This document shows positions 1 through 64,000 of a stretch of 64,000 nucleotides of DNA, piece by piece. Position numbers and translations under genes: made by a program. The DNA is taken from positions 1-64,000 of the forward strand of contig NZ_JAPMOU010000011.1 in NCBI RefSeq assembly GCF_028858535.1. Direction: 5' to 3'. This stretch comes from Spartinivicinus poritis. Lineage in GTDB: Bacteria; Pseudomonadota; Gammaproteobacteria; Pseudomonadales; Zooshikellaceae. Positions within the stretch are counted from its first letter, which is position 1; every line of letters begins with the position of its first letter. The notes below the pieces were generated by a model. The model was given only the letters and a program-made list of their open reading frames with translations. It made no database searches and was not told the DNA's origin.

Positions 1-182
1 TTACAGTATAAATCTTAGCAAGACACTAACGATTTATTTTACTCGAAAACAAAATCCAAAAAACACGTACTGACTGTATTTTTTTGGAAAGCGGTTACTA
101 TGTTTTTTGAACTACCTTGACTTATTTATACTAATCATGATTCATTTTTATGTATTATTAACAAAATAACCCATGATGAAAA
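1..182. other. AT-rich intergenic, no gene seen
   Basis: No open frame with a plausible start and no tRNA-like or terminator-like structure was seen in these first bases. The segment lies downstream of the minus-strand gene ending at 420 and may belong to a spacer that continues outside the window. Confidence 0.4.
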
Positions 183-418
183 GTATAGTCAAAGCGAACG
201 ATTTTTAGGAGCGGTCGTTAAATTGCAAAGCCCTTGTGCCCTAGGAGGGTGCCGCAAAAGGTTATGAGCACAGCAAAGAGAAGGCAAAAATCGGCGAAAA
301 GGCGGTGTTTATACTTAATAAATGAGCACTTTGAGCCGATTTTTAACGCTGTATTTGCTAGCGCAGTAGTTTTGCGACAGCTTCCTAGGGGTATAAAAGT
401 CATTCGCGAAGAGTATAT
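183..418. repeat. Nested palindromic element (about 150 bp MITE-like repeat inside a second repeat)
   Basis: The inner element (about 239-391) has imperfect terminal inverted repeats: the left end CCCTAGGAGGGTGCCGC matches the reverse complement of the right end around GCGACAGCTTCCTAGGG. Its interior is repeated in reverse orientation at 9506-9655. It is flanked by two inverted copies of another short repeat, TATAGTCAAAGCGAACGA at 184-201 and CATTCGCGAAGAGTATA at 401-417. This looks like one mobile palindromic element inserted into another. Open frames on both strands here are simple translations of the repeat and are not called as genes. Confidence 0.7.
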
Positions 419-419
419 A

Positions 420-830
420 TTAAAAGTCAGACGGACTAGGTATAACTGGATTCACTACACTAAACTTACGAGCACCGACCTCCTCCAACGAAAACCTAAC
501 TAGATAAGGACGGGAAGCTGCACGACAATAATCCGGCTTTAGACGTATAAATGTTACTTTAGGTGGTACTGACTTATCTGATACAACAATAAAGTCTTCT
601 TTCTTAGTACATCCAGTACTGGTTACTACAATAGAAACTGACTTTTCAGTCACTTGCAACCCATGTAAATCTTCAATGGCTGGTTGATAACCATTCGTTA
701 AGTCGTTGTTGACTTCTTCAACTGCTTCATTCATCGCCATCGCAGTAGATGTAAACAGCACTACAGATAAGCAAGCAGTTGCTTTTACTAGAGACCGGTT
801 AAATACGCCGTTAAACTTATTTTTTGACAT
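420..830 (-). CDS. Small exported protein of unknown function
   Basis: This 136-residue protein begins with basic residues and a hydrophobic stretch ending in STAMA, a typical Sec signal peptide with cleavage near residue 32, so the mature product of about 104 residues should be periplasmic or secreted. The mature part has two cysteines (near CTKKEDF and DYCRAASR) that could form a disulfide. No family is recognised. The gene stands alone, with repeat elements on both sides. The frame is clean and the signal peptide is convincing, so the gene is probably real; its function is unknown. Confidence 0.65.
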   Translation of the reverse strand: MSKNKFNGVFNRSLVKATACLSVVLFTSTAMAMNEAVEEVNNDLTNGYQPAIEDLHGLQVTEKSVSIVVTSTGCTKKEDFIVVSDKSVPPKVTFIRLKPDYCRAASRPYLVRFSLEEVGARKFSVVNPVIPSPSDF

Positions 831-938
831 GTCTGTTGTGTCTCCTTGACAATTTAAACGTTTAATATTCTGCCTTTTGGATATATGTGTAGCAGGCTAT
901 AACAACTTAAAGCACAGAAAGTTTACAAGCAAGCTATA

Positions 939-1065
939 CCCTTCGCGAATAATTTTTAGGCTTTGTTGTCATCACATCTCACCCCAATCACCTATTATTT
1001 ATAGGCTCATGGGGCTTTGCTGCTCGACGGCCGCCCCTAAAAACCCTACGCTTTGGGTATATAAA
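939..1065. repeat. Short dispersed palindromic repeat with terminal inverted repeats
   Basis: The left end TATACCCTTCGCGAATAA and the right end (reverse complement begins TATACCCAAAGCGTAGGG) form imperfect inverted repeats, both continuing into TTTTTAGG. Related ends occur at 184, 401, 22251, 35512 and 36926. The element fills the gap between the genes ending at 1067 and starting at 830. Its size and structure suggest a non-autonomous mobile element. Confidence 0.6.
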
Positions 1066-1066
1066 A

Positions 1067-1438
1067 TTAAGTCTGTTTGACTAACCAACAAGCTTTCGTC
1101 TCTGTATAAATATCAGCAATGTTTTCTGGCTTGTAATGAGTATCTAATGTTGCAATTGCAATCGATACCCATTCTGAAAAGGCTTTGCTACCACTCCATT
1201 CAATACTTGAACCACAACAACTACAAAATTTTCTAGCAATCAATCCTGAAGAGTTATAAGAGACTAACTTATCGAGACCTGTTAAATAGACTAAATCAGA
1301 TTTCAGCACACTTCCGTAAGTAGCGAACGCAGCTCCATGTTGCTTCTGACACATTTTACAGTGGCAATTAGTGACTTTTTTAGGTTCACTTTTTAACTGA
1401 TAAGTTATTACACCACAGAGACAACTGCCTTTATACAT
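1067..1438 (-). CDS. GFA-family zinc-binding protein
   Basis: This 123-residue protein has the cysteine pattern of the GFA (glutathione-dependent formaldehyde-activating enzyme-like) fold: CLCG at residues 6-9, CHCKMC at 25-30 and a downstream FCSCCG cluster near residue 78. The family binds zinc through these cysteines in a small beta-sandwich. Most single-domain members have no proven substrate, and genuine glutathione-formaldehyde activity is known for only a few. The length is normal. A good AGGAA-type ribosome site lies just before the ATG. It may be expressed alone; the neighbouring repeat suggests an accessory region. Confidence 0.85.
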   Translation of the reverse strand: MYKGSCLCGVITYQLKSEPKKVTNCHCKMCQKQHGAAFATYGSVLKSDLVYLTGLDKLVSYNSSGLIARKFCSCCGSSIEWSGSKAFSEWVSIAIATLDTHYKPENIADIYTETKACWLVKQT

Positions 1439-1465
1439 ACATTCCTCTTATTCGTAGCATAAACA

Positions 1466-2083
1466 TTATTGCCCCATTACATATTGCACTAATTTTTCTA
1501 AACTTTGATGATCTTTTGGGTTAAGGTAAATATGCCTAAACAAAGCGTAAGCCTCTGGATCATTACTCTCAAGATAACTAAAACTATTTTTATGGCCTAA
1601 AAACCACAAGCCACGCATTTTAAAGTAAGTTTCTAGTAATTCAAACTGAAGCCATGTTCGACGATAATTACCTTCCATATCATCAATAGCCGCACGGGTT
1701 AGCATTTTATTTAGCCATGCTTTTACATGAGCTAAATCAGAGTCACTAATTTTATCAACCCCTTTAGCTAGTTTTTTATTTACCTTATCAATATAGGTCT
1801 TTCCATAACCCTGTTTATCAACTACCGCAATACCATCAGCAAAACGCAAAGCAGTATCTGGAACCTCTTCCAATGCTGATGTTGGATAAATCCAAGCATC
1901 CAGATAAATGCCATGAAAAATTCGAGCGTCTTTTACTTCATCTTCTCTATCACAAAAGCAGGCGATATCAATATCGCTTGTGTCAGTAGCTTCATTTCTA
2001 GCCACTGAACCATATAAAATAATTGTATGGGGGTTGTACTTTGCTTGAAGCTCTTTTATTGCGAGTTGTACTACTTTTTCCAT
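1466..2083 (-). CDS. Nucleotidyltransferase-domain protein (MNT type) with helical C-terminus
   Basis: The N-terminal 95 residues carry the polymerase-beta-type nucleotidyltransferase signature: GS at residues 25-26 followed by DID at 37-39, preceded by a hydrophobic strand (TIILYGS). The C-terminal 100 residues are predicted helical and contain aromatic-rich segments, resembling the helical domain that accompanies such folds in kanamycin-nucleotidyltransferase-like proteins or in MNT/HEPN pairs. No clear HEPN RxxxxH motif is visible. The reaction would be transfer of a nucleotide to an unknown acceptor (small molecule, RNA or protein). It is followed in the same direction by a short ORF at 2108-2245. 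Confidence 0.8.
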   Translation of the reverse strand: MEKVVQLAIKELQAKYNPHTIILYGSVARNEATDTSDIDIACFCDREDEVKDARIFHGIYLDAWIYPTSALEEVPDTALRFADGIAVVDKQGYGKTYIDKVNKKLAKGVDKISDSDLAHVKAWLNKMLTRAAIDDMEGNYRRTWLQFELLETYFKMRGLWFLGHKNSFSYLESNDPEAYALFRHIYLNPKDHQSLEKLVQYVMGQ

Positions 2084-2107
2084 AATTAATTCTTTAAACA
2101 GATATTT

Positions 2108-2245
2108 TCACTTATTAAATAAGTGCATATTATCGTTAACATATTCCATAATACGATCAGCAACCATTTCATCAAGCAACTCAGCAGCTGATAAGGCTTT
2201 TTGACACACTTTTAGCCAGTGTTTATTTTGTTTAGGTATTTTCAT
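2108..2245 (-). CDS. Small hypothetical protein (45 aa)
   Basis: A 45-codon frame starts MKIPKQNKHW and ends at a TGA just upstream of the nucleotidyltransferase gene. It is mostly helical and charged (ALSAAELLDEMVADRIME) with no signal peptide or membrane segment. The ribosome site is weak. It fills the gap between two minus-strand genes and is 25 bases from the nucleotidyltransferase start, so it may be its co-transcribed partner. No family is recognised, and it could also be a chance ORF. Confidence 0.4.
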   Translation of the reverse strand: MKIPKQNKHWLKVCQKALSAAELLDEMVADRIMEYVNDNMHLFNK

Positions 2246-2283
2246 AGTTTTATTTACTTCTGTATATATGTTTTGTAATAGTT

Positions 2284-3084
2284 CTATTTATAGTGCTGCA
2301 ACTTGATAACAAATTCCATGTTGTCAAACTCTTTACCAAAAGCTGATTGAAGATCATGCTTCAATTTTTCCATCTCAGGATAAGAGCTACCACCAATAAA
2401 TACTCCTCCTGGTTTGCCAGTTACTTTGAAAAGTATTCCTCTTTTACCATTAAAATAATATTCTAAATTAATATCATTATTCCTAAAGATGCCATTTTCC
2501 TTATCAGCCAAACACTGATAACAGACTAGTTCATGCTTTTCAGCAATTCTTTTTAACAAGTTAAACGCTAAAACCATATCAATTTGTTCATTTTCACTGC
2601 TTTTTCGTATCGTATACTCATGACGAGGTATTATCACTGATGTACCTGTAATTGCAAATATTGATAAAATAACAATAGGTATCTTCAGCACGTTAGTTAG
2701 CCGAGTTTTGGTCTTATATTTATATGATTGTTTTGCAAAAGATGCTGCTAAAGGTATTATTGCCAGGGCAACTAGATCAGCATAATCCACTACTCGATCA
2801 TAGTATATAAAGCCAATATTATTAAACATATCAATCAAAGGCTGAGAATATTGACTTTTCCATAAAACAAACCCTGAACCAATAAGCACCGCACATAGCT
2901 TCTTATATTGAGGAAACATGTAAAAAGCTATCATCGAAACCAAGCATAACCCTGAGAAGTCTGATAGTTTACCTGTTACCCAATTAGAGAAGGCCTCTTT
3001 GAGATATAAATCATTTACTAAAAGCACGCCTAATGAAACTAAGAATGGCCAACTATATAAAAAAGAAACTTTTTTCTCACTCAT
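2284..3084 (-). CDS. Multi-pass membrane protein of unknown function
   Basis: The 266-residue protein has four or five hydrophobic segments in its first 145 residues (FLVSLGVLLVN, FSGLCLVSMIAFYMF, LCAVLIGSGFVLW, LVALAIIPLAA, IPIVILSIFAITG). A soluble C-terminal domain of about 115 residues follows, with two close cysteines (CYQC) that could bind metal or form a disulfide. No family is recognised. It stands in a run of minus-strand accessory genes with gaps of 60 bp or more, so it may have its own promoter. Confidence 0.6.
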   Translation of the reverse strand: MSEKKVSFLYSWPFLVSLGVLLVNDLYLKEAFSNWVTGKLSDFSGLCLVSMIAFYMFPQYKKLCAVLIGSGFVLWKSQYSQPLIDMFNNIGFIYYDRVVDYADLVALAIIPLAASFAKQSYKYKTKTRLTNVLKIPIVILSIFAITGTSVIIPRHEYTIRKSSENEQIDMVLAFNLLKRIAEKHELVCYQCLADKENGIFRNNDINLEYYFNGKRGILFKVTGKPGGVFIGGSSYPEMEKLKHDLQSAFGKEFDNMEFVIKLQHYK

Positions 3085-3146
3085 TATTTAATATTTAACA
3101 CCTATCCTATGACTTTAAAACGTTTCTAATAAAATATCTTTTTTCA

Positions 3147-3521
3147 TCATATTGGCTCTCTTCTATGAAAGTCAATATAAAGCTTTTTTAACTCATCAGG
3201 TAAAGCTAACCAATAAGGTTTGATTTTATCTTCAGGTACTTGCCAGAATAAGTTCTCAGTAAAAGCAACATCTATACAATTTTTTACCTCTTTGTTTCCT
3301 TTTCTAAAATTACTGCTCATATAATTGAACAGCTCTATATATTTACCAACATCCTCAGACATGGTCATTTCACGATTAAGCGCCTTGGCCAAACTCTCAA
3401 ACCAGCTGTAAGCAAACTCAGGATCAATTTCATCCCACACTCTAATATGCTCTTTATCTGCTTTTACAGTAATTTCAGGAAACGTTTGTCTAGTTTCATT
3501 GTAAAATTCTAGTAGGGTCAT
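3147..3521 (-). CDS. Small acidic protein, immunity-protein-like
   Basis: A 124-residue soluble protein rich in tryptophan and acidic residues, with a motif ENLFWQVPEDKIKPYW and a C-terminus ending YIDFHRREPI. This style resembles small proteins found in polymorphic-toxin immunity arrays, recalled from memory rather than searched. There is no signal peptide or membrane segment. It follows the 193-residue gene with a 6-bp gap, so the two are likely co-transcribed. Confidence 0.55.
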   Translation of the reverse strand: MTLLEFYNETRQTFPEITVKADKEHIRVWDEIDPEFAYSWFESLAKALNREMTMSEDVGKYIELFNYMSSNFRKGNKEVKNCIDVAFTENLFWQVPEDKIKPYWLALPDELKKLYIDFHRREPI

Positions 3522-3527
3522 TTTTAC

Positions 3528-4109
3528 TTACTCTTCAAACCACCTTTGCTCTCTATTGCAGAGGTTATCCCATTCAGCCCTGGATAAAATTTCCATATTC
3601 TCTAGACATGTTCCCGCCAATACATAATTATCATCCCATGATATGAGTTCTTCGGTATCAGCAGGCGCTGTTTCACCAAAACAAGGGAGTTGTTCTAAAA
3701 TCAACAACCAAAACTTATTAGCAAGCAACCATTCAAGCTCTTTCACATTTTCAGGCACATCTTTAAATGGCACGCTTTTAACAACGTTCTCAGCTATCTC
3801 ATCAACTGAATAAAAATCATCATTTAAACACCACCCATTACCCTCAGTCCATAAATAAGCATCATAGCGTGTATTAGTAATTTGAATCGCTTGTTCAGAC
3901 ATATCAGGTGAAGCTTCATAGAAAACACTGTACTGAATACTGGCTGTTTTTATCAGTTCAACCTTAAACGGGGCGGCTGGTAGTAAGGTGCTATTGAAAG
4001 AGTCATATAGATCCTTCAATACAGGAAAAAGCTCAACAACGTTTGCATACTTATTTAGCAACTGTATAAGCTTTGTTTTGAAGAGTTGCTTTTGTGGGTG
4101 TTGTTTCAT
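3528..4109 (-). CDS. Hypothetical protein (193 aa)
   Basis: No family is recognised. The protein is soluble, slightly acidic and rich in aromatic residues; the middle (YDAYLWTEGNGWCLNDDFYSV) looks like beta strands. The start codon overlaps the end of the Sel1-repeat gene by 4 bp (ATGA-type coupling), and its 3' end is 6 bp from the next gene. The block 3147-4822 is therefore probably one transcription unit. Sel1-repeat and immunity-like neighbours suggest a conflict or stress-related accessory locus, but this is inference. Confidence 0.55.
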   Translation of the reverse strand: MKQHPQKQLFKTKLIQLLNKYANVVELFPVLKDLYDSFNSTLLPAAPFKVELIKTASIQYSVFYEASPDMSEQAIQITNTRYDAYLWTEGNGWCLNDDFYSVDEIAENVVKSVPFKDVPENVKELEWLLANKFWLLILEQLPCFGETAPADTEELISWDDNYVLAGTCLENMEILSRAEWDNLCNREQRWFEE

Positions 4110-4822
4110 TTATAAAACCAATCGGGGTGCGACCGAAAGCTGAGCGAGCCTAAGTAAGAAGCTCTAGTTTGCCAATAACTGGCTTTTTCTTCATTTAGAT
4201 ACTGTGTATCAAATTCGCCCATATAAATACTAGCTAGAATTTCAGCCGCCCATTGTGCATGAGGTACATTATAGTCTTTGCTAGCTGACTGTTCATACCA
4301 ATAAATGGCTTGTTCTATATCAGCTTTACCACCTTCTCCAAAAAGCAGCATCAACGCCAAGTCGTTTTGAGACTCAGCTAATCCTTGTTTTGCAGCCAAT
4401 TCATCCCAATACATAACCTTATTGTTATCTAAAGGAACGACTTCACCATGCGCATAAGCACAGGCAAGGCTTCTTTGTGCTTCAGCTGAACCCTTCCTTG
4501 CAGCCCATTCTAGTTGTTTAATCGCTTTTTGGGTACTAGGTACAGAAGACCAGCAACCTTTCTTATAATTGGTATTCGCAAGTAAAGCTACAGCTTCTGG
4601 ATGTTTATTATTTGCACTTTTTTTAAGCCAATACTCAGACTCCTTGGCAGACATTTCCGGGTCACTACCATAATACAAATAACCTAGAATAAGTTGAGCT
4701 TCAGCGTTACCTTTTTTAGCCAAAGGAATTAATAACTTCTTTGCCTGCTTATACTTTTCAGCAAGGATTAGTCTTTTAGCGATACCTATTCGGTTGAATT
4801 TCATAATACTAATATTTAGCAT
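4106..4822 (-). CDS. Sel1-like tetratricopeptide repeat protein
   Basis: The 238-residue protein is built from about five Sel1/TPR-like units, visible as recurring AEAQ..LGYLYY, PEAVALLAN, AEAQRSLACAYAHG and AESQNDLALMLLFGEG blocks about 36 residues apart, each followed by a YW..SA helix. Sel1 repeats form alpha-solenoids that mediate protein-protein contacts. There is no signal peptide, so the protein is probably cytoplasmic. M7 (MKFNRIG) is an alternative start. It is translationally coupled to the gene at 3528-4109. Confidence 0.75.
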   Translation of the reverse strand: MLNISIMKFNRIGIAKRLILAEKYKQAKKLLIPLAKKGNAEAQLILGYLYYGSDPEMSAKESEYWLKKSANNKHPEAVALLANTNYKKGCWSSVPSTQKAIKQLEWAARKGSAEAQRSLACAYAHGEVVPLDNNKVMYWDELAAKQGLAESQNDLALMLLFGEGGKADIEQAIYWYEQSASKDYNVPHAQWAAEILASIYMGEFDTQYLNEEKASYWQTRASYLGSLSFRSHPDWFYK

Positions 4823-4839
4823 AACTTAGTCAAGTCATG

Positions 4840-5376
4840 CTAGTTTTCAACATAACAAAAAAACACACCTAACTCATCATCTATTTGCTCATCATCAAGT
4901 CCAATTTCAGGTATATTTGACTGTTTCGTGTAAAAATAGTTTTCTATAGAGCTAAGGCCTTCACCAGCTTCGCATAGACTACTTATATCTATGCTATCAA
5001 GAAAAAAGTACATTTTTTCTGCACCAGCGAACCTGGCTACTTTATTACAAATATAAATAAATTCATTCCTTTGCTCTTTAATATTTTCAAACCGTCTCCA
5101 GGATAAACCATTCAGCTCTAGAGTATTTTTGTAAGTTGTTAATGATATATTCATAGGTCCATCTATCCATACCAATCCTTCCACACTCATTTCTAGTAAA
5201 TTTTTATCATTAAGTTCCTTATCAGCTAAACAGTTTTTCCATTCCCACCCTTGTTTCTTGCCATAGTGATACTGAACTTCAAAATCATTAAATAAACTAT
5301 TTAGCTTATTAGGCAAATTTATAAGATCACTACTGTTGAAACAATGATCAATTACGCAGCTTGTATCGATTGTCAT
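4840..5376 (-). CDS. Hypothetical protein (178 aa) next to ABC-3C locus
   Basis: No family is recognised. The protein is soluble and acidic at the C-terminus (DDEQIDDELGVFF). It lies only 7 bp downstream of the DUF3732 ATPase gene in the same direction, so it is likely transcribed with the ABC-3C genes, and 17 bp upstream of the Sel1 gene. It could be an extra component of that system or the first gene of the accessory block that follows. Confidence 0.55.
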   Translation of the reverse strand: MTIDTSCVIDHCFNSSDLINLPNKLNSLFNDFEVQYHYGKKQGWEWKNCLADKELNDKNLLEMSVEGLVWIDGPMNISLTTYKNTLELNGLSWRRFENIKEQRNEFIYICNKVARFAGAEKMYFFLDSIDISSLCEAGEGLSSIENYFYTKQSNIPEIGLDDEQIDDELGVFFCYVEN

Positions 5377-5383
5377 TGAATGC

Positions 5384-7330
5384 CTAGCTATTTTTTAAAT
5401 GTGAATACCAGTGTTTTGGAATTAGTGCATTATCACCTCTCCACTTTTTGTCAACTATTGCATTTTGAAACCATTCTTCATCTATATCAGCATGGTCAGT
5501 AATGATAACTTGAAGATCAGGATTCAACTCGGAAACCACTTTAAAAATCCACTTAAACATTTTCTTAACTGCTTGCCTATCTTCATCTTTTTTAATTTCT
5601 TCTAATTTCCCAAGAACTGCTTTGTCAGAAGGAAAGTAAACCTGAGTTGGTTGATCAAAAACTATAAAGTTACATACAGGCCTCTTCTGCTTAATGAACC
5701 ATTTAGCTAAAGCCAAATAAGTAATTAAGTGATATCCGACCCAATTTTCTCCACTACCCATCCTATATAAAGGAGTTCTGCCATTTGGTGTTTCAGCAAC
5801 AACAGTTAATTTAGAAATATCAAGTCTAATTGGGTTTTCACAATGCTCAAGTTTTAACTCTCTAGCCCAATTTGTCATATCAACTGCAACACAGCTAAGC
5901 TGTGACTCTAAAACTTCTTTTAATGTTTCTGGGTCTAACTTTTTTTCAAGCTCATCTATTTGGTCACCAAGTATTTTCAATTTATTTTGAAGGGGTATAG
6001 TATCTCTACTCCACTCAATTCCTTCAAGGTATAAAGATATTCTTCCCACGACACGGGATCTTTTATCACCTAACATTTCTTTCTTTATAATGCTCAATTC
6101 CTGATTTTTTAGAACATCGATAGATGTGCGTACTTTTTTAATATCTTCTGCTAGCTTAACATCTTCACTTTTCAAACTCTCCAAGTAAGAGTTTATTCTT
6201 GGTTTATTTCTTGAAATATTTTCAAGCTTATTATCTAGACTTTCAATTGATGACAGTATCAGATTTTCTACCTTATTTGTATTTTCATGTTCAACTTCAC
6301 AAATAGGGCAAGCAGAGGATGTCGAAAAATTTTTATATATTCCAATTGACTGCAATCTATATGACTGTTCATTTAATTCACTTTCATATCCATGAATTGA
6401 TCCAGCATATTCTTTAGCTGCATTAATTCTATATCTTAATGATCTTTTCAACTCTTTTAAGGAATCATACTGTTTTTGAAGTTTACTAAGTTTTTCTTCA
6501 TCAAAATCATCATTTTCTGTATTAGATGGAATCCAGTTATTTAGTCTCCTAAGCTCTACTAACAATTCATCATCACTGAGAGTATGCTCTCCTTTATATA
6601 TACCGATACTTGATGCTTCAGCAAGCAAGTTAAAGCCTTTTTTTAAGCCCTCACCTTTAATACTATCAATTTCCTGTATTCTCTTAATAACTTTATTTTT
6701 TTCTCTTCTCAGATTACGTAATTTAGCCATTTCAGAAAATCTTGTATTATCTGCAGCCCCCATAAAAAATGGCAATGTATCCTTTATAGTTTGAGGAATG
6801 TATGGTTCTGACTGCCTATGAAATAGTGTTCTTTTTGCAGCCACCTCATCTTGACCTTGAAACAAATAATAAATTGAGTGGTTAAAATCAATATTAAAAC
6901 TTGACCGAGTTTGCTCCTTAGGCACCTCGGTAACTTGCTCTGGAATTCCTATTTTCCTTGTTAAAAACTCAACAACACCATTTATATTATCTGATTTTTT
7001 TAGTTCATAAGCTTCTGGCATTATAACTGATTTTTCAATTAACATATGGCATGCGGAATTAGACTTATATTTACTAACTGGTGCAGCCCTAGCTATAAAA
7101 ACCTGCACGTCAGAAAGCTGTAACAACAAAGCGTACCAACTCACAGTTTTGCGAATATAGCCTTCAGCAACTGTACACTCACTTGCTCCTAGGCAATACT
7201 CAATTATATCAATTAATGATGATTTACCTTTTTTTGATGCCCCAGTAATAATATTAACCTGAGATGGTTTAAAATCAACATCACGCCGCTCTCCATTTAT
7301 TCCATAAAGTGATATTTTTAAAATTTGCAT
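5384..7330 (-). CDS. DUF3732-type ABC ATPase of an ABC-3C system
   Basis: An SMC/Rad50-like ATPase. Numbered from the start used here: Walker A GASKKGKSS at residues 30-38, a long central coiled coil interrupted near residue 340 by CPIC (a zinc-hook-like CxxC), an SGENW signature near 524 and Walker B FIVFDQPTQ near 555. This layout fits the DUF3732 ATPases of ABC-three-component conflict systems. The frame is open 21 codons further upstream, but the ATG at 7330 begins the conserved MQILKISLYG and lies 2 bp after the previous stop, so it was preferred. The ATPase is expected to sense nucleic acid and license the nuclease-like partner. Confidence 0.85.
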   Translation of the reverse strand: MQILKISLYGINGERRDVDFKPSQVNIITGASKKGKSSLIDIIEYCLGASECTVAEGYIRKTVSWYALLLQLSDVQVFIARAAPVSKYKSNSACHMLIEKSVIMPEAYELKKSDNINGVVEFLTRKIGIPEQVTEVPKEQTRSSFNIDFNHSIYYLFQGQDEVAAKRTLFHRQSEPYIPQTIKDTLPFFMGAADNTRFSEMAKLRNLRREKNKVIKRIQEIDSIKGEGLKKGFNLLAEASSIGIYKGEHTLSDDELLVELRRLNNWIPSNTENDDFDEEKLSKLQKQYDSLKELKRSLRYRINAAKEYAGSIHGYESELNEQSYRLQSIGIYKNFSTSSACPICEVEHENTNKVENLILSSIESLDNKLENISRNKPRINSYLESLKSEDVKLAEDIKKVRTSIDVLKNQELSIIKKEMLGDKRSRVVGRISLYLEGIEWSRDTIPLQNKLKILGDQIDELEKKLDPETLKEVLESQLSCVAVDMTNWARELKLEHCENPIRLDISKLTVVAETPNGRTPLYRMGSGENWVGYHLITYLALAKWFIKQKRPVCNFIVFDQPTQVYFPSDKAVLGKLEEIKKDEDRQAVKKMFKWIFKVVSELNPDLQVIITDHADIDEEWFQNAIVDKKWRGDNALIPKHWYSHLKNS

Positions 7331-7332
7331 GA

Positions 7333-7827
7333 TTATGGTCTTATGCCTAATTGAATAAAAATTATTTCTGTAGTTGGTGCATGGGAAAACCATTTCCCCA
7401 AAAATCTTGAAGCTCGTAAGGAGTTTTTCATATGTACACTTTTATTAAATAGAGATGGTATCTTCGACAACTTACTATCTTTTAATAATAAAGTTCCACT
7501 TTTTTTCATAGTAATCAATTCTTTATGCAGCAAAAAGCTACATGCAGATTGAACTATGGGAATGTAAGATTCAGCTTGCTCTACTAGATCTATCAGTACA
7601 CCTTCATTTTTGGTTACCCACGAAGAAATCGATGTGCTATATTGTTTTGGTAATCTATGAGAGATTGTGTTAGACATTGCCATTGGTACAACAACAAATG
7701 GAAGAGCACAATGCATTCCTTCTACTTTATTTTCAACATACTCCCTTATACATGAATACAATATAAATCCAATATAAGCAGGATTATATAATCCAACTTC
7801 TTCCTCAGAATACTGTTGTTGTTCCAT
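7333..7827 (-). CDS. ABC-3C middle component
   Basis: A 164-residue protein between the effector and the ATPase, with LYNPAYIGFILYSCI near the N-terminus and a mostly helical body ending in FIQLGIRP. Size, position and the NPA..G..L opening match the small middle components of ABC-three-component systems, which are thought to be winged-helix adaptors bridging the ATPase and the effector. This assignment rests mainly on context. Spacing to the effector gene is 14 bp and to the ATPase 2 bp, so the three are one operon. Confidence 0.7.
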   Translation of the reverse strand: MEQQQYSEEEVGLYNPAYIGFILYSCIREYVENKVEGMHCALPFVVVPMAMSNTISHRLPKQYSTSISSWVTKNEGVLIDLVEQAESYIPIVQSACSFLLHKELITMKKSGTLLLKDSKLSKIPSLFNKSVHMKNSLRASRFLGKWFSHAPTTEIIFIQLGIRP

Positions 7828-7841
7828 GAATTACTATTCTC

Positions 7842-9035
7842 TTAACAATTTATATTACTTAGTAAGCTAGAAAAGTCTGGATGCCAACCAATAGCCATCT
7901 TATCAGATAGTGTGTGATATGTGCCACGAGCAACATATGCAGACTTAAATCCTGGTCTTATAGGCAAAATTGAATTTTTTTGGCACTCTTTATATAACTC
8001 TCGACCATATTTTATTTTTTCATTATCATCTTGCTCCAAGTCATAATCCATTTCTATTAAAACTGATTGGTTTATCCATTCATCTTTCAGTCTGTTTAAA
8101 TATTTTTGTATTTCTCCTGGCTTTACCAAGCCTTCCCTTGACCACTTAGACCTTTGTTCATATGCTTTATAGTAATTAATTACTGCAACTCTTATTGCTT
8201 TACTATTCAACCCTATTAGACTCAACTGCCTCATAAATACTCGACTTTCATCCTCTATTTCAATCTCATCAGGATTATGTTCGTCAAAATCAGCAGGTAG
8301 ATTTCCAGGTAAAAACTGGGTTCGCAAGTCATCAATATAATCAACCAACTCCCCGATATTAATTCCATTTTGATCTGTATCTTGCATAACTTCAATTACT
8401 TTTTTAAACCATATCCCTTCTAATCTTGATGTAAATGCATTTATATGACTTGCAGATACACTTAACCTTATTTGTTTTTTTATTTTTTCTTCTACAGTTA
8501 GTATATCTGGAGACTTAGTAATAACATATACCGAACTAAGCAGTATTTCCTGTTCATTTTCACTTAACAAGTTAAATGATACATATGCTTTTTTATTTGC
8601 TATACTACTTTTTTCCTTGGAAATTTCCCTCATATTTTTCAACGCTTCTGATACATTTCTATTTTTTTCTTCAGTACCCAGATAGCTTGCAATACTATTT
8701 GGTGCGGCCTTCTCTGTAGTCAAAAGAGTAAATGATGCTTCTTCGATCAAGCAGCTTTCTTTTTGTATCATTTCAGACCAAACCCTTATAGTTTTCCATA
8801 AGTCTGGACTTCTATCAGTTAAATTACCAGGTGAACCATGGTATTTAGCCTGCAGTAATTCGACAGGATTTCCTTTTTCTTCAAATGCTATATCATCGAG
8901 CTTTTCAATAGAAATAAAACAATCATCCGGATCATTAGCATCTGCTATTTTTTTCAGTGCTAGTAATAATGCATATCTTACTTGATAAATATAACCTAAC
9001 ATCGAAGATGTTGCGTCAAATACACTATTCTCCAT
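7842..9035 (-). CDS. ABC-3C effector with N-terminal nuclease-like domain
   Basis: The N-terminus (GYIYQVRYALLLAL, then SIEKLDDIAF and ELLQAKYH) carries the pattern of a DUF4297/Cap4-like PD-(D/E)xK nuclease: E44, D47/D48, E59 and Q62-x-K64 as likely catalytic residues. The C-terminal half (about 230-397) would be the ABC-3C C-terminal region that docks to the partner proteins. By analogy the product is a DNA-degrading effector released when the ATPase detects invading nucleic acid. It is the first gene of the operon; the upstream 9036-9280 region is AT-rich and would contain the promoter. Confidence 0.75.
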   Translation of the reverse strand: MENSVFDATSSMLGYIYQVRYALLLALKKIADANDPDDCFISIEKLDDIAFEEKGNPVELLQAKYHGSPGNLTDRSPDLWKTIRVWSEMIQKESCLIEEASFTLLTTEKAAPNSIASYLGTEEKNRNVSEALKNMREISKEKSSIANKKAYVSFNLLSENEQEILLSSVYVITKSPDILTVEEKIKKQIRLSVSASHINAFTSRLEGIWFKKVIEVMQDTDQNGINIGELVDYIDDLRTQFLPGNLPADFDEHNPDEIEIEDESRVFMRQLSLIGLNSKAIRVAVINYYKAYEQRSKWSREGLVKPGEIQKYLNRLKDEWINQSVLIEMDYDLEQDDNEKIKYGRELYKECQKNSILPIRPGFKSAYVARGTYHTLSDKMAIGWHPDFSSLLSNINC

Positions 9036-9278
9036 AAATCAACCTCTACTCAAGCTATGAAATATATTATATTTATTAAAATGAGAATTTATTTATTTAA
9101 AAAACAAGGTTTAATCACTTGTGAACTTTCTATCAAATCTTTATAGAAATGAGCTAACTCACTACGCTACCGCCCTTGGACTACTCCAATTAAATACCTC
9201 CTCATACTCCTGCTCATCAAAAAGGTAAGCTACTTTTCACTTACTCTTTATTTCTCAACAAACAACACCATAAGCCAG
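9036..9278. other. Intergenic, AT-rich
   Basis: No gene seen. It lies upstream of the minus-strand ABC-3C operon and should hold its promoter; no specific -35/-10 pair was confident enough to call. Confidence 0.4.
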
Positions 9279-9390
9279 ATATATGGAGTAACAGGGTGTT
9301 CTGAAGCTAAGGCATGGATGCCTTTTTAACTCTTGATGGTCCAGGGATGGGCCTTCAAGAGTGGCGGAAGAATATCCTGTTACTTCGTAT
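9279..9390. repeat. Palindromic repeat element, copy 1 of 2 (112 bp)
   Basis: The ends form an inverted repeat: AGTAACAGGGTGTTCT on the left matches the reverse complement of the right end, AGTAACAGGATATTCT. Internal hairpins surround GGCATGGATGCC and a CTCTTGA...TCAAGAG stem enclosing CCAGGGATGG. A second copy lies at 31174-31286 with the same layout and compensating changes in the stems. This is a structured, MITE-like or transcribed repeat. Confidence 0.65.
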
Positions 9391-9423
9391 GTTTTGCTGA
9401 GCTTTGTTGGCAACTTCTTTTAT

Positions 9424-9463
9424 AAAATCCCCCTCTATCCCCCTTTTTCAAAGGGGGAGGCTG
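9424..9463. repeat. CCCCCTTTTTCAAAGGGGG palindromic repeat, half-element
   Basis: The perfect palindromic core CCCCCTTTTTCAAAGGGGG is preceded by AAATCCCCCTCTAT. The same arm occurs in paired, inverted form at 20149-20301 and 63790-63910. Here only one arm is present, followed at 9475 by a related C-rich arm. Confidence 0.6.
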
Positions 9464-9474
9464 GATTGTGCCAT

Positions 9475-9665
9475 ATTACCCCCTCATCCCAACCTTCTCC
9501 CTCAAGAGGCTGTCGCAAAACTACTGCGCTTGCAAATACAGCGTTAAAAATCAGCTCAAAGTACTCATTTATTAAGTATAAACTCCGCCTTTTCGCCGAT
9601 TTTTGCCTTGTCTTTGCTTCGCTCATCACCTTTTGCGACACCCTCCCAAGGGGGCGAAGGAATTG
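9475..9665. repeat. MITE-like element copy 2 inserted in another palindrome
   Basis: The core 9506-9655 is the reverse-orientation copy of the element at 239-391, with ends GAGGCTGTCGCAAAA and (reverse complement) GAGGGTGTCGCAAAA. It splits a C-rich palindrome: AACCTTCTCCCTCAA lies before it and AAGGGGGCGAAGG after it, as expected if the element had inserted into the loop of a pre-existing hairpin repeat. The open frames here are repeat translations, not genes. Confidence 0.65.
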
Positions 9666-9875
9666 GCCGTGCGTGCTATTTGCTTAATTAGCTTTTGACT
9701 AATCTAAAACGTTAACTTAATCACATCAAGCGGCAGCTGTAGAATAAATGAACATCTTTTGTCTTTAATTAGCAGTAGGAAAAGTACACCTTTTGTAAAT
9801 ACGACTATTGTCGATATTGAAATACGACTGTTTATCACTTACTGATTTTTTAGATACCAATTATTCATTTTTTGG

Positions 9876-9904
9876 TTGCGGCACCCATGTCGCTTTGTTA
9901 TAAA
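9876..9904 (+). promoter_or_regulatory. Candidate promoter of the retron operon
   Basis: TTGCGG (9876-9881) and TATAAA (9899-9904) are separated by 17 bases. A start near 9911 would leave about 20 bases before the a1 arm of the predicted msr-msd RNA. The -35 match is weak (TTG only), the -10 is good. No other better pair was seen close to the RNA. Confidence 0.4.
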
Positions 9905-9931
9905 AAGACAACTGTTTCTAGTAAGCAGTTG

Positions 9932-10178
9932 CTGGAAGTACAGGTTTAGCTGAGTGCTCTGCACTGTGGTTAGCGTTGCGCTGACCGAGGGGAATAGTCC
10001 TCCAACTTTCAAGCACAATGACGACTGTTTCAGCCCCACTTCGACGGTAGTACCCCTATTTGTCGTTGCGGTCTGGAACAACCACGCCGATCGGGGTTCC
10101 GCACGACAAATAGGGGTACTACCGTCGGTGGGATCAGTGAGTCGTCAATGTTCCAGGTTTAGTAGTAAACCCTTCCAG
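9932..10178 (+). ncRNA. Predicted retron msr-msd RNA
   Basis: All parts of a retron RNA appear in order. The a1 arm CTGGAAG-TACA-GGTTTA (9932-9948) pairs with the a2 arm TAAACCCTTCCAG (10166-10178): 13 bp with a TACA bulge. Directly after a1 is G9949 in TTTAGC, the position and context of the branching guanosine in known retrons (TTAGC in Ec86). Three msr hairpins follow: AGTGC/GCACT (9953-9965), GGTTAGCG/CGCTGACC (9968-9986) and GAGG/CCTC (9987-10002). The msd is a very long hairpin: 10015-10026 with 10140-10151, CCCAC/GTGGG (10035-10039 with 10128-10132), a perfect 25-bp stem (10042-10066 with 10103-10127), a 1-base bulge and GCGG/CCGC, with a 27-base loop. It lies upstream of the operon containing the RT, on the same strand. 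No covariance model was run. Confidence 0.8.
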
Positions 10179-10280
10179 AATAGGGGTTGGGCTCTCTTAA
10201 TTTTGAGGGAGCACTTTCCCAACTCTTCCTAATACTTTCTATACCCAATACAAATAAGCTAACAGGAAAGGGGACGATTT

Positions 10281-13200
10281 GTGTCACTACGATTGACGCT
10301 CGATCAACTACATCGAGCATTGCAGGTAAGCGACCCTCAGCTTGTAAGACTCATTATTCAACTTTCCCAACAAATAGAAATCCCTGAAAAGCCCATTCGC
10401 CAAGGCGCCGATACATTTGATTCATTTATTGCTGAAATTTCCACCAGTGTCTTCCGCAAAAAACCGAAAGAAGAACAATGGGCTTTACGGGTAGAGCGAA
10501 TTAAAGCTTTAGAAGTGGCTGATGCTGAAGTCCCATTAACTGAATGCTTAAAACTTCACCAAATATTATTTGCCCTTTACGAAAAAAATGATGCTTTCAG
10601 TCGTTGGTGTTTGCTGGCCGTTTTTCCAGAAATTGAGCTAACTTACGGCCCCTGGCGGGCATTAAAAGCTATATTCAAACAAGCCGAAGCTGATAATGAT
10701 ACCATTATTTATGGTGCATTGGCTGCCCGTTTTGATCAAGCATTAGCCAGTGGTCATTTTAAAATCAATCGCAGTACCTTAGTGTACTTAACTCGTCGTG
10801 CTTGGCGTTATTTACGCCGAAAAGGCGAGCAACTTCCGGCTTGCTACCCAGATACAGCCTGTGATGTATTAGCCCATTATACTGATGACACCCACTGGTC
10901 ACGCACCTGGATTGCCAACCATATTTTTTATCATGAAAATGGTCAGTATAACCGCAACCGCTTTACCTTTCGTTCTCGCCCCAGCACTTTACTGAAATAT
11001 CGTGCATTTACCGACAGTTGGCGATTAACTCCCAGGCCATTATTTGCATTACTAGAACAAGCACAAGCAGAACAAGTTCGCCGTTATGCCACTACTGCGT
11101 TAAAAACCGATTTCCGAGCCAGCCTGCGTGAAGTAGAGCCGCAATGGATCAGCCGCTTAGTCGGTAATCAAAGTGCCACAATAGACGACTTTGTTATTTG
11201 GGTGTTGGATAACGTCCCCCGCTTTGAACAAACAGCTTTTAAAACACTTGGCTTACACGACAGCGTATTAGCATTATTTAATTCCCCTTCAGATAATGCT
11301 CGGGTTTATGCTGCCACTTATGCTCGCACCCATGCACGGGACCTCTCCATTCCAAGCTTAATTCGCTTAATTGATAACAGTAATGAAACAGTACGTCAGC
11401 TAGCGTTTGACTTAATTCAATCTCACGAGCCACGCAAAGGCATTGGCCTTGATAACTGGGGTGCTATTTTAGAAACCCACTATGGCTATCAGTTTGCCGA
11501 AAGTGTCTTACTTAAACATTTCAGCAAACGAGAATTAACCCCGGGCTGGTATCAACAGCGTTTGTTGCAACCATCATCCAACGGGTTTGATTTTGCGGTT
11601 AAACACCTTACTCAGCATCACTCAAATAAATCGTTAGGCGCCCTCTATTTTAGTCAACTATTAGAAATGCTTGACTATCAACAACAACGGGCACGTAAAA
11701 CCATTCGTTTTGCTTGTGAAGCATTAACCGAATTTGATTTAAACAGTTTACCCACTGACTTTTTAAAAGCTACTTTAATTAACCCCAAAACCCAACGCTA
11801 TATTGCGCACTGGGTAGATCAAGGGTTATTAAGCCCCAAATCACTAGAGTTAACTTTTTTAAAAGCCATTGCTTTCCACCCCAGTTGGGAACAGGATGCC
11901 TGGCTAACAGCCCTTAAGCAATCTAAGCCTTGGGCAAAAGAACTGACTTATTCACAAGAATTAGCCGAAACGATTTTTTCTTGGCTAGCAGATATACGTC
12001 ATTTTACGCCAGAGCAATTAAGCTTTGATTGGTTAATGACTTTGGTTGAACGCAGCGAACCGCTTTATCACGACTTTGCTGTGGATGTCATGAACCGGGC
12101 CTTTTTACCCGCAGATTTTGCCCCCGACACAGGCGAGCAACAACCATCAAAAGTAGCCACAAGTGCTGAAACAGAAATTAATGTAGACTTTGGCGGCGAC
12201 AGTTTTTTATTTACTGGCAAGCTAGCCAAGATGACTCGCTCTGAGGCCAAAAATAAAGTTACTACCGCTGGTGGCAGCAACGCCTCTGGTGTTACTAAAA
12301 AATTAAAATGGCTCGTCATTGGCGATGAAGGCTCGCCACTATATGGAGAAGGACGCAAAGGCTCCAAACAAGTTAAAGCCGAATCGTTAATTGAAGAAGG
12401 GGCTGAATTAAAAATTATATCGGAGACTGCTTTTTTACAAATGCTGGCAGATGAGCAACGAGAATTTTCCGATGATGCTATCGAAGCTGGTTGTAACCGC
12501 CTGTGGGAAATGATTACTACGCCAGGCAAAGAAGATGCACCTCTCACTTTATTTGCCCTATCGTATATTCGTCATCACCACCCAGATATTTGTTTAAAAG
12601 AAACCGATCGGCCTGTAGACCCAGGTGCAGAAATCCCAGCTGATTTTCTGAGTTTTGAACGGGTACAACCATTATTTAATGATAATCGCGTCAATATCCG
12701 CGCTTTCGCTTTAGAGCTGGCCCATTGGGAATTTGCTCGCTGGCAACCCCCCATAGAAAATATTGTGGCGTTATGTGAATCACCCTATAAACCAGTACGG
12801 GGTTTTATTGCCAAAGCCCTTACGGCTGATGCTACTCCAGAACACAAGCGTTATCGACTGGACCCAGATATTCTTACGCCAGATGCCGTGTATAGCTTTT
12901 GCGAGGCAGCCGATCAATCAGCGCGCAAGCTGGGTATGGTGTTAATTGAAAAACACCCCCGGTTACAATTGCCACAAGAATTATTCCGGCTTACCGAAAG
13001 CCCCGATCGATCCGTTCGCGGTTTTGTTATTCAACGTTTCTGGCACTGGTATCGGGACCGAGGCATTACCCAAGGTTGGAAGCCACAATTGTCGTCTGTT
13101 GCTACGCTTGGGGCAATAGCCAAACAACAAGCCGAAGCTGACCAGCAGAATTTAGGCGCTGGCGCACCTGTCAAACCAACAGCACTACCCGCTGACCATG

Positions 13201-13574
13201 ACAGCTTGGAACAATTCTTACGCCGTATTCTGCTTGAAATTGCTCCTGGCCGACTAGCGAAAAACAGCTCTCCCAGTAAAACAGCTAAAACCAGCAAGAA
13301 AAAAGGCAATGGTGAAATGATTAATAAATTAAAACCATTGCCGACCCGCAAGGCTAAATTGAATTTAATTGAAACATTACGGGATATTGCCGTAGCAGAT
13401 AGCGATTTTGCCCGCTACGTTTTGCCCTTACTGCAAGAATTTAAAGGCTCTCGCGGTAAAAGCGAACATGCTGCCTGCTTAGTTGCTGTTACACGTATTA
13501 CGGCAAAGCACCCTGAATTATCAGTATTGACTACTCCAAAAATGAGTGCTCAATTAAAGGGGAATGAACAATGA
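10281..13574 (+). CDS. Retron-associated HEAT-repeat protein with BRCT domain
   Basis: A 1097-residue cytoplasmic protein. Helical HEAT-like repeats fill most of it (for example SPSDNARVYAATYARTH and NETVRQLAFDLIQSH near 350-390). At about residues 631-723 a BRCT domain is inserted: FLFTGKLAKMTRSEAK, then GG and a TDYLV-like WLVIGDEG, as in the BRCT domain of NAD-dependent DNA ligases, which binds DNA ends or phosphopeptides. A short basic linker (SKTAKTSKKK) lies near 1010. The GTG start has a strong AGGAAAGGGG ribosome site and lies about 100 bp after the predicted msr-msd RNA. Its stop overlaps the next start (ATGA). It matches the ARM/HEAT partner of type XIII retrons as I recall that type; an effector or scaffold role is inferred. 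Confidence 0.8.
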   Translation: MSLRLTLDQLHRALQVSDPQLVRLIIQLSQQIEIPEKPIRQGADTFDSFIAEISTSVFRKKPKEEQWALRVERIKALEVADAEVPLTECLKLHQILFALYEKNDAFSRWCLLAVFPEIELTYGPWRALKAIFKQAEADNDTIIYGALAARFDQALASGHFKINRSTLVYLTRRAWRYLRRKGEQLPACYPDTACDVLAHYTDDTHWSRTWIANHIFYHENGQYNRNRFTFRSRPSTLLKYRAFTDSWRLTPRPLFALLEQAQAEQVRRYATTALKTDFRASLREVEPQWISRLVGNQSATIDDFVIWVLDNVPRFEQTAFKTLGLHDSVLALFNSPSDNARVYAATYARTHARDLSIPSLIRLIDNSNETVRQLAFDLIQSHEPRKGIGLDNWGAILETHYGYQFAESVLLKHFSKRELTPGWYQQRLLQPSSNGFDFAVKHLTQHHSNKSLGALYFSQLLEMLDYQQQRARKTIRFACEALTEFDLNSLPTDFLKATLINPKTQRYIAHWVDQGLLSPKSLELTFLKAIAFHPSWEQDAWLTALKQSKPWAKELTYSQELAETIFSWLADIRHFTPEQLSFDWLMTLVERSEPLYHDFAVDVMNRAFLPADFAPDTGEQQPSKVATSAETEINVDFGGDSFLFTGKLAKMTRSEAKNKVTTAGGSNASGVTKKLKWLVIGDEGSPLYGEGRKGSKQVKAESLIEEGAELKIISETAFLQMLADEQREFSDDAIEAGCNRLWEMITTPGKEDAPLTLFALSYIRHHHPDICLKETDRPVDPGAEIPADFLSFERVQPLFNDNRVNIRAFALELAHWEFARWQPPIENIVALCESPYKPVRGFIAKALTADATPEHKRYRLDPDILTPDAVYSFCEAADQSARKLGMVLIEKHPRLQLPQELFRLTESPDRSVRGFVIQRFWHWYRDRGITQGWKPQLSSVATLGAIAKQQAEADQQNLGAGAPVKPTALPADHDSLEQFLRRILLEIAPGRLAKNSSPSKTAKTSKKKGNGEMINKLKPLPTRKAKLNLIETLRDIAVADSDFARYVLPLLQEFKGSRGKSEHAACLVAVTRITAKHPELSVLTTPKMSAQLKGNEQ

Positions 13575-16500
13575 GCGATATAATAGAAAAGTTACTCCCC
13601 TATCGTGGTGATATTAAAGCGTTAGGGGCCAGTGAAAATATTGTTTATTTTATTACTGAGCACCCGGAAAAACAGCTTACGCCGTGTTATCAGCTTAATT
13701 TAGAAACTCAAGCCCTCAGCGAAATCCCACTTAACAACAGGGCCAGTGCACTATTAGTTTCCCAAAGCCCGTCCAGTAAAAAGGACCAAGTCTGGATAGG
13801 TGACATTGCAGGTGGTATTTACTGCAATGGTAAACGATTAACTCAATTAGCCGACGACCAAAATACGTCAGTCAATGCCTTAGTTGCATTAAGTCAGCAG
13901 CGGTTAGGGGTGTTAATTGGTCGCAAAATTGAGATTATCGATCAAACCAAAGGCACTCAGTTACAAACTCTTGAGTTATCTCCTCATAAACTATCCTCTG
14001 AAAAACCAGAAACCGGAACGGCTATCGCAGCGGATGCCAGTGGCCAATGGCTGGTTGTTGGGACCAATAAAGGCACCGTTTTGGTTTTTGAAAATGAAGA
14101 TGAAGACCAAACAGCATTTAAACTGAGTGAGTCAGATAAATTACATGAAGGGGCTGTTACAGCCTTAGCGTTTGACCCCACTGAATTACGATTTTTATCC
14201 GCCGGTAACGACAATAAACTGTTGCTGACCCACGCCCGCGGCAAGCTAGAGCCAGAAGACCGCGACCGAGGCGCGGGCCATGCCGCTCCCGTCACGGCAA
14301 TTGTGCATCCTTCTATCCAGGCAAACATCCAGACAACAGCCGAACGGTTTATAACAGGTGCTCAGGATAAAACCTGTAAAAGCTGGCTGCGCGGTGGAGC
14401 CACTCGCCCTTCTACTTTTAGTGAAGGAATTGGCTCAGTCACTGGGTTAGCCATTGCAGCGATTCATCACCGACCTCACTTAGTAGTCGCCAGCAATGAA
14501 CGATTAGCGGTTGTTGCCCTTGATGCCGCCGGTAAGTTTGGCCAACTCACCCACCGTATTTACGACACCTATGCACTAGCTAAAAACGAATTAGCCAGTG
14601 CTCAAGTTACCCATCGCCAAGCCGCTATTGAAAGGTTGGCCAGCTATGGGGATAAAGCATCACTGCAGCTGCTGGATAAACAGGCTCACCAAGACCGAGA
14701 TTTTGCTTTACGTCAACTGATTGCAGAGCGGATTGCTACCACTAACCACCCCGACACCCAACGGTTAGTAGAGTCATACCTCAACCACAAAGATGAAGCC
14801 ATCAGAACAGCCACCTTTGCTCGATTGCAGGAAAGGTTTGGATCAGACGAGCCTTTACGCCCAATGACCTTAGCCCTAAAAACCGGCCAGACGGATGTGG
14901 GCAAACTGGCAGTGAATGCGCTGGCCAATATAGCTGCTGAGGACGACAGAGCCATGATGCGTTTAACTGACGCACTGGATGCAAAGGCCTACCCCGTAAG
15001 AATGCTGGCATTGGCCCGCTTAGAATCAGTTAATTCAGAAGCTAACATTGTTGCCCTTGGGGCGAGCCATGCTGATGTGCGTCGAGCCTCGTTAATTCGC
15101 TTGTTTCAACGAGCGTTACTGGACCAACCCCGGGTGTTATCCACACTGCGGCGTCGCCTGGATGACAACAACACAGAGGTGCGGCAAACCGCGTTTTTAG
15201 TCAGTCTATTCAGCCGTCCAGCATTAGCTAAAGCTATTCGCGAACGAGATAAACATCTCCACCGATTGCTCTTTGATATTGAAGAGTTTGATATTGAACA
15301 GTTTGCCTTAGAAGCCGACTTGTCAGACCAGTCCAAGTCTGCCGAATCCAAATCTGCCGAACCAAAGTCAGCTAAATCAAAACCTGCTGAAAAAACCAAA
15401 GAGCTGCCTAAAACCCGCAAAACCAAACTTGCACTCACCACTGCCGACTATGCACCGCTACTGCAAGCCACAGCCAGTTTATCCTTGGATAGCTGCTTGC
15501 TCGGTGCACATTGCCTGGCCTTGTTGAATGATCCACGAGCCTTTGGCTTATTACTCCAATTAAGTCGAGCAGAAGACAGCAGTGCGAGAGTACGGGTTTG
15601 CCATGCGCTAGCCAACTTAAATGACCCTCGAACCGACCAGCGGCTACAAACGCTGCTTAATGATTCTGCTACTGAAGTCAGAGATGCTGCATTTACTGCG
15701 CTTGCGGCTATTCATGAGAGTCAGCCACTCACCGCTGTACAGTTGGGATTAACCAGCCAGCATGCGGATGTGCGTCGCCGTGCCTTGCAAAGCCTGGTAA
15801 GGGTGGCCAAAAAAGATGACGTTTCCACAGTCCATGAAGTGCTTTTCCAGCAAGCCTTAAACGATGGCACCCCCAATGTGCGTAGTGAAGCCTTTAAAGC
15901 GGTGCTAAATCTACCCATGGGTGGCAGCCAGGAATCAGCATTGCGATTTGCCTTACAGAGCACCCATGCTGATATCCGTCGAGAAGTGCAAACTGAGCTA
16001 ATAGCCGAGGCCAGCCAAAGTTGGGCCTGGGCCTTGTTACTGGAACTATTCAGTGATCCAGACCAAGGCATTCGTCATGAAACCCTGGCCTTCACCTTAA
16101 AGAAGACCAAAGGCCGCGACTATGCACCCCTGGCTGCTGCGCTGAAGAGCCCCTATCGCGATACGCGCTTAACTGCCATTAGCGAACTGAGCAAAAAACC
16201 AGGAGAACAGTCTCAGCAGCTATTGATCAGTGCAATCAATGATAGTGAACGAGACGTTCGTAAACAGGCTATTCAGGCATTAGTAGATGCCAAAGCCAAT
16301 GCTGCCTTAAAGCAGGCTATGCGCAGTGAGCACCAGGATGTGGTGTTACAAGCTGCCAATGCCTGCGCCCGATTAGGTGATGATGCAGCACTTGAGCCAC
16401 TATTGAGTCTGGTAACCCTAACAAAGCCTGAAAACAAGGACGACGCTAAGCGCTGGCAAGCCACTATTGAATCGGCATTAACAGGTTTAAGTCAGTTACA

Positions 16501-19500
16501 GTCACCTGCTTGTGTACCTGCTGTAGCGCCCTTACTGGCAAGTGACACTAGTGCTATTCGCCGGGCTGCCGCTAAGGTATTGACCTGGTGCTGCGATGCA
16601 AACCAGCAGGAAGTGCTGGAAAAGGCCCTGCAACATCAAGATAGCGAAGTGAAACTAGCCGCTGCTCATGGCCTGGTTTTGCTAGACAACACCCATCAGC
16701 TGGCCATGCAACAAGCCCTGGCGCAAAGTCGCAGCCAATCTGAAAAGCTACTTTGTGTGGGTGCACTCATCGGCTTTGGTGATGAATTAACCGACAGGCT
16801 GAGCAGCTACCTGGATGACCCAGATCATTTAGTGAGCTTTCCTGCGCTGGTCGTGCATTTGCTGCAAGGTTACAAAGGCCAGTCTCCTACTCATCTGTTA
16901 GCCATGCTATCAGTCGAAAACCCGATGTTTCGTCTGATTGCCGCCCAAGCCATTGAGCACTTTCACCATAACGAGGCTTATGCCACTCTGCTGAGTACGC
17001 TGTTTAATACTCAGTCTGGTGAAAAGTGGCAGATCAGCAACGAAGTGATTGAGTTGTTTGCTGAGCTAGTGATATCCGGTAACAGTCGTTTGCGCTGCAA
17101 AACCTTACAGTTACTGGCGCACCTGTTTGCCGACAAGCAAGACGCCTGGGACCAAGCCTGGCAGCACCACACCCAACGCTATCAAACAGAAATCAATGGG
17201 CTACTGGCAGCAGCAGGAAAACCCAAGTCGGCCAAAACTGAGTCGACTAAAGCCAAGTCAGCAAAAATAAAAGTCGACCAAACCGAGTTGGAGCAAATGG
17301 CCTTTGGTACCTATTGTGGTTTGGTCCGTGAGCAAGGCAAAGCAGCCGGTCGCCATAAGGTAGCTTATACCGATAGTTCCATTATCACCGTACGCCAATC
17401 AGCGCTCACGCTACTGTCCGCTATGTGTCAGCGTGACACTAGTCTGCTAGCAGCAGCTGAGTCAGTGTTTATGCAGGCACTGGGTGACCCTAACCAGGCC
17501 GTGCGGCTATATGCGCTAGACCAATTACAAATATTAGGTACTGACACTAGCCTGCTTGCCAATGAGTGCCTGGAAACCGGCCATAATGATCTGGGGGTAA
17601 AAGCCCTGGAAATGCTGACTGAAGGGGAAAGCCTGAAGCAAGGCCAGGCCATTCTGCAACAGGCAATGGTGAGCCGTACTGATGACCTGGCACTGGAAGC
17701 CGCTAAGTTACTACTGAAAACCAGTAAGCCCGTCGCCGTGGCCAAACCAGCCTTGGATGCAGTGGACAGAGCCGTCCGGCTAAGAGCCATTGATTGGCTG
17801 GCTAATGACTATGACAACCCCAAAGCCCAGACGCTGCTGCATAAAGCGCTGAACTCCCGCCATCCAGAAGTGCGAGAAAGCAGCACTTATGCCCTGGCAG
17901 TTAAGAAAGATGCCAAAGCCTTTGATGCACTCATTACCCTGCTAAGTAACCTGCTGCTTGATCATTCAGCCAGAGGCTTTAGCCGTGAACAGCGCCGGGC
18001 AATTCAAGCCCTGGTTAAACTAGGTGACCCCAAAGGAGCCAATGCGTTACTCGACCTGATTGAGCAGCTAGAGCCATTTGCTAACACCACTAGCGAGCAA
18101 ATCAACACCCTGTTTGAAGCAGCTGGTAACTTTCGAGAAACCACTGTTGCTTCCAGGCTGCTAACCATGATGGATAAGCCTGGATGGCAGCAAGGGGCTT
18201 ACTTGGCCTTACTCAGCATCAGTGGCTACGACCAGCCTATTGAAGACCCAGAAGATGAAAGAGTCGATAAAAGCTGGCTTGAGCAGCAACACCCCCGCCA
18301 TGATCAGCTACTGAAGCAGCTGCTAGAGCGTTGTGTTGAACTAGGCAAAGTCACCCTGATATTAGGCCTGATTGATGCCGCACGCTGGTCACCCACAGAT
18401 GCAGTAAACGATGTGTTAGCCACCTTGACTCACCATGCTAACAATGAGGTAAGAGAGCTCAGTGTCTATGCCCTTGGCTGGCGAATCAGAAAACGTAACG
18501 GCCCTAGTGCTGCGGTTGTTAACGCCCTTACCCATCAACACCCTATCACTCAGTTTTGGGCAGCTTACTGCTTAGCCCTAGCTGGTAATGCCCAAGGCAT
18601 CAGCATTTTGCTGGCTGGGGTCGACACCCTGACTGACTTAAAACTGCGTCAATATGCGGTGCAAGCATTAGGCAAACTTGGTGATGAGCGTGCCTTGGAT
18701 ACCCTGCTACGACTAGCAAAAGATGACGAGCATGCGCTACAAGAAGTAGCTGCTGAAGCCATTGGTCACTTAGGCCAATCTGATCAGGCTGAAACCATAT
18801 TTGAACTGTTGCAGCGCTTTGTCACCAGTGATCGCTGGGGCTTGGTGATTAATGGCTTACATGGATTACGTTACTTTGATACCCGTGCTGGCTGGCAGCT
18901 AGTCCGAGAAAAAGCTGAAGATGCTTACTTCTTTGGCCGCGAAACGGCCCTGGAAGTGCTGGGCTATAACAATGACCCAGCCACCCAAGACCTGTTATTG
19001 GCAGTGCTGGCAGAAGAAGGTGCTAGTTACTATGGCTGGGGAGAAATAGCCCTAAACAGTGCCAGACGACTATTTGGGGGTGACGCCTTAGCACCTGATT
19101 ATGCCTTTTTAAGCTGTGGGGCTGAGGCTTATCGAACAGATGATGACTTCAGCCATTCATTACAGCGGGTTTGCCAGACTGGCGAAGCCAGCGAAATATT
19201 CCGTATTCTGCCTGACTGTGCTAATGGCGTTCGTACTCAACTGGCCATGAGCTTGCTAAACCGAGAGCCATTGCCCCTCAAAGAAGCCACTACCGCTCTG
19301 ACCAGTCCTCATATGGAAACCGTGGAAGTAGCCGCAACCTTAATGGGCTACAGCAGTGCTACAGCCAAGGCTGGCATAAAAGCTATCGAAGCCGCACTGG
19401 CTAACTGGGCCACTCAATGGGCTGAAATGAGAGAGTTAGAACGTAAAGGCATGAGACATTACCACGCTGATGAAAGCGAAAACCTCTCTCAAACCCTGCA

Positions 19501-20131
19501 ACGGCTAGTATGGGTAGCGGGTGTAGCAGACTGTAGCGCTGATAGTTTGCTGAGTTTGGCCAATGTTCATCAGGATGACCCTGCCTTCACTGATATTCGG
19601 TTTGCGGTTTATACAGCGCTGGCAACCATCAAGCCAACCAGCACTATTCAATCTTTAATGGCGGAAGCGATCTTCCATACCGATAGCCGCATCCGTAGCT
19701 TGGCAGCCTCTGTTATCAACAACACAAAAGCGACTCCCGTTGAAGCTTTGGCAGCCCAGGCATCCAGTGATCGGCTGGTTTATCAGCAGCTTACCCAACG
19801 GTTCGACGCTAAATCACTGAATGAAGCCAACCTATCAAATGCTCACTTACAAGGGGTCGTGCTTCCTCAAGTGGTTAACAGCCAAAGTACTGATGCCTTA
19901 CTGGCAACCACATTAAATAGCGAGCTGGCTGAAAACACTCGCTTAGGGGCTATTGAAGCATTGGCACAGGTGGCCAGCACTGAGGGGGAATCTGCCTTGG
20001 TTAAGGTAGCAACCAATGAGTCGCTGGATGAGGACTTACGCAAAATGGCATGGCGTTGCTTGCGTCGATCTAAGCGGGTAAGGGCCAAAGTCAGTTCTAC
20101 CAACAGGAGTCATCGTGAGGTTAGTGGTTAG
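13571..20131 (+). CDS. Giant WD40/HEAT-repeat protein of the retron operon
   Basis: At 2186 residues this is the largest protein here. Residues 1-330 form a beta-propeller-like region with WD40-type units (VVGTNKGTVLVFE, GAVTALAFDPTELRFLSAG, FITGAQDKTCKSW). From about 340 to 2170 it is an almost unbroken HEAT/armadillo solenoid, with dozens of units of the form D..VR..A..AL. Two lysine/serine/alanine-rich linkers interrupt it near residues 590-620 and 1220-1240. The long solenoid suggests a ring or clamp scaffold. It is translationally coupled to the preceding gene by a 4-bp overlap. No catalytic motif was seen. Splitting of HEAT content over two proteins is unusual among retron partners I know of. 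Confidence 0.8.
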   Translation: MSDIIEKLLPYRGDIKALGASENIVYFITEHPEKQLTPCYQLNLETQALSEIPLNNRASALLVSQSPSSKKDQVWIGDIAGGIYCNGKRLTQLADDQNTSVNALVALSQQRLGVLIGRKIEIIDQTKGTQLQTLELSPHKLSSEKPETGTAIAADASGQWLVVGTNKGTVLVFENEDEDQTAFKLSESDKLHEGAVTALAFDPTELRFLSAGNDNKLLLTHARGKLEPEDRDRGAGHAAPVTAIVHPSIQANIQTTAERFITGAQDKTCKSWLRGGATRPSTFSEGIGSVTGLAIAAIHHRPHLVVASNERLAVVALDAAGKFGQLTHRIYDTYALAKNELASAQVTHRQAAIERLASYGDKASLQLLDKQAHQDRDFALRQLIAERIATTNHPDTQRLVESYLNHKDEAIRTATFARLQERFGSDEPLRPMTLALKTGQTDVGKLAVNALANIAAEDDRAMMRLTDALDAKAYPVRMLALARLESVNSEANIVALGASHADVRRASLIRLFQRALLDQPRVLSTLRRRLDDNNTEVRQTAFLVSLFSRPALAKAIRERDKHLHRLLFDIEEFDIEQFALEADLSDQSKSAESKSAEPKSAKSKPAEKTKELPKTRKTKLALTTADYAPLLQATASLSLDSCLLGAHCLALLNDPRAFGLLLQLSRAEDSSARVRVCHALANLNDPRTDQRLQTLLNDSATEVRDAAFTALAAIHESQPLTAVQLGLTSQHADVRRRALQSLVRVAKKDDVSTVHEVLFQQALNDGTPNVRSEAFKAVLNLPMGGSQESALRFALQSTHADIRREVQTELIAEASQSWAWALLLELFSDPDQGIRHETLAFTLKKTKGRDYAPLAAALKSPYRDTRLTAISELSKKPGEQSQQLLISAINDSERDVRKQAIQALVDAKANAALKQAMRSEHQDVVLQAANACARLGDDAALEPLLSLVTLTKPENKDDAKRWQATIESALTGLSQLQSPACVPAVAPLLASDTSAIRRAAAKVLTWCCDANQQEVLEKALQHQDSEVKLAAAHGLVLLDNTHQLAMQQALAQSRSQSEKLLCVGALIGFGDELTDRLSSYLDDPDHLVSFPALVVHLLQGYKGQSPTHLLAMLSVENPMFRLIAAQAIEHFHHNEAYATLLSTLFNTQSGEKWQISNEVIELFAELVISGNSRLRCKTLQLLAHLFADKQDAWDQAWQHHTQRYQTEINGLLAAAGKPKSAKTESTKAKSAKIKVDQTELEQMAFGTYCGLVREQGKAAGRHKVAYTDSSIITVRQSALTLLSAMCQRDTSLLAAAESVFMQALGDPNQAVRLYALDQLQILGTDTSLLANECLETGHNDLGVKALEMLTEGESLKQGQAILQQAMVSRTDDLALEAAKLLLKTSKPVAVAKPALDAVDRAVRLRAIDWLANDYDNPKAQTLLHKALNSRHPEVRESSTYALAVKKDAKAFDALITLLSNLLLDHSARGFSREQRRAIQALVKLGDPKGANALLDLIEQLEPFANTTSEQINTLFEAAGNFRETTVASRLLTMMDKPGWQQGAYLALLSISGYDQPIEDPEDERVDKSWLEQQHPRHDQLLKQLLERCVELGKVTLILGLIDAARWSPTDAVNDVLATLTHHANNEVRELSVYALGWRIRKRNGPSAAVVNALTHQHPITQFWAAYCLALAGNAQGISILLAGVDTLTDLKLRQYAVQALGKLGDERALDTLLRLAKDDEHALQEVAAEAIGHLGQSDQAETIFELLQRFVTSDRWGLVINGLHGLRYFDTRAGWQLVREKAEDAYFFGRETALEVLGYNNDPATQDLLLAVLAEEGASYYGWGEIALNSARRLFGGDALAPDYAFLSCGAEAYRTDDDFSHSLQRVCQTGEASEIFRILPDCANGVRTQLAMSLLNREPLPLKEATTALTSPHMETVEVAATLMGYSSATAKAGIKAIEAALANWATQWAEMRELERKGMRHYHADESENLSQTLQRLVWVAGVADCSADSLLSLANVHQDDPAFTDIRFAVYTALATIKPTSTIQSLMAEAIFHTDSRIRSLAASVINNTKATPVEALAAQASSDRLVYQQLTQRFDAKSLNEANLSNAHLQGVVLPQVVNSQSTDALLATTLNSELAENTRLGAIEALAQVASTEGESALVKVATNESLDEDLRKMAWRCLRRSKRVRAKVSSTNRSHREVSG

Positions 20132-20148
20132 AGCCAGAGCATTTTCTG

Positions 20149-20301
20149 CCTCCCCCTTTGAAAAAGGGGGAATGAGGGGGATTTGAATGAAAACGAATCA
20201 AAGCATCTTAGGCAAACGCGCTCACCTAACACGACAAATACGAATAAGGCTGAGCTAAAAGCTAAAATCCCCCCTAGCCCCCCTTTTTCAAAGGGGGGAA
20301 G
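20149..20301. repeat. Paired CCCCCTTTGAAAAAGGGGG palindromic element inside the retron operon
   Basis: Two inverted arms of about 37 bases face each other. The left arm begins CCTCCCCCTTTGAAAAAGGG and ends in GGGGGATTT. The right arm is its near reverse complement and ends CTTTTTCAAAGGGGGGAAG. About 75 bases lie between. Related elements are at 9424 and 63790. The element occupies the 240-bp gap between the WD40/HEAT and SWIM genes and could form a hairpin in the operon mRNA. Confidence 0.65.
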
Positions 20302-20375
20302 TGGCTTTGCGACAGTTTCTCAAAGCGCTAAATAGGCCTTTTGAGGTGCCTTAAATAGGGCAGCAGGAAAAAAAT

Positions 20376-22253
20376 ATGAGTAATGAAAACAACACAACGG
20401 AAGCGGAAAGCAGCCCTTCCCATACTAAAATAGCCATTGAGTATACAGGGCAAAGCCAGGTCACCACTAAAGACACTAGTGCTGAGCTAAGCCTGTTTGG
20501 CAATATCAAGCGTGATCCCGTAAGTCTGGTGGGTAAGGTTAAGCAACCCATGGCCCTGCGTGAGGCGCTTTCTACGCTGTATGCCATCGTTGGCAGTGAT
20601 TATCGCTACAAACCTAAGGATCGTACGGCGTATCAAGCCTATCGGCGGATGCGTAATGAGTCAGCTAACAAGAATGCCTGGCAAGCCCAGCAGGACTATT
20701 TTAGCTGGTTGCTCCGTAACGACCCACTAGCCTTTCTGATTTTAGACCCAGTAATAAGTGTGCAGCCGGATCAGCTAATGTTGGAAGTGTTTTCCAAAGA
20801 TGAAGGCACCTATGCCAATCTGGCCATAGATCTATCTGCCCTGGAGTTGGAAGGCACACCTACCTGTGGCACCACCAATATCGATTTTAGTGAAGCCCTG
20901 AATGACAGCATTCAGCAATTCCGCAGCTATCGAGATGCCACCCTGCGAGTGGGTCAGGCGACTGTTGCCATAGAGGTTGAAGGGGACAACACTCTAGAAA
21001 AGCAAATTAAGGTGCCAGACTCCTGGTTACGAGGCTTCCTCCAAGTACAATCTGCCGCTATGTTGCCCAGTGACAGCTTTAGCCTAGCCCCAATGGACCT
21101 GTATAACTGCCTGCGTCAGCTACGCATGAATGCAGATGTAAAAGGCAAACGCCGTGGCTTACGAGTTGAGTTAGTCCCAGGGGAAGCCCCCCGGTTAGTG
21201 TTAGAACCCTGGGAAACCGTGATTGAATCCAGTGCAGGCATTTATCAGGGCAAACAGGCTAAAGTGGTTCGATTATGGGGGCGGCGTCGACTGATGTTAC
21301 TGAAACGACTGCTGCCCTTTATTGAGTCAGTGGATGTGCATATTGCCGGTAGCGGCCTGCCCTGCTTTTGGGTATTACGTTGTGGGCCAATGACATTAAC
21401 CCTGGGATTAACTGGGTTTACTGCCAATGACTGGTCTCAGGCGTGTACTTTTGATTTACTGCTGCCCAGAGCATCAGCTGCAGATAAAAATGATGCAGGC
21501 AATAAAGCCCTGGAAAAAATCATTCAGCACCTCAGTAACAGCTGGTTTGCCAGCCGGGACACTATCGCCACCGCAACAAAATTAAAGCAATCAGAGCTCA
21601 TTGCAGCTTTACAACTTGGCTGCCAACATGGACAACTGATGTATGATATTGCCCACCAGGTTTATCGACTGCGCCCACTGACTAATACGCCATTAGACCT
21701 ACCGCGATTGGAGTTTCGCAACCAGCGGGAACGGAAAGCCCATGATTTATTAGCAAGAAAAAGTGCTGTCACCATTAGCAGTGAAAACCGTATTTATGGC
21801 ACTGGCACAGAAATAACGGGCAAAGTAGAAGTTAACGAAGACAAGCGGGATTATCGCCCCCAATTTTTAATTTCGGAAGAAGGCTTTGTTTCAAAAGCAG
21901 AATGCAGTTGCAGTCTATTTCGCAAGCAAGGGTTAAAAGCCGGCCCCTGTGAACATTTAATTGCCTTACGATTAACCTTTGCCAAACGGGAAATACAGCG
22001 TAAAAACAGCGGTAAATCGCGCAATACGATTACCGTAGAAACCCGTACTTATAGCCGTCGAGATAAACAAGGGGAACATGTGTATCAGCTATCTCTGGAT
22101 CATAAACGGGTTAATTGCCGATGGGGACGGGCAGGGTCAAATTTGCGATTACAACGTTTTCAATTTAATTCCGTAGCCATGGCCCGAAACGACTACTTAG
22201 CAAGGGTCGAAAAATTAATTAATAAGGGCTATTTAGATGCATCTGCCGAATGA
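20376..22253 (+). CDS. SWIM zinc-finger and WGR-domain protein of the retron operon
   Basis: A 625-residue protein with a SWIM zinc finger C510-x-C512...C525-x-H527, followed by a WGR domain at about 560-620 (W583-G584-R585, then a hydrophobic helix and NKGY near the C-terminus). SWIM fingers bind nucleic acid or protein; WGR domains are best known from DNA-damage-activated PARP1, where they contact DNA ends. The N-terminal 450 residues are mixed alpha/beta and not recognised. It corresponds to the winged-helix/SWIM partner recalled for type XIII retrons. The ATG at 20376 has an AGGAAAA ribosome site. The RT gene starts 58 bp downstream. A DNA-recognition role is inferred. Confidence 0.8.
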   Translation: MSNENNTTEAESSPSHTKIAIEYTGQSQVTTKDTSAELSLFGNIKRDPVSLVGKVKQPMALREALSTLYAIVGSDYRYKPKDRTAYQAYRRMRNESANKNAWQAQQDYFSWLLRNDPLAFLILDPVISVQPDQLMLEVFSKDEGTYANLAIDLSALELEGTPTCGTTNIDFSEALNDSIQQFRSYRDATLRVGQATVAIEVEGDNTLEKQIKVPDSWLRGFLQVQSAAMLPSDSFSLAPMDLYNCLRQLRMNADVKGKRRGLRVELVPGEAPRLVLEPWETVIESSAGIYQGKQAKVVRLWGRRRLMLLKRLLPFIESVDVHIAGSGLPCFWVLRCGPMTLTLGLTGFTANDWSQACTFDLLLPRASAADKNDAGNKALEKIIQHLSNSWFASRDTIATATKLKQSELIAALQLGCQHGQLMYDIAHQVYRLRPLTNTPLDLPRLEFRNQRERKAHDLLARKSAVTISSENRIYGTGTEITGKVEVNEDKRDYRPQFLISEEGFVSKAECSCSLFRKQGLKAGPCEHLIALRLTFAKREIQRKNSGKSRNTITVETRTYSRRDKQGEHVYQLSLDHKRVNCRWGRAGSNLRLQRFQFNSVAMARNDYLARVEKLINKGYLDASAE

Positions 22254-22286
22254 TATAGCCTTCGCGAATGATTTTTAGGCTTTGGG
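22251..22286. repeat. Dispersed TATAGCCTTCGCGAATGA repeat
   Basis: A single copy of the short repeat family (TATAGCCTTCGCGAATGA then TTTTTAGG) lies in the 58-bp gap between the SWIM and RT genes and overlaps the SWIM stop codon. Other copies are at 184, 401, 939, 35512 and 36926. Confidence 0.6.
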
Positions 22287-22311
22287 TAAAAAGAATTAAT
22301 AGTGAATTTGT

Positions 22312-23604
22312 ATGACTCAAAAAATAAATCAGTTATGGAATGCTATCGAAAAAGCCGGCAGCATGAATGCTTATATCGATATCCAATTACGAGAACACGG
22401 TTTTTTAGTTAAACGTCGTGATACCGATAATATGTCTAAGCGTGAATTAGACCGGTATAAAAAAGAACTAAAAGCAGAGGCCGCTGAAAAAAGGCGTTTA
22501 AAGAAAGTGGCCTGGCAAGCCTATAAAGCCAATCATATTGTGCATTTAGGTGATGGTGTTTATTGGAATGATCATGACAATTTTGATCGCTGGGATTTAA
22601 ATAACGCAGAAGAACGTGCAGCTGAAAATGAATTACCAGCATTAGACAAGCCACAACACTTAGCCCAGGCACTGGGTATTACTATCCCCCAGTTACGCTG
22701 GCTGGCTTTTCATCGAGATGCCGCAACTGAATTACATTATCGTCGCTTTACTATCCCCAAAAAAGACGGCAGTGATCGTGCTATCTGGGCACCTAAAACC
22801 TTGCTAAAACAAGCACAATATTGGATTAATGACAATATCACCCGTCAGTTAGTCGTACATGGTGCGGCACATGGATTTATCGCAGGACGTTCCATTTTAA
22901 GTAATGCCGAAGTGCATACCAACGCAAAAATTGTGCTAAAAATGGACCTGGAAAACTTCTTCCCCACCATTACTTTGAAACGAGTAAAAGGCTTATTCCG
23001 CAAAGCAGGCTACCGCGAGCAAATTGCCACTTTATTGGCTTTATTAGTCACAGAAGCCCCAAGGGAAGTCGTTGAAGATCAAAACAAAACCTACTTTGTT
23101 TCAATGGGGCCACGCTGTTTGCCCCAAGGCGCTCCCACCAGCCCAATGATCACCAATGCATTATGTTTAAAGCTTGACCGACGGTTAACCGGCTTAGCTG
23201 AAAAGTTTGGCTGGCGATATACCCGATATGCAGACGACTTAACTTTTAGCCTTCCTGATTGCAAAGATAAAGAACCAAACTTAGGCAAGCTGATGCATGT
23301 AATCAAACAAATTGTCAAAGATGAAGGCTTTGTCATTCACCCCGAAAAAACCCGAATCACTCGTAAAGGTGGACGACAAAAAGTCACTGGCCTGGTCGTG
23401 AACGGTAAAGGAACGCCACGTGTACCCCAAAAAACCAAGCGAGAATTACGGGCCGCAATTCATAATCTTAAAAACGGCAAACCACTACGGGAAGGAGAGA
23501 CCCTAGCGCACCTTGAAGGGCTAGCCGCATTTATTTGCATGACAGAGCCTGAATTAGGGCATAAAATGTTAGCCCAGTTAAAAGATATAGCTAACTCTTT
23601 GTAA
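22312..23604 (+). CDS. Retron-type reverse transcriptase
   Basis: This 430-residue RT carries catalytic YADD at residues 306-309, and the retron hallmarks NAxxH (N198-A-E-V-H202, preceded by AHGF) and VTG (358-360). There is no maturase, endonuclease or RNase H domain, so it is not a group II intron RT. No template/variable repeat pair was seen, so it is not a diversity-generating element. An N-terminal extension of about 120 residues is helical and basic. The enzyme should prime on the predicted RNA at 9932-10178 and make branched msDNA. The gene is fourth in the operon, far from the RNA at its 5' end, an unusual spacing for retrons. The NDK-like gene starts 2 bp after its stop. Confidence 0.9.
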   Translation: MTQKINQLWNAIEKAGSMNAYIDIQLREHGFLVKRRDTDNMSKRELDRYKKELKAEAAEKRRLKKVAWQAYKANHIVHLGDGVYWNDHDNFDRWDLNNAEERAAENELPALDKPQHLAQALGITIPQLRWLAFHRDAATELHYRRFTIPKKDGSDRAIWAPKTLLKQAQYWINDNITRQLVVHGAAHGFIAGRSILSNAEVHTNAKIVLKMDLENFFPTITLKRVKGLFRKAGYREQIATLLALLVTEAPREVVEDQNKTYFVSMGPRCLPQGAPTSPMITNALCLKLDRRLTGLAEKFGWRYTRYADDLTFSLPDCKDKEPNLGKLMHVIKQIVKDEGFVIHPEKTRITRKGGRQKVTGLVVNGKGTPRVPQKTKRELRAAIHNLKNGKPLREGETLAHLEGLAAFICMTEPELGHKMLAQLKDIANSL

Positions 23605-23606
23605 AT

Positions 23607-24026
23607 ATGCCTCAAAATATTCAACAAACCTTTTGTCTGCTTAAATCTGAAGCTCATTTGCTAGGAAAGCAAAGCTATATTAAATCACGGATTGAACAGA
23701 GTGGCTTTACCATCACCGAAAAATGGTCAGTTCGACTGACTTTCGGTGATGTTTTCCGTATGTATCAAGGCTGGATACCCCGCATTGCCACCGTATTACG
23801 CCTCCCTCCCCTATTTAAACTCGACATGTACTTGCTAGAAGGCCAAGATGCTATACAACAGATGTATCACTTAAAACATCAAATACGCCACGAGATTTGG
23901 GGCTTTAAAAATAAAAAAGGCGGATTTTTACACGCCCCTGACTCTGTTGAAGAAACTAAACAACACTTGGAAATCATTGAAAGACGGGTATTGAAAAAAT
24001 ACTGTCCTGTTAATGATTGTTTTTAA
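23607..24026 (+). CDS. NDK-like (nucleoside diphosphate kinase fold) protein
   Basis: The 139-residue length equals that of nucleoside diphosphate kinase, and the main landmarks align: K13 in FCLLKSEAH (NDK IKPD lysine), a helix LEGQDAIQQM (NDK LEGENAV), and H109 in FLHAPDS, matching the phosphorylated catalytic histidine in NDK VHGSDS, followed by the SVEE...LEII helix. Some nucleotide-contact positions are altered (no clear GATNP loop), so substrate or activity may differ from housekeeping NDK. It starts 2 bp after the RT stop, so translational coupling is likely. Roles as nucleotide supplier or toxin are both open. Similarity is by eye. Confidence 0.65.
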   Translation: MPQNIQQTFCLLKSEAHLLGKQSYIKSRIEQSGFTITEKWSVRLTFGDVFRMYQGWIPRIATVLRLPPLFKLDMYLLEGQDAIQQMYHLKHQIRHEIWGFKNKKGGFLHAPDSVEETKQHLEIIERRVLKKYCPVNDCF

Positions 24027-24066
24027 CACCCTCTTTCCTTTAGGGCATCACGAAAGAGTATTGGTG
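24027..24066 (+). terminator. Hairpin at the end of the retron operon
   Basis: CTCTTTC and GAAAGAG form a 7-bp stem flanked by CACC/GGTG, immediately after the NDK-like stop codon. There is no downstream T-run, so it may stabilise the 3' end rather than terminate. Confidence 0.35.
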
Positions 24067-24247
24067 AATAAATATGAAACTCTTCTTGTGTTATCATTTT
24101 TCCTAATTCCTTATTTAATTTTTGTGGTTAAATAGTTTTCACCCTCTAGGCTTGGAGAACAGCCAAGAGAAGTTTGATGTATATTTACTTAGTTGTGCTA
24201 AAGTAAGACTGTGTATTCTAGTTATCAGAAGTTAGTAAGGAGCTTAT

Positions 24248-24325
24248 ATGCTCAAGCATTGTCTACTAGTTTTGGTCTTTTTGTTGCTTGTTGGTGAGAT
24301 ACGATTGGAAAAGGTTAGTTACTGA
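24248..24325 (+). CDS. Possible 25-residue membrane peptide
   Basis: A 25-codon frame begins MLKHCLLVLVFLLLVGE and has a strong AAGGAG ribosome site six bases before the ATG. The product would be one hydrophobic helix with a charged tail. It could be a small membrane protein or toxin-like peptide, or the signal-peptide remnant of a lost gene. It lies in the otherwise empty 24.03-24.46 kb gap. Confidence 0.3.
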   Translation: MLKHCLLVLVFLLLVGEIRLEKVSY

Positions 24326-24457
24326 TGTAAGTATTGTTGAAAACATCTAGTTAATTTTTAGTTTTCTATTGAAGTAAATTCTGTAAATAATGTCGCTAAA
24401 GGAAAGTATAATCAGCTACACTGTGATCATCCACCCCTCCTAGATAGCTGTAATATC

Positions 24458-24667
24458 ATGAAAGTATCACATATCGCTTTGCTAATTAGTTTCAATCTTT
24501 TAATTGCCTGCTCTGATAATGATGATGGATTATTATCCGCTGAGGAATGCATTAAACAAGGTGGAAAACCAACAAGCAAAGGTGGTTGCATGTTTACGCC
24601 TAATGAGGCTGAATGCAAAGCTGTTGGTGGAGAAATGATTAATGGTCAATGTGTATCAAGGGAATAA
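24458..24667 (+). CDS. Small cysteine-rich lipoprotein
   Basis: This 69-residue precursor has a lipobox LIAC at residues 15-18, so the mature lipoprotein of about 52 residues should be lipidated at C18. The mature part has four more cysteines in an approximate internal duplication (AEECIKQGGKPTSKGGC and AECKAVGGEMINGQC), indicating two disulfide-bonded loops. Function is unknown. A terminator follows directly. Confidence 0.7.
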   Translation: MKVSHIALLISFNLLIACSDNDDGLLSAEECIKQGGKPTSKGGCMFTPNEAECKAVGGEMINGQCVSRE

Positions 24668-24697
24668 AAAAGCCACTCCAAACGAAGTGGCAATTTA
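24667..24697 (+). terminator. Rho-independent terminator
   Basis: A GCCACT/AGTGGC stem follows the lipoprotein stop codon, preceded by an A-run and followed by a weak T-run (AATTTATT). Confidence 0.6.
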
Positions 24698-24887
24698 TTG
24701 CGTAAAGTATAGTCATTCTTGGTATGCCAATGCCCGTTGTTGTCATGAGGGGAACTATTGGGCCAGTTTTCCATAACAGCAACGAACTCTTTATGCATAG
24801 TAGATTACTGAAATTTTACAATAAAAATAAAAGCCAGATGTAGCCATATTGCTTGATGAGTGGAGCTATACTGATAAATGATAAAAC

Positions 24888-25298
24888 CTACAAGCCCACT
24901 TGCTGCCTTAGCTCTTGATTTTCTTTCTTAAGCTCCTTCACTGCCTCAATTAACACTCCCACCAATCCAGCATAGTTAATCGTCTTCAGAGTTGGAGTAG
25001 TACCATCTGTTTTCTTAACGGGAACATCTTTCACTAGCTCAGGCAATACTTTTTCAACATCTTGAGCAGTTACACCAATATCTTTTCCTTGAGGAAGGTT
25101 TTCGATACCAGCTTCTTCAGCGCTTTTCCAATTAAATGAAACTCCCTTTAATTTAGATACTTTTTCTAGGGCCTTATCAACTTGAGCCGTATTCTTTTTT
25201 AGGCTTTTGTCGCTGAAGCGCATGAAGTTTGGAACACCTCTGCAATCGTAATACCTCTTAGCTCCCATTGAGGTTGAGCATGTCAATGTAATACTCAT
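24888..25298 (-). CDS. S74 peptidase / intramolecular chaperone domain fragment (phage tail type)
   Basis: Residues 27-136 match the C-terminal intramolecular chaperone of tail spikes and endosialidases: the cleavage motif SDKSLKKN at about 29-36, then GVTAQDVEKVLPELV and a terminal coiled coil (ELKKENQELRQQ). Normally this domain ends a long fibre protein and releases itself by autoproteolysis. Here it stands without the fibre body, and its start lies within an overlapping ORF (25258-25419), so it is probably a 5'-truncated prophage remnant. Confidence 0.6.
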   Translation of the reverse strand: MSITLTCSTSMGAKRYYDCRGVPNFMRFSDKSLKKNTAQVDKALEKVSKLKGVSFNWKSAEEAGIENLPQGKDIGVTAQDVEKVLPELVKDVPVKKTDGTTPTLKTINYAGLVGVLIEAVKELKKENQELRQQVGL

Positions 25299-25419
25299 AT
25301 TTATATTGCTGATAGCGCTCTTGCTCTTTATCTAAGAACGGATACAACAGCTTGAGTATTTTGTATTGATTGCGTAGGACGGTTTTTTGGAAGTAATCGA
25401 GTGTGTAATTATTTTTCAT
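25258..25419 (-). CDS. Small ORF (53 aa), possible YfbU-like fragment
   Basis: A 53-codon frame beginning MKNNYTLDYFQKTVLRNQYK overlaps the S74 fragment by 41 bp in another frame. The segment LRNQYKILKLLYP followed by QERYQQY resembles the start of YfbU-family proteins, but the rest is absent. It looks like a gene end fused to phage debris. The match is by eye and weak. Confidence 0.35.
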   Translation of the reverse strand: MKNNYTLDYFQKTVLRNQYKILKLLYPFLDKEQERYQQYKYEYYIDMLNLNGS

Positions 25420-25432
25420 TGTTTTTTTAAGA

Positions 25433-25470
25433 ATAAAAAAGCCCCAGAAGTAAAACTGAGGTTTTATTGA
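25433..25470 (-). terminator. Rho-independent terminator (minus strand)
   Basis: On the minus strand CCTCAG pairs with CTGGGG (one G-U) and is followed by CTTTTTT. It lies downstream of the gene ending at 25501. Confidence 0.5.
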
Positions 25471-25500
25471 TATCTAGCTATTTAAGTTTCTAGTTTATTT

Positions 25501-25806
25501 TCAATATACAAAGTGCTGAGTAAACTTCCCTAATAGAAAGCCTGCAAGACATGATATCAAAGTGATCGACCACATGAATCTAGAGTTTTTATATAACGAC
25601 CTTAGCTCCTTATAATTCTTGCATTTCCAAACCAATAATGCATTTGCAAAAAAGCAGAAGGGAAATACAAAAGCTAAAGACCAGTACACATTAGGTTCAG
25701 TTGATCGGTATATGCTAGATGCTCTGATTGGGATTTCTCCAGTATCAAGAAAGCTATATAGTATCCATGCGCCTAATAGAAATATAAGTGAGGCAAAAAT
25801 TTTCAT
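25501..25806 (-). CDS. Small membrane protein (101 aa)
   Basis: Three hydrophobic segments are visible: FASLIFLLGAWILYSFL, SLAFVFPFCFFANALLVW and ITLISCLAGFLLG. No family is recognised. It resembles small inner-membrane proteins often left beside prophage lysis genes, and an amidase remnant lies directly upstream, so a holin-like origin is possible but unproven. Confidence 0.5.
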   Translation of the reverse strand: MKIFASLIFLLGAWILYSFLDTGEIPIRASSIYRSTEPNVYWSLAFVFPFCFFANALLVWKCKNYKELRSLYKNSRFMWSITLISCLAGFLLGKFTQHFVY

Positions 25807-25839
25807 ACATCAAAGCTCTTGAAAATTTGTAGTCAAAAT

Positions 25840-26237
25840 TCAAGTATAATGCATTATATTTCCTTCCCACCACTCCTCGACATCAAAATTAGAACAGGTT
25901 TTCTTAGGGTCTAAATCTGTATGTCCACATATCTCGGCCAGCGGGTGCTTGTCTTTCCATCAGGTTAATACATTACACAGACAGTGTAATTGGTCCGGCG
26001 CTCATCACGAACCACCACCAGGCAAACACCCAAGCTATGACTGTTATGCCCTTTAACGTGCGCCCCTGGCCAGAACTCTGGGCGGCCATTCTCAATAGTC
26101 CCATCACACCGTATAACCTTGTGGTAACCGATGCCTGACCAGTTACGTTGAACGTGCCATAGGTGTATATCAGCGGCAGTAACTTCCCGGTCGTCTGGCG
26201 TGTCTGAGCAGTGGACGACTAGTTTTGTTATTTTCAT
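25840..26237 (-). pseudogene. Broken N-acetylmuramoyl-L-alanine amidase (phage endolysin type)
   Basis: The first 75 residues (KLVVHCSDTPDD, GIGYHKVIRCDG, GHNSHSLGVCLV) are the N-terminal half of a T7-lysozyme-type amidase with its zinc-binding histidine. The frame then runs out (VVRDERRTNY...) and stops at 25965. A separate frame at about 25840-25955 encodes the matching C-terminus (WKDKHPLAEICGHTDLDPKK, then FDVEEWW) with the second zinc-binding region. About 30-40 middle residues are missing, so an internal deletion plus frame loss has inactivated the enzyme. Confidence 0.75.
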
Positions 26238-26255
26238 GACTTTTCTTTAGGCACA

Positions 26256-26282
26256 AAAAGCCCCAACACTGTGGGGGCTTAA
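26256..26282 (-). terminator. Rho-independent terminator (minus strand)
   Basis: The minus strand reads GCCCCC-ACAGTGTT-GGGGC followed by TTTTTG, downstream of the gene ending at 26350. Confidence 0.6.
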
Positions 26283-26349
26283 AAGATATTAACTGTTTTC
26301 ATCTACAACTGAGTTGTCAGAGTATAGCCAGTTGGTTAAAGTTTGCAAA

Positions 26350-26649
26350 CTATGAAACTTTGCAAAGCTTAAATCTGCAAAAAGGGCTTTTTGGCTCCTG
26401 ATCCGCCAATCTAAGCTTAACAGGCTCTGATACAACACTAGGTCTCAAACCTCCACGTCCTGTAGCAATATTTGCAAAAGTACTAGATTTTAATGACGGT
26501 AGAGGACAGACCTTAAACTTACATTTTTGTACTTGCGTAACTAGCCTAAACTCGGGTGGTAGGTCTAACTCATCATTCTTAGTGACTACATCTGCATACA
26601 CACTGTTAATGCCTACAACAGCTAATACTGTAGCTAACACCTTTTTCAT
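26350..26649 (-). CDS. Small exported protein (99 aa)
   Basis: An N-terminal signal peptide (MKKVLATVLAVVGINSVYA) is cleaved near residue 19. The mature part of about 80 residues is basic and contains paired CKFKVCPLPSLKS and CRFKLCKVS segments, an internal duplication of a C-x4-C motif near the middle and the C-terminus. Function is unknown. It has a terminator downstream and its own start context, so it is probably monocistronic. Confidence 0.55.
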   Translation of the reverse strand: MKKVLATVLAVVGINSVYADVVTKNDELDLPPEFRLVTQVQKCKFKVCPLPSLKSSTFANIATGRGGLRPSVVSEPVKLRLADQEPKSPFCRFKLCKVS

Positions 26650-26873
26650 AAGAACTACTCTCTCTTAGTTTAAGGAGCGCGAAGTATAATACTTATGATG
26701 TATAAATACAGATGACAACTAAGAGACCAGTGTAATAATTTTGGGCAAAAATAGCCTCAGGAATGGGGTAAACTACAAAAAATTAAAACTGTAATGTCAG
26801 ATAGCATAAGCACCAAATAATGCACGTAGTTTAAGCATTATTTGGTTGCTTATTTTACTGAATAACTAACGTC

Positions 26874-27245
26874 TTAGTTAAAGTACTTAATTTCACAGTT
26901 ATATGTAAATGATGGTGCATCTGCTGGAGCATTTTCGTCAATTGGCGTTGGGAGTATATTTAATACACCTAATGCCTCTGGTGTAAAATAATTCGGCCTA
27001 TGAGACAATTTAAAACTATACCCAAAAGCAGGATGATATTCCTTTGCTACAAAATGGCTTCGTCTTATTGATCCAGACATAATGGAAAATGTAGGATGAG
27101 TTCGCTTTAGCTCTACTAGTTTATCTGCACAGTATGTTGCTAGATAATTAGCTATTTTTGTTGCCTCATCACTTAAAGGGTAAACTTCTGATGCAAAACT
27201 GTTTGTGCTTGCAGCTAATGCAGCTAATAAAATAATTTTTTTCAT
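26874..27245 (-). CDS. Small exported protein (123 aa)
   Basis: A signal peptide (MKKIILLAALAASTNSFA) precedes a mature domain of about 105 residues with two cysteines (TYCADK and YNCEIKYF) that could pair. No family is recognised. It is oriented like the neighbouring small secreted gene at 26350 but separated by 224 bp, so transcribed separately. Confidence 0.55.
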   Translation of the reverse strand: MKKIILLAALAASTNSFASEVYPLSDEATKIANYLATYCADKLVELKRTHPTFSIMSGSIRRSHFVAKEYHPAFGYSFKLSHRPNYFTPEALGVLNILPTPIDENAPADAPSFTYNCEIKYFN

Positions 27246-27411
27246 AATTTTGAGTCTCTTATATAGATTTCCAACATTGGAAGCTGAAATCTACAAGAAG
27301 TCGCTTATGCTTTTTGCTAGATAAATCACACTCGAATTGAGATTTACATATCTGTGACAAAACTGTCGTATGTTTTTACAAAAACATGCATTTTCATTGG
27401 CTATTATTAGA

Positions 27412-27437
27412 GCAAAAAGGCCCCAACGATGTGAGGT
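27412..27437 (-). terminator. Weak terminator (minus strand)
   Basis: The minus strand reads CCTCAC-ATC-GTTGGGG then CCTTTTTGC, resembling the terminator at 26256. It lies after the fragment ending at 27460. Confidence 0.35.
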
Positions 27438-27459
27438 TTAAGAATATTAATTGTTTTAT

Positions 27460-27708
27460 CTAAACAGCAACAAAGCAGAAATTACGATTTGATGCATTGC
27501 CATTGCCATCTCCAACTTTTATTTTTACTTCATTTCTAGATAAGCCAATTATTGTACAATTGTCTCTAGTGTTACCTCCATTAGCAGTGAAATTTTCCCA
27601 GTCCTTATTATCTCCAGAACCTGGAAACTGTTGAGTTACAGCAATTTTTTGCTCCGAATTCACGTTATTTAGGTACGTACTGTCGTGAAGATGGCCAAGG
27701 TGGAACAC
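27460..27708 (-). pseudogene. Probable C-terminal fragment of an unidentified protein
   Basis: The frame encodes a C-terminal-looking segment (NFTANGGNTRDNCTIIG, ending NRNFCFVAV) with two cysteines. Its N-terminal residues are translated from a repeat-like junction at 27642-27672 and from the opposite strand of the next fragment, so they are not genuine. The real upstream part of the protein is missing. Confidence 0.35.
27642..27672. repeat. Junction sequence shared with 37193-37224
   Basis: CCGAATTCACGTTATTTAG here and CCGAATTCACGCTATTTAG near 37206 differ by one base, and similarity extends left through a T-run (CAATTTTTTG versus CAGGTTTTTTG). The copy here lies exactly between two truncated gene fragments that point in opposite directions. 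It may be the end of a lost insertion sequence. Confidence 0.4.
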
Positions 27709-28034
27709 CTCAGCGCAACAGTACTAAAATTGTTGACTATATGAACAGCCTTGGCACCACACAAAGGAAAGCACGTCGTATAAACTACGCATCAATGACT
27801 ACTTTTACCTATTTGATGAATGAAATTAAAGCCAAACGCCCTGCAATGGTTCATTATCATACCCAAGGCAGTATAGGAACAAACCACTCTGCAATTGCCT
27901 ATGGCTATATTTATGGCAGTTACTGGAGTGATAACTTCCTCACTGTACGCACTGGCTGGAGCAGACAAAAAGAGATTCAATATAATATTAAAAGTATGGG
28001 CACTATCGGAGCTACTCTGGTTTCGCAAAAATAA
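27675..28034 (+). pseudogene. 5'-truncated cysteine-peptidase-like fragment
   Basis: The frame is open from at least 27675 (CREDGQGGTPQRNSTKIVDY) to the stop at 28034, but the only ATG (27741) lies inside what looks like conserved sequence. The C-terminal part has a histidine context PAMVHYHTQGSIGTNHSAIAYGY and a following TVRTGW, as in papain-like or C39-like secreted peptidases, where this would hold the catalytic His. The nucleophile-bearing N-terminal half is absent, so this is a remnant. Confidence 0.5.
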
Positions 28035-28036
28035 TT

Positions 28037-28681
28037 TTATTTTTTGTCATTCTTTAATAGCCGAGCATTCGCTTTAACAGCATATATCCCTTTCAGCCCA
28101 CCAGGTATATCTGCGCTTTCAATAAGTGTTAAATCATAACTACCACCATAGTGCTGACTTACTTCTTTATTGCTAACTGAAAAAGGAGGGCCTTCCATCA
28201 ATTTTTGGTCATATTCAAAGCTGATCAGTAATTGCGGCGCTTTATTTGTAATCCGTAATAAATGCGCGGTATATTGTTTGCGCATTTCTTTGGGCAGGGC
28301 TACCAAAGCAGCTCGGTCATAAACTGCATTGATTGATCCAAGCATCTCGATAGATATATTAAAAATATCACCTACAAATATATCGAGATTTTTGGCACTG
28401 TAGTGTTTTATTTCACCTATAACTGATATTTTTGGTTCAACCGCAAGCTCCATAAATAATTCTGCAATGGCCTGTTCACTTAATTCAGCTCCAGCAATAC
28501 GATAGCCATTAGTAAGCAGCCAGCCAATATCCAGCGTTTTACCGCATAATGGTACAAAGATGCGACTGTTTTTTGCTAAAGAAAGCGCTTTAAAGTGTTT
28601 GACCAGTAGAGGATTAGCTTCACTTTCATGGAAACCAATTTCATTTTGTTTCCACCTTTGTAACCAATAATTTGGGTCCAT
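28037..28681 (-). CDS. tpm: Thiopurine S-methyltransferase family protein
   Basis: The 214-residue protein shows the bacterial TPMT opening WLQRWKQNEIGFHE, the SAM-binding stretch RIFVPLCGKTLDIGWLL followed by GAELS, and the YDRAALVALP segment. The family transfers a methyl group from S-adenosylmethionine to thiol, selenium or tellurium compounds. The length is normal. Its stop is 2 bp from the end of the convergent peptidase fragment. The divergent LysR gene starts 262 bp away. Confidence 0.9.
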   Translation of the reverse strand: MDPNYWLQRWKQNEIGFHESEANPLLVKHFKALSLAKNSRIFVPLCGKTLDIGWLLTNGYRIAGAELSEQAIAELFMELAVEPKISVIGEIKHYSAKNLDIFVGDIFNISIEMLGSINAVYDRAALVALPKEMRKQYTAHLLRITNKAPQLLISFEYDQKLMEGPPFSVSNKEVSQHYGGSYDLTLIESADIPGGLKGIYAVKANARLLKNDKK

Positions 28682-28942
28682 AATTATTCCTACAGCAGTT
28701 TATTTACACATAATAACTACAACACGCGCAATTGATTTGTGACAACATTTTGAGCAAAGACGCAAAATAGTGTCCAGCGGTCCATAATCAAGGCTCAACT
28801 ATAGTCGCGTTTGAATCCACCATAAAATTGCCTGATAAAGTTCTATTACTCCGTTTCAGTTAATTAGATAAATCAATGATAATTCTTTTTCAAACTCTCA
28901 ACTATAGACAATGATTAAATCTTAAATTGCATAAGTGGAATC

Positions 28943-29827
28943 ATGTTTGACGATATCGCGTTATTCATTCATATAGTACAACAAGGTGGCCTATCAGGTG
29001 CTGCTAGCTACCTCTCGTTACCTGCAGCAACGGTTACTCGTCGACTTAAGAAGCTGGAACAACAACTAGGCTGTCAGTTATTACATCGATCTGCTCGACA
29101 ATGTGTACTCACTCAGGAAGGTGAAGTCTACTACCAAGCCTATGCCGAGTTGGTTGAGCAATTTGAGCAAGCCCAGCAGCAACTAAGCAAAGATTTGAAA
29201 CAACTCAGTGGTAAATTAAAAATACTAGCACCAACCAATATATCACACGGTTTTTTGCGACAAATGTGGTTAGGGTTTACTCGCACCTATCCTAAAATCC
29301 AGCTGGAACTCATCTTAAGTAATCAACTTCAAGATATGATTAAAAATAAAGCAGATATCGCCATACGCATAGGACCACAGGCAGACTCTTCACTTTACCA
29401 ACTGAAGCTAGGGCAGATTGACAAAATTATGGTGGCTTCTCCTGATTTTCTAACAACAGCTGGAGAACCTCAGCACCCCTCAGAAGTAAAGACTTATCGT
29501 GTTATTGGCACCACCTTATTTTCAAAGTGGACACTTAGTCATATTGAATCAGGAGAAACACAAGAAATTTTCCCTCGTTTCAATGCAATATTCAATGACA
29601 CTAGTTTTGTTAAATATATGGTCTGTGACTCTCAGGGCATTTCACTGCTTCCATTAACTGAGGTCAAGTCAGAACTTGACTCAGGCCAGCTGGTTCGAAT
29701 ATTACCTCAGTGGCGAGGTGAAGTAAGAGAAATATATGCAGTTTGGCCAAGCGGACGACTGTTGAGTGAGAAAGCAAAATGCCTTCGTACTTATTTAAAA
29801 GAGTATATAAAGACACATTTAGTATGA
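28943..29827 (+). CDS. LysR-family transcriptional regulator
   Basis: A 294-residue LysR protein: winged helix-turn-helix at residues 1-60 (GLSGAASYLSLPAATVTRRLKKLEQ split over the recognition helix), a linker helix, and a substrate-binding-like effector domain from about 90 (LKILAPTNISHGFLR). It resembles the subgroup that regulates neighbouring oxidoreductases or efflux genes. The divergent partner is tpm, 262 bp away, but no LysR box was identified with confidence. Its inducer is unknown. Confidence 0.85.
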   Translation: MFDDIALFIHIVQQGGLSGAASYLSLPAATVTRRLKKLEQQLGCQLLHRSARQCVLTQEGEVYYQAYAELVEQFEQAQQQLSKDLKQLSGKLKILAPTNISHGFLRQMWLGFTRTYPKIQLELILSNQLQDMIKNKADIAIRIGPQADSSLYQLKLGQIDKIMVASPDFLTTAGEPQHPSEVKTYRVIGTTLFSKWTLSHIESGETQEIFPRFNAIFNDTSFVKYMVCDSQGISLLPLTEVKSELDSGQLVRILPQWRGEVREIYAVWPSGRLLSEKAKCLRTYLKEYIKTHLV

Positions 29828-29962
29828 GCCTTTCAGTATGACATAGATAGCCCACCTATGTTGTTCAGTCTACTTGAGTGAAATATTTCACCTGATGTTA
29901 ATCATTCAAAAGGAGGAAAATAGCGTTTAACTAATTCCAGGAAAAAAATTAACACTCAAACC

Positions 29963-31138
29963 ATGAACAAACAATACTATAACTTACTTACAGAAATCGG
30001 TAAGGCAAAACTTACCAATGCCACTTTAATGGGTGGTAAACTCAAACTCACTCAAATTAAAGTGGGTGACGGCGGCGCCGATGAAGGCAAAGAAACGTTT
30101 CCCAATGAATCAGCTACCAGTCTAATTAGAGAACGCTGGACGGGTAATTTAACCAACCTGTCGGTTGACCCATACAACAAAAACTGGGTAATTGCAGAAG
30201 CTTTAATTCCTGTCGATGTAGGAGGCTTTTATGTAACCGAATTTGGTTTGTATGATGATGAAGACGACTTGATTTGTATTGGTAAATACCCCAGCACCTA
30301 TAAACCGTTAATTCCACAAAGTAGTGGTACATCCAACAGCCTTTACTTGAAGGTTATTTTACAAATCGCTAATGCCAGCAATGTTGAATTAAAAGTAGAT
30401 TTATCGATTGCCATGGCATCACGGGAATATGTAGATGATAATTTTGTAAATAAATCCGGAGGCACTTTTAGTGGCGATATCGGAATAACCGGTGAAATTT
30501 ATGCAGGAGCGAACCACGATAAACGAGTTTATCATGAAGGACATAAGCCAACCAAAGTAGATGTAGGACTGGGTAGTTTACCTAATGCAAAATCTGATGC
30601 CATTAGTGATAATAGCTCAGATAAATTGGCTACGGCTAAAGCGGTGAAGAAGGTTTATGATAAGATTTCACAGCACTTAGCAGCACCAGATCCTCATCAG
30701 CAGTACCTTAAAATTACAGACTCAACTTCAAACGAAGAAATAAATAGCAGTGAAGTTGATAATAAGTATGTTACTCCTAAGAAACTATGCTTTGGATTTA
30801 AATGTTCCTTAAAAGAAAGTGGATATATTGCATTTCCGTCATGGTTGGGGGGATTAATTTTGCAATGGGGTAAGGTAAATTTTATCGGCCCACCAGGTTC
30901 ATCCAATGCAAATAAAGTATCAGTTACAGGAAGTTTTACTATACCTTTCCCAAAGTCTATATTTGCTGCTGTCGCTACAGGAATCAATAACGACCTTCCC
31001 ACAGAAGGTGAAGAGTTAAACATAGCTATAAGAGGAATTAGTAATGATTCGTTTGATTTTCTTGCAACTCGTGTAACAGGTACAAATAGCAGTACCAATG
31101 AAAAGGCGGCATTGATGTATATTGCTATTGGGCATTAG
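29963..31138 (+). CDS. Phage tail fibre protein, N-terminal DUF3751 type
   Basis: The N-terminal 155 residues ([35 protein letters not shown]) match the baseplate-attachment domain of P2-like tail fibres. The middle (about 155-230) holds fibre-repeat sequence, and the C-terminal 115 residues include [14 protein letters not shown], a receptor-binding or foldon-like tip. At 391 residues it is shorter than many fibres but ends naturally. No neighbouring tail genes remain, so it is an isolated prophage leftover. A good GGAGGAAAA motif lies upstream, though not at ideal spacing. Confidence 0.8.
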
Positions 31139-31173
31139 AGTAGTTTCAATAAAAAGGTTTCACAAAAGCACAT

Positions 31174-31286
31174 GGATATGGGGTAACAGGATGTTCTGAA
31201 ACTGCGACATGGATGTCGCTTTAGCTCTTGATGAGCCAGGGATGGCTCTTCAAGAGCTGTGAAAGAATATCCTATTATCTCATATC
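31174..31286. repeat. Palindromic repeat element, copy 2 of 2 (113 bp)
   Basis: The terminal inverted repeats are GGTAACAGGATGTTCT on the left and the complement of AGAATATCCTATTATC on the right. Inside are the perfect palindrome GCGACATGGATGTCGC and an AGCTCTTGA/TCAAGAGCT hairpin with an inner AGCC/GGCT stem around CCAGGGAT. It matches the copy at 9279-9390. Confidence 0.65.
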
Positions 31287-31423
31287 GGGCACCAAGCTTA
31301 ATTGCCACTTTCTTTCACGCCACTCAAAAGTAAAGAGTGTAATGGATGAATAAATGACTATATGGATTTTCCATAAAATAACAGTTATGATACAAGGCAG
31401 TTGTTGTGAGAGGTAACAAGTAG

Positions 31424-31701
31424 ATGAGCCTCAACAGTTTAAAAAAAGAGCCTTTCGAGACCCTGAAGTAAAGCAAGAGTATGACAAACTTAATATAGAG
31501 TTTGCTTTAGTTAATACGCTTATCAACATGCGAAAACAAGCAGGCCTCACCCAAGAGCAAGCAGCTATTTTAATGGGTACTCAAAAAAGTAATATTAGCC
31601 GGCTAGAACATGGGGAAACAAACCCGCAGTTAAGTACATTACAAAAATATGCAAGGGCTTGTGGCTACGAGCTTACACTTGGGTTTAAACCTTTACAGTA
31701 A
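31424..31701 (+). pseudogene. HigA-like XRE antitoxin with a -1 frameshift at an A7 run
   Basis: ATG AGC CTC AAC AGT TTA AAA AAA opens the gene and then runs into a stop. Shifting by -1 after the A-run gives RAFRDPEVKQEYDKL, then the helix-turn-helix TQEQAAILMGTQKSNISRLE and a normal C-terminus YELTLGFKPLQ. The total fits HigA/XRE antitoxins of about 92 residues. The run has seven As where eight are needed, so either the gene is broken, the read has an indel, or the A-AAA-AAA heptamer supports programmed -1 slippage. No toxin gene was found upstream, where the 31174 repeat lies. Confidence 0.7.
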
Positions 31702-31803
31702 CTTTTACTTGCCACCACATAATTAGTATGGGTATCAAGATTTTTTATTACGCTTCAATATATTTATTTTCCGATAGCCTTGGCATCCCCAAGGCTTAAT
31801 ACC

Positions 31804-33636
31804 TTATATAACAGTTACACTCTTCGCCAGGTTTCTCGGCTTATCCGGATTATGCCCTCTTTGAATAGCCAAATAATAAGCAAGCAATTGACAGGGTAAA
31901 ATATGAACAATAAAGCTTGCTGAATTACCCGTCACAGGTAATTTAAGCATATAATCAAACAACTCATTCGATTGTTGGCTGATACCTATAATTTTGCCGC
32001 CACGGGCTTTAACTTCTGAAGCAATTGCTGTCATATAGGTAGCATTGGTTTCATCCATAAAACAAATAACCGGGGTCTCTTTTTCGATTAACGCTATTAC
32101 CCCATGTTTTAGTTCACCGGCTGGAAATGCTTCTGCATGGATATAACTGGCTTCTTTAATATTTAATGCACCGATTTTACCTGCACCAATAAAATGCCGG
32201 TTACCTAACAAATAAATATGGCCACCATTTATCTTTTGAGCCAAGCTTTCTATAATTTGCAAGTTTTCATCATTAAAGTAAAGACTTAGTTGATGTGTGA
32301 GTTGCTCAATATCAGCTTTAGCCGATTCATACTGATTAATAATGGTTTTAGCCAATAAATAACCAAAAGTTAACTGAGAGGTACTGCTTTTGGTGGAAAG
32401 CACACACACTTCTGGGCCTGCATAGCTTAAAAATGCAAAGTCAGATAGCCGTGATAACATGGCGCCCGGCATATTCACGACACTAGCAACCACTACTCCT
32501 TTACGTTTTACTTGCTCAATAAAATTTAATGTATCAGCCGTTTCGCCACTTTGACTGATTGCGATTAATACATCACTAGGTTCTATTGATACCAAATAAC
32601 TTTCAAATTCGTAAGCTGGTATAGGCGTGACAAAAATACCCGCTATTTCCCGTAGCATTGCAGCAATTTGCTCCCCAATAAAAAATGCTGCACCCGCCCC
32701 TGTGATAAACACATTTTTGGCATTATTGATAGCTTTGATCATTGCTTCCAGCTGTTGACGATCAACCGCTGCGGCTCTTGGAATAGTTTCCCACTGCTGT
32801 TGGATTTCTTTGAGCATGAAATGGGAAAAGCCTTCAAGGGAATGCTCTAGCTCCTGACGTTCCAGTATTTGCCAATCAGGTTCAACTGATTTATTTGTTT
32901 GCAAATCGATGAGCTTCACCCTACTTTGTTCACAACAAATCATCTGTAAATCATCAACGAGTAAACAAGTATGGGTATGTTGTGCAAAGGAGTAATAATC
33001 TGACGCAAGAAAAAGCTCATCATAACTCTCGGCTGTTATATTATTTGGTTTTATCCCTGCTATTAAAGGTGAACCATTACGTATGCCAATTAACAATTGA
33101 AGTTCAGCACAAATAAATACCAGGGTGTTTCTTCCCTCTAGTTTTTTAAACACTTGACTCAGAACCGCTTGATAATCCTTTGCGGTAAGCCTACTTTCTT
33201 TTTGAATTTCATCTTTCAGTTGTAGCTGGTTTAACTCGTTTTCAATCAAGCGAACAATTACTTCCGTATCTGTTTCACTAATAAACTGAACTCCTTGAAA
33301 AACAAGCTGGGTCTTTAGTGCCTGATAATTTTCGACGATACCGTTATGAACCAGAGCAAATTGCTTAGAACTAGACACATGGGGATGACAGTTTGTAATG
33401 TTAACCGCACCATGGGTAGCCCAACGAGTGTGACCAAGCACCATGGATCCTTGCACATTAATAGGCGTAACATCAGCTGTTTGGAGTGGATCAAGTGTTT
33501 TATACACTTCGATGCTGCCCTGTAATGGGATTGCTAAGCCCCAGGAGTCATAGCCTCTATACTCCAGGCGCTGTAAACCTTTGACAACTGTAGCAACTGC
33601 ACTGTTTTTACCAATATAAGCAAATATACCGCACAT
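31804..33636 (-). CDS. glmS: Glutamine--fructose-6-phosphate aminotransferase (isomerizing)
   Basis: The 610-residue protein starts MCGIFAYIG, with Cys2 as the glutaminase nucleophile, and includes HTRWATHG. Two SIS domains follow (ITGAGAAFFIGEQ near 300, LLGNRHFIGAGK near 470), and it ends with NPDKPRNLAKSVTVI, the hallmark C-terminus. It converts fructose-6-phosphate and glutamine to glucosamine-6-phosphate for cell-wall or surface-sugar synthesis. The GATase region is more divergent than in housekeeping GlmS, so this may be a paralogue. It is divergent, by 116 bp, from a TrmB-type regulator that could control it. Confidence 0.85.
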   Translation of the reverse strand: MCGIFAYIGKNSAVATVVKGLQRLEYRGYDSWGLAIPLQGSIEVYKTLDPLQTADVTPINVQGSMVLGHTRWATHGAVNITNCHPHVSSSKQFALVHNGIVENYQALKTQLVFQGVQFISETDTEVIVRLIENELNQLQLKDEIQKESRLTAKDYQAVLSQVFKKLEGRNTLVFICAELQLLIGIRNGSPLIAGIKPNNITAESYDELFLASDYYSFAQHTHTCLLVDDLQMICCEQSRVKLIDLQTNKSVEPDWQILERQELEHSLEGFSHFMLKEIQQQWETIPRAAAVDRQQLEAMIKAINNAKNVFITGAGAAFFIGEQIAAMLREIAGIFVTPIPAYEFESYLVSIEPSDVLIAISQSGETADTLNFIEQVKRKGVVVASVVNMPGAMLSRLSDFAFLSYAGPEVCVLSTKSSTSQLTFGYLLAKTIINQYESAKADIEQLTHQLSLYFNDENLQIIESLAQKINGGHIYLLGNRHFIGAGKIGALNIKEASYIHAEAFPAGELKHGVIALIEKETPVICFMDETNATYMTAIASEVKARGGKIIGISQQSNELFDYMLKLPVTGNSASFIVHILPCQLLAYYLAIQRGHNPDKPRNLAKSVTVI

Positions 33637-33752
33637 TGTTTGTCATTCCTCTACTGACATTATCATGTTAAGGGATGGCTAGCCTATTGATAGTGCAGGA
33701 TATATAAAGCATACTTGGACGAATAGACTTATTGTCAGCAGAAAATTGACAA

Positions 33753-34499
33753 ATGAATATAAAACAGGTGCTAGCCCAGTTAGATTTAGACTCTAGAGAG
33801 GTGGATGTTTACTGCGCCTTATTGGCGCTTGGTACAGCCTCAATCAGGGACATTGCTGAAAAGTCAGGCGTCAATCGTGGTACAACCCATGACATTCTTA
33901 AACATTTATTAAAACGTGGTTTAGTCAGTTTTTACCCTAAGGGTAAACGCCGCCATTTTTGTGCCGAGCCACCTGACAAGTTATTAGAGTTAGCTACAGA
34001 AAAACAGGAAAGACTACTGTCAGCAACACGACACCTAACGACTGATATTATTCCAGACTTAAATCGGCTCAGATCTGACACCGGTTCACCCCAAGTAAAA
34101 TACTATGAAGGGGATGAAGGAATAGAAAAAGTATTAAAGGATATTTTAAATACTACGGAAAAAGCTGAATCGAAAAGTTATGATGTATATTCTTCTAAAG
34201 CCATACGAAAATATCTTTATCGCCCTTTTCCTAATTACACACTACAACGAGTAAAACGTAATATTCGTGTTCGAGCTATTGCGATTGGTGAAGGTGGCGA
34301 AGAGGCACCCCTCTCTGAACGGAAATGGATTGATGATGGCAATAATGGCGGACAAGCCAGTTATGTAGCCATTTATCCGCCCAAGTGTGCCATGATTTCT
34401 TTACAAGAAGGTAATTACCCTACTGCAGTTGTTATTGAGTCTGCAGCCATTAGCCAGGCATTGAAGTTATCATTTAGTACACTTTGGCAGTTATTATAA
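33753..34499 (+). CDS. TrmB-family helix-turn-helix regulator
   Basis: The N-terminal 70 residues form a TrmB-type winged helix (ALGTASIRDIAEKSGVNRGT, then HDILKHLLKRGLVSFYPKGK). A helical linker (to about 115) and a ligand-binding-like C-terminal domain (EGIEKVLKDILN onward) follow. TrmB proteins commonly respond to sugars. The divergent glmS-like gene shares its promoter region, which suggests control of amino-sugar synthesis. The ATG has no strong ribosome site. Confidence 0.75.
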   Translation: MNIKQVLAQLDLDSREVDVYCALLALGTASIRDIAEKSGVNRGTTHDILKHLLKRGLVSFYPKGKRRHFCAEPPDKLLELATEKQERLLSATRHLTTDIIPDLNRLRSDTGSPQVKYYEGDEGIEKVLKDILNTTEKAESKSYDVYSSKAIRKYLYRPFPNYTLQRVKRNIRVRAIAIGEGGEEAPLSERKWIDDGNNGGQASYVAIYPPKCAMISLQEGNYPTAVVIESAAISQALKLSFSTLWQLL

Positions 34500-34524
34500 A
34501 AATATATTTTTATAATATGTAGAA

Positions 34525-34809
34525 TCAAGATTTTGGCGCAATTAATGCTCCTAAAGCACCAGCGCAAGCTGAAGCAATAGCAACTAAAATTTGCGGTATT
34601 TCCTTATCATTAGAAGCTAGCCAGACACTACCAATTAAACCGATAAAAATACCGCTAGACAGAGCATACACTGCGGTTCGATAAACATGACGATCTTTTT
34701 CTAAAGGTTCAGGTCTTTGTAATGGAACCGGAGGTGGTGGTGTATTACTGTTTTCGCTACTTCCCCAGTTTTCATAGTCTAAGCTTTCCGTATCACTTTC
34801 CATTAACAT
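34525..34809 (-). CDS. Small membrane protein (94 aa) with acidic/proline-rich N-terminus
   Basis: An acidic and proline-rich cytoplasmic tail (TPPPPVPLQRPEP) is followed by two hydrophobic helices (AVYALSSGIFIGLIGSVWL and ILVAIASACAGALGALIAP). No family is recognised. It lies 12 bp after the gene at 34822-35208, so the two form an operon; a membrane anchor for that partner is plausible. Confidence 0.5.
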   Translation of the reverse strand: MLMESDTESLDYENWGSSENSNTPPPPVPLQRPEPLEKDRHVYRTAVYALSSGIFIGLIGSVWLASNDKEIPQILVAIASACAGALGALIAPKS

Positions 34810-34821
34810 CCTTTTAGTTAC

Positions 34822-35208
34822 CTATACTCCTGTAAACAACAGCTTATGGGTTTCTCCCGACTTGTCTTTGATGTATATCTCTGCTCCCTGCTCAATTTGG
34901 CTAGCCAACATTGCTGCCAGGGAAAGCGAATAAGAGACGGCACCCGCTTTACTTCGGGCATGGATAATACGCTGTAGCTCAGTGGTATTTTGAATGTCTC
35001 GTTCAGTCAGGTTCATTGTTACTTTTTTTGTACCACTTTTTACACTACTTGTTGAACTTCCACTTGTATCATCTACATTTGTTGTATTATGACTGGTTAT
35101 AATACCATTTGTACCGTCCACATCAGCCTCCAGATACCCATATATAAGCCGTTGTTTTACCATATCTTTGCCATATGGTAAGTCTATCAATATGGTTCTT
35201 CTAGTCAA
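34822..35208 (-). CDS. Hypothetical protein (128 aa)
   Basis: A soluble protein with a central serine/threonine-rich linker (DDTSGSSTSSVKSGTKK) dividing two small domains. The second (LTERDIQNTTELQRIIHARSK, then YIKDKSGETHKLLF) looks alpha/beta. No family is recognised. First gene of a two-gene operon with a small membrane protein. Confidence 0.5.
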   Translation of the reverse strand: MTRRTILIDLPYGKDMVKQRLIYGYLEADVDGTNGIITSHNTTNVDDTSGSSTSSVKSGTKKVTMNLTERDIQNTTELQRIIHARSKAGAVSYSLSLAAMLASQIEQGAEIYIKDKSGETHKLLFTGV

Positions 35209-35301
35209 TCTTCAACTTTATAATAATGTTTGTGATTACTTACAGTCATTACTATTTTGAGCATACTCGTCTAAGTTTGATAATAAGAAAGCCTTTATTT
35301 A

Positions 35302-35421
35302 ATGGGTGTTATGAAAACCTTAGCGGCTTATATATTTATTATTTTCAAAAAAGATGCAAAAACCCAAGAAAAAGCAGCAATTTTTAACAAAGGAATAAAT
35401 GATATTAAAGAAAAAATTTAA
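35302..35421 (+). CDS. Possible small protein (39 aa)
   Basis: A short frame beginning MGVMKTLAAYIFIIFKKDA has a hydrophobic start and a lysine-rich helix. The ribosome site is poor. It is the only candidate gene in the 35.2-35.55 kb gap and could be chance. Confidence 0.2.
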   Translation: MGVMKTLAAYIFIIFKKDAKTQEKAAIFNKGINDIKEKI

Positions 35422-35511
35422 TGAACACTATCCTCAAGAAATATGGAGAAGTTGGTGATGTACCCAAGTTTGATTAAGGATTAAATATCTATTAACCTTA
35501 GATATATAGCC

Positions 35512-35541
35512 AAAGCGAATGGTTTTTAGGGGCGGCCAGCG
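35512..35541. repeat. Dispersed TATAGCCAAAGCGAATGG repeat
   Basis: TATAGCCAAAGCGAATGG followed by TTTTTAGGGGCGGCC matches the right end of the 939-1065 element (reverse complement). It lies just beyond the stop of the periplasmic binding protein gene. Confidence 0.5.
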
Positions 35542-35554
35542 ATTTGAAGAACCC

Positions 35555-36424
35555 TTAAGGATTTAATAATATCCAGTCAGCCACATCAGGATTAATAAAT
35601 TTTGATTCTAGATAGGCTCGTTCAATTTCTTTATTTTTTCTTAAAATAGCTATTCCTTTATTTAAGTGCTCATAGATGTTATCTGCATTTTTTGATTTTT
35701 TCGATACGACAAAACTACGCTCGCCTAACAGTTTTACTTTAATACCTTTTACTGGAACAAGGTTAATATCTTTTAATTTTTGTACTTTATGTTGAGTCTG
35801 ACTGAATTCAAACAGGGTAAAATCTGCCCTATTGTTATTGATTAGCTTATACATAGATTCCAAACCATTGGTTTCATAAAGTGTATTTAGTCCAAAGCTT
35901 TCCATCGTATTCCAATCGATAACCCAGTTTTTTATCATCACCCCTTTAAACTTTTTCAATTCATCTAGGGATTTGACATTAGCCAATCGATTATTTCCTG
36001 CCTTGACATATACACCCTTAATAAAGCCTCCTATTGGAATAATTGGCTCTGTTTTATAAAGCACAGACTCATCAATTTCATTTTTCCAGATCGTTTCTGC
36101 CGCAATGTTTTCTCTGCCTCTTTTGACTTCTGCTAGCACTCTAGAGTAGTTTGGGTAAAGGGTAAGCTGAAAATTAAATTTAAGGCCACTTTCATATAAT
36201 GCCCGGCAAATTAACATTAAATCAACCGTCGCTCGATTAGCATACTCTGAGTCATAGGTTTTTAACATTTTACAGGGAACAGTTGTATTCCAATGTTGAA
36301 AGTTCTCATACACATAGCCAGGTGCTGCTATTTTTACTTTAATTATTTCTCCAGCAATGCCAAGTGAAGACAAGAATAAATTACAAATAATAACAGTAAC
36401 TAGTAGAAATAATTTCTGTGCCAT
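35555..36424 (-). CDS. Periplasmic substrate-binding protein-like (SBP_bac_3 type)
   Basis: A signal peptide of about 25 residues (LFLLVTVIICNLFLSSLGIAG) precedes a 265-residue domain with the type-3 solute-binding layout: KSLDELKKFKGVMI as the lobe crossover, and a second lobe reading SMYKLINNNRADFTLFEF. Many orphan proteins of this type in marine gammaproteobacteria bind amino acids or act as sensors. No permease or ATPase gene is adjacent. The ligand is unknown. Confidence 0.7.
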   Translation of the reverse strand: MAQKLFLLVTVIICNLFLSSLGIAGEIIKVKIAAPGYVYENFQHWNTTVPCKMLKTYDSEYANRATVDLMLICRALYESGLKFNFQLTLYPNYSRVLAEVKRGRENIAAETIWKNEIDESVLYKTEPIIPIGGFIKGVYVKAGNNRLANVKSLDELKKFKGVMIKNWVIDWNTMESFGLNTLYETNGLESMYKLINNNRADFTLFEFSQTQHKVQKLKDINLVPVKGIKVKLLGERSFVVSKKSKNADNIYEHLNKGIAILRKNKEIERAYLESKFINPDVADWILLNP

Positions 36425-36483
36425 TTTTTAACTACACCCAGCAATATGTCTTCTTCTGAGTGTAGTCAAGCATATAGAAAATA

Positions 36484-36882
36484 TTATAGTTTTGAGGAGT
36501 CCTTTTCAAAATATATTGCTGGTTTATCAACCAGTAACTGACATCCAGCCTCAGCTGCTTGTTTAGTCAGTACCTGCAATATTCGTTCACCCACTCCCCG
36601 GCCATGATTGGGCAAGCCTACACATAATGCCTCCAACACCCAACTTTTATCCACTTTATTGACTATAGCCCAGCCTATTATTCGACGATTAAAATAAGCT
36701 GCATAAAAACAGGGGGTTGCTTGCCCATCCCATTTAGACCAAAATTGCTCGAACTCTGGCGGCATATCAACCATCGAACTATCAACCACTGCTTGTTGGT
36801 AGCTTTTCGCTATATCTTGATAGTTCTGGTTAATATAGCCCTGGTCAATAATGTTGGTTAGCACTTCAACAGTTACTGGCAC
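36484..36882 (-). CDS. GNAT-family N-acetyltransferase
   Basis: A compact 132-residue GNAT fold: CFYAAYFNRRIIGWAIV (strands 2-4) then VLEALCVGLPNHGRGVGERIL, where the GRGVGERIL loop is the acetyl-CoA pyrophosphate-binding motif. The C-terminal part (QLLVDKPAIYFEKDSSKL) completes the last strands. It resembles PanZ/PanM-like or small amino-acid acetyltransferases, but substrate cannot be assigned. It is transcribed towards the periplasmic binding protein gene, 59 bp away. Confidence 0.8.
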   Translation of the reverse strand: MPVTVEVLTNIIDQGYINQNYQDIAKSYQQAVVDSSMVDMPPEFEQFWSKWDGQATPCFYAAYFNRRIIGWAIVNKVDKSWVLEALCVGLPNHGRGVGERILQVLTKQAAEAGCQLLVDKPAIYFEKDSSKL

Positions 36883-37216
36883 TCTGCCTACTCCAATTCA
36901 ATCCAATCAAACAAGAAAAGTATACCCTAAAAGTCATTCGCGAAGAGTATACATTGACTTGCTTACAACTGTTCCCACTAAACTCCATTTTTCATAAAAT
37001 CAGTCTAACGACGTCTTTCTTTTAACGGCTATATTTTTAAATACCTTATAATAGAGTGATAATAAATTATGAAATTCAGATAAATAATGCTTCTGAATAT
37101 GTTTTATATAGTAAGTTTTAAAATCTCTATAACGAGATTAGTGAAATTAAATTAATATGGTCAGCATTTCACTGATTGATAGTATACAACTCCAGGTTTT
37201 TTGTCCCGAATTCACG
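36883..37216. other. Intergenic at the downstream edge of the phosphonate cluster
   Basis: No gene seen. It contains one inverted copy of the short repeat (CATTCGCGAAGAGTATAC, 36934-36951) and an IS-end-like sequence at 37193-37224 shared with 27642. A clear drop in GC occurs between 37216 and this segment, so it is a likely boundary of the transferred cluster. Confidence 0.45.
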
Positions 37217-37224
37217 CTATTTAG
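37193..37224. repeat. Junction sequence shared with 27642-27672
   Basis: CCGAATTCACGCTATTTAG, preceded by CAGGTTTTTTGT, overlaps the last codons of the exporter gene at the cluster boundary. Its relative at 27642 sits between two broken genes. A remnant insertion-sequence end or a shared recombination site would explain both. Confidence 0.4.
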
Positions 37225-38476
37225 AAGCTGATGCCTGTTGACCTTCCAACAGCATCCGACTTTTCCGCCAACCCAATAGCAAAAGAATGATTCCTGCCAA
37301 ACCGGCCAGTGCAATAAAGACACGACTACCCGAAAACTGAGAGATCAGGCCACCGAACAGGGCAGCAGGAGGCATAATACCCCAAGTGAGAAAGCGGAAG
37401 CTGGCATTAACCCGGCCAAGCAACTCAGGAGGGCAAGCCCTTTGCCTAAGGCTTAAAGTATTGACCACGCCTACGGAAGAGGACAAACCTGCGAAAAACA
37501 GGCACCCCCCAATCATCATTTGGTGGCTGGTACTTGCCTGGTCGATCAGGGTCATCAGTAGGTTAAACAATCCGTAGCTGATGCCGGACAGCAAAATAGC
37601 GCGACCGGTACCCAAGCGCTCCTCCAGTCGACCAGCTAGCACTGCACCCAGCAGCCCACCGAGCCCCTGAATGCCAAGCACCATTCCAACCCGCTCTGTA
37701 GTAATGCCGACCCCTTGGGTTAGATAAACCACAATTTGGGGTGTGGCAGCGCTGGCCAACATATTCCACAGGGTTGCGATGATCACCAGGCGACGCAAAA
37801 TCGGCCTATAGATCAGGGTATGAAATCCCTGCCTAATCTTTGTCAAGCTGGAAGCACTTCCCTGACTTGGGGAATGTTTCATTTGATATTTGGGCAGCGC
37901 CAACATAGCAACCCAGCCCAGTAGAAATGGCACACCATTGACAAAGAAAGCACCAGCCACGCTGAGCCACTTTAACAGCAACCCACCCAAGGCAGGGCCT
38001 GCAAATTCGCTTGCTCCAGCAATGGCAGCTAATGCGCCATTGCCCCGGGCGAGCTGCTGGGCTGGTAGCAAAGCGGGGACGTAAGTCCAGTAAGTCACCT
38101 CAAAATAGACATTGGCTGTCCCAATCAGAAAGACCATCCCTGCCATTGCAGTGATTGAGAGTGAGCCACCAATGGCCAGTAGCATAAGCCCCCAAAGTAA
38201 CAGACAGCGGATGAAGCTAGCGCACAATAAAAGCGCCCTCCGCTCTTTCTGATCCGCAGACACACCGGCCATCAGGCTGAACAACAAGAAGGGCAACCGT
38301 TCACATGCTGATAGCAGCCCCACTTCAAACTCTGAGGCGTCTAGGTGAGTGACTGCAACCAGAGGAATGAGCACAATCATCACGGCACTGCCCAGTTGTG
38401 TAGCTACATCACCTACACAAAACCGGAAAAACATCGGCTGTCTCAAAATAGAGTCTTGTCGAATCATAAGGTACAA
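37217..38476 (-). CDS. Major facilitator superfamily exporter
   Basis: A 419-residue protein with about 12 hydrophobic helices and the MFS loop motif (AGVSADQKERRALLL) between helices 2 and 3, repeated less clearly in the second half (AGRLEERLGTGRAILL). It resembles the MFS_3/enterobactin-exporter-like drug and natural-product exporters. As last gene of the phosphonate operon, 12 bp after the ATP-grasp gene, it probably exports the finished product or provides self-resistance. The start may be M1 or M4. Confidence 0.85.
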   Translation of the reverse strand: MYLMIRQDSILRQPMFFRFCVGDVATQLGSAVMIVLIPLVAVTHLDASEFEVGLLSACERLPFLLFSLMAGVSADQKERRALLLCASFIRCLLLWGLMLLAIGGSLSITAMAGMVFLIGTANVYFEVTYWTYVPALLPAQQLARGNGALAAIAGASEFAGPALGGLLLKWLSVAGAFFVNGVPFLLGWVAMLALPKYQMKHSPSQGSASSLTKIRQGFHTLIYRPILRRLVIIATLWNMLASAATPQIVVYLTQGVGITTERVGMVLGIQGLGGLLGAVLAGRLEERLGTGRAILLSGISYGLFNLLMTLIDQASTSHQMMIGGCLFFAGLSSSVGVVNTLSLRQRACPPELLGRVNASFRFLTWGIMPPAALFGGLISQFSGSRVFIALAGLAGIILLLLGWRKSRMLLEGQQASASK

Positions 38477-38488
38477 CTTGCGCAGTGG

Positions 38489-39775
38489 TCAGGGTGTAGG
38501 AAAATACTTGGCTGTTTCAAGACCAATCAGGCGCTCAATATCACATAGAAACCGGTGCCCCTTCTCAGCCACAGTTTGAGGCGTGTCAGCCAGCAGAATT
38601 ACATGCCCCATAATACTGACATTGCCTTTGTAACGAGCTACTTCTTTTCCTGCTTCAATCCTCAAGGTATGGTGAGAAATCTCATAGGTATTCAGCAGCT
38701 CATACAGTGACTGCGGCTGGAACGACTCCACCACAACACCGCCCTGCCGGGCAGCCACTGCCAGGGTGATACCTGCATTATGAAAACCTTTATCATTGAT
38801 GGTAAGAGGTTCTCCAAGGTGCAGGCGAATCAAGTGCTCAAAGGCATCCTGATCGGTTTGCATCTGGTACATGACTGGCGACACGCTCCCCATCATGCGG
38901 GCATTAATTTCCACCAGAATCGGCCCTTGCCCAGTCATTAGTAGTTCCACATGGTACAGCCCAATGCTAATACCCAAGGCGTAGAATACCTGTTGCAAGT
39001 AATCCTTCATGGCATGTTGGGCTGATTCAGACAGGTCTGATGGCATCACAGCCGCAAGTTCCAGCAAATCGTCGTAGTGAGCTCGGTAACGGGTGGTGGT
39101 AGCGTAGAACATGACCCGACCATCTCGAACGACCACTTCTGCTGAATGCAAACTGCCTTCTACATATTGTTCGACGATATACTCCCTAGCAACCAGTGCA
39201 TCCATACCAGGCGTATTGCGCCGATCAGCCGCCAACTCCTGAATATACTGATCAAAATCAGCTTGTGTGTGGCAAATGGCAGAAAACTGCTTGGCAAAGC
39301 CTCGTACAGGCTTAACCACAAATGGCAGGCTCAGATGTTTAGGGCCGTTGACTAGTTGTTCTTCTAAGAGACATTCAAAATCCGGTGTGGGAATGCCATG
39401 TTGTTGTAGCTGTTCCCTCATTTGATGCTTAAATACAGCATTTTTCAGGCTACCCAGAGCCGTATAAGGAGTACCCAGCCGTTCAGCAGCCTGGGCTGCA
39501 GGTAAAATACCACTTTCAGAAGTACTAAGTACCGCATCAATGGGGTGCTTCTCATGCAGCTGATCTAGCACTGGCATCAAGTCTTCCGCTTCCAGTGTAG
39601 CCACCTCCAGATAATGGTCCACATGGGCGGGCACTGCCGGGTTGCTAGACAGAATGTTATAAATGCTGGCAGATTGCGTCGGTCGAATAAAAGTCACCTG
39701 ATGCCCAAGACGGTGCGCCGTGGCAAAAGCGTTTAGTCCCGTTAGGGTACTATCGATAAACACAAGGTGCGCCAT
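38489..39775 (-). CDS. ATP-grasp ligase of the phosphonate cluster
   Basis: A carbamoyl-phosphate-synthase-like/ATP-grasp protein. The N-terminal pre-ATP domain reads VFIDSTLTGLNAF; the nucleotide-binding region includes LPFVVKPVRGFAKQF, VEQYVEGSLHSAEVVV and the metal-binding PILVEINARMMGS. Such enzymes join a carboxylate to an amine via acyl phosphate, often making dipeptides. The ATG at 39775 has an AAAGGA ribosome site; the frame is open 23 codons further. In this operon it could couple phosphonoalanine or aminoethylphosphonate to an amino acid. Confidence 0.8.
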   Translation of the reverse strand: MAHLVFIDSTLTGLNAFATAHRLGHQVTFIRPTQSASIYNILSSNPAVPAHVDHYLEVATLEAEDLMPVLDQLHEKHPIDAVLSTSESGILPAAQAAERLGTPYTALGSLKNAVFKHQMREQLQQHGIPTPDFECLLEEQLVNGPKHLSLPFVVKPVRGFAKQFSAICHTQADFDQYIQELAADRRNTPGMDALVAREYIVEQYVEGSLHSAEVVVRDGRVMFYATTTRYRAHYDDLLELAAVMPSDLSESAQHAMKDYLQQVFYALGISIGLYHVELLMTGQGPILVEINARMMGSVSPVMYQMQTDQDAFEHLIRLHLGEPLTINDKGFHNAGITLAVAARQGGVVVESFQPQSLYELLNTYEISHHTLRIEAGKEVARYKGNVSIMGHVILLADTPQTVAEKGHRFLCDIERLIGLETAKYFPTP

Positions 39776-39844
39776 GATGATATCCTTTACTTTATTGTTT
39801 TGGCTGAAATAAGCATCGACAAGTGATCTATGGCCAGTTTGCAA

Positions 39845-40459
39845 TCAGATTGGCGCTGTGAACCAGAAATTGACACCGAGCAGGGTGGCCATCAGAGTTA
39901 GCCCCTTGGCTGTATCGAGCACTGGAATCCGCACACAAATGATTTGCAATACTGAGGTCAGTGCAGCCAGCCCAAGCAGCAATCCATCGGACAGCAGGCC
40001 AGCCTGATTCAGCAAGATCAGGTTAATGATGACAAAGGCTACATAGGGGGTCTGCAATCCCTCTTCCTCTCCAGTATCCAGAGTAAAGTGCGCCAGGCGA
40101 ATCGCTCCAAATAAAATCAACGAAGCGGCCACAACACCAGCCAACCAAGGGTGATTCGGTTGCTGGAAAAATAACAGAAGTCCGCTCACTCCGTTGAAAT
40201 TGAATAGATCGGCCAGAGTGTCAAACTGCTTACCAAAAGCCCGTTTATGGGTACTGTGGCTGTAAAATCGCCGAGCCAACCAGCCGTCTAGGTGGTCCAG
40301 TAAAATGGCCAAAAAAATCAATCCAATAACTGGTAGAAAGACTCCTTGCTGCAGCAGCATCAGTGCTAGGGCGCCGATCAGCAGATTTACACCGGTCACC
40401 AGATTGGCACCGTCTATATACCGGCTAAGCATCAGATAATGAGGCCTGCTTGTCATCAT
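39845..40459 (-). CDS. CDP-alcohol phosphatidyltransferase-family membrane enzyme
   Basis: The 204-residue membrane protein has the CDP-alcohol phosphotransferase motif D55..D58-G59..A62-R63...G76...D80...D84, though the spacing between R63 and G76 (12 residues) is longer than usual. About six transmembrane helices are visible. The family transfers a phospho-alcohol from a CDP or CMP donor to a lipid alcohol. Next to a cytidylyltransferase and aminoethylphosphonate enzymes, it likely attaches aminoethylphosphonate from its CMP form to diacylglycerol, making a phosphonolipid. It overlaps the upstream aminotransferase by 4 bp. Confidence 0.8.
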   Translation of the reverse strand: MMTSRPHYLMLSRYIDGANLVTGVNLLIGALALMLLQQGVFLPVIGLIFLAILLDHLDGWLARRFYSHSTHKRAFGKQFDTLADLFNFNGVSGLLLFFQQPNHPWLAGVVAASLILFGAIRLAHFTLDTGEEEGLQTPYVAFVIINLILLNQAGLLSDGLLLGLAALTSVLQIICVRIPVLDTAKGLTLMATLLGVNFWFTAPI

Positions 40460-41721
40460 AGGAGTTCCTTTTCCATGACAGGAACATTTCCCGTTAGCCG
40501 CTCAATCCCAAGCTGGAAGCGAGACGTCTCACAACATAACACCATGCGTAAGTGATCAGCACAGTCCTGACCGTAGACAATACCTGGCACCGTGGCGACC
40601 CCCCGTTCATGCAGCAAGTAATCTGCTACTGCTTCTCCCACTGTGGCAAAGCGACTTTGCCGGGCACTGGGCAAGCGGGCATAAAGTGCTCGTACGCTGG
40701 GAAACAAGAACATGCCACCCATGGGATGCCTTGGCCAGGAAAAGCCGACCGCTTCCGTCAGTTGAGCCATGGCCTGTTGCACCCGGTTTTCCAGCATTCG
40801 CTGGTGTTTGGCTAGCCAATGATCGATTTCTGGATCTGACAACATACGCAGGGCAATCCGTTCGTATTGTTGATTCACACCCAACACCAGGTAATCGTGG
40901 GCCTTACTGGCAGTTTGAATTAACTTGGGTGGACCAATCATCCACCCAATACGCAACCCTGGTGTGCCAAATTTTTTGGAGAAGCTGTTGATCAATACTG
41001 TATGTTCTCCAGCTGGATCAAAAGCCCGTGCGGAGTAGTGTTTTCGGCCAAAGCTCATGCTGTCATACACTTCATCATGGATAATCCACTGTCCATTTTG
41101 CTGGGCCTGAGTCACCAGCTGTTGCCACTCCTGAGCAGACAGTACATAGCCTGAAGGGTTTTCTGGCGAGTTCACCACCAAGGCACTGCATGCACTTGCT
41201 TGATGAAATGTCGGTTGTTCCAATAAAGCGGCAAACTCCTTGTTCGCTACTGGACGGGAGAAGCACATAGAGTGTCGCCCCAGAGCAGTGATAGCGCGCT
41301 CATATAACATATAGGACGGATCCGTGACTGCTAAGGCATCCCCCGGAGATGAGCAACACAGCACAGCCAAAGCAAAGGCCTCAACGCCACCATGAGTAAT
41401 CAGAATTTCCTGCTCTGGGTCAATGGTCAGCCCATACTGGCGCTGATACCAGTGAGAAATAGCCTGACGCAATGCCAACGTACCCTGTGTGTGGTTGTAA
41501 TGCTTAACCGATGCTAACAGTGCATCAATGCTTAGGTCCTCTTCAGCAATGGCGTGTATCAGGTGCTCTGGCGGGCCAAACTCTGGCTCGCCAATGCTCA
41601 GGTTGACCACATCGGGATTGGCCCGAGCGGCTTGGGAGATAGATTTGGAGGCATAGGCGCCCATGCTGGTGAGAGCTGGGTTCAGTGGGGTGGGAACCGG
41701 TGGCGATGAAGAAGGTTTCAT
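40456..41721 (-). CDS. Class I/II PLP aminotransferase (paralogue C)
   Basis: A fold-type I aminotransferase of 421 residues: NSPENPSGYV near 184-193, DEVYD at 216-220 and the PLP lysine K249 in SFSKKFG, with R257 in GLRIGW. It is one of three related genes in this operon (also 43878 and 47177), all beginning with the NLS.GEP.FGPP motif of the aspartate-aminotransferase group. One copy may convert phosphonopyruvate to phosphonoalanine; the specific reaction cannot be assigned. It overlaps both neighbours by 4 bp. Confidence 0.85.
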   Translation of the reverse strand: MKPSSSPPVPTPLNPALTSMGAYASKSISQAARANPDVVNLSIGEPEFGPPEHLIHAIAEEDLSIDALLASVKHYNHTQGTLALRQAISHWYQRQYGLTIDPEQEILITHGGVEAFALAVLCCSSPGDALAVTDPSYMLYERAITALGRHSMCFSRPVANKEFAALLEQPTFHQASACSALVVNSPENPSGYVLSAQEWQQLVTQAQQNGQWIIHDEVYDSMSFGRKHYSARAFDPAGEHTVLINSFSKKFGTPGLRIGWMIGPPKLIQTASKAHDYLVLGVNQQYERIALRMLSDPEIDHWLAKHQRMLENRVQQAMAQLTEAVGFSWPRHPMGGMFLFPSVRALYARLPSARQSRFATVGEAVADYLLHERGVATVPGIVYGQDCADHLRMVLCCETSRFQLGIERLTGNVPVMEKELL

Positions 41722-42458
41722 GAGGCCAGAATCTCCTTGGCCAGAATGCTGGCCCGATCGAGATCCTGATGATTATCCACCTCATACCAGGGACGCCCTC
41801 TTGCATCCACAAAAGCAGTAGAAAAGCAGGAAAAGGCCTTCTCAAAAATTCGATACAGCTGCATGGGGCCCTTGAAAGGCTGACTAGCCAGGGCATCCAC
41901 CACAAATCGCCTTGCCTGGTCGCTGAATTTGACTGAGCAAATGAACTCGCCTAAAGCCTGATCCTCTGGTGAGCTATTAGCGATACCGTGCTCCACAAAT
42001 AACAATCGTTCGACCTTGTTTTCTGACCCGAGCACTAGCGTATCCCGGCTATCGTGGTCACAGGCTGAGTCCAGCGCAATGCAGATGTCAGCCGGGTGTG
42101 TATGTAGCTCTTTCAGTAAAGATGGCGGTACCAACAAATCCCCTTCGTAGTACACCACTGGTCCGGATACAGAACTCAGCCCAAGCCAGGCACTCCAGTC
42201 CAGGTTACACGTACTGAAATGGGGGTTGTGAATCAGGGTAAATAGGCTGTGCTTTAGCCCATCGAACAACGCTGAGGCCAACTCTACAGCACCGTGCCCT
42301 AGAACAAAGGTAGTTTTGCTAATCCCTGATTGGGTGAAAATATCCAGCTGATGAGCCAGCATTGTCCTGTCTCCCAAATTCAGGCAGGCCTTGTGCCGGG
42401 TTTCAGTTAATGGCAACAGGCGGCTGCTGGAGCCAGCCATTAAACAAACAAGTTGCAT
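41718..42458 (-). CDS. NTP transferase, probably phosphonate cytidylyltransferase (PntC-like)
   Basis: A 246-residue nucleotidyltransferase with the signature MAGSSSRLLPLT (residues 7-18) followed by K23, and the metal-binding EGD in VYYEGDLLVPP. This is the fold of choline-phosphate and 2-aminoethylphosphonate cytidylyltransferases. With PEP mutase, decarboxylase, transaminase and a CDP-alcohol transferase in the same operon, CMP-aminoethylphosphonate formation (PntC activity) is the best guess. It could alternatively activate a phospho-alcohol. It overlaps the aminotransferase start by 4 bp. Confidence 0.75.
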   Translation of the reverse strand: MQLVCLMAGSSSRLLPLTETRHKACLNLGDRTMLAHQLDIFTQSGISKTTFVLGHGAVELASALFDGLKHSLFTLIHNPHFSTCNLDWSAWLGLSSVSGPVVYYEGDLLVPPSLLKELHTHPADICIALDSACDHDSRDTLVLGSENKVERLLFVEHGIANSSPEDQALGEFICSVKFSDQARRFVVDALASQPFKGPMQLYRIFEKAFSCFSTAFVDARGRPWYEVDNHQDLDRASILAKEILAS

Positions 42459-42510
42459 ACATTGTCCTTGTAATCTCTTATGTGGAGGTTGTTCTACCTG
42501 TCAGTTTCTC

Positions 42511-43866
42511 TTAAGCATGAGAATGGACTACTCTCTCAAGCCCAGATGACCAGAAAGCTCCCCGAGCATAATTCACCACGACAGCCTTCCCCTCATAATC
42601 AGCCTCCCGGGAGAACACCCCAGCAAACTGGCCATCCAGAATCACTGGCCCCAGGCACACCATCCTCGGATGTTCAAAGTTTGGTAGCTGGTAAGTCCAC
42701 AGATCCTTGATGTGTCTTTGTAAAATAAAAGCCTCATCCTGTTTAAGGCAGGTGACTAGTTTTGCTTGCCATTGTGAATCTGTCAGTTGCTCGCCTATTA
42801 CCACTTCATGGCCACAGAGTCCCAGAGCAGGCTTCAGCACCCAATCTCGTCGCTCAGAAAGCACCTGATCCATCGTACTTTCAGATAAAATATGGGTAAC
42901 CGGTATGTGTTGCTGGATTAATTGGCGCTCTCGATCGGTGAAAACGGCAGCATGGTCTGGATTAGACAACAGCGCCAGATTGGCCTTGTTTTCATATACC
43001 ACACAGCTGGCAGGCACGCTAAATAGGTCCACCTGTTGACGTTGCTCGGCCTTCACCAGCGCCGCAAAAAAATCATCATCAATGCCATGCATCCGTTGTT
43101 CGGCGTAGGCAAAATCGGTATAGATCAGATCAACTCGGTGCCCCAAAGCAAAGACACCCTCATCACGGATTTCCACATCAGATGGCCAGGCCGTGACCAC
43201 CTCAAAACCTGATTGACGGGAAATATCTAGAAAATCAGGCCAGCCGGTGTTGTCTCTAGGGTTCTCCTGCGGATCATCTAAAAGCTCCAGCATGATGGGT
43301 GGGGTGCCCACATTGAGCCTTCGGCTATGTCGCTTGAGTAGCTGACCAAATCGTTCGCCCATCGGTGGTGCTTGCACTTGAATACCTGCCTGACGCATTT
43401 GTTGCCCCAGCGGGTTACTGTGCCAGAGATTCAGGTAGCGATCACAAACGCCAAGCCCTCCCAAAGAGGGAGAAACATTCATCTCAACCAATTTGAATCC
43501 ACTCTGGGTCAGTAAAGCGTCAGGCCGAGCAAACAAACGGGCTCGTTCTAACAGTCTCGGCGTACAAAAGGGCCGAATGGCGTGTCGATAATCCGGTGAG
43601 AGCCCCTGAGCCTCTAATAACGCATCGTAGTCACCACCAAAGAGGCGATCTGGTAAGGAAAAGACCAGAGCCAGTATTTCCTGCACAGTTTGTCCAATGT
43701 TACTTAGGTGCTCTGGTGGGTAAATGGCTGGAGGAAAACTGACTTGCCAGTTGCCGGGATGAATCAGCAATAGATCCTGAGCAAAATGATCAGCACAGGC
43801 TTTTAGTGCTGCTGGCGTTTGCCTAGCATAGAATGCTATTACTTCTGGATCGATGTTATGAGACAC
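42511..43866 (-). CDS. ATP-grasp-like ligase (glutathionylspermidine-synthase-type fold)
   Basis: The 451-residue protein contains VLKPALGLCGHEVVIG followed by WQAKLVTCLKQDEAFILQRHI, and later GVFSREADYEGKAVVVN with YARGAF. These are the nucleotide- and metal-binding elements of circularly permuted ATP-grasp proteins. An EMNVSP segment near residue 170 resembles the acidic substrate-binding part. The reaction would be ATP-dependent amide formation. It is a second ligase beside the ATP-grasp at 38489, which favours a peptide-like product. Exact substrates are unknown. The gap to the cytidylyltransferase is 52 bp. Confidence 0.6.
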   Translation of the reverse strand: MSHNIDPEVIAFYARQTPAALKACADHFAQDLLLIHPGNWQVSFPPAIYPPEHLSNIGQTVQEILALVFSLPDRLFGGDYDALLEAQGLSPDYRHAIRPFCTPRLLERARLFARPDALLTQSGFKLVEMNVSPSLGGLGVCDRYLNLWHSNPLGQQMRQAGIQVQAPPMGERFGQLLKRHSRRLNVGTPPIMLELLDDPQENPRDNTGWPDFLDISRQSGFEVVTAWPSDVEIRDEGVFALGHRVDLIYTDFAYAEQRMHGIDDDFFAALVKAEQRQQVDLFSVPASCVVYENKANLALLSNPDHAAVFTDRERQLIQQHIPVTHILSESTMDQVLSERRDWVLKPALGLCGHEVVIGEQLTDSQWQAKLVTCLKQDEAFILQRHIKDLWTYQLPNFEHPRMVCLGPVILDGQFAGVFSREADYEGKAVVVNYARGAFWSSGLERVVHSHA

Positions 43867-43877
43867 AGGTAGCTCCT

Positions 43878-45107
43878 TTAAGCATCATGGCTAGCTCCTT
43901 TGGCCAGAACCAGCGCCATCAAGCGTTCCAGTGCTGCCTCAAACACCTGGTCGCTGCTGCCAAGCGCTATGCGAAGGTGATGGCTGCACTGGGGTCCGTA
44001 GGCTACACCAGGCACAGTGGCTATTTTCAACTCATCCATCAACCAGGCAGCAACAGCACAGCCGGGATTATTGTCTTTCTCCCGGTATTGCCTGGGTAGC
44101 CGGGTATACAATCTGTGCACTGCTGGAAACAGAAACAGCCCACCCATGGGATGGTGTTGCCATTCAAATCCTTGAATGCTACCAAGGCAGGCCAGGGCTC
44201 GTTGGGCACGGTTTTTTACCATAAGGCACTGGCTGTCCATCCAGCTCATGATTTCCGGGTCTCTAAGCAGGCGCTCAGCAATGGGTTCGTTCAAAATACT
44301 GACGCCAAGGCACAGGCTTTCATGCACCTGGCCAGCGGCCTGAATCACATTTGCTGGACCAATCAGCCAGCCAATACGTAGGCCAGGCATCCCCAATTTT
44401 TTAGAGCAGCTATTTATCAACACACTTCGATCGCGTAGCTCGGGGAAGCACCAGGCGTTGCGATGATCCCGACCAAACGCCAAGGTATCGTAAACTTCAT
44501 CATGGATAAGCCATTGATCTCCGGTTTGACAGTATTGAGTCAGGTTTTGCCAGTCCAAGTCACTGAGTACATAGCCGGTGGGGTTTTCTGGGGAATTGAT
44601 CAATAGTGCTGCGTGTCGCGCTTTCAGCGCCGCTAGACCATCGATGTATGGTAAATCAGTCATCTTGCGCTCAAACGGCGCAAGGCATCGGCCCATAAGC
44701 GCCACCGCTCGCTGATAAAGGGTATAGGTTGGAGTGGCCAGTGCCACCGCTTCACCTGGTTTAGTGAGGGTCAACAATGCTAAGTTCACCGCTTCGATGG
44801 CGCCGTGAGTAATAAGGATTTCCCGTTGCGGATCAATGCAAAGGCCATAACGATTTTGGTACCAGAGGGCAATGGCTTCTCGTAATGACAAAGAGCCCAG
44901 CGTATCTTCATAGCGTTTGGCCGCATCCAGAAACCGCTCTGGCCTTAAATCATTCTGGCAAATGGCCTCCACCAACCAAGGTGGCGGGCCGAAGTCAGGC
45001 TCCCCCATACTCAGATTCAAGATGGCTGGATTTGCTTTGGCCTGCTTGGCAACGCGTTTGGAAGAAACAGGATTTATAGTCAGCAACCCAGGGTTAATCA
45101 GGGGCAT
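43878..45107 (-). CDS. Class I/II PLP aminotransferase (paralogue B)
   Basis: A 409-residue fold-type I aminotransferase: NSPENPTGYV at 171-180, DEVYD at 203-207 and PLP lysine K236 in SCSKKLG. It is clearly related to the enzymes at 40456 and 47177 but has Cys234 where they have Phe in the SxSKK motif, and lacks their YASK motif near the N-terminus, so its substrate may differ. It overlaps the end of the AEP-type transaminase by 10 bp. The C-terminus extends past that of the others by about ten residues. Confidence 0.85.
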   Translation of the reverse strand: MPLINPGLLTINPVSSKRVAKQAKANPAILNLSMGEPDFGPPPWLVEAICQNDLRPERFLDAAKRYEDTLGSLSLREAIALWYQNRYGLCIDPQREILITHGAIEAVNLALLTLTKPGEAVALATPTYTLYQRAVALMGRCLAPFERKMTDLPYIDGLAALKARHAALLINSPENPTGYVLSDLDWQNLTQYCQTGDQWLIHDEVYDTLAFGRDHRNAWCFPELRDRSVLINSCSKKLGMPGLRIGWLIGPANVIQAAGQVHESLCLGVSILNEPIAERLLRDPEIMSWMDSQCLMVKNRAQRALACLGSIQGFEWQHHPMGGLFLFPAVHRLYTRLPRQYREKDNNPGCAVAAWLMDELKIATVPGVAYGPQCSHHLRIALGSSDQVFEAALERLMALVLAKGASHDA

Positions 45108-46261
45108 TGGGGTATCTCCTGCGATGGGCTCTGGGGTGACTGTCTTGTTAAGGCCTCATCCAGATACAATTGAAAAGCTTCCAGCAACTCATCTAGGTTT
45201 TTCATGGTCAGCTCACCCATCACGCCCACCCGAAATGAATGAGGCGTAGACAGCTGGCTGGGATAGATCACCAGTTGGCGATCCAGTAAAAAGGCATTGA
45301 GTTCCTGTATATTCACCTGTCTTCCTGAGGAGGGTGCCAGGGTAACAATCAAGGGGGCTCGGTACTGCGGCTCAATCACTGGCTCAAAGCCCAGCGCCTG
45401 CATCCCCTTAAGCAGATGGGTCATACGAGCCTGGTAGCAACGATGACGTGCAGCCTGCCCCCCCTGTTCCTGGTATTCGGTAACGGCCTGTTGCAACGCA
45501 CGCATTACCTGTAGCGGGGGTGTAAAACGCCATTGACCACTGTGTGCCAGGATACGAGCCTGTGCCTGCAGATCCAGACTAAGGCTGCGGGGTGGAATAT
45601 CGCGATTTAATGCCGCTGTTTGCGACAACACAAAGGCCACCCCCGGAATCCCATGCAGGCATTTGTTAGCGGAAACAGCCACCGCAACCAGGGCTGGTGA
45701 TTGGTAATCAATGGGCAAGACACCAAAGGTACTGATTGCATCCACTAGCACAGCGCAACCAAGCGTTTCAGCCAGATGTAACAGGGCATTAATATCATTA
45801 AGTACCCCGAGCCCCGTTTCAAAATGCACAGCTGCCAGATGGGTAATACCAGGGCGTTGTGCCACCGTTTCGGAAATTATCTCCAGATCAAAACCACGCT
45901 GGGAAGGCAACGACAGTACCGAGTGATTGATCCCCTGATGCTGGCAAATATCCGCCATCCGGGCGCTGTATACACCGTTTTCAATGATCAGCAACTGATC
46001 ATCTGGTGCCAACAGGGAGGTCAGCATGGCCTCGACCGCAAAGGTACCACTGCCCTGAAGGGGAGTGGCACACCAACGGTTATCGCAGCCGGCCAGCTCT
46101 AGAAGTGCCTGACATAGGCTGTGAGTCAAGGCACTGGCCTCAGGTGTTCGCGATCCCAGATCCTGAGTCGCCGCTTGCCTAACCGATTCACTGGTATTCA
46201 GGGGGCCGGGTGTGAACAAGCGAACTGGAGTTGCAGAAACGGATGCACTCATAGTGGCCAA
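45098..46261 (-). CDS. 2-aminoethylphosphonate-type transaminase (class V)
   Basis: The opening LFTPGPLNTS, the phosphate-binding GSGTFAVEA near 70-78, D174 in VDAISTFG and PLP lysine K200 in SANKCLHGIPG fit the PhnW / 2-AEP:pyruvate transaminase family. Working in the biosynthetic direction it would aminate phosphonoacetaldehyde, the product of the decarboxylase at 48471, to 2-aminoethylphosphonate. At 387 residues it is slightly longer than typical. Its start overlaps the PhyH gene by 13 bp. Confidence 0.85.
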   Translation of the reverse strand: MATMSASVSATPVRLFTPGPLNTSESVRQAATQDLGSRTPEASALTHSLCQALLELAGCDNRWCATPLQGSGTFAVEAMLTSLLAPDDQLLIIENGVYSARMADICQHQGINHSVLSLPSQRGFDLEIISETVAQRPGITHLAAVHFETGLGVLNDINALLHLAETLGCAVLVDAISTFGVLPIDYQSPALVAVAVSANKCLHGIPGVAFVLSQTAALNRDIPPRSLSLDLQAQARILAHSGQWRFTPPLQVMRALQQAVTEYQEQGGQAARHRCYQARMTHLLKGMQALGFEPVIEPQYRAPLIVTLAPSSGRQVNIQELNAFLLDRQLVIYPSQLSTPHSFRVGVMGELTMKNLDELLEAFQLYLDEALTRQSPQSPSQEIPQCP

Positions 46262-47109
46262 TCTCCTGGCTGCGGGGGTGACAAGATATCTGGTTGGTGA
46301 GTTCGGTCGCTGTGGGAGGTGGGAGTCGCTACATGAAAAATAGGGTTATTGGGTTCTTGCCACTTTTTTTGGTAATAATCGAAATAAAGAGAGCCCTCGC
46401 TGGCCAGGTTAAACGTAAAAAACAAAATGCGCCGGGTAGAATTTGAGTGATTGGCCTGAGAGAAATGAGGCACATAGGAATCAAACAAAATAACATCACC
46501 AGGCGAGGCATCCACACGTTGCCACTGCATGGTCTCGGTCAACTCCTCCTGAATATCACCATTACGACAACCTCCTTGATAGCTTGGCAGCATGGGTAGT
46601 AGCCCTCTGGGTGTATCAACCCAGTTGACAGCCTCCTTTGCCAAACTGTCAGGCACATCCCAACGGGTTGCCATATGAAGGGCGCCATTTTCTTCCGTAG
46701 CCTCATCCAGCAACACCGCTGCCGTGACATGGTACCAAGAGCCAAAATGCCGATAGGCAACTATGTCCTGATGGGGTGGAAAGGCGCCGCCACCGGGGCG
46801 CTTGAAATTGCATTTATCCTTGAACAAGCTGACGGGCTGGCCCAGATGCGTCTCAATTAACCGGGCCAACTCAGGCACCAGCTCATTGCGATACCAGGTA
46901 CTGGCCCCAGCAAGATATTCTACTCGACACAGTTGGTTCGGGTTGTCCAGCTCCGGGACCCGAACCAACCCAGTCGCTCCACTGTGCTGGAATGATGGCT
47001 GAACGAGTACATTGAGTTCAGTGTCGATCCTGGTCATCTGTTGCTTGATGGCCGATGGTTCAAGTTGGATAAAACCCTGTGAAAGAAAGCGATGACCCAA
47101 GGAATCCAT
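46249..47109 (-). CDS. Phytanoyl-CoA dioxygenase-family (PhyH) Fe(II)/2-oxoglutarate enzyme
   Basis: A 286-residue PhyH-type dioxygenase. The Fe(II)-binding facial triad is H113-x-D115 (PPHQD) and H215 (PHFSQANHS), and R226/R227 can bind 2-oxoglutarate. PhyH enzymes tailor several phosphonates, for example hydroxylating the carbon next to phosphorus, as in aminoethylphosphonate oxidation. Here it may hydroxylate aminoethylphosphonate or a peptide intermediate. It overlaps the transaminase start and lies 67 bp after the aminotransferase. Confidence 0.85.
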   Translation of the reverse strand: MDSLGHRFLSQGFIQLEPSAIKQQMTRIDTELNVLVQPSFQHSGATGLVRVPELDNPNQLCRVEYLAGASTWYRNELVPELARLIETHLGQPVSLFKDKCNFKRPGGGAFPPHQDIVAYRHFGSWYHVTAAVLLDEATEENGALHMATRWDVPDSLAKEAVNWVDTPRGLLPMLPSYQGGCRNGDIQEELTETMQWQRVDASPGDVILFDSYVPHFSQANHSNSTRRILFFTFNLASEGSLYFDYYQKKWQEPNNPIFHVATPTSHSDRTHQPDILSPPQPGDWPL

Positions 47110-47176
47110 CGTTCTACCTCTCTGATAGCGTGGATAGTCTCATAACATGGATAGCCACAATTTGAATAAAGGCGGT

Positions 47177-48391
47177 TTACCCCATACGTTGCATAGCCTG
47201 TTGGAATACATCCTCTGGTGTACAGAGCACCAAACGGATGTGATTGTCCCCTTGTGATCCATACACTGCACCGGGAACAGCCGCGACCTTACACTCTTGC
47301 AGCAGGTAGTTGGCCACCGCCTCACCTGAGGTATTAGCCTGGCTCTGGAAAGATGTTGGCAGGCGCTGATACAACCCGCTTACCTCAGGAAAGAGGAACA
47401 TAGCGCCAGATGGCTGACGGGGCCAGCGATAGCCCTTAGCCTCAGTGAGGGTTTGTAGTGCTATCTGGCAACGATTTTTCATCATCATGGCCATGCCATC
47501 GAGCCAATGAAATGCTTGGTTATCAGACAATAGCCGACAGGCAATAGCCTCATACTGTATGTTGACCCCAAGATACAAATAATCATGAGCTTTGGCGGCC
47601 TGCTCGATGACCTGGGCAGGCGCTACAATCCAACCAATACGCAGCCCGGGCAGGCCAAATTTTTTGGAAAAACTGTTGATTAAGATGGCATTCTCTGCCA
47701 GTGCCTGGCTGGCACCAGCGGGTTGATGAGGGCGCTGGAAATCCATGGCATCGTACACTTCGTCATGGATCAACCAACAACCTTCAGCGACTGTTTTCCT
47801 GTTGATCGTTTGCCAGTCTGTAACACTGGCAACATAGCCAGTGGGATTTTCTGGAGAGTTAACAATCATCGCCCGAACACCTTCGAGACTCTCTGTTTCC
47901 AGTGCTTCAGCGTACTCGTGGTTGCCTCCAGAACGCACCAGCGACCAAGGCTGACGCTCTAGTGTTTTAATAGTTCGAGCATATAGCATGTAGGAAGGGT
48001 CACTGATAGCTACCCGATCCCCCGCTGACGTGGTGGCCAGCAGCGCCAAGGTGATGGCTTCTACACCACCATGGGTTACCATAACTTCCCGCTCGGGATC
48101 GACGATCAAGCCGTAGCGTTTGGCGTACCAGTTGGCAATGGCCTGGCGTAGTGCCAGGCTGCCTCTTGGATCTTCATAACGCTTGGCTCCGTCCAGAAAA
48201 GCTGACAGGGACAAATCTTCCGAACCGATGGATTCCAACAAGTGTTCTGGCGGGCCAAACACTGGCTCACCAAAACTCAGATTGGCTACCGATGGATTGG
48301 CCTTAGCCTTTAGGGAGATGGCTTTGGATGCGTAAATATCCATCTCCGTCAGTACCGGATTCAATGACCACTCAGTAGAGGGTGGGTGCAT
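47177..48391 (-). CDS. Class I/II PLP aminotransferase (paralogue A)
   Basis: A fold-type I aminotransferase of 404 residues from the ATG at 48391, chosen because AAGGAAG lies eight bases upstream; the frame is open ten codons further. NSPENPTGYV lies at 178-187, DEVYD at 210-214 and PLP lysine K243 in SFSKKFG. It is closest to the copy at 40456 (both have YASK.IS near the start). One of these may convert phosphonopyruvate to phosphonoalanine; tandem duplicates may have diverged for different amino donors or later pathway steps. Confidence 0.85.
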   Translation of the reverse strand: MHPPSTEWSLNPVLTEMDIYASKAISLKAKANPSVANLSFGEPVFGPPEHLLESIGSEDLSLSAFLDGAKRYEDPRGSLALRQAIANWYAKRYGLIVDPEREVMVTHGGVEAITLALLATTSAGDRVAISDPSYMLYARTIKTLERQPWSLVRSGGNHEYAEALETESLEGVRAMIVNSPENPTGYVASVTDWQTINRKTVAEGCWLIHDEVYDAMDFQRPHQPAGASQALAENAILINSFSKKFGLPGLRIGWIVAPAQVIEQAAKAHDYLYLGVNIQYEAIACRLLSDNQAFHWLDGMAMMMKNRCQIALQTLTEAKGYRWPRQPSGAMFLFPEVSGLYQRLPTSFQSQANTSGEAVANYLLQECKVAAVPGAVYGSQGDNHIRLVLCTPEDVFQQAMQRMG

Positions 48392-48470
48392 GGTGATATC
48401 TTCCTTGTGATGGTTTACCAAACTAAAGAGCTTCTAATCAGCCAAAGGCATTCTGCAGTACACTTGGGCA

Positions 48471-49580
48471 TTACCCGATTCGGCGCTTTAATCGACGGGC
48501 TACCTCTGGCGGTGCTATGGTGGGTCGTCCCAGTGCTTTCATGGAGCCAGGTTGAATGGTCAGATGCAGCAAGCAAGGGCCAGACTCATCAAGCTCATTC
48601 AGTGCTCGGGCAAAATCCGCCAAGGAGGTGCAGCGATGCCCGCTGGTATAACCAAAGGCGAGTGCCAAACGGACAAAATCGGTAGATTGGGCGGAAGTGG
48701 GCTGGGCGCCCGTGGAATCATAGCAACCGTTGTCCAGCACAATGTGAACCAGATTGGCCGGAGCGCTGGCACCGATGCTACTCATTGACCCTGCATGCAT
48801 TAACGCAGCACCATCCCCATCAATCACATACACCCGCCGACTGGGACAGCCAAGGGCAACACCATGGGCAATGGCACTGGTATAACCCATGGAGCCCACA
48901 CAATACAAATGCTCTGGCCGATCTGCCAGGGTAAACAGCTCCCGACCCGTCTTTCCTGTCGTGGCAATCATCACGCCTTCCGGGTCTGCATGGGCCAGCA
49001 AAGTTTCTAGCGCATCTGCCCGTGCGGGTAGTACTGTTTTGATGTGTGGAGCGTTGATGGAAGAAGGAACGTGAACACCACCTTCAAATTGATCACCGGT
49101 CATGATTAATGCGTGAGGTGCCTGCTGTTGCTCCATAGTGTCAATGGCCATTTTTAGACTGCTTTCCATCTGCCCTGGATCTTCAGGCAGCAGGCTCCAA
49201 CTTACACCGCACTTCTCCAGTAACGAGGGCGTGATGCTCCCCATCAGTTCATGCTGGGGCTCATCCTGGGTACCCGGCTGGCCTCGCCAGGTCATCAGCA
49301 ACAAGACAGGAATTCGAAAAGGTGCATTTAATGAAGTTAGAGGATTGATCATATTGCCCAAGCCAGAGTTCTGGCTGAGTACCACTGCTTTATTGCCAGC
49401 CAGCCAGAGGCCAGAAGCAATGGACAGCGCCTCCCCTTCGTTGGCAGCCATGAGGTAGCGGGTATCCGGACGGGCAATGACCTCATTCACTAACGGTGTC
49501 AGATAGGAGCAGGGAACCCCAGTAAAACAGCAGATTTTCCAATCAATCAGGGCAGAGACAAAGTGTTGAACATTCACCAT
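48471..49580 (-). CDS. ppd: Phosphonopyruvate decarboxylase
   Basis: A thiamine-diphosphate-dependent decarboxylase of 369 residues. The N-terminal PYR domain has ANEGEALSIASG (with the catalytic Glu near 45-47) and the C-terminal PP domain has the GDGAALMHAGSM...N motif for ThDP/Mg2+. The length and layout fit phosphonopyruvate decarboxylase, which drives the unfavourable PEP mutase equilibrium by forming phosphonoacetaldehyde. It follows the PEP mutase gene by 51 bp and defines a C-P-bond biosynthesis pathway. Confidence 0.9.
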   Translation of the reverse strand: MVNVQHFVSALIDWKICCFTGVPCSYLTPLVNEVIARPDTRYLMAANEGEALSIASGLWLAGNKAVVLSQNSGLGNMINPLTSLNAPFRIPVLLLMTWRGQPGTQDEPQHELMGSITPSLLEKCGVSWSLLPEDPGQMESSLKMAIDTMEQQQAPHALIMTGDQFEGGVHVPSSINAPHIKTVLPARADALETLLAHADPEGVMIATTGKTGRELFTLADRPEHLYCVGSMGYTSAIAHGVALGCPSRRVYVIDGDGAALMHAGSMSSIGASAPANLVHIVLDNGCYDSTGAQPTSAQSTDFVRLALAFGYTSGHRCTSLADFARALNELDESGPCLLHLTIQPGSMKALGRPTIAPPEVARRLKRRIG

Positions 49581-49631
49581 AGGACTTCTCGTTCTGTGAA
49601 ACGGCGCTCCGTCGGGTTGTCAGCTATCGGA

Positions 49632-50501
49632 TTAGGCAGGCAAGTACTTTTGTTCGGCCTTTTGGTGCTCGTATTCGCTGGTTAAGTTAAAAATGTCGTC
49701 TAGCGTAGCAATATCCTGTTCTATCTGGGCAACACTGTTGTTTTGCCGGATACTGCGCGTGATTGAGCGTATGGCGGATATAGCCGCTCGTACACTATGG
49801 TTTGCCCAAATCACGGTGGAGACGCCTAACTGCTCAAATCGGTCCGTTGGTATTTGGTAATATTTAGTGGGCACAATAACAATGGGAATGTCCCTCTCCC
49901 ACTGATGGCAAAAACTCAATACTTCTTCGCCATCAGACTGCTTAGAGTGAATCAGGATGGCATCAGCCCCAGCATCGGCGTAGGCCCTTGCCCGCATCAA
50001 TGCATCTTCCATCGGAAGACCGCTGACCAGAGCCTCGACCCGAGCAACCACACAGAAATCATCATCCAGTTGGCTGTCCTTGGCGGCCTTGATTTTTCCA
50101 CAGAACTCCTGAACATCTGCCAGTGGTTGCCCAGCACCAATAAACGAGTTGGTTTTGGGGAACAATTTATCTTCCAAACACACACCAGCTACATGACGTT
50201 GAGAAAGTTTTTTTACTAAGCGGCGAACATTGTTGAAATTACCAAAGCCAGTATCACCATCGAGCAACACCGGAACAGTGGTGCAGTCAGTCATAAAATC
50301 AACTACCTCCAGAATCTGGGTCCAAGACGCTTCGTTTCGGTCAGTCAGTCCCATGGAGGCGGCAATGGAAAGTCCTGAAGCCCATAATCCTTCAAATCCA
50401 CTCTCTTCAGCGATTCGAGCACTGAGGGCATTGTGTGATTCCATCAGAAATGATAATTCTTGTTTAAGCAGCAAGGTCTTAAGCGCAGTGGTTGTTTTCA
50501 T
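49632..50501 (-). CDS. pepM: Phosphoenolpyruvate phosphomutase
   Basis: The defining motif EDKLFPKTNS is at residues 110-119, with DGDTGFGN at 81-88, as in true PEP mutases; isocitrate-lyase relatives lack the asparagine-containing EDKxFPKxNS form. It converts phosphoenolpyruvate to phosphonopyruvate, the first step of nearly all natural phosphonate synthesis. The ATG at 50501 was chosen because GGGAAG lies just upstream, although an in-frame ATG at 50513 is possible. The start region lies within a three-fold 15-16 bp direct repeat. First gene of the twelve-gene operon. Confidence 0.95.
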   Translation of the reverse strand: MKTTTALKTLLLKQELSFLMESHNALSARIAEESGFEGLWASGLSIAASMGLTDRNEASWTQILEVVDFMTDCTTVPVLLDGDTGFGNFNNVRRLVKKLSQRHVAGVCLEDKLFPKTNSFIGAGQPLADVQEFCGKIKAAKDSQLDDDFCVVARVEALVSGLPMEDALMRARAYADAGADAILIHSKQSDGEEVLSFCHQWERDIPIVIVPTKYYQIPTDRFEQLGVSTVIWANHSVRAAISAIRSITRSIRQNNSVAQIEQDIATLDDIFNLTSEYEHQKAEQKYLPA

Positions 50502-50548
50502 GTTACTTCCCATGTAGTTACTTGACCTATAAGTTACTTGGCCTGTAG
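50502..50548. repeat. Triple 15-16 bp direct repeat at the pepM start
   Basis: Three tandem units GTTACTTCCCATGTA, GTTACTTGACCTATAA and GTTACTTGGCCTGTAG abut the pepM start codon. Read on the coding strand each ends in AAGTAAC, and the last leads directly into ATG. They could be an operator or a repeat-expanded leader. Confidence 0.5.
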
Positions 50549-51429
50549 GCGTTCATACGCACTTTTAATTAGCGTTGTATAAAATACTCTTTGACAGGCG
50601 CAACCAGAACACACTAATATCCAGAACACATTAATAAATACAATGTGTCTCTGCGGATCTAAGACCCATGAGAAGACTCATGAAAAACCCCTTTAAAAGC
50701 AAGATGGTTCAGCCCAAAAAGAGACCACACCTGATAGCAGACAATAAAATAATAAAGCTGACGCCTATTTAATTCTATTTTGCTTTCGACAAAACAATAA
50801 ACGAGGTCTTACAATAAATACAACCGTTAAACACTATTAAAACATGACTTAAAAGTCAAAAAATGCACAGAATATTCAGCAACTGTCAGTAGATATTTTA
50901 TTTTTTATAGATAAACTGAATGCTCAATAGCTGTACTACAAAGCCTGCATTAAAAAGTGCACATATACAAACTAAATTAAATTGAACTGGACCAAACTAA
51001 AAAGCCATGAAAAGTCTTTTTTTAATTATTCGTCAGGGCTTTAAATTCAGCATCTAAACAGCCTTTATCTCCCAACAACATCTCCTAATAACCTCAACCT
51101 GACGGCATACCTTCTGTTAACTCCCATACAGTTTTCTTTTTACTATCACTTGCTGGGGTGAATGTAAATACTACTATAGTTCCAATGATAATCAATTTTA
51201 AATGGGAATGTTCACGCTTTAAAAATATTAACAAAAGTCTCCATTATCCTAGGAGCTAATTCTTGTTAAATATGCTCAATATTCGACTCAAATTATGAAA
51301 AAATCTGACTCAAAACAGCCTTTCCTCGCTAAGGCTTCTATTCTCGGAAAAACTCCTAGCGAGAATTATTGACCTGTCTATAGCTTTATACCTTAGAGTG
51401 ACATTTTTGCACTGAAGACGGAACGCGAT
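50549..51429. other. Long intergenic region upstream of the phosphonate operon
   Basis: About 880 AT-rich bases without a convincing gene. It should hold the pepM promoter (minus strand). Visible structures are a perfect CATGAG/CTCATG hairpin near 50668-50683, which on the minus strand precedes pepM by about 150 bases, and a CTCGCTA/TAGCGAG stem (51325-51363) before the plus-strand gene at 51430. An AATGATAATCAATTTT stretch near 51184 resembles part of a Fur box but is not convincing alone. Confidence 0.4.
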
Positions 51430-51852
51430 ATGTCACTATCAGACCAAGACTTTATAGAGCAGTTTGAACAGCTCACTTTGCCTGCTGAATACTTTAACCA
51501 TGTGGGTCATCTTCGCTTGGCTTGGTTGTATCTGCAACAGTATGAACTGACTGATGCTATTAACAAAACCACTACAGGCATTCAGGCCTATGCCAATCAT
51601 TTAGGGGCTAAAGATAAATTTCATCATACTATTACAGAGGCATTAATCCATATCATCTACCATCGCACTATAACAATAATTGATAGCAGTTTTTCTGACT
51701 TTTTGTTAGTCAATCAGGATTTAGTGAATAATGCTAAAGATGTACTTTGCCAATATTATTCAGCATCAGTGTTATTTTCTACAGAAGCTAAAAAACTGTT
51801 TGTTGAACCTGATAGACTGGCTTTTAGCAACAAACAGTCAGCAATAAGCTAA
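51430..51852 (+). CDS. Hypothetical protein (140 aa)
   Basis: A soluble, mostly helical protein with a distinctive FNHVGHLRLAWLYL near residues 21-34 and a later LIHIIYHRT helix. The paired histidines could bind metal. I recognise the HLRLAW pattern as conserved in uncharacterised proteins but cannot name a family. It is 17 bp upstream of a MerR gene, so they are co-transcribed. Confidence 0.65.
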   Translation: MSLSDQDFIEQFEQLTLPAEYFNHVGHLRLAWLYLQQYELTDAINKTTTGIQAYANHLGAKDKFHHTITEALIHIIYHRTITIIDSSFSDFLLVNQDLVNNAKDVLCQYYSASVLFSTEAKKLFVEPDRLAFSNKQSAIS

Positions 51853-51869
51853 AGGGTACCTCTAAAGCC

Positions 51870-52406
51870 ATGTTCACTATTGGTCAACTTTGCAAGCAAT
51901 TTAATTTATCTCGCAGTACTTTGTTGTACTATGACAAAATAGGCTTGCTAAAGCCTTCCACTCGTAGTGAAGCTAACTATCGTTTATATACCGAAGCAGA
52001 CAAAAAGAAAATGGAGTTAATTAACACCTACCGTCAAACAGGCTTATCTCTGGAAGAAATTACTCAAATTTTAGACAGCGATGAAAGTAAAAGCTGCTCC
52101 ATTTTGGAGCAACGCCTGCTACAGCTTAATAAAGAAATAAACCAATTACGCCAGCAGCAACAGGTGATAGTTCAACTAATTGAACAACAATCTCTGCATA
52201 CAAAATCCCGTAATATTAATAAAGAGCAGTGGGTACAACTGCTAAAAGCAACAGGGTTAACCGATGCAGATATGACCCGCTGGCATATTGAGTTTGAAAA
52301 GGCAATGCCAGAAGGTCATCAGGACTTTTTAGAGTGCTTAGGTATTGATGAGGAAGAAATTAAAGCCATTCGTACCTGGTCAAAGCAAGGTACTCCTCCT
52401 TCTTGA
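51870..52406 (+). CDS. MerR-family transcriptional regulator
   Basis: The N-terminal winged helix (FTIGQLCKQFNLSRSTLLYYD, residues 2-22 in part, then LKPSTRSEANYRLY) and the following coiled coil (LQLNKEINQLRQQQQVIVQL) are typical of MerR. A 55-residue C-terminal part contains EQWVQLLKATGL, found in MerR proteins that have a small effector-binding tail. No metal-binding cysteine cluster is seen beyond SCS near 85. It probably regulates its own operon. Confidence 0.85.
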   Translation: MFTIGQLCKQFNLSRSTLLYYDKIGLLKPSTRSEANYRLYTEADKKKMELINTYRQTGLSLEEITQILDSDESKSCSILEQRLLQLNKEINQLRQQQQVIVQLIEQQSLHTKSRNINKEQWVQLLKATGLTDADMTRWHIEFEKAMPEGHQDFLECLGIDEEEIKAIRTWSKQGTPPS

Positions 52407-52408
52407 TA

Positions 52409-52461
52409 ACTAGTGGGCCATGTGCAAAATAAGGTAACAACTTTATGCATGGACCACTAGT
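52409..52461. terminator. Inverted repeat between convergent genes
   Basis: ACTAGTGGGCCATGTGCA and TGCATGGACCACTAGT form a long imperfect stem between the MerR stop and the hslR stop, so it could end transcription from both sides, though there is no clear T-run. Confidence 0.45.
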
Positions 52462-52864
52462 GATCCATCTTATCTTTAAACTGTCGAATATCCCGACGTT
52501 GCTTTTTGGTTGGGCGCTTATCCGGTGATAGCTGACTAGCATACACTGACTTTCGCTCAGCAGCATGTGCTTCCCGCTTAGTGATGCTTTCTGCTGTTTC
52601 TTCATACAACAGTTGCGCTTCTGGTGCACCACGACGCTGATCTGACAGTGCTTTGATTACAATGACACGTTCATCCCAACCTTGACGAATCGTTAATTGA
52701 TCACCAACTTGAGGCTCTTTACTAGGCTTGGTTCGTACCCCATTGTAGTGAACCTTTCCCCCCTCAATGGCTTCTTTAGCTAAATTGCGGGTTTTAAAAA
52801 ATCGCGCAGCCCACAGCCACTTATCCAAGCGAATTTTATCTGTTTCCTGTTTGTCTTTTGCCAT
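52457..52864 (-). CDS. hslR: Ribosome-associated heat shock protein Hsp15
   Basis: A 135-residue S4-domain protein: IRLDKWLWAARFFKTRNLAKEAIEGGKV is the S4 RNA-binding helix pair (quoted in part from residues 11-38), followed by the strand motif GDQLTIRQG and a basic C-terminal tail (DKRPTKKQRRDIRQFK). Hsp15 binds free 50S subunits that carry a stalled nascent chain. The length and tail fit E. coli HslR. It is clustered with a HAD phosphatase, nudE and cysQ, an arrangement common in gammaproteobacteria. Confidence 0.9.
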   Translation of the reverse strand: MAKDKQETDKIRLDKWLWAARFFKTRNLAKEAIEGGKVHYNGVRTKPSKEPQVGDQLTIRQGWDERVIVIKALSDQRRGAPEAQLLYEETAESITKREAHAAERKSVYASQLSPDKRPTKKQRRDIRQFKDKMDH

Positions 52865-52930
52865 TCATTTACAACCTTAATAAATCATTCAAGCTGGCTA
52901 TACCCGTCGCAAATCCCTTAAATGTATACA

Positions 52931-53587
52931 TTATAAAACAGGCAATAAGTCATGATAATTTGCTACTGCCTCAAACTCTTCTGTGTCTCTGATAGCTTTT
53001 TTACTATCAGGCTGTTTAATCGCTAGTAGATGCTTTATGCCATATTTTTTGGCTGACCGTAAAATAGGTAAACTGTCATCTATAAACAAGGTGCGTTTAC
53101 CATCAAAGTTAATGCGTTGACTCAACCCCTGCCAAAATAACTGCTCTTCTTTAGGGTAGCCAAATTCATGGGAACTGATTAACCAGTCGAAGTATTGAGC
53201 TAACTCAACTCTTTCCAGCTTTAACGATAAGCTATCCTGATGCGCATTGGTAATCAGCACGACCTGTTTATCCGACTGATGAAGTGCTCGTAAAAACTCA
53301 TCCACACCAGGGCGAAGGGTAATTAAGTGCTTTATTTCCTGCTTAAGCTCGACCATATTTAAGTCTAGCTCTTGATTCCAGTAGTCAAGGCAATACCATT
53401 CCAGCTTACCCATCATTTGTTCAAATTTAGGGTAAATATGTTGCTTTGCTTCATCAATTGACAACTGGTGCTTCTCAGCATACTTAGCAGGCACATACTC
53501 CAACCAAAAATGGTTATCAAAATGTAAATCCAACAAGGTGCCATCCATATCCAGAAGCACTGTATCAATTTGTTGCCAATCCAACAT
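52931..53587 (-). CDS. yrfG: HAD-family phosphatase, YrfG-like (GMP/IMP nucleotidase type)
   Basis: HAD motif I is DMDGTLLD near residues 12-19, motif II is the ITN in VVLITNAHQ near 110, and motif IV is the DD in TLFIDDSLPIL near 167. The helical cap between (LEYVPAKYAEKH) matches the YrfG/GMP-IMP nucleotidase group. The ATG at 53587 was preferred because AAGGGGA lies just upstream; the frame is open six codons further. The substrate is inferred from E. coli YrfG and its synteny with nudE and hslR. Confidence 0.85.
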   Translation of the reverse strand: MLDWQQIDTVLLDMDGTLLDLHFDNHFWLEYVPAKYAEKHQLSIDEAKQHIYPKFEQMMGKLEWYCLDYWNQELDLNMVELKQEIKHLITLRPGVDEFLRALHQSDKQVVLITNAHQDSLSLKLERVELAQYFDWLISSHEFGYPKEEQLFWQGLSQRINFDGKRTLFIDDSLPILRSAKKYGIKHLLAIKQPDSKKAIRDTEEFEAVANYHDLLPVL

Positions 53588-53684
53588 ACTATCCCCTTTT
53601 AACATACTGCACCCTTGTGAGTTGATGCCCCATTTGAGTTGAGGTAAGCAAGGAGTATGATAGCTTGTTTAAAAGGGGAAAAAA

Positions 53685-54236
53685 ATGAAAACCAAGCCTA
53701 CCATATTAGATCAAAAAATAGTGGCTGAAAGCCGTCTATTTCGTATTGAGCAAATGGCCTTACGTTTTAGTAATGGTGCCGAGCGAGTTTATGAACGGCT
53801 AGCTCCACGAGGCACTGGCCATCAGGCAGTAATGGTAATTCCATTAATCAATGATAATGAAGTGGTGTTAGTCCAAGAATATGCAGCAGGCACTAACCAG
53901 TATGAATGGTCTTTACCTAAAGGACTGGTAGAGCCAGGAGAAGATATCTTAGTGGGTGCAAACCGAGAGTTGCAGGAAGAAGCTGGCTTAGCAGCTCAAC
54001 AGCTAAAAGAGCTGACTGAGTTTAGTCTTTCGCCTAATTATATGTCTCATAAAATGAAAGTCGTTTTGGCTGAAGACCTTTACCCTTCTCGACTACCAGG
54101 TGATGAGCCTGAACTGCTGGACACTTGTCGGCTACCTCTAGATCAGTTATACGAATGGGCAATTCGCGCTGATTTTACCGAAGCACGAGCAATTGCAGCG
54201 TTATTTTACTTAAAAGAGTTTTTAACAAAGCGCTAA
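53685..54236 (+). CDS. nudE: ADP compounds hydrolase NudE
   Basis: A 183-residue Nudix hydrolase with a canonical Nudix box (GLVEPGED then RELQEEAGL). The preceding PRGTGHQAVMVIPL and YAAGTNQYEWSLPKG fit NudE, which cleaves ADP-ribose, NADH and diadenosine phosphates. It is divergent from the HAD phosphatase gene (97 bp) and precedes cysQ in the same direction, as in other gammaproteobacteria. Confidence 0.9.
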   Translation: MKTKPTILDQKIVAESRLFRIEQMALRFSNGAERVYERLAPRGTGHQAVMVIPLINDNEVVLVQEYAAGTNQYEWSLPKGLVEPGEDILVGANRELQEEAGLAAQQLKELTEFSLSPNYMSHKMKVVLAEDLYPSRLPGDEPELLDTCRLPLDQLYEWAIRADFTEARAIAALFYLKEFLTKR

Positions 54237-54298
54237 GTGCTCTAACTAAACCTGTTAGTCAAAGCGAATGGCTTATTACTCTTTACAAAGGATAAACT

Positions 54299-55126
54299 AT
54301 GAAGTTATTGATTGAGCCTTTACTAGCAATCTGCCAACAGGCAGGCAAAGCCATTATGGATGTTTACCAGCAACCTGACTTTCAGCAGTGGCAGAAACAA
54401 GACCAATCGCCCGTCACTGCTGCTGACTATGCATCCCATCAAACTATTATTCAAGGCTTACAACAACTTGCTGATCAATATCCTATATTATCTGAAGAAT
54501 CAGCGACTATTCCATTTAGCCAGAGGCAGCAATGGTCACGCTATTGGCTGGTGGACCCCCTTGATGGCACCAAAGAATTTATTAAACATAATGATGAATT
54601 CACGATAAATATTGCACTCATTGAAGATCACCGCCCCATACTGGGAGTACTCTATGTTCCAGTTACTGGTGAATGTTATGTGGGTGGAGAGAGTCTACCG
54701 CCAATGCGTTGGACCCCAGTAAAACACTCCTGGCAATCGCTTACTGCCCTTTCTCAGGATAGCCAAACTCTCTCTATTTTAATGAGCCGAAGTCATCTAT
54801 CTACTAAAGATCAACAGCTATTGGATAACTTAAAACAAGAATTCTCTGTAAACGTGGTTCATGTAGGTAGCGCAATAAAATTTACTTGGTTAGTAACTGG
54901 CAAAGCAAACTTATACTGTCGTTTTACACCAACCTCTGAGTGGGATACTGCTGCAGGCCAAGCAATAGTTGAATCAGCAGGTGGCATGATGTTAAACCCA
55001 GAAAAGCTGCCTTTTTCCTATAACCAGAAAGAATCATTAATCAATGGGCCTTTTCTGATTTCAACTTACAGAAGTACCACACTCGAAACTTTATATAAGT
55101 ACTTTAATCAGCTTTTAGCAGACTAA
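54299..55126 (+). CDS. cysQ: 3'(2'),5'-bisphosphate nucleotidase CysQ
   Basis: The inositol-monophosphatase-fold signatures are present: EES in LSEESATIPF, WLVDPLDGTKEF near residues 82-93 (DPLDGT binds two metals) and EWDTAAGQAI near 215-224. The enzyme hydrolyses PAP to AMP, recycling the product of sulfate assimilation. The length of 275 residues is slightly above the usual 250. An AAAGGA ribosome site precedes the ATG. Confidence 0.9.
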   Translation: MKLLIEPLLAICQQAGKAIMDVYQQPDFQQWQKQDQSPVTAADYASHQTIIQGLQQLADQYPILSEESATIPFSQRQQWSRYWLVDPLDGTKEFIKHNDEFTINIALIEDHRPILGVLYVPVTGECYVGGESLPPMRWTPVKHSWQSLTALSQDSQTLSILMSRSHLSTKDQQLLDNLKQEFSVNVVHVGSAIKFTWLVTGKANLYCRFTPTSEWDTAAGQAIVESAGGMMLNPEKLPFSYNQKESLINGPFLISTYRSTTLETLYKYFNQLLAD

Positions 55127-55206
55127 AAACACTGCAGCCCCAGCATTGTAATCATTAATTAACTGCTATTATTTAACTAAGTTTCCAGCTTTGACTATAT
55201 GTAAAC

Positions 55207-55968
55207 GTGCAATATATAGCTGCTATTTTAATATTATGCGGACTATTATCCGCTAGCCCGGCTCATACCAAGCCTATAACAATAGGCACTATGAACTTTC
55301 CCCCCTATGAGTTCACCAAAGACGGTAAAATCACAGGCATTTCAGTAGATATTGTAAAATCTATCTTTCATGAGCTGGGAATTGATTATAAGCTTGTTGA
55401 ACTTCCCTGGTCCAGAGCACTTAAATATATCAAAAATGGCAAAATTGACGCTCTCTTTGAAGTGCTATGGAAACAAAAAAGAGAAACCTTTATGGATTAC
55501 AGCAAAGAAGTGCTGATGCCTGAAACTGCTTCTTTTTTTGTGTTGGCCAGTTCACCTATTCAATACACAGGTGATATGTCACTACTCTCTCCTTATAAAA
55601 TAGGTGTAAGACAAGATTTTAGCTACGGCTCAAATTTTGATAAATCAGTTGACAATAACCAGTTTAAAGTCATCATTAAACGAACCAGGAATGAAGATTT
55701 ATTACGTATGCTAAATACTAGAGAAATAGATTTATTAATAGGTGATAAATATGGCATATTATATCTTTATCAGCACACTTTTATCAGATATAAACACGCT
55801 ATTAAACGCCTTAAACCCGATGTAGAAGACACACCCAGCTATATGGTATTTACCAAAAAACGAGACTTATCAACTCTTCGCGATCGATTCACCAAAGCAC
55901 TACGCCAATTTAAAGCAGATGGCCGTTATCAACGAATTATCGATCGTTGGGAAAAGCAATTTCAATAA
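55207..55968 (+). CDS. Amino-acid-type periplasmic substrate-binding protein
   Basis: A 253-residue SBP_bac_3 protein: signal peptide to about residue 21 (ILILCGLLSASPAHT), first lobe with GTMNFPPYEFTKDGKITG and VDIVKSIFHELG, hinge and second lobe with LLRMLNTREIDLLIGDKYG. It resembles polar amino acid binding proteins or the orphan sensors of marine bacteria. It uses a GTG start (55207). No permease genes adjoin it. The C-terminus (RYQRIIDRWEKQF) is typical. Confidence 0.8.
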   Translation: MQYIAAILILCGLLSASPAHTKPITIGTMNFPPYEFTKDGKITGISVDIVKSIFHELGIDYKLVELPWSRALKYIKNGKIDALFEVLWKQKRETFMDYSKEVLMPETASFFVLASSPIQYTGDMSLLSPYKIGVRQDFSYGSNFDKSVDNNQFKVIIKRTRNEDLLRMLNTREIDLLIGDKYGILYLYQHTFIRYKHAIKRLKPDVEDTPSYMVFTKKRDLSTLRDRFTKALRQFKADGRYQRIIDRWEKQFQ

Positions 55969-56288
55969 AATATAATAGAAAAAAACAGCCCCATACCCCC
56001 TGCTGGAACTTCCCTACCAGTGAAAGTAGCATGTATCATAGACTATTAGATTTTTTGCCATACAATCAAACATAGGAAATATATAATATTATTTATATAT
56101 GACAGCCACGGATGCTAGGCTATACCACTAACAAACCAATCGGCTATTGCTTCTACTACTGTTTTTAAGTAGTTTGAAGCTGTAGGCATAACACTGCCTA
56201 CCAAGCTTTTACTTGATTAAAAACGACTAATCAGTCAATAACCAAATAAAAATAGCATAAATAATAATCATTAGGAGAGTAGACCCAA
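55969..56288. other. Intergenic region before the OppA-like genes
   Basis: About 320 AT-rich bases with no gene seen. A small CTGG/CCAG hairpin lies near 56002-56019. The region should hold the promoter of the peptide-binding genes; TAGGAGAG near 56272 is the ribosome site for the GTG at 56289. Confidence 0.4.
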
Positions 56289-57929
56289 GTGAAATTTAAC
56301 AAACTACCTAAATTAATAGCAACAGCTATAGCTACAGCATTTATTGCAACAGGGTCTGGCCTTAGCTACCCCACAATGGCTGCTGAAGTACCAGCGGGTG
56401 TTGAGCTTGCTAAAGACCAAACACTAATACGAGGCATTGGCGCTGAACCAGGATCGTTAGATCCACAAAAAGTCGAAGGGACCCCCGGTGGTTATGTTGT
56501 AAGAGACTTATTTGAGGGATTAGTGACTGAAGACCCTTATGGCAAAATTATTCCAGGGCAAGCAGAGTCATGGACAGTCAGCAACGATAAGAAAGTGTAT
56601 ACCTTTAAAATACGTGACAATGCAAACTGGTCAAATGGTGACCCAGTAACCGCTCATGATTTTGTATTTGCTTTTCGCCGTGCCGTAGACCCCAAGCTTG
56701 GCTCAAACTATGCGTGGTATATGGAGCTAATGGGAATTAAAAATGCCTCTGAAGCGATTAATGGTAAGGTGAAGCCTTTTGAATTAGGGGTTAAAGCTAT
56801 TGATGCTAAAACATTTGAAATTACCTTAGCCAAACCTCTCCCTTTCTTTATCAAAACCCTTGCGCATTATACAACTTACCCCGTACATCAAAAAACCGTA
56901 GAAAAATACGGAGAGAAGTGGACTCAGCCAGAAAATATGGTAACCAATGGCCCATACAAGCTCACTAAATGGGTAGTTAATGAACGCATGGAATCGGTAA
57001 GAAATAAGCACTATTGGGATGACAAAAAAACGGTCATCAATAATGTAGCTTATTTACCGATAGAATCTTCTAATGCAGAGTTAAATCGCTATAAAGCTGA
57101 TGAAATGCACCTTACTCATACTATTCCTGAAGATCACTTTCGTAACCTTAAAAAAACTATTCCAGACGAAATTAAAGTACACGGGATCGTTGCTACTTAC
57201 TTTTACGTATTTAATACCAAGAAAAAACCTTTTGATGACGTAAGGGTAAGAAAAGCCTTAACCCTGGCAATCGATAGGAATATAGTAACTGATAAGATAC
57301 TTGGAATGGGGCAAATACCTACCTTTTCACTCACTCCTCCTTACGTTGATGGGTTTGAGGCACCAGAAAACCCTTATGCCAGTATGAGTCAAGCTGAACG
57401 AGTAAAGAAAGCCAAATTGTTATTAGCCGAAGCAGGCATTAATGAAAATAACCCCTTAAAGTTTGAAGTTCTATACAACACTTTAGAGTCTCATAAAAAA
57501 ATAGCCCTTGCTGCCGCCTCTATGTGGAAGAAAAACTTAAAACATGTCACTGTTAAACTGCTTAATCAGGAATGGAAAACCTTCTTAGAAACCAAAAAGC
57601 AGGGTGATTTCACTGTGGCTCGCTATGGCTGGAATGGCGATTACAATGAAGCTTCTACAATGTTAAGTATTCTTACTACTTCAAGTGGAGCAAACGATGG
57701 TAAATACAGTAACGCGAAGTATGACAAGCTATTAAGTCAATCAGCAACCGCCAAAAACCCCAACAAATTTTATCAACAGGCTGAAGCGATTATCGCCAGA
57801 GATATGCCAATTTTGCCACTTTACCATTATGTGAGCCATGTTTTACTTAAACAAAATGTAGGTGGCTACGCTAATGCTAATCCACTAGATAATATCTACT
57901 CAAAAAACCTTTATATTACTAAAAAATAA
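56289..57929 (+). CDS. oppA: Oligopeptide ABC transporter substrate-binding protein (OppA-like), copy 1
   Basis: A 546-residue SBP_bac_5 protein with a signal peptide of about 31 residues and the OppA-type motifs LIRGIGAEPGSLDPQ, WSNGDPVTAHDFVFAF and RKALTLAIDR. It delivers peptides to an Opp permease, whose genes are not in the window. GTG start with AGGAG upstream. The next gene is a close paralogue; the two are separated by 84 bp holding a hairpin. The C-terminus YSKNLYITKK fits periplasmic OppA. Confidence 0.9.
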   Translation: MKFNKLPKLIATAIATAFIATGSGLSYPTMAAEVPAGVELAKDQTLIRGIGAEPGSLDPQKVEGTPGGYVVRDLFEGLVTEDPYGKIIPGQAESWTVSNDKKVYTFKIRDNANWSNGDPVTAHDFVFAFRRAVDPKLGSNYAWYMELMGIKNASEAINGKVKPFELGVKAIDAKTFEITLAKPLPFFIKTLAHYTTYPVHQKTVEKYGEKWTQPENMVTNGPYKLTKWVVNERMESVRNKHYWDDKKTVINNVAYLPIESSNAELNRYKADEMHLTHTIPEDHFRNLKKTIPDEIKVHGIVATYFYVFNTKKKPFDDVRVRKALTLAIDRNIVTDKILGMGQIPTFSLTPPYVDGFEAPENPYASMSQAERVKKAKLLLAEAGINENNPLKFEVLYNTLESHKKIALAAASMWKKNLKHVTVKLLNQEWKTFLETKKQGDFTVARYGWNGDYNEASTMLSILTTSSGANDGKYSNAKYDKLLSQSATAKNPNKFYQQAEAIIARDMPILPLYHYVSHVLLKQNVGGYANANPLDNIYSKNLYITKK

Positions 57930-57936
57930 TTGTTCA

Positions 57937-57969
57937 GCCCTTAAAGAAATGGATTTTCTTTAGGGGCCA
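57937..57969 (+). terminator. Intercistronic hairpin between the two oppA-like genes
   Basis: GCCCTTAAAGAAA and TTTCTTTAGGGGC form a long stem with a short loop. There is no T-run, so partial termination or mRNA stabilisation of the first gene is more likely than full termination. Confidence 0.5.
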
Positions 57970-58013
57970 TTCAAAATATAAAAAATAAATACAATAATAA
58001 ATGAGGCCTTTCC

Positions 58014-59633
58014 ATGATAAGAAAATTCTTTCTTATTTTAACCACCGTTATCTTCCTTAATTTCACGATCAATTCCCTCTCTCACGCAGCAGATATCCCA
58101 CAAGGGGTTAAACTGGCTAAACAACAAATATTATATAGAGGTAATGGATCTGAGCCCACATCATTAGACCCACATCATGTACAAAGTAATGTTGGTGGAA
58201 GTATCACAGGGGACTTATTTGAAGGTTTAGTTAGCCAGAATGAACATGGCGACATTATTCCAGCCGTTGCAACCCACTGGGATGTAGCTGATAGCAATAA
58301 AACCTTCTCTTTTCACTTAAGAAAAAATGCTAAATGGTCGAATGGTGATCCTATTACTGCCCATGATTTTGTTTATAGCTTCCAACGGGTAGTCAATCCA
58401 GTAACAGCCTCAGAATATGCCTGGTATTTGGAAATGGCAGATATTATTAACGCTAAAGAAATTCTAGCAGGCACGAAAAAGCCAAGTACACTAGCTGTAA
58501 CTGCATTGGATGACTATACCTTGCAAATAAAACTGGCCAATCCCAAACCCTATTTTATAAAAATGCTTTCTCATTACACAATGTTTCCAGTCCACCAAAA
58601 AACTGTAGAAAAATTTCAAGATAAGTGGACTCAACCAGGTAACATGGTCAGTAATGGCGCCTACCGGTTAACAAAATGGGTAGTTAATGAACGGGTTGAA
58701 GTTGAGCGTAATCCATATTATTGGGACAACCAAAACACAGTTATTAATAAAGTTGTTTTCTTACCTATTGAGTCTAACAATGCTGAGCTAAATCGTTATA
58801 AAGCAGGAGAACTAGACCTAACTAGCACCATTCCACCTGATTTTTTCCAACGTTTAAAAAAAGACTCTCCTAATGAGCTTAAAGTTAAACCTCATTTAGC
58901 TACGTACTATTATGTTTTTAATACCAAGCGTAAACCATTTAATGATGTAAGGATTCGAAAAGCTCTATCAATGGCGATTGATAGGAGTATCATTGTTAAT
59001 AAAGTACTAGGTCAAGGTCAGCAAGAAGCTTTTGGCTTTACCCCTCCTGCCATTAATGGTTTTATTAAGCCTGATAACCGCTACGAAAAACTTTCTCAGC
59101 AAGAACGCTTACAAATAGCGAAAAAACTCTACCAAGCAGCGGGATTTTCAAAAGATAAGCCACTATCATTTGAACTACTTTATAATACCAGTGAAGGCCA
59201 TAAAAAAATTGCTTTAGCTATTGCTTCTATGTGGAAAAAAAATTTAGGGATTAAAGTAACAATTAATAATCAAGAATGGAAGTCATTTCTAAGCACTACC
59301 CGACAAGGTAATTTTGATGTAGCCAGAGCTGCATGGATTGCAGATTATAACGAGGCCTCTTCTATGCTGGATGTAATGACCAGTAATCACGGCAACAATG
59401 ATGGTAAATATAATAACTCAGCATATGACCAGTTAATGCTCAGTGCAAAAAAAGCAAAAAACCCTTCGCCATTCTATCAACAAGCTGAAGCAATTTTAGC
59501 GAAAGATATGCCTATTGCACCAATTTATCACTATGTGAGAGTACGACTGGTTAAGCCCCATGTTGGAGGTTATATGAATAAAAATCCGACAGATCAGCTC
59601 TATTCAAAAAACTTCTATATTATGAAGCATTAG
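58014..59633 (+). CDS. oppA: Oligopeptide ABC transporter substrate-binding protein (OppA-like), copy 2
   Basis: A 539-residue paralogue of the preceding protein, with the same blocks: LYRGNGSEPTSLDPH, WSNGDPITAHDFVYSFQR and RKALSMAIDR. The signal peptide is about 26 residues (FFLILTTVIFLNFTINSLSHA). Substitutions around the binding cleft suggest different peptide preference. Tandem duplication of the binding protein is common where substrate range is widened, with both feeding one permease. It uses an ATG with weak GAGG upstream. Confidence 0.9.
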   Translation: MIRKFFLILTTVIFLNFTINSLSHAADIPQGVKLAKQQILYRGNGSEPTSLDPHHVQSNVGGSITGDLFEGLVSQNEHGDIIPAVATHWDVADSNKTFSFHLRKNAKWSNGDPITAHDFVYSFQRVVNPVTASEYAWYLEMADIINAKEILAGTKKPSTLAVTALDDYTLQIKLANPKPYFIKMLSHYTMFPVHQKTVEKFQDKWTQPGNMVSNGAYRLTKWVVNERVEVERNPYYWDNQNTVINKVVFLPIESNNAELNRYKAGELDLTSTIPPDFFQRLKKDSPNELKVKPHLATYYYVFNTKRKPFNDVRIRKALSMAIDRSIIVNKVLGQGQQEAFGFTPPAINGFIKPDNRYEKLSQQERLQIAKKLYQAAGFSKDKPLSFELLYNTSEGHKKIALAIASMWKKNLGIKVTINNQEWKSFLSTTRQGNFDVARAAWIADYNEASSMLDVMTSNHGNNDGKYNNSAYDQLMLSAKKAKNPSPFYQQAEAILAKDMPIAPIYHYVRVRLVKPHVGGYMNKNPTDQLYSKNFYIMKH

Positions 59634-59654
59634 ATTACTAATTGGATAGGAAAA

Positions 59655-59730
<76 letters not shown>

Positions 59731-59826
59731 ACTGTAGAAAAGAGTGGTGATGATAGTTAATCAAAGCACCTCTGTCAATATATGCTTCGTGAATAGCTTT
59801 ATGGCTTCTATAGATACAATACAACG

Positions 59827-59859
59827 AAAAAAGCCTGCTTATAAAATAAGCAGGCTTTT
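59827..59859 (-). terminator. Rho-independent terminator of CsrB-like RNA C
   Basis: AAAAGCCTGCTTAT and ATAAGCAGGCTTTT form a perfect 14-bp stem with a 3-base loop. Minus-strand transcripts end in TTTTTT. Confidence 0.9.
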
Positions 59860-60050
59860 AGAATCTTGCCATCCTTGATTCAAGTTCCTTTTGGCTTAAC
59901 GCTTCCATTCAGTCCTATTATTCAGGACAGTCCTTGTATCTTCCTGATACTAATGGGCCTGAATTCCTTTCAGCATCCCATGGCTTTAATCCGTTTGATT
60001 CCTTTGCTACGTCGCTGAATCTGGTGACTATTTTGCCTTTGCTTGCTTTC
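59827..60050 (-). ncRNA. CsrB/RsmZ-like regulatory RNA, copy C
   Basis: Read on the minus strand, about 10 GGA motifs (AAAGGAATC, CAGGAAGATAC, CAAGGACTG, CAAGGATGG and others) occur within about 150 bases, several in short hairpins such as GTATC-AGGAA-type loops. A strong terminator follows (AAAAGCCTGCTTAT stem, 59827-59859, with a T6 tail). Dense GGA motifs plus a terminator are the hallmark of CsrA-sequestering RNAs. The 5' end is uncertain (about 60030-60130). Confidence 0.65.
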
Positions 60051-60136
60051 TTTGTCATTCAGCAAAGGAGCAAAGGTTTGTAGGATATTTGCCATACCGA
60101 GTTAAGTTATTCACCCGTTAGACACTAAAATAACCC

Positions 60137-60149
60137 GAGATATCTGCTA
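60137..60149. promoter_or_regulatory. Shared upstream element GAGATATCnnCTA (RNA C)
   Basis: GAGATATCTGCTA occurs upstream of the C array, and GAGATATCGACTA upstream of B at 60489-60501. A looser relative lies before A. It could be a GacA/UvrY-type activator site, though it does not match the TGTAAG-N6-CTTACA consensus well. Confidence 0.35.
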
Positions 60150-60254
60150 CTTTCTTTGTATACCCAGTGCTATGAGTTATTTAGGGATAGCCTACTACTG
60201 CGAGACTAACGATAACAAAGCCTAAAAGTGACTCATAATGGATATCTTACAAAC

Positions 60255-60283
60255 AAAAAGCCCACTCTAGGAGTGGGCTTTTT
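60255..60283 (-). terminator. Rho-independent terminator of CsrB-like RNA B
   Basis: AAAAAGCCCACTC-TAG-GAGTGGGCTTTTT is a perfect bidirectional stem with A/T tails. Confidence 0.9.
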
Positions 60284-60480
60284 GTTATCATCCATGACGC
60301 TGGATTCCTTCCAGCTTTCCTTTTACCTCTTCCTTGAGGTCATGAGTATAAGCCTTTCCTAACAAACTAAGGTCTTCCTTGACCTTTGATGGTGCTTCCT
60401 TGCTTGGAACAGGCTTCAACATCGTTGTTGCTATTAAGTATTATTGATTTCCTTGATGAGATCATTAGCTATGATCTATA
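60255..60480 (-). ncRNA. CsrB/RsmZ-like regulatory RNA, copy B
   Basis: The minus strand carries about 9 GGA motifs between 60460 and 60285, most as AAGGAA within tiny hairpins: CTGGAAGGAATCCAG, ACCTCAAGGAAGAGGT-type and AAGGTCAAGGAAGACCTT (written here as separate short stems). The terminator 60255-60283 follows. Size of about 200-225 nt is close to E. coli CsrC, which has nine motifs. The 5' end is uncertain; a TTATAGAT-like -10 lies near 60470. Confidence 0.7.
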
Positions 60481-60485
60481 ACTGA

Positions 60486-60501
60486 TGTGAGATATCGACT
60501 A
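60486..60501. promoter_or_regulatory. Shared upstream element (RNA B)
   Basis: TGTGAGATATCGACTA lies just upstream of the B array. The first half TGTGAGA resembles one half of the E. coli csrB UvrY site. See the related sites at 60137 and 61071. Confidence 0.35.
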
Positions 60502-60597
60502 TTTGTTAATTGAAACTCAAGGACATTTAGGTTCTAGCAGCTGCTACTACCTGTCTCTACTACCTACACTTCTAAATATTTAGGTTATTTGAAAAGC

Positions 60598-60623
60598 AAA
60601 AAGCCCACAATAGTGGGCTTTTT
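60598..60623 (-). terminator. Rho-independent terminator of CsrB-like RNA A
   Basis: AAAAAGCCCAC-AATA-GTGGGCTTTTT is a perfect stem with A/T tails, nearly identical in arm sequence to the terminator of RNA B. Confidence 0.9.
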
Positions 60624-61010
60624 GAGGTTCCATGCGAAGTCAACATCCTGTTAACTCATAATCCTAAAATTTTGTGCAATTGTGTTAACTTCCTGTTCAG
60701 TTCTTCCGTTAACCTATTCCCTTTGCTTCATCCTACAAGCAAAATCCTAATTCCCTGATCTGATGAATTCCTTAAGCTTCCTTAGCTTTAGACCATCAAC
60801 GCGGTTCCTTTGCGTCAATTTCAGTTAATTCCTTTGCAGCTATCCTTAGCTCAATTTATCCTTAACTCAGTTCCTTTGATTACCCTGCAATACTGATGGG
60901 TACTTCCTTTTTCAATTCACTAGCGCAATCCTTGCGAGGTGCATCCTTGCACCGATCATCCTTGACCACCTACCCCAGCATTCCTTGCTGAAGTAATGCA
61001 GATCATCATA
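60598..61010 (-). ncRNA. CsrB-like regulatory RNA, copy A (21 GGA motifs)
   Basis: Read on the minus strand, 21 GGA motifs lie within about 365 bases (60626-60990), nearly all in AAGGA/CAGGA/TAGGA context and many in the loops of perfect small hairpins: CAGCAAGGAATGCTG (60976-60990), GTGCAAGGATGCAC (60939-60952), CGCAAGGATTGCG (60924-60936), GCTAAGGATAGC. A perfect terminator follows at 60598-60623. The number and spacing match E. coli CsrB (about 18 motifs, 370 nt). No protein frame explains the pattern. It is expected to bind many CsrA dimers and relieve their repression. Confidence 0.8.
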
Positions 61011-61052
61011 AGTGGGCTTCATTATGAAGGATCACTAAGTAGGATACATCGG

Positions 61053-62009
61053 CTAAAAGCCAGCTTGAGTTGTAGGAGATTTGCTATTCAGCTTGTCCGC
61101 CATACTCACCAAACAGTTTCTTCCCTTTGCTTTGGCCTTATAGAGAGCGGCATCTGCCTGATCGAGTAGGTCATTCAGCTGGTAATCTTGAATGGCACAC
61201 TCATTAGCTACCAACCCTGCGCTTACTGTTAAAATCTCCGCAATAGGGCTGCCTTCATGAGGAATCTTAACCTGGCGAATAGCATTGAGCAGGCTTTCCC
61301 CTATTTTCCTGCCACCCTCTAAGTTTGTATCTGGCAGCAGCACCACAAATTCTTCCCCGCCAAATCGAGCAATCATGTCAACAGAGCGCTTCAGTTGATG
61401 CTTTACGGTTTGAGCCACTTGCTGTAGGCATTCATCACCAGCCAAATGGCCATAGGTATCGTTATATTGCTTAAAATAATCTACATCAATCATCATCAAG
61501 CATAATGGGCTTTGCCGACGCTTAGATCGTTTTAATTCTCGTTGTACTGCTTCGTATAACCCATTTCGATTAGCAACACCGGTAAGCACATCTTGCTTAC
61601 TCATTGCTTCCAGCTTAGCGTTAATTCTATTCAGTTCTTGCTGGGAACGGACAATACGTTCCATTGCCTTAACTTGTGCAGACACTAAGGCAGGTTTGAT
61701 GGGTTTAACCAATATACCATCACCACCTATTGTCAAAGCTTCTGCATACTCATCATCATCGGTACTGGCAGTAATGAAAATAATAGGTAGCCAACTGTCA
61801 TATTCTTCACGAATTCGTCGAGTAGTTTCCAGCCCACCCATTTTGGGCATATTGATATCCATTAAGACCATATCAATGGCTGTACATTGCATAAATTCTA
61901 AAACCTGACAGCCATTTTCTGCCAAGTAAGGAACATGCCCTGCTTTGCTAACAACTTTAGCTAAAAGCAGTCTAATTGAGGGAGTATCTTCAGCAATTAG
62001 AATATTCAA
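61053..62009 (-). CDS. Response regulator with GGDEF domain (diguanylate cyclase)
   Basis: Residues 1-120 are a receiver domain: acidic E7/D8, phosphoacceptor D51 in MVLMDINMPKMGG, T81-type ITA and conserved lysine in GILVKPIKP. A coiled linker follows, then a GGDEF domain with GGEEF near residue 217 and an RSVD autoinhibitory I-site five residues before it. It makes cyclic di-GMP when phosphorylated and is probably product-inhibited. The layout resembles WspR/PleD-like single-receiver cyclases. The partner kinase is not in the window. A PilZ protein is encoded divergently, 168 bp away. Confidence 0.9.
   Translation of the reverse strand: MNILIAEDTPSIRLLLAKVVSKAGHVPYLAENGCQVLEFMQCTAIDMVLMDINMPKMGGLETTRRIREEYDSWLPIIFITASTDDDEYAEALTIGGDGILVKPIKPALVSAQVKAMERIVRSQQELNRINAKLEAMSKQDVLTGVANRNGLYEAVQRELKRSKRRQSPLCLMMIDVDYFKQYNDTYGHLAGDECLQQVAQTVKHQLKRSVDMIARFGGEEFVVLLPDTNLEGGRKIGESLLNAIRQVKIPHEGSPIAEILTVSAGLVANECAIQDYQLNDLLDQADAALYKAKAKGRNCLVSMADKLNSKSPTTQAGF
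61071..61086. promoter_or_regulatory. Possible upstream element (RNA A)
   Basis: TGTAGGAGATTTGCTA, inside the 3' end of the cyclase gene, loosely matches the shared elements upstream of RNAs B and C and lies about 80 bases before the first GGA motif of RNA A. The match is imperfect. Confidence 0.2.
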
Positions 62010-62177
62010 AGACGCTACCTATCCTTGGCATTACATAGAAGACGTATTTTTATTAACTAGTATATACACTTATAGAGATTGCTGCCGATAAATAAAATAT
62101 ACACAACCTTGCCGCAGCAACAAGAGCTAACTAGGCTTAAGGTGAAGAGCGATGTAACATAAACAGGCGTAACAGCA

Positions 62178-62930
62178 ATGTTTCAGTGGTTTCGCAGACA
62201 GCGAGAAGAAAAAGCTCCTTCATATGACGGTAACAATCTACAGGTGCTAGCTAAGCTCTGCCAGGAGCACAGCTTTATTGATGTTCAACCAGTAGATATT
62301 AACCAAAATTATCGTAGTATAATTCTCCAGGTGCACCCTGAAGAAAATTATTTACTTATTGATGAGCTATACCCCAACCCTCCAGAGAAAGTACTAGAAC
62401 CAGGTAATTTATTAAATATTAGTTGCCACGACCAAGGCTTTCGTACCCGTTTTCAATCTAATTTTTTAGGCTATGAAAGCTTTGATAATATGCCTGCCTA
62501 TCGCCTTTCAATGCCAATTGATTTGCAACATGGTCAACGCCGAATGAACTTTAGAGTAAGCATCCCCTCTGAAGACTTTATTCGTGTAAGTCTCACAGGG
62601 TTTGGACCTGTTACAGCTTCTGGGCGCATTATTGACTTATCTAGCAGCGGCATCTGTTTAAAATTAATGGGGCCACCTCCTGATGGCTTACATCGAGATG
62701 GTCTTGTTGGTAATTGCATCTTTAAAACAACAGATGAAGAGCACGTTAAAAGTAAGCTTTTTGTTACTCATTTAGAGTTTAATCGTAAACCAATTACCCA
62801 CACTATAGTGGGTGGACGGTTTATGAATATGGAGCCTCCTATTCATAAAAAGCTCGATCGTTTTATTGCAAAACTGCAAAGAGAACAAAGACGGCAATCT
62901 CTGGCTGCAAATGACAGCCATCCTTTTTAA
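62178..62930 (+). CDS. PilZ-domain protein, YcgR-like flagellar brake
   Basis: The N-terminal 110 residues form a YcgR-type domain (ENYLLIDELYPNPPE, FRTRFQSNFLGYE). The C-terminal PilZ domain begins at RRMNFRVSI, where the paired arginines bind cyclic di-GMP, and continues with DLSSSGICL matching the (D/N)xSxxG motif. In other bacteria such proteins slow the flagellar motor when cyclic di-GMP rises. Its neighbour is a diguanylate cyclase transcribed in the opposite direction, so a shared signalling module is plausible. Confidence 0.85.
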   Translation: MFQWFRRQREEKAPSYDGNNLQVLAKLCQEHSFIDVQPVDINQNYRSIILQVHPEENYLLIDELYPNPPEKVLEPGNLLNISCHDQGFRTRFQSNFLGYESFDNMPAYRLSMPIDLQHGQRRMNFRVSIPSEDFIRVSLTGFGPVTASGRIIDLSSSGICLKLMGPPPDGLHRDGLVGNCIFKTTDEEHVKSKLFVTHLEFNRKPITHTIVGGRFMNMEPPIHKKLDRFIAKLQREQRRQSLAANDSHPF

Positions 62931-63191
62931 TCAATATATCTGTAATTCTATACCTCGACAAACTTGCTTATTTCATTAACACCATAGATTTTTCTAGGGC
63001 CTTGAGTTTTTTAATGTGAATGGTTTAACAAAACTAGTTTATTAAAAAAATATAACGAAAAGCACCCATTATACTTATACCTAAGTCAGCAATACACAAA
63101 ACACTTTCTGTACCTACCAGTATTTATTCGAGCGAGTAATGGTAAATACTAAATAATCATTAATAACAAGTTACCTGTAGGCACATACATA

Positions 63192-63677
63192 TTGGAGGGA
63201 GTTACCATGGAATTGGTCAATTACTTTAATCAAGTAAAAGAAGCCTGTCGAGAAGTTGTTACCCTTTATGAGCGAGCAGCCAAAAGCAATAGAGTAAATA
63301 GTGATAAGTTTTTATTACTAGAGGAGTTGGTACAGCTACTAGAAGCAGAATTCTGTCCACTCTGTAGAACTATTATTACCAAATATCGTATCGTTGGTAT
63401 TTGCTTGCCTGATAAAACGCTAAAAAGAAAGTTAAGTTATTTATTTGATGAGATAACAGACCTCTTGCAAGGCGTAAGCAACCGTCTACAAAAACAGTTT
63501 AATCAGCTAAAAGCTAATGTTGATTATATTTTATCTTTAATTCCAGTCGTCGCATTAGTAAAAGATGTTTGCTTATATGCTAAAAATTTATTAGATGACT
63601 TTTCCAACATAGAAGACTTTTGTCAAATAGCGATAGGAAAAGTAAATCCTTCGTTATTATTTAAAGAATGCGCTTAA
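63192..63677 (+). CDS. Hypothetical helical protein (161 aa)
   Basis: No family is recognised. The protein is strongly helical with two cysteines close together (EFCPLCRTI near residue 58) and another pair near the end. No signal peptide is seen, although a hydrophobic stretch (YILSLIPVVALVKDVCLYA, about 115-135) could be membrane-associated. The ATG at 63192 follows TTGGAGGGAG, a strong ribosome site; the second ATG is five codons further. Confidence 0.55.
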   Translation: MEGVTMELVNYFNQVKEACREVVTLYERAAKSNRVNSDKFLLLEELVQLLEAEFCPLCRTIITKYRIVGICLPDKTLKRKLSYLFDEITDLLQGVSNRLQKQFNQLKANVDYILSLIPVVALVKDVCLYAKNLLDDFSNIEDFCQIAIGKVNPSLLFKECA

Positions 63678-63789
63678 AAAACTTTATCGTTTTAATTATA
63701 TAATCAGATACACGACGTTTTTAAATAAAAGTTACTTTTAGCCCCATAGAAAAGTGTCTAAAGGTTAAGATTAAAACTATGGCACAATC
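63678..63789. other. Intergenic, nothing recognised
   Basis: AT-rich spacer between the hypothetical gene and the palindromic repeat. Confidence 0.4.
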
Positions 63790-63910
63790 CAACCTCCCCC
63801 TTTGAAAAAGGGGAGTGAGGGGGATTTTTACAAGCAAATAAAGCGAAGACCGTTCAAAAACTATGGTCACTTTAATCCCCCCTAGCCCCCTTTATTAAAG
63901 GGGGAGAACC
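63790..63910. repeat. Paired CCCCCTTT-type palindromic element
   Basis: The left arm CCTCCCCCTTTGAAAAAGGG, then GAGTGAGGGGGATTT, faces a near-complementary right arm ending CCCCCTTTATTAAAGGGGG. The layout is the same as at 20149-20301: about 40-base inverted arms around a unique centre. The window ends about 90 bases later with no gene seen. Confidence 0.65.
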
Positions 63911-64000
63911 TTTTGCTAAAGCCTCTTATTAAAGGCTTTAGCGATCACCTCAGAAAGGGAGGACAACGCAGGGTAAGTATTTAACGAGACTGCTGTTGTT

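Follow-up and report, generated by a model that had tools for sequence, protein, structure and literature searches.

The window, a stretch of 64,000 nucleotides from a contig of Spartinivicinus poritis, carries a four-gene retron operon in which the reverse transcriptase (RT) gene comes last, and the question it raises is which RNA this RT copies. A complete msr-msd-like RNA had been drawn from the sequence upstream of the operon (hereafter, the original prediction). We conclude that this interval, 9932-10178, is very likely the msr-msd RNA of a type XIII retron: it is folded, linked to the operon and covarying among homologues, and an msDNA is its predicted product. The large four-gene type XIII operons would thus gain a likely RNA template, far from the RT-adjacent area of search.

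The type XIII operon and its surroundings

The HEAT-ARM, SWIM and RT proteins of the operon all match PADLOC models of type XIII (Table 1), a classification that reportedly goes back to Mestre et al. 2020, and the two HEAT proteins match two different HEAT-ARM_XIII models. In HEAT2, Pfam HEAT_2 scores above the cut-off and the WD40-type matches score below it. A profile of the SWIM protein searched against solved structures gave nothing better than E 0.2. Two weak segments, both below the cut-off, are BRCT-like in HEAT1 (E=0.0048) and WGR at the C terminus of the SWIM protein (E=0.0012). Since BRCT and WGR domains both occur in DNA-damage proteins, the msDNA hairpin may be a ligand of these segments.

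Table 1. Features of the retron locus and its neighborhood (window positions unless a contig is named)
Feature	Position	Strand	Evidence and remarks
Lamassu-like operon	4840-9035	-	LmuA, LmuC and LmuB matches (ABC-3C CTD7, MC3, DUF3732) and a 178-aa ORF
a1 arm	9932-9948	+	CTGGAAG 9932-9938 and GGTTTA 9943-9948, with a 4-nt bulge at 9939-9942; sequence, MFE, covariation
Predicted priming guanosine (2'-OH branch site)	9949	+	In TAGC, directly after the a1/a2 helix
msr hairpins	9953-9965, 9968-9986, 9987-10002	+	MFE; alignments A2, A3
msd hairpin	10015-10151	+	MFE; covariation
msd base helix	10015-10017/10149-10151 and 10019-10026/10140-10147	+	MFE
msd lower stem	10035-10039/10128-10132	+	MFE
msd perfect 25-bp stem	10042-10066/10103-10127	+	Followed by the apical region; MFE
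a2 arm	10166-10178	+	Sequence; MFE; covariation
HEAT1, HEAT-ARM_XIII, 1097 aa	10281-13574	+	PADLOC PDLC02921, 1203 bits
HEAT2, giant WD40-like and HEAT-repeat protein, 2186 aa	13571-20131	+	PADLOC PDLC02919, 2014 bits
SWIM_XIII protein, 625 aa	20376-22253	+	PADLOC PDLC02972, 651 bits
Retron reverse transcriptase, 430 aa	22312-23604	+	PADLOC RT_XIII, 563 bits
Second type XIII retron, subtype B (L026)	Own genome contig 23, 80500-93500		RNA between SWIM and RT

Retron RTs are marked by the motifs NAxxH, VTG and YADD. Across eight aligned sequences, NA..H (N198, A199, H202), TG (T359, G360) and YADD are invariant, and a search with the RT profile against solved structures placed the Ec86 RT first, with Ec67 and other retron RTs also among the best relatives and Drt2 far lower. 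Judged by these motifs, the RT_XIII match and the best PDB relatives, the enzyme would belong to the retron clade. The same evidence bears on the proposal that the RNA is the template of a DRT-type defence RT, making repetitive or protein-primed cDNA, rather than part of a retron. Some defence RTs do use neighboring structured RNAs, but the match to PADLOC retron RT models, the retron motifs and the distance to Drt2 make this highly improbable. Viral contigs searched with the RT alignment contained more distant RTs, the best of them 40% identical (among the best 80 of 101).

Directly upstream of the retron, and divergent from it, lies a Lamassu-like operon, and the two form a defence cluster; this neighbor is a circumstantial hint of an anti-phage role. 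On the other side, the RT gene is followed by a 139-aa ORF (23607-24026, plus strand) with no PADLOC or Pfam match, and among the 15 loci searched a relative was found only in L022 (94% over 87 aa).

Fold and conservation of the RNA

The interval 9932-10178 has a minimum free energy (MFE) of -121.2 kcal/mol, compared with a mean of -76.2 (sd 4.9) for shuffled sequences (z -9.1), and none of 200 shuffles was as stable. All the elements that had been described are in place: the a1/a2 arms, a TTTAGC (9945-9950) containing G9949, three msr hairpins and a long msd with a perfect 25-bp stem. The retron-like order and placement of the guanosine likewise hold up, the full order being present and the TAGC at the branch site, beside the a1/a2 helix, being invariant in 17/17 subtype-A RNAs (alignment A5). 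Two details had to be qualified. The 13 pairs proposed for a1/a2 (7 + 6) are possible by sequence, and the inner ones are supported by covariation among homologues, but only the outer seven form in the window's own MFE structure. There, a GGTTTA at 10156-10161 competes with a1 by pairing with 10166-10171 (the TAAACC of a2), and the branch site is enclosed by a short helix of 3 bp (9941-9943/9950-9952). As for the msr hairpins, all three are found in the window and the shape of the first two is conserved (alignments A2 and A3), but the third is missing from the seven A3 sequences that come from another family.

The RNA ends 102 nt before the first gene, HEAT1, and about 12 kb before the RT gene, so the proximity to the RT that is usual for retron ncRNAs, though not strictly defining, is not seen here. 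In a pattern scan of the window, no promoter was detected upstream of the RNA and no terminator downstream of it; the sole terminator-like site lies upstream of a1. Rfam 15 gave nothing above its cut-off; a sub-threshold match to mir-624, on both strands, was dismissed as an artefact of the long hairpin.

Homologues were sought among relatives, in a phylum sample, in a class sample and in families, and by one scan of genome contigs. RNAs of subtype A, whose gene order is HEAT1-HEAT2-SWIM-RT, were located by their flanking motif, and 17 intact ones were obtained from 15 genomes (the window, L022, L023, L024, L025, L035, L048, L049, L093 with two, L094, L095 with two, L216, L217, L218 and L219). 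HEAT1 follows the RNA in 14 of the 15 loci, the contig of L217 ending first. Set aside were antisense self-matches of the model, L096 and L221 (in which contig ends truncate the RNA), L220 (whose copy has decayed) and L092 (whose contig stops short of the RNA). The start of L096 and the end of L221, which come from one genome, are two parts of one RNA whose assembly broke inside the msd palindrome; such RNAs may therefore be missed in draft genomes. L220, at a contig end, is a decayed msr-msd that has lost most of its msd stem, and tblastn found no retron gene on its contig.

A covariance model (R1) was built with a hand-written structure from seven RNAs of another family, present in five genomes. 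It detects the window RNA at E 7e-24 and, up to an E of 1, nothing else in the window. HEAT1 is present in five of 95 relatives; R1 recovered these five carriers at E <1e-21, and one more genome at a borderline E of 0.008. In a second family, 11 of 63 genomes were matched. In eight genomes of this family a SWIM gene of subtype A was recognized by score (and also by tblastn where the sequence was retrieved), and seven of the eight carry an R1 match, that in G979 being a fragment at a contig end; in the eighth, G989, the contig ends before the RNA. As for the other four matches, HEAT1 adjoins in G977 and G1004, the contig ends in G1009, and G991 holds a decayed copy. The model, tested in this way, thus finds the type XIII RNA in other genomes.

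Folding and covariation had been proposed as the check on the original prediction, and both speak for it. In the 17-RNA model alignment, 97.4% of 1012 cells are paired. Two-sided changes occur in 43 of 60 pairs (shuffled mean 33.0), with examples in the msd stem, in the base helix and in a1/a2. The covariation score reaches 0.725, and shuffles give 0.180. Four of five covariation measures were reached by 0/500 shuffles; the fifth, further pair types, was 90 against 84.2 and was reached by 62/500. The inner a1/a2 helix (model helix 1) is paired in 93.2% of cells, with two-sided changes in four of its eight pairs, and the two outermost a1/a2 pairs of the model fail in 4 and 5 of 17 sequences. 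Because the model starts at 9939 (it spans 9939-10173), the outer seven a1/a2 pairs do not enter this count. Alignment A5 was fitted to the structure under test and kinship of the sequences inflates cell counts, so these figures are not to be read as probabilities; when the structure is slid by 1-3 columns, the score collapses to at most 0.154, with 35-40% of cells paired. A3, a MAFFT-only alignment of seven RNAs from one family, gives the same picture as A5: RNAalifold predicts 74 pairs, 32 of them with two-sided changes. Both the a1/a2 pairing and the long stem, whose loss in homologues would have spoken against the original prediction, are kept.

Long perfect palindromes can be the debris of mobile elements, and the hairpin might accordingly be a genomic palindrome, a mobile inverted repeat or a chance fold. 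Such an origin is scarcely credible here: the structure is conserved together with the operon across several families, no second copy was found in the window's own genome, Rfam offered no family above cut-off, and exact 20-mers of the window's msd stem (one stem of 17 tested) had no match in IMG/VR. The last result also led us to reject a phage origin of this stem. The conserved flank motif had no exact match in IMG/VR either.

The genome to which the window belongs holds one retron each of subtypes A and B; a third, more distant RT (L003; 31% identity to the window's RT) lies on its contig 43 at 38674-39417. Subtype B, with the order HEAT-SWIM-RT, has a single HEAT protein and a longer RT, and its RNA sits between SWIM and RT, directly before the RT gene, in 11 loci (contig 23 of the same genome and ten others). 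These RNAs combine a long msd with an a1/a2 helix that comprises 12-19 pairs when G-U is counted; of the 55 pairs obtained from their MAFFT alignment, 34 show two-sided changes. In 10 of 11, a CCTTGC faces GAAGG, with its G placed as G9949 is; the motif is absent in L029. R1 gives two weak matches among them (E 2e-4 and 1e-3). In a third gene order the RT lies upstream of HEAT-SWIM (L098, L099, L101, L104-L109 and L111; L226-L230). A motif search, used without a prior check on known positives, found no RNA in L226-L230, L098, L099, L101, L102, L104 and L106.

Variable stems and tandem RNAs

We compared stem sites with all other sites in nine pairs of RNAs. Between the window and L022, whose RTs are 97% identical, 8 of 59 stem sites differ and 0 of 176 elsewhere. 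The excess in the stem recurs between L094 and L048 (8/60 versus 6/172), between L094 and the first and second copies of L093 (11/60 versus 10/172 and 30/60 versus 14/172), between the two L093 copies (33/60 versus 15/172) and between the two L095 copies (35/59 versus 21/173). It is absent between the window and L035 (8/59 versus 23/172), the window and L023 (0/59 versus 1/176), and L024 and L025 (1/60 versus 2/167). A weak lead toward a common stem motif is the sequence CCCTA, found in 8/13 stems (p below 0.001 against mononucleotide shuffles) and in 7/12 when dinucleotide shuffles were used (p 0.024); shared ancestry is still contained in these figures.

The L095 and L093 copies are complete msr-msd pairs in tandem ahead of one operon (L095:2162-2741 and L093:13958-14542), with largely different stems, which suggests that the msDNA made by a single operon may be of more than one kind. 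These tandem units with different stems go beyond the original prediction, as does the placement of the RNA beside the RT in the sister subtype and 12 kb ahead of it here. A bolder reading, which we offer tentatively and think rather unlikely as it stands, is that the RNA scaffold stays fixed while its msd stem is an exchangeable cassette of hypervariable sequence for a DNA hairpin, that a single RT works on one RNA or on several in tandem, and that conflict with phages drives the stem diversity, which would serve to evade, or to trap, those phage proteins whose target is the msDNA.

Under loose criteria, 10 of the 17 RNAs have a terminator-like hairpin behind them, where shuffled downstream sequence gives 4.9%; both L095 copies and the second L093 copy are positive, the first L093 copy is negative and the window only weakly positive. 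A stricter scan of the window, L095 and L093 found one after the second L095 copy only, and after neither L093 copy. Such hairpins, together with the 102 nt that separate the RNA from HEAT1, would suit a leader or attenuator that regulates the 12-kb operon in cis and is not a cDNA template. Nevertheless, the terminator-like hairpins lie past a2, so that they bound the RNA and are not part of it; the RNA displays all retron elements in their order, and the G next to a1/a2 is invariant; complete copies stand in tandem in two genomes; and the equivalent RNA of the sister subtype lies between SWIM and RT. We therefore regard a leader in place of a template as very unlikely, and a regulatory role besides that of template as possible.

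The manner in which the msd template changes is also informative. In the long msd stem (30 model pairs) we counted 229 two-sided and 0 one-sided cells, with 6 unpaired and 5 gaps. The msd helices together comprise 862 Watson-Crick, 0 G-U and 17 non-standard cells in the 17 RNAs, compared with 111, 13 and 9 in the a1/a2 helix, which would remain RNA and where 10 of the 13 G-U cells fall in one pair common to related sequences. When the RNAs are folded freely by MFE, chance pairs in loops add to the counts, and G-U amounts to 22/891 in the msd versus 62/451 in a1/a2 and msr; for subtype B the figures are 20/481 versus 36/335 (10 of 11 RNAs; L029, lacking the motifs used, was left out). RNA stems usually evolve via G-U. 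A stem that changes as paired letters without G-U steps points to function as DNA, and the missing G-U fits a need to pair as DNA. The same pattern could arise if repair of the genomic palindrome copied one arm onto the other, without selection on msDNA.

Proposed mechanism and relation to known retrons

We propose that the RNA is very probably copied into small branched DNA by an anti-phage retron. The RT, although encoded 12 kb downstream, would bind the msr-msd RNA, prime on the 2'-OH of G9949 and copy back from about 10165, opposite which the cDNA is predicted to start, towards about 10015. The resulting branched molecule of RNA and DNA would contain a perfect DNA hairpin at least 25 bp long. 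With less certainty, and by analogy, the complex of RT and msDNA may keep the HEAT/WD40/SWIM(-WGR) proteins inactive; a phage that disturbs the DNA hairpin might then release them, and the infected cell would be killed or arrested. Given the tandem copies with different stems, what the msDNA hairpin senses becomes testable through stem swaps.

This scheme is close to the usual model, in which a toxic effector is held in check by RT, ncRNA and RT-DNA until phage triggers it (PMC12548924). Retron RNAs are likewise described as insulated by a1/a2 and primed at the 2'-OH of a conserved guanosine (PMC8989520). In the literature searched, the only paper that contains both 'retron' and 'type XIII' uses the latter as a PADLOC label for a Variovorax strain (PMC11953036), and no paper could be recognized, by title and abstract excerpt, as dealing with the RNA of a type XIII retron. 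PADLOC reports msr-msd covariance models of its own (PMC9252829), and for this reason the type XIII RNA, most likely in its subtype-B form, may perhaps already be known.

The likeness of the operon to retron type XIII lies in its HEAT-ARM, SWIM and RT matches. It differs from the type XIII sister subtype in having four genes, a 2.2k-aa WD40-HEAT protein and an RNA placed before the whole operon. The hairpin layout of characterized retron RNAs resembles that of the window RNA; with Ec86 (Retron-Eco1) and others it shares a1/a2, an adjoining priming G, an msr and an msd. Unlike theirs, it lies about 12 kb from the RT, its msd stem is long (25 bp here, and 30 consecutive Watson-Crick pairs in L048 and L049) with a highly variable sequence, and two genomes have tandem copies of the whole RNA. 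Finally, the msDNA of Retron-Eco2 resembles the predicted one in its G-linked 2',5' branch near inverted repeats (PMC12405507), but that retron has an RT-Toprim fusion and no HEAT or SWIM partners, unlike the operon of the window.
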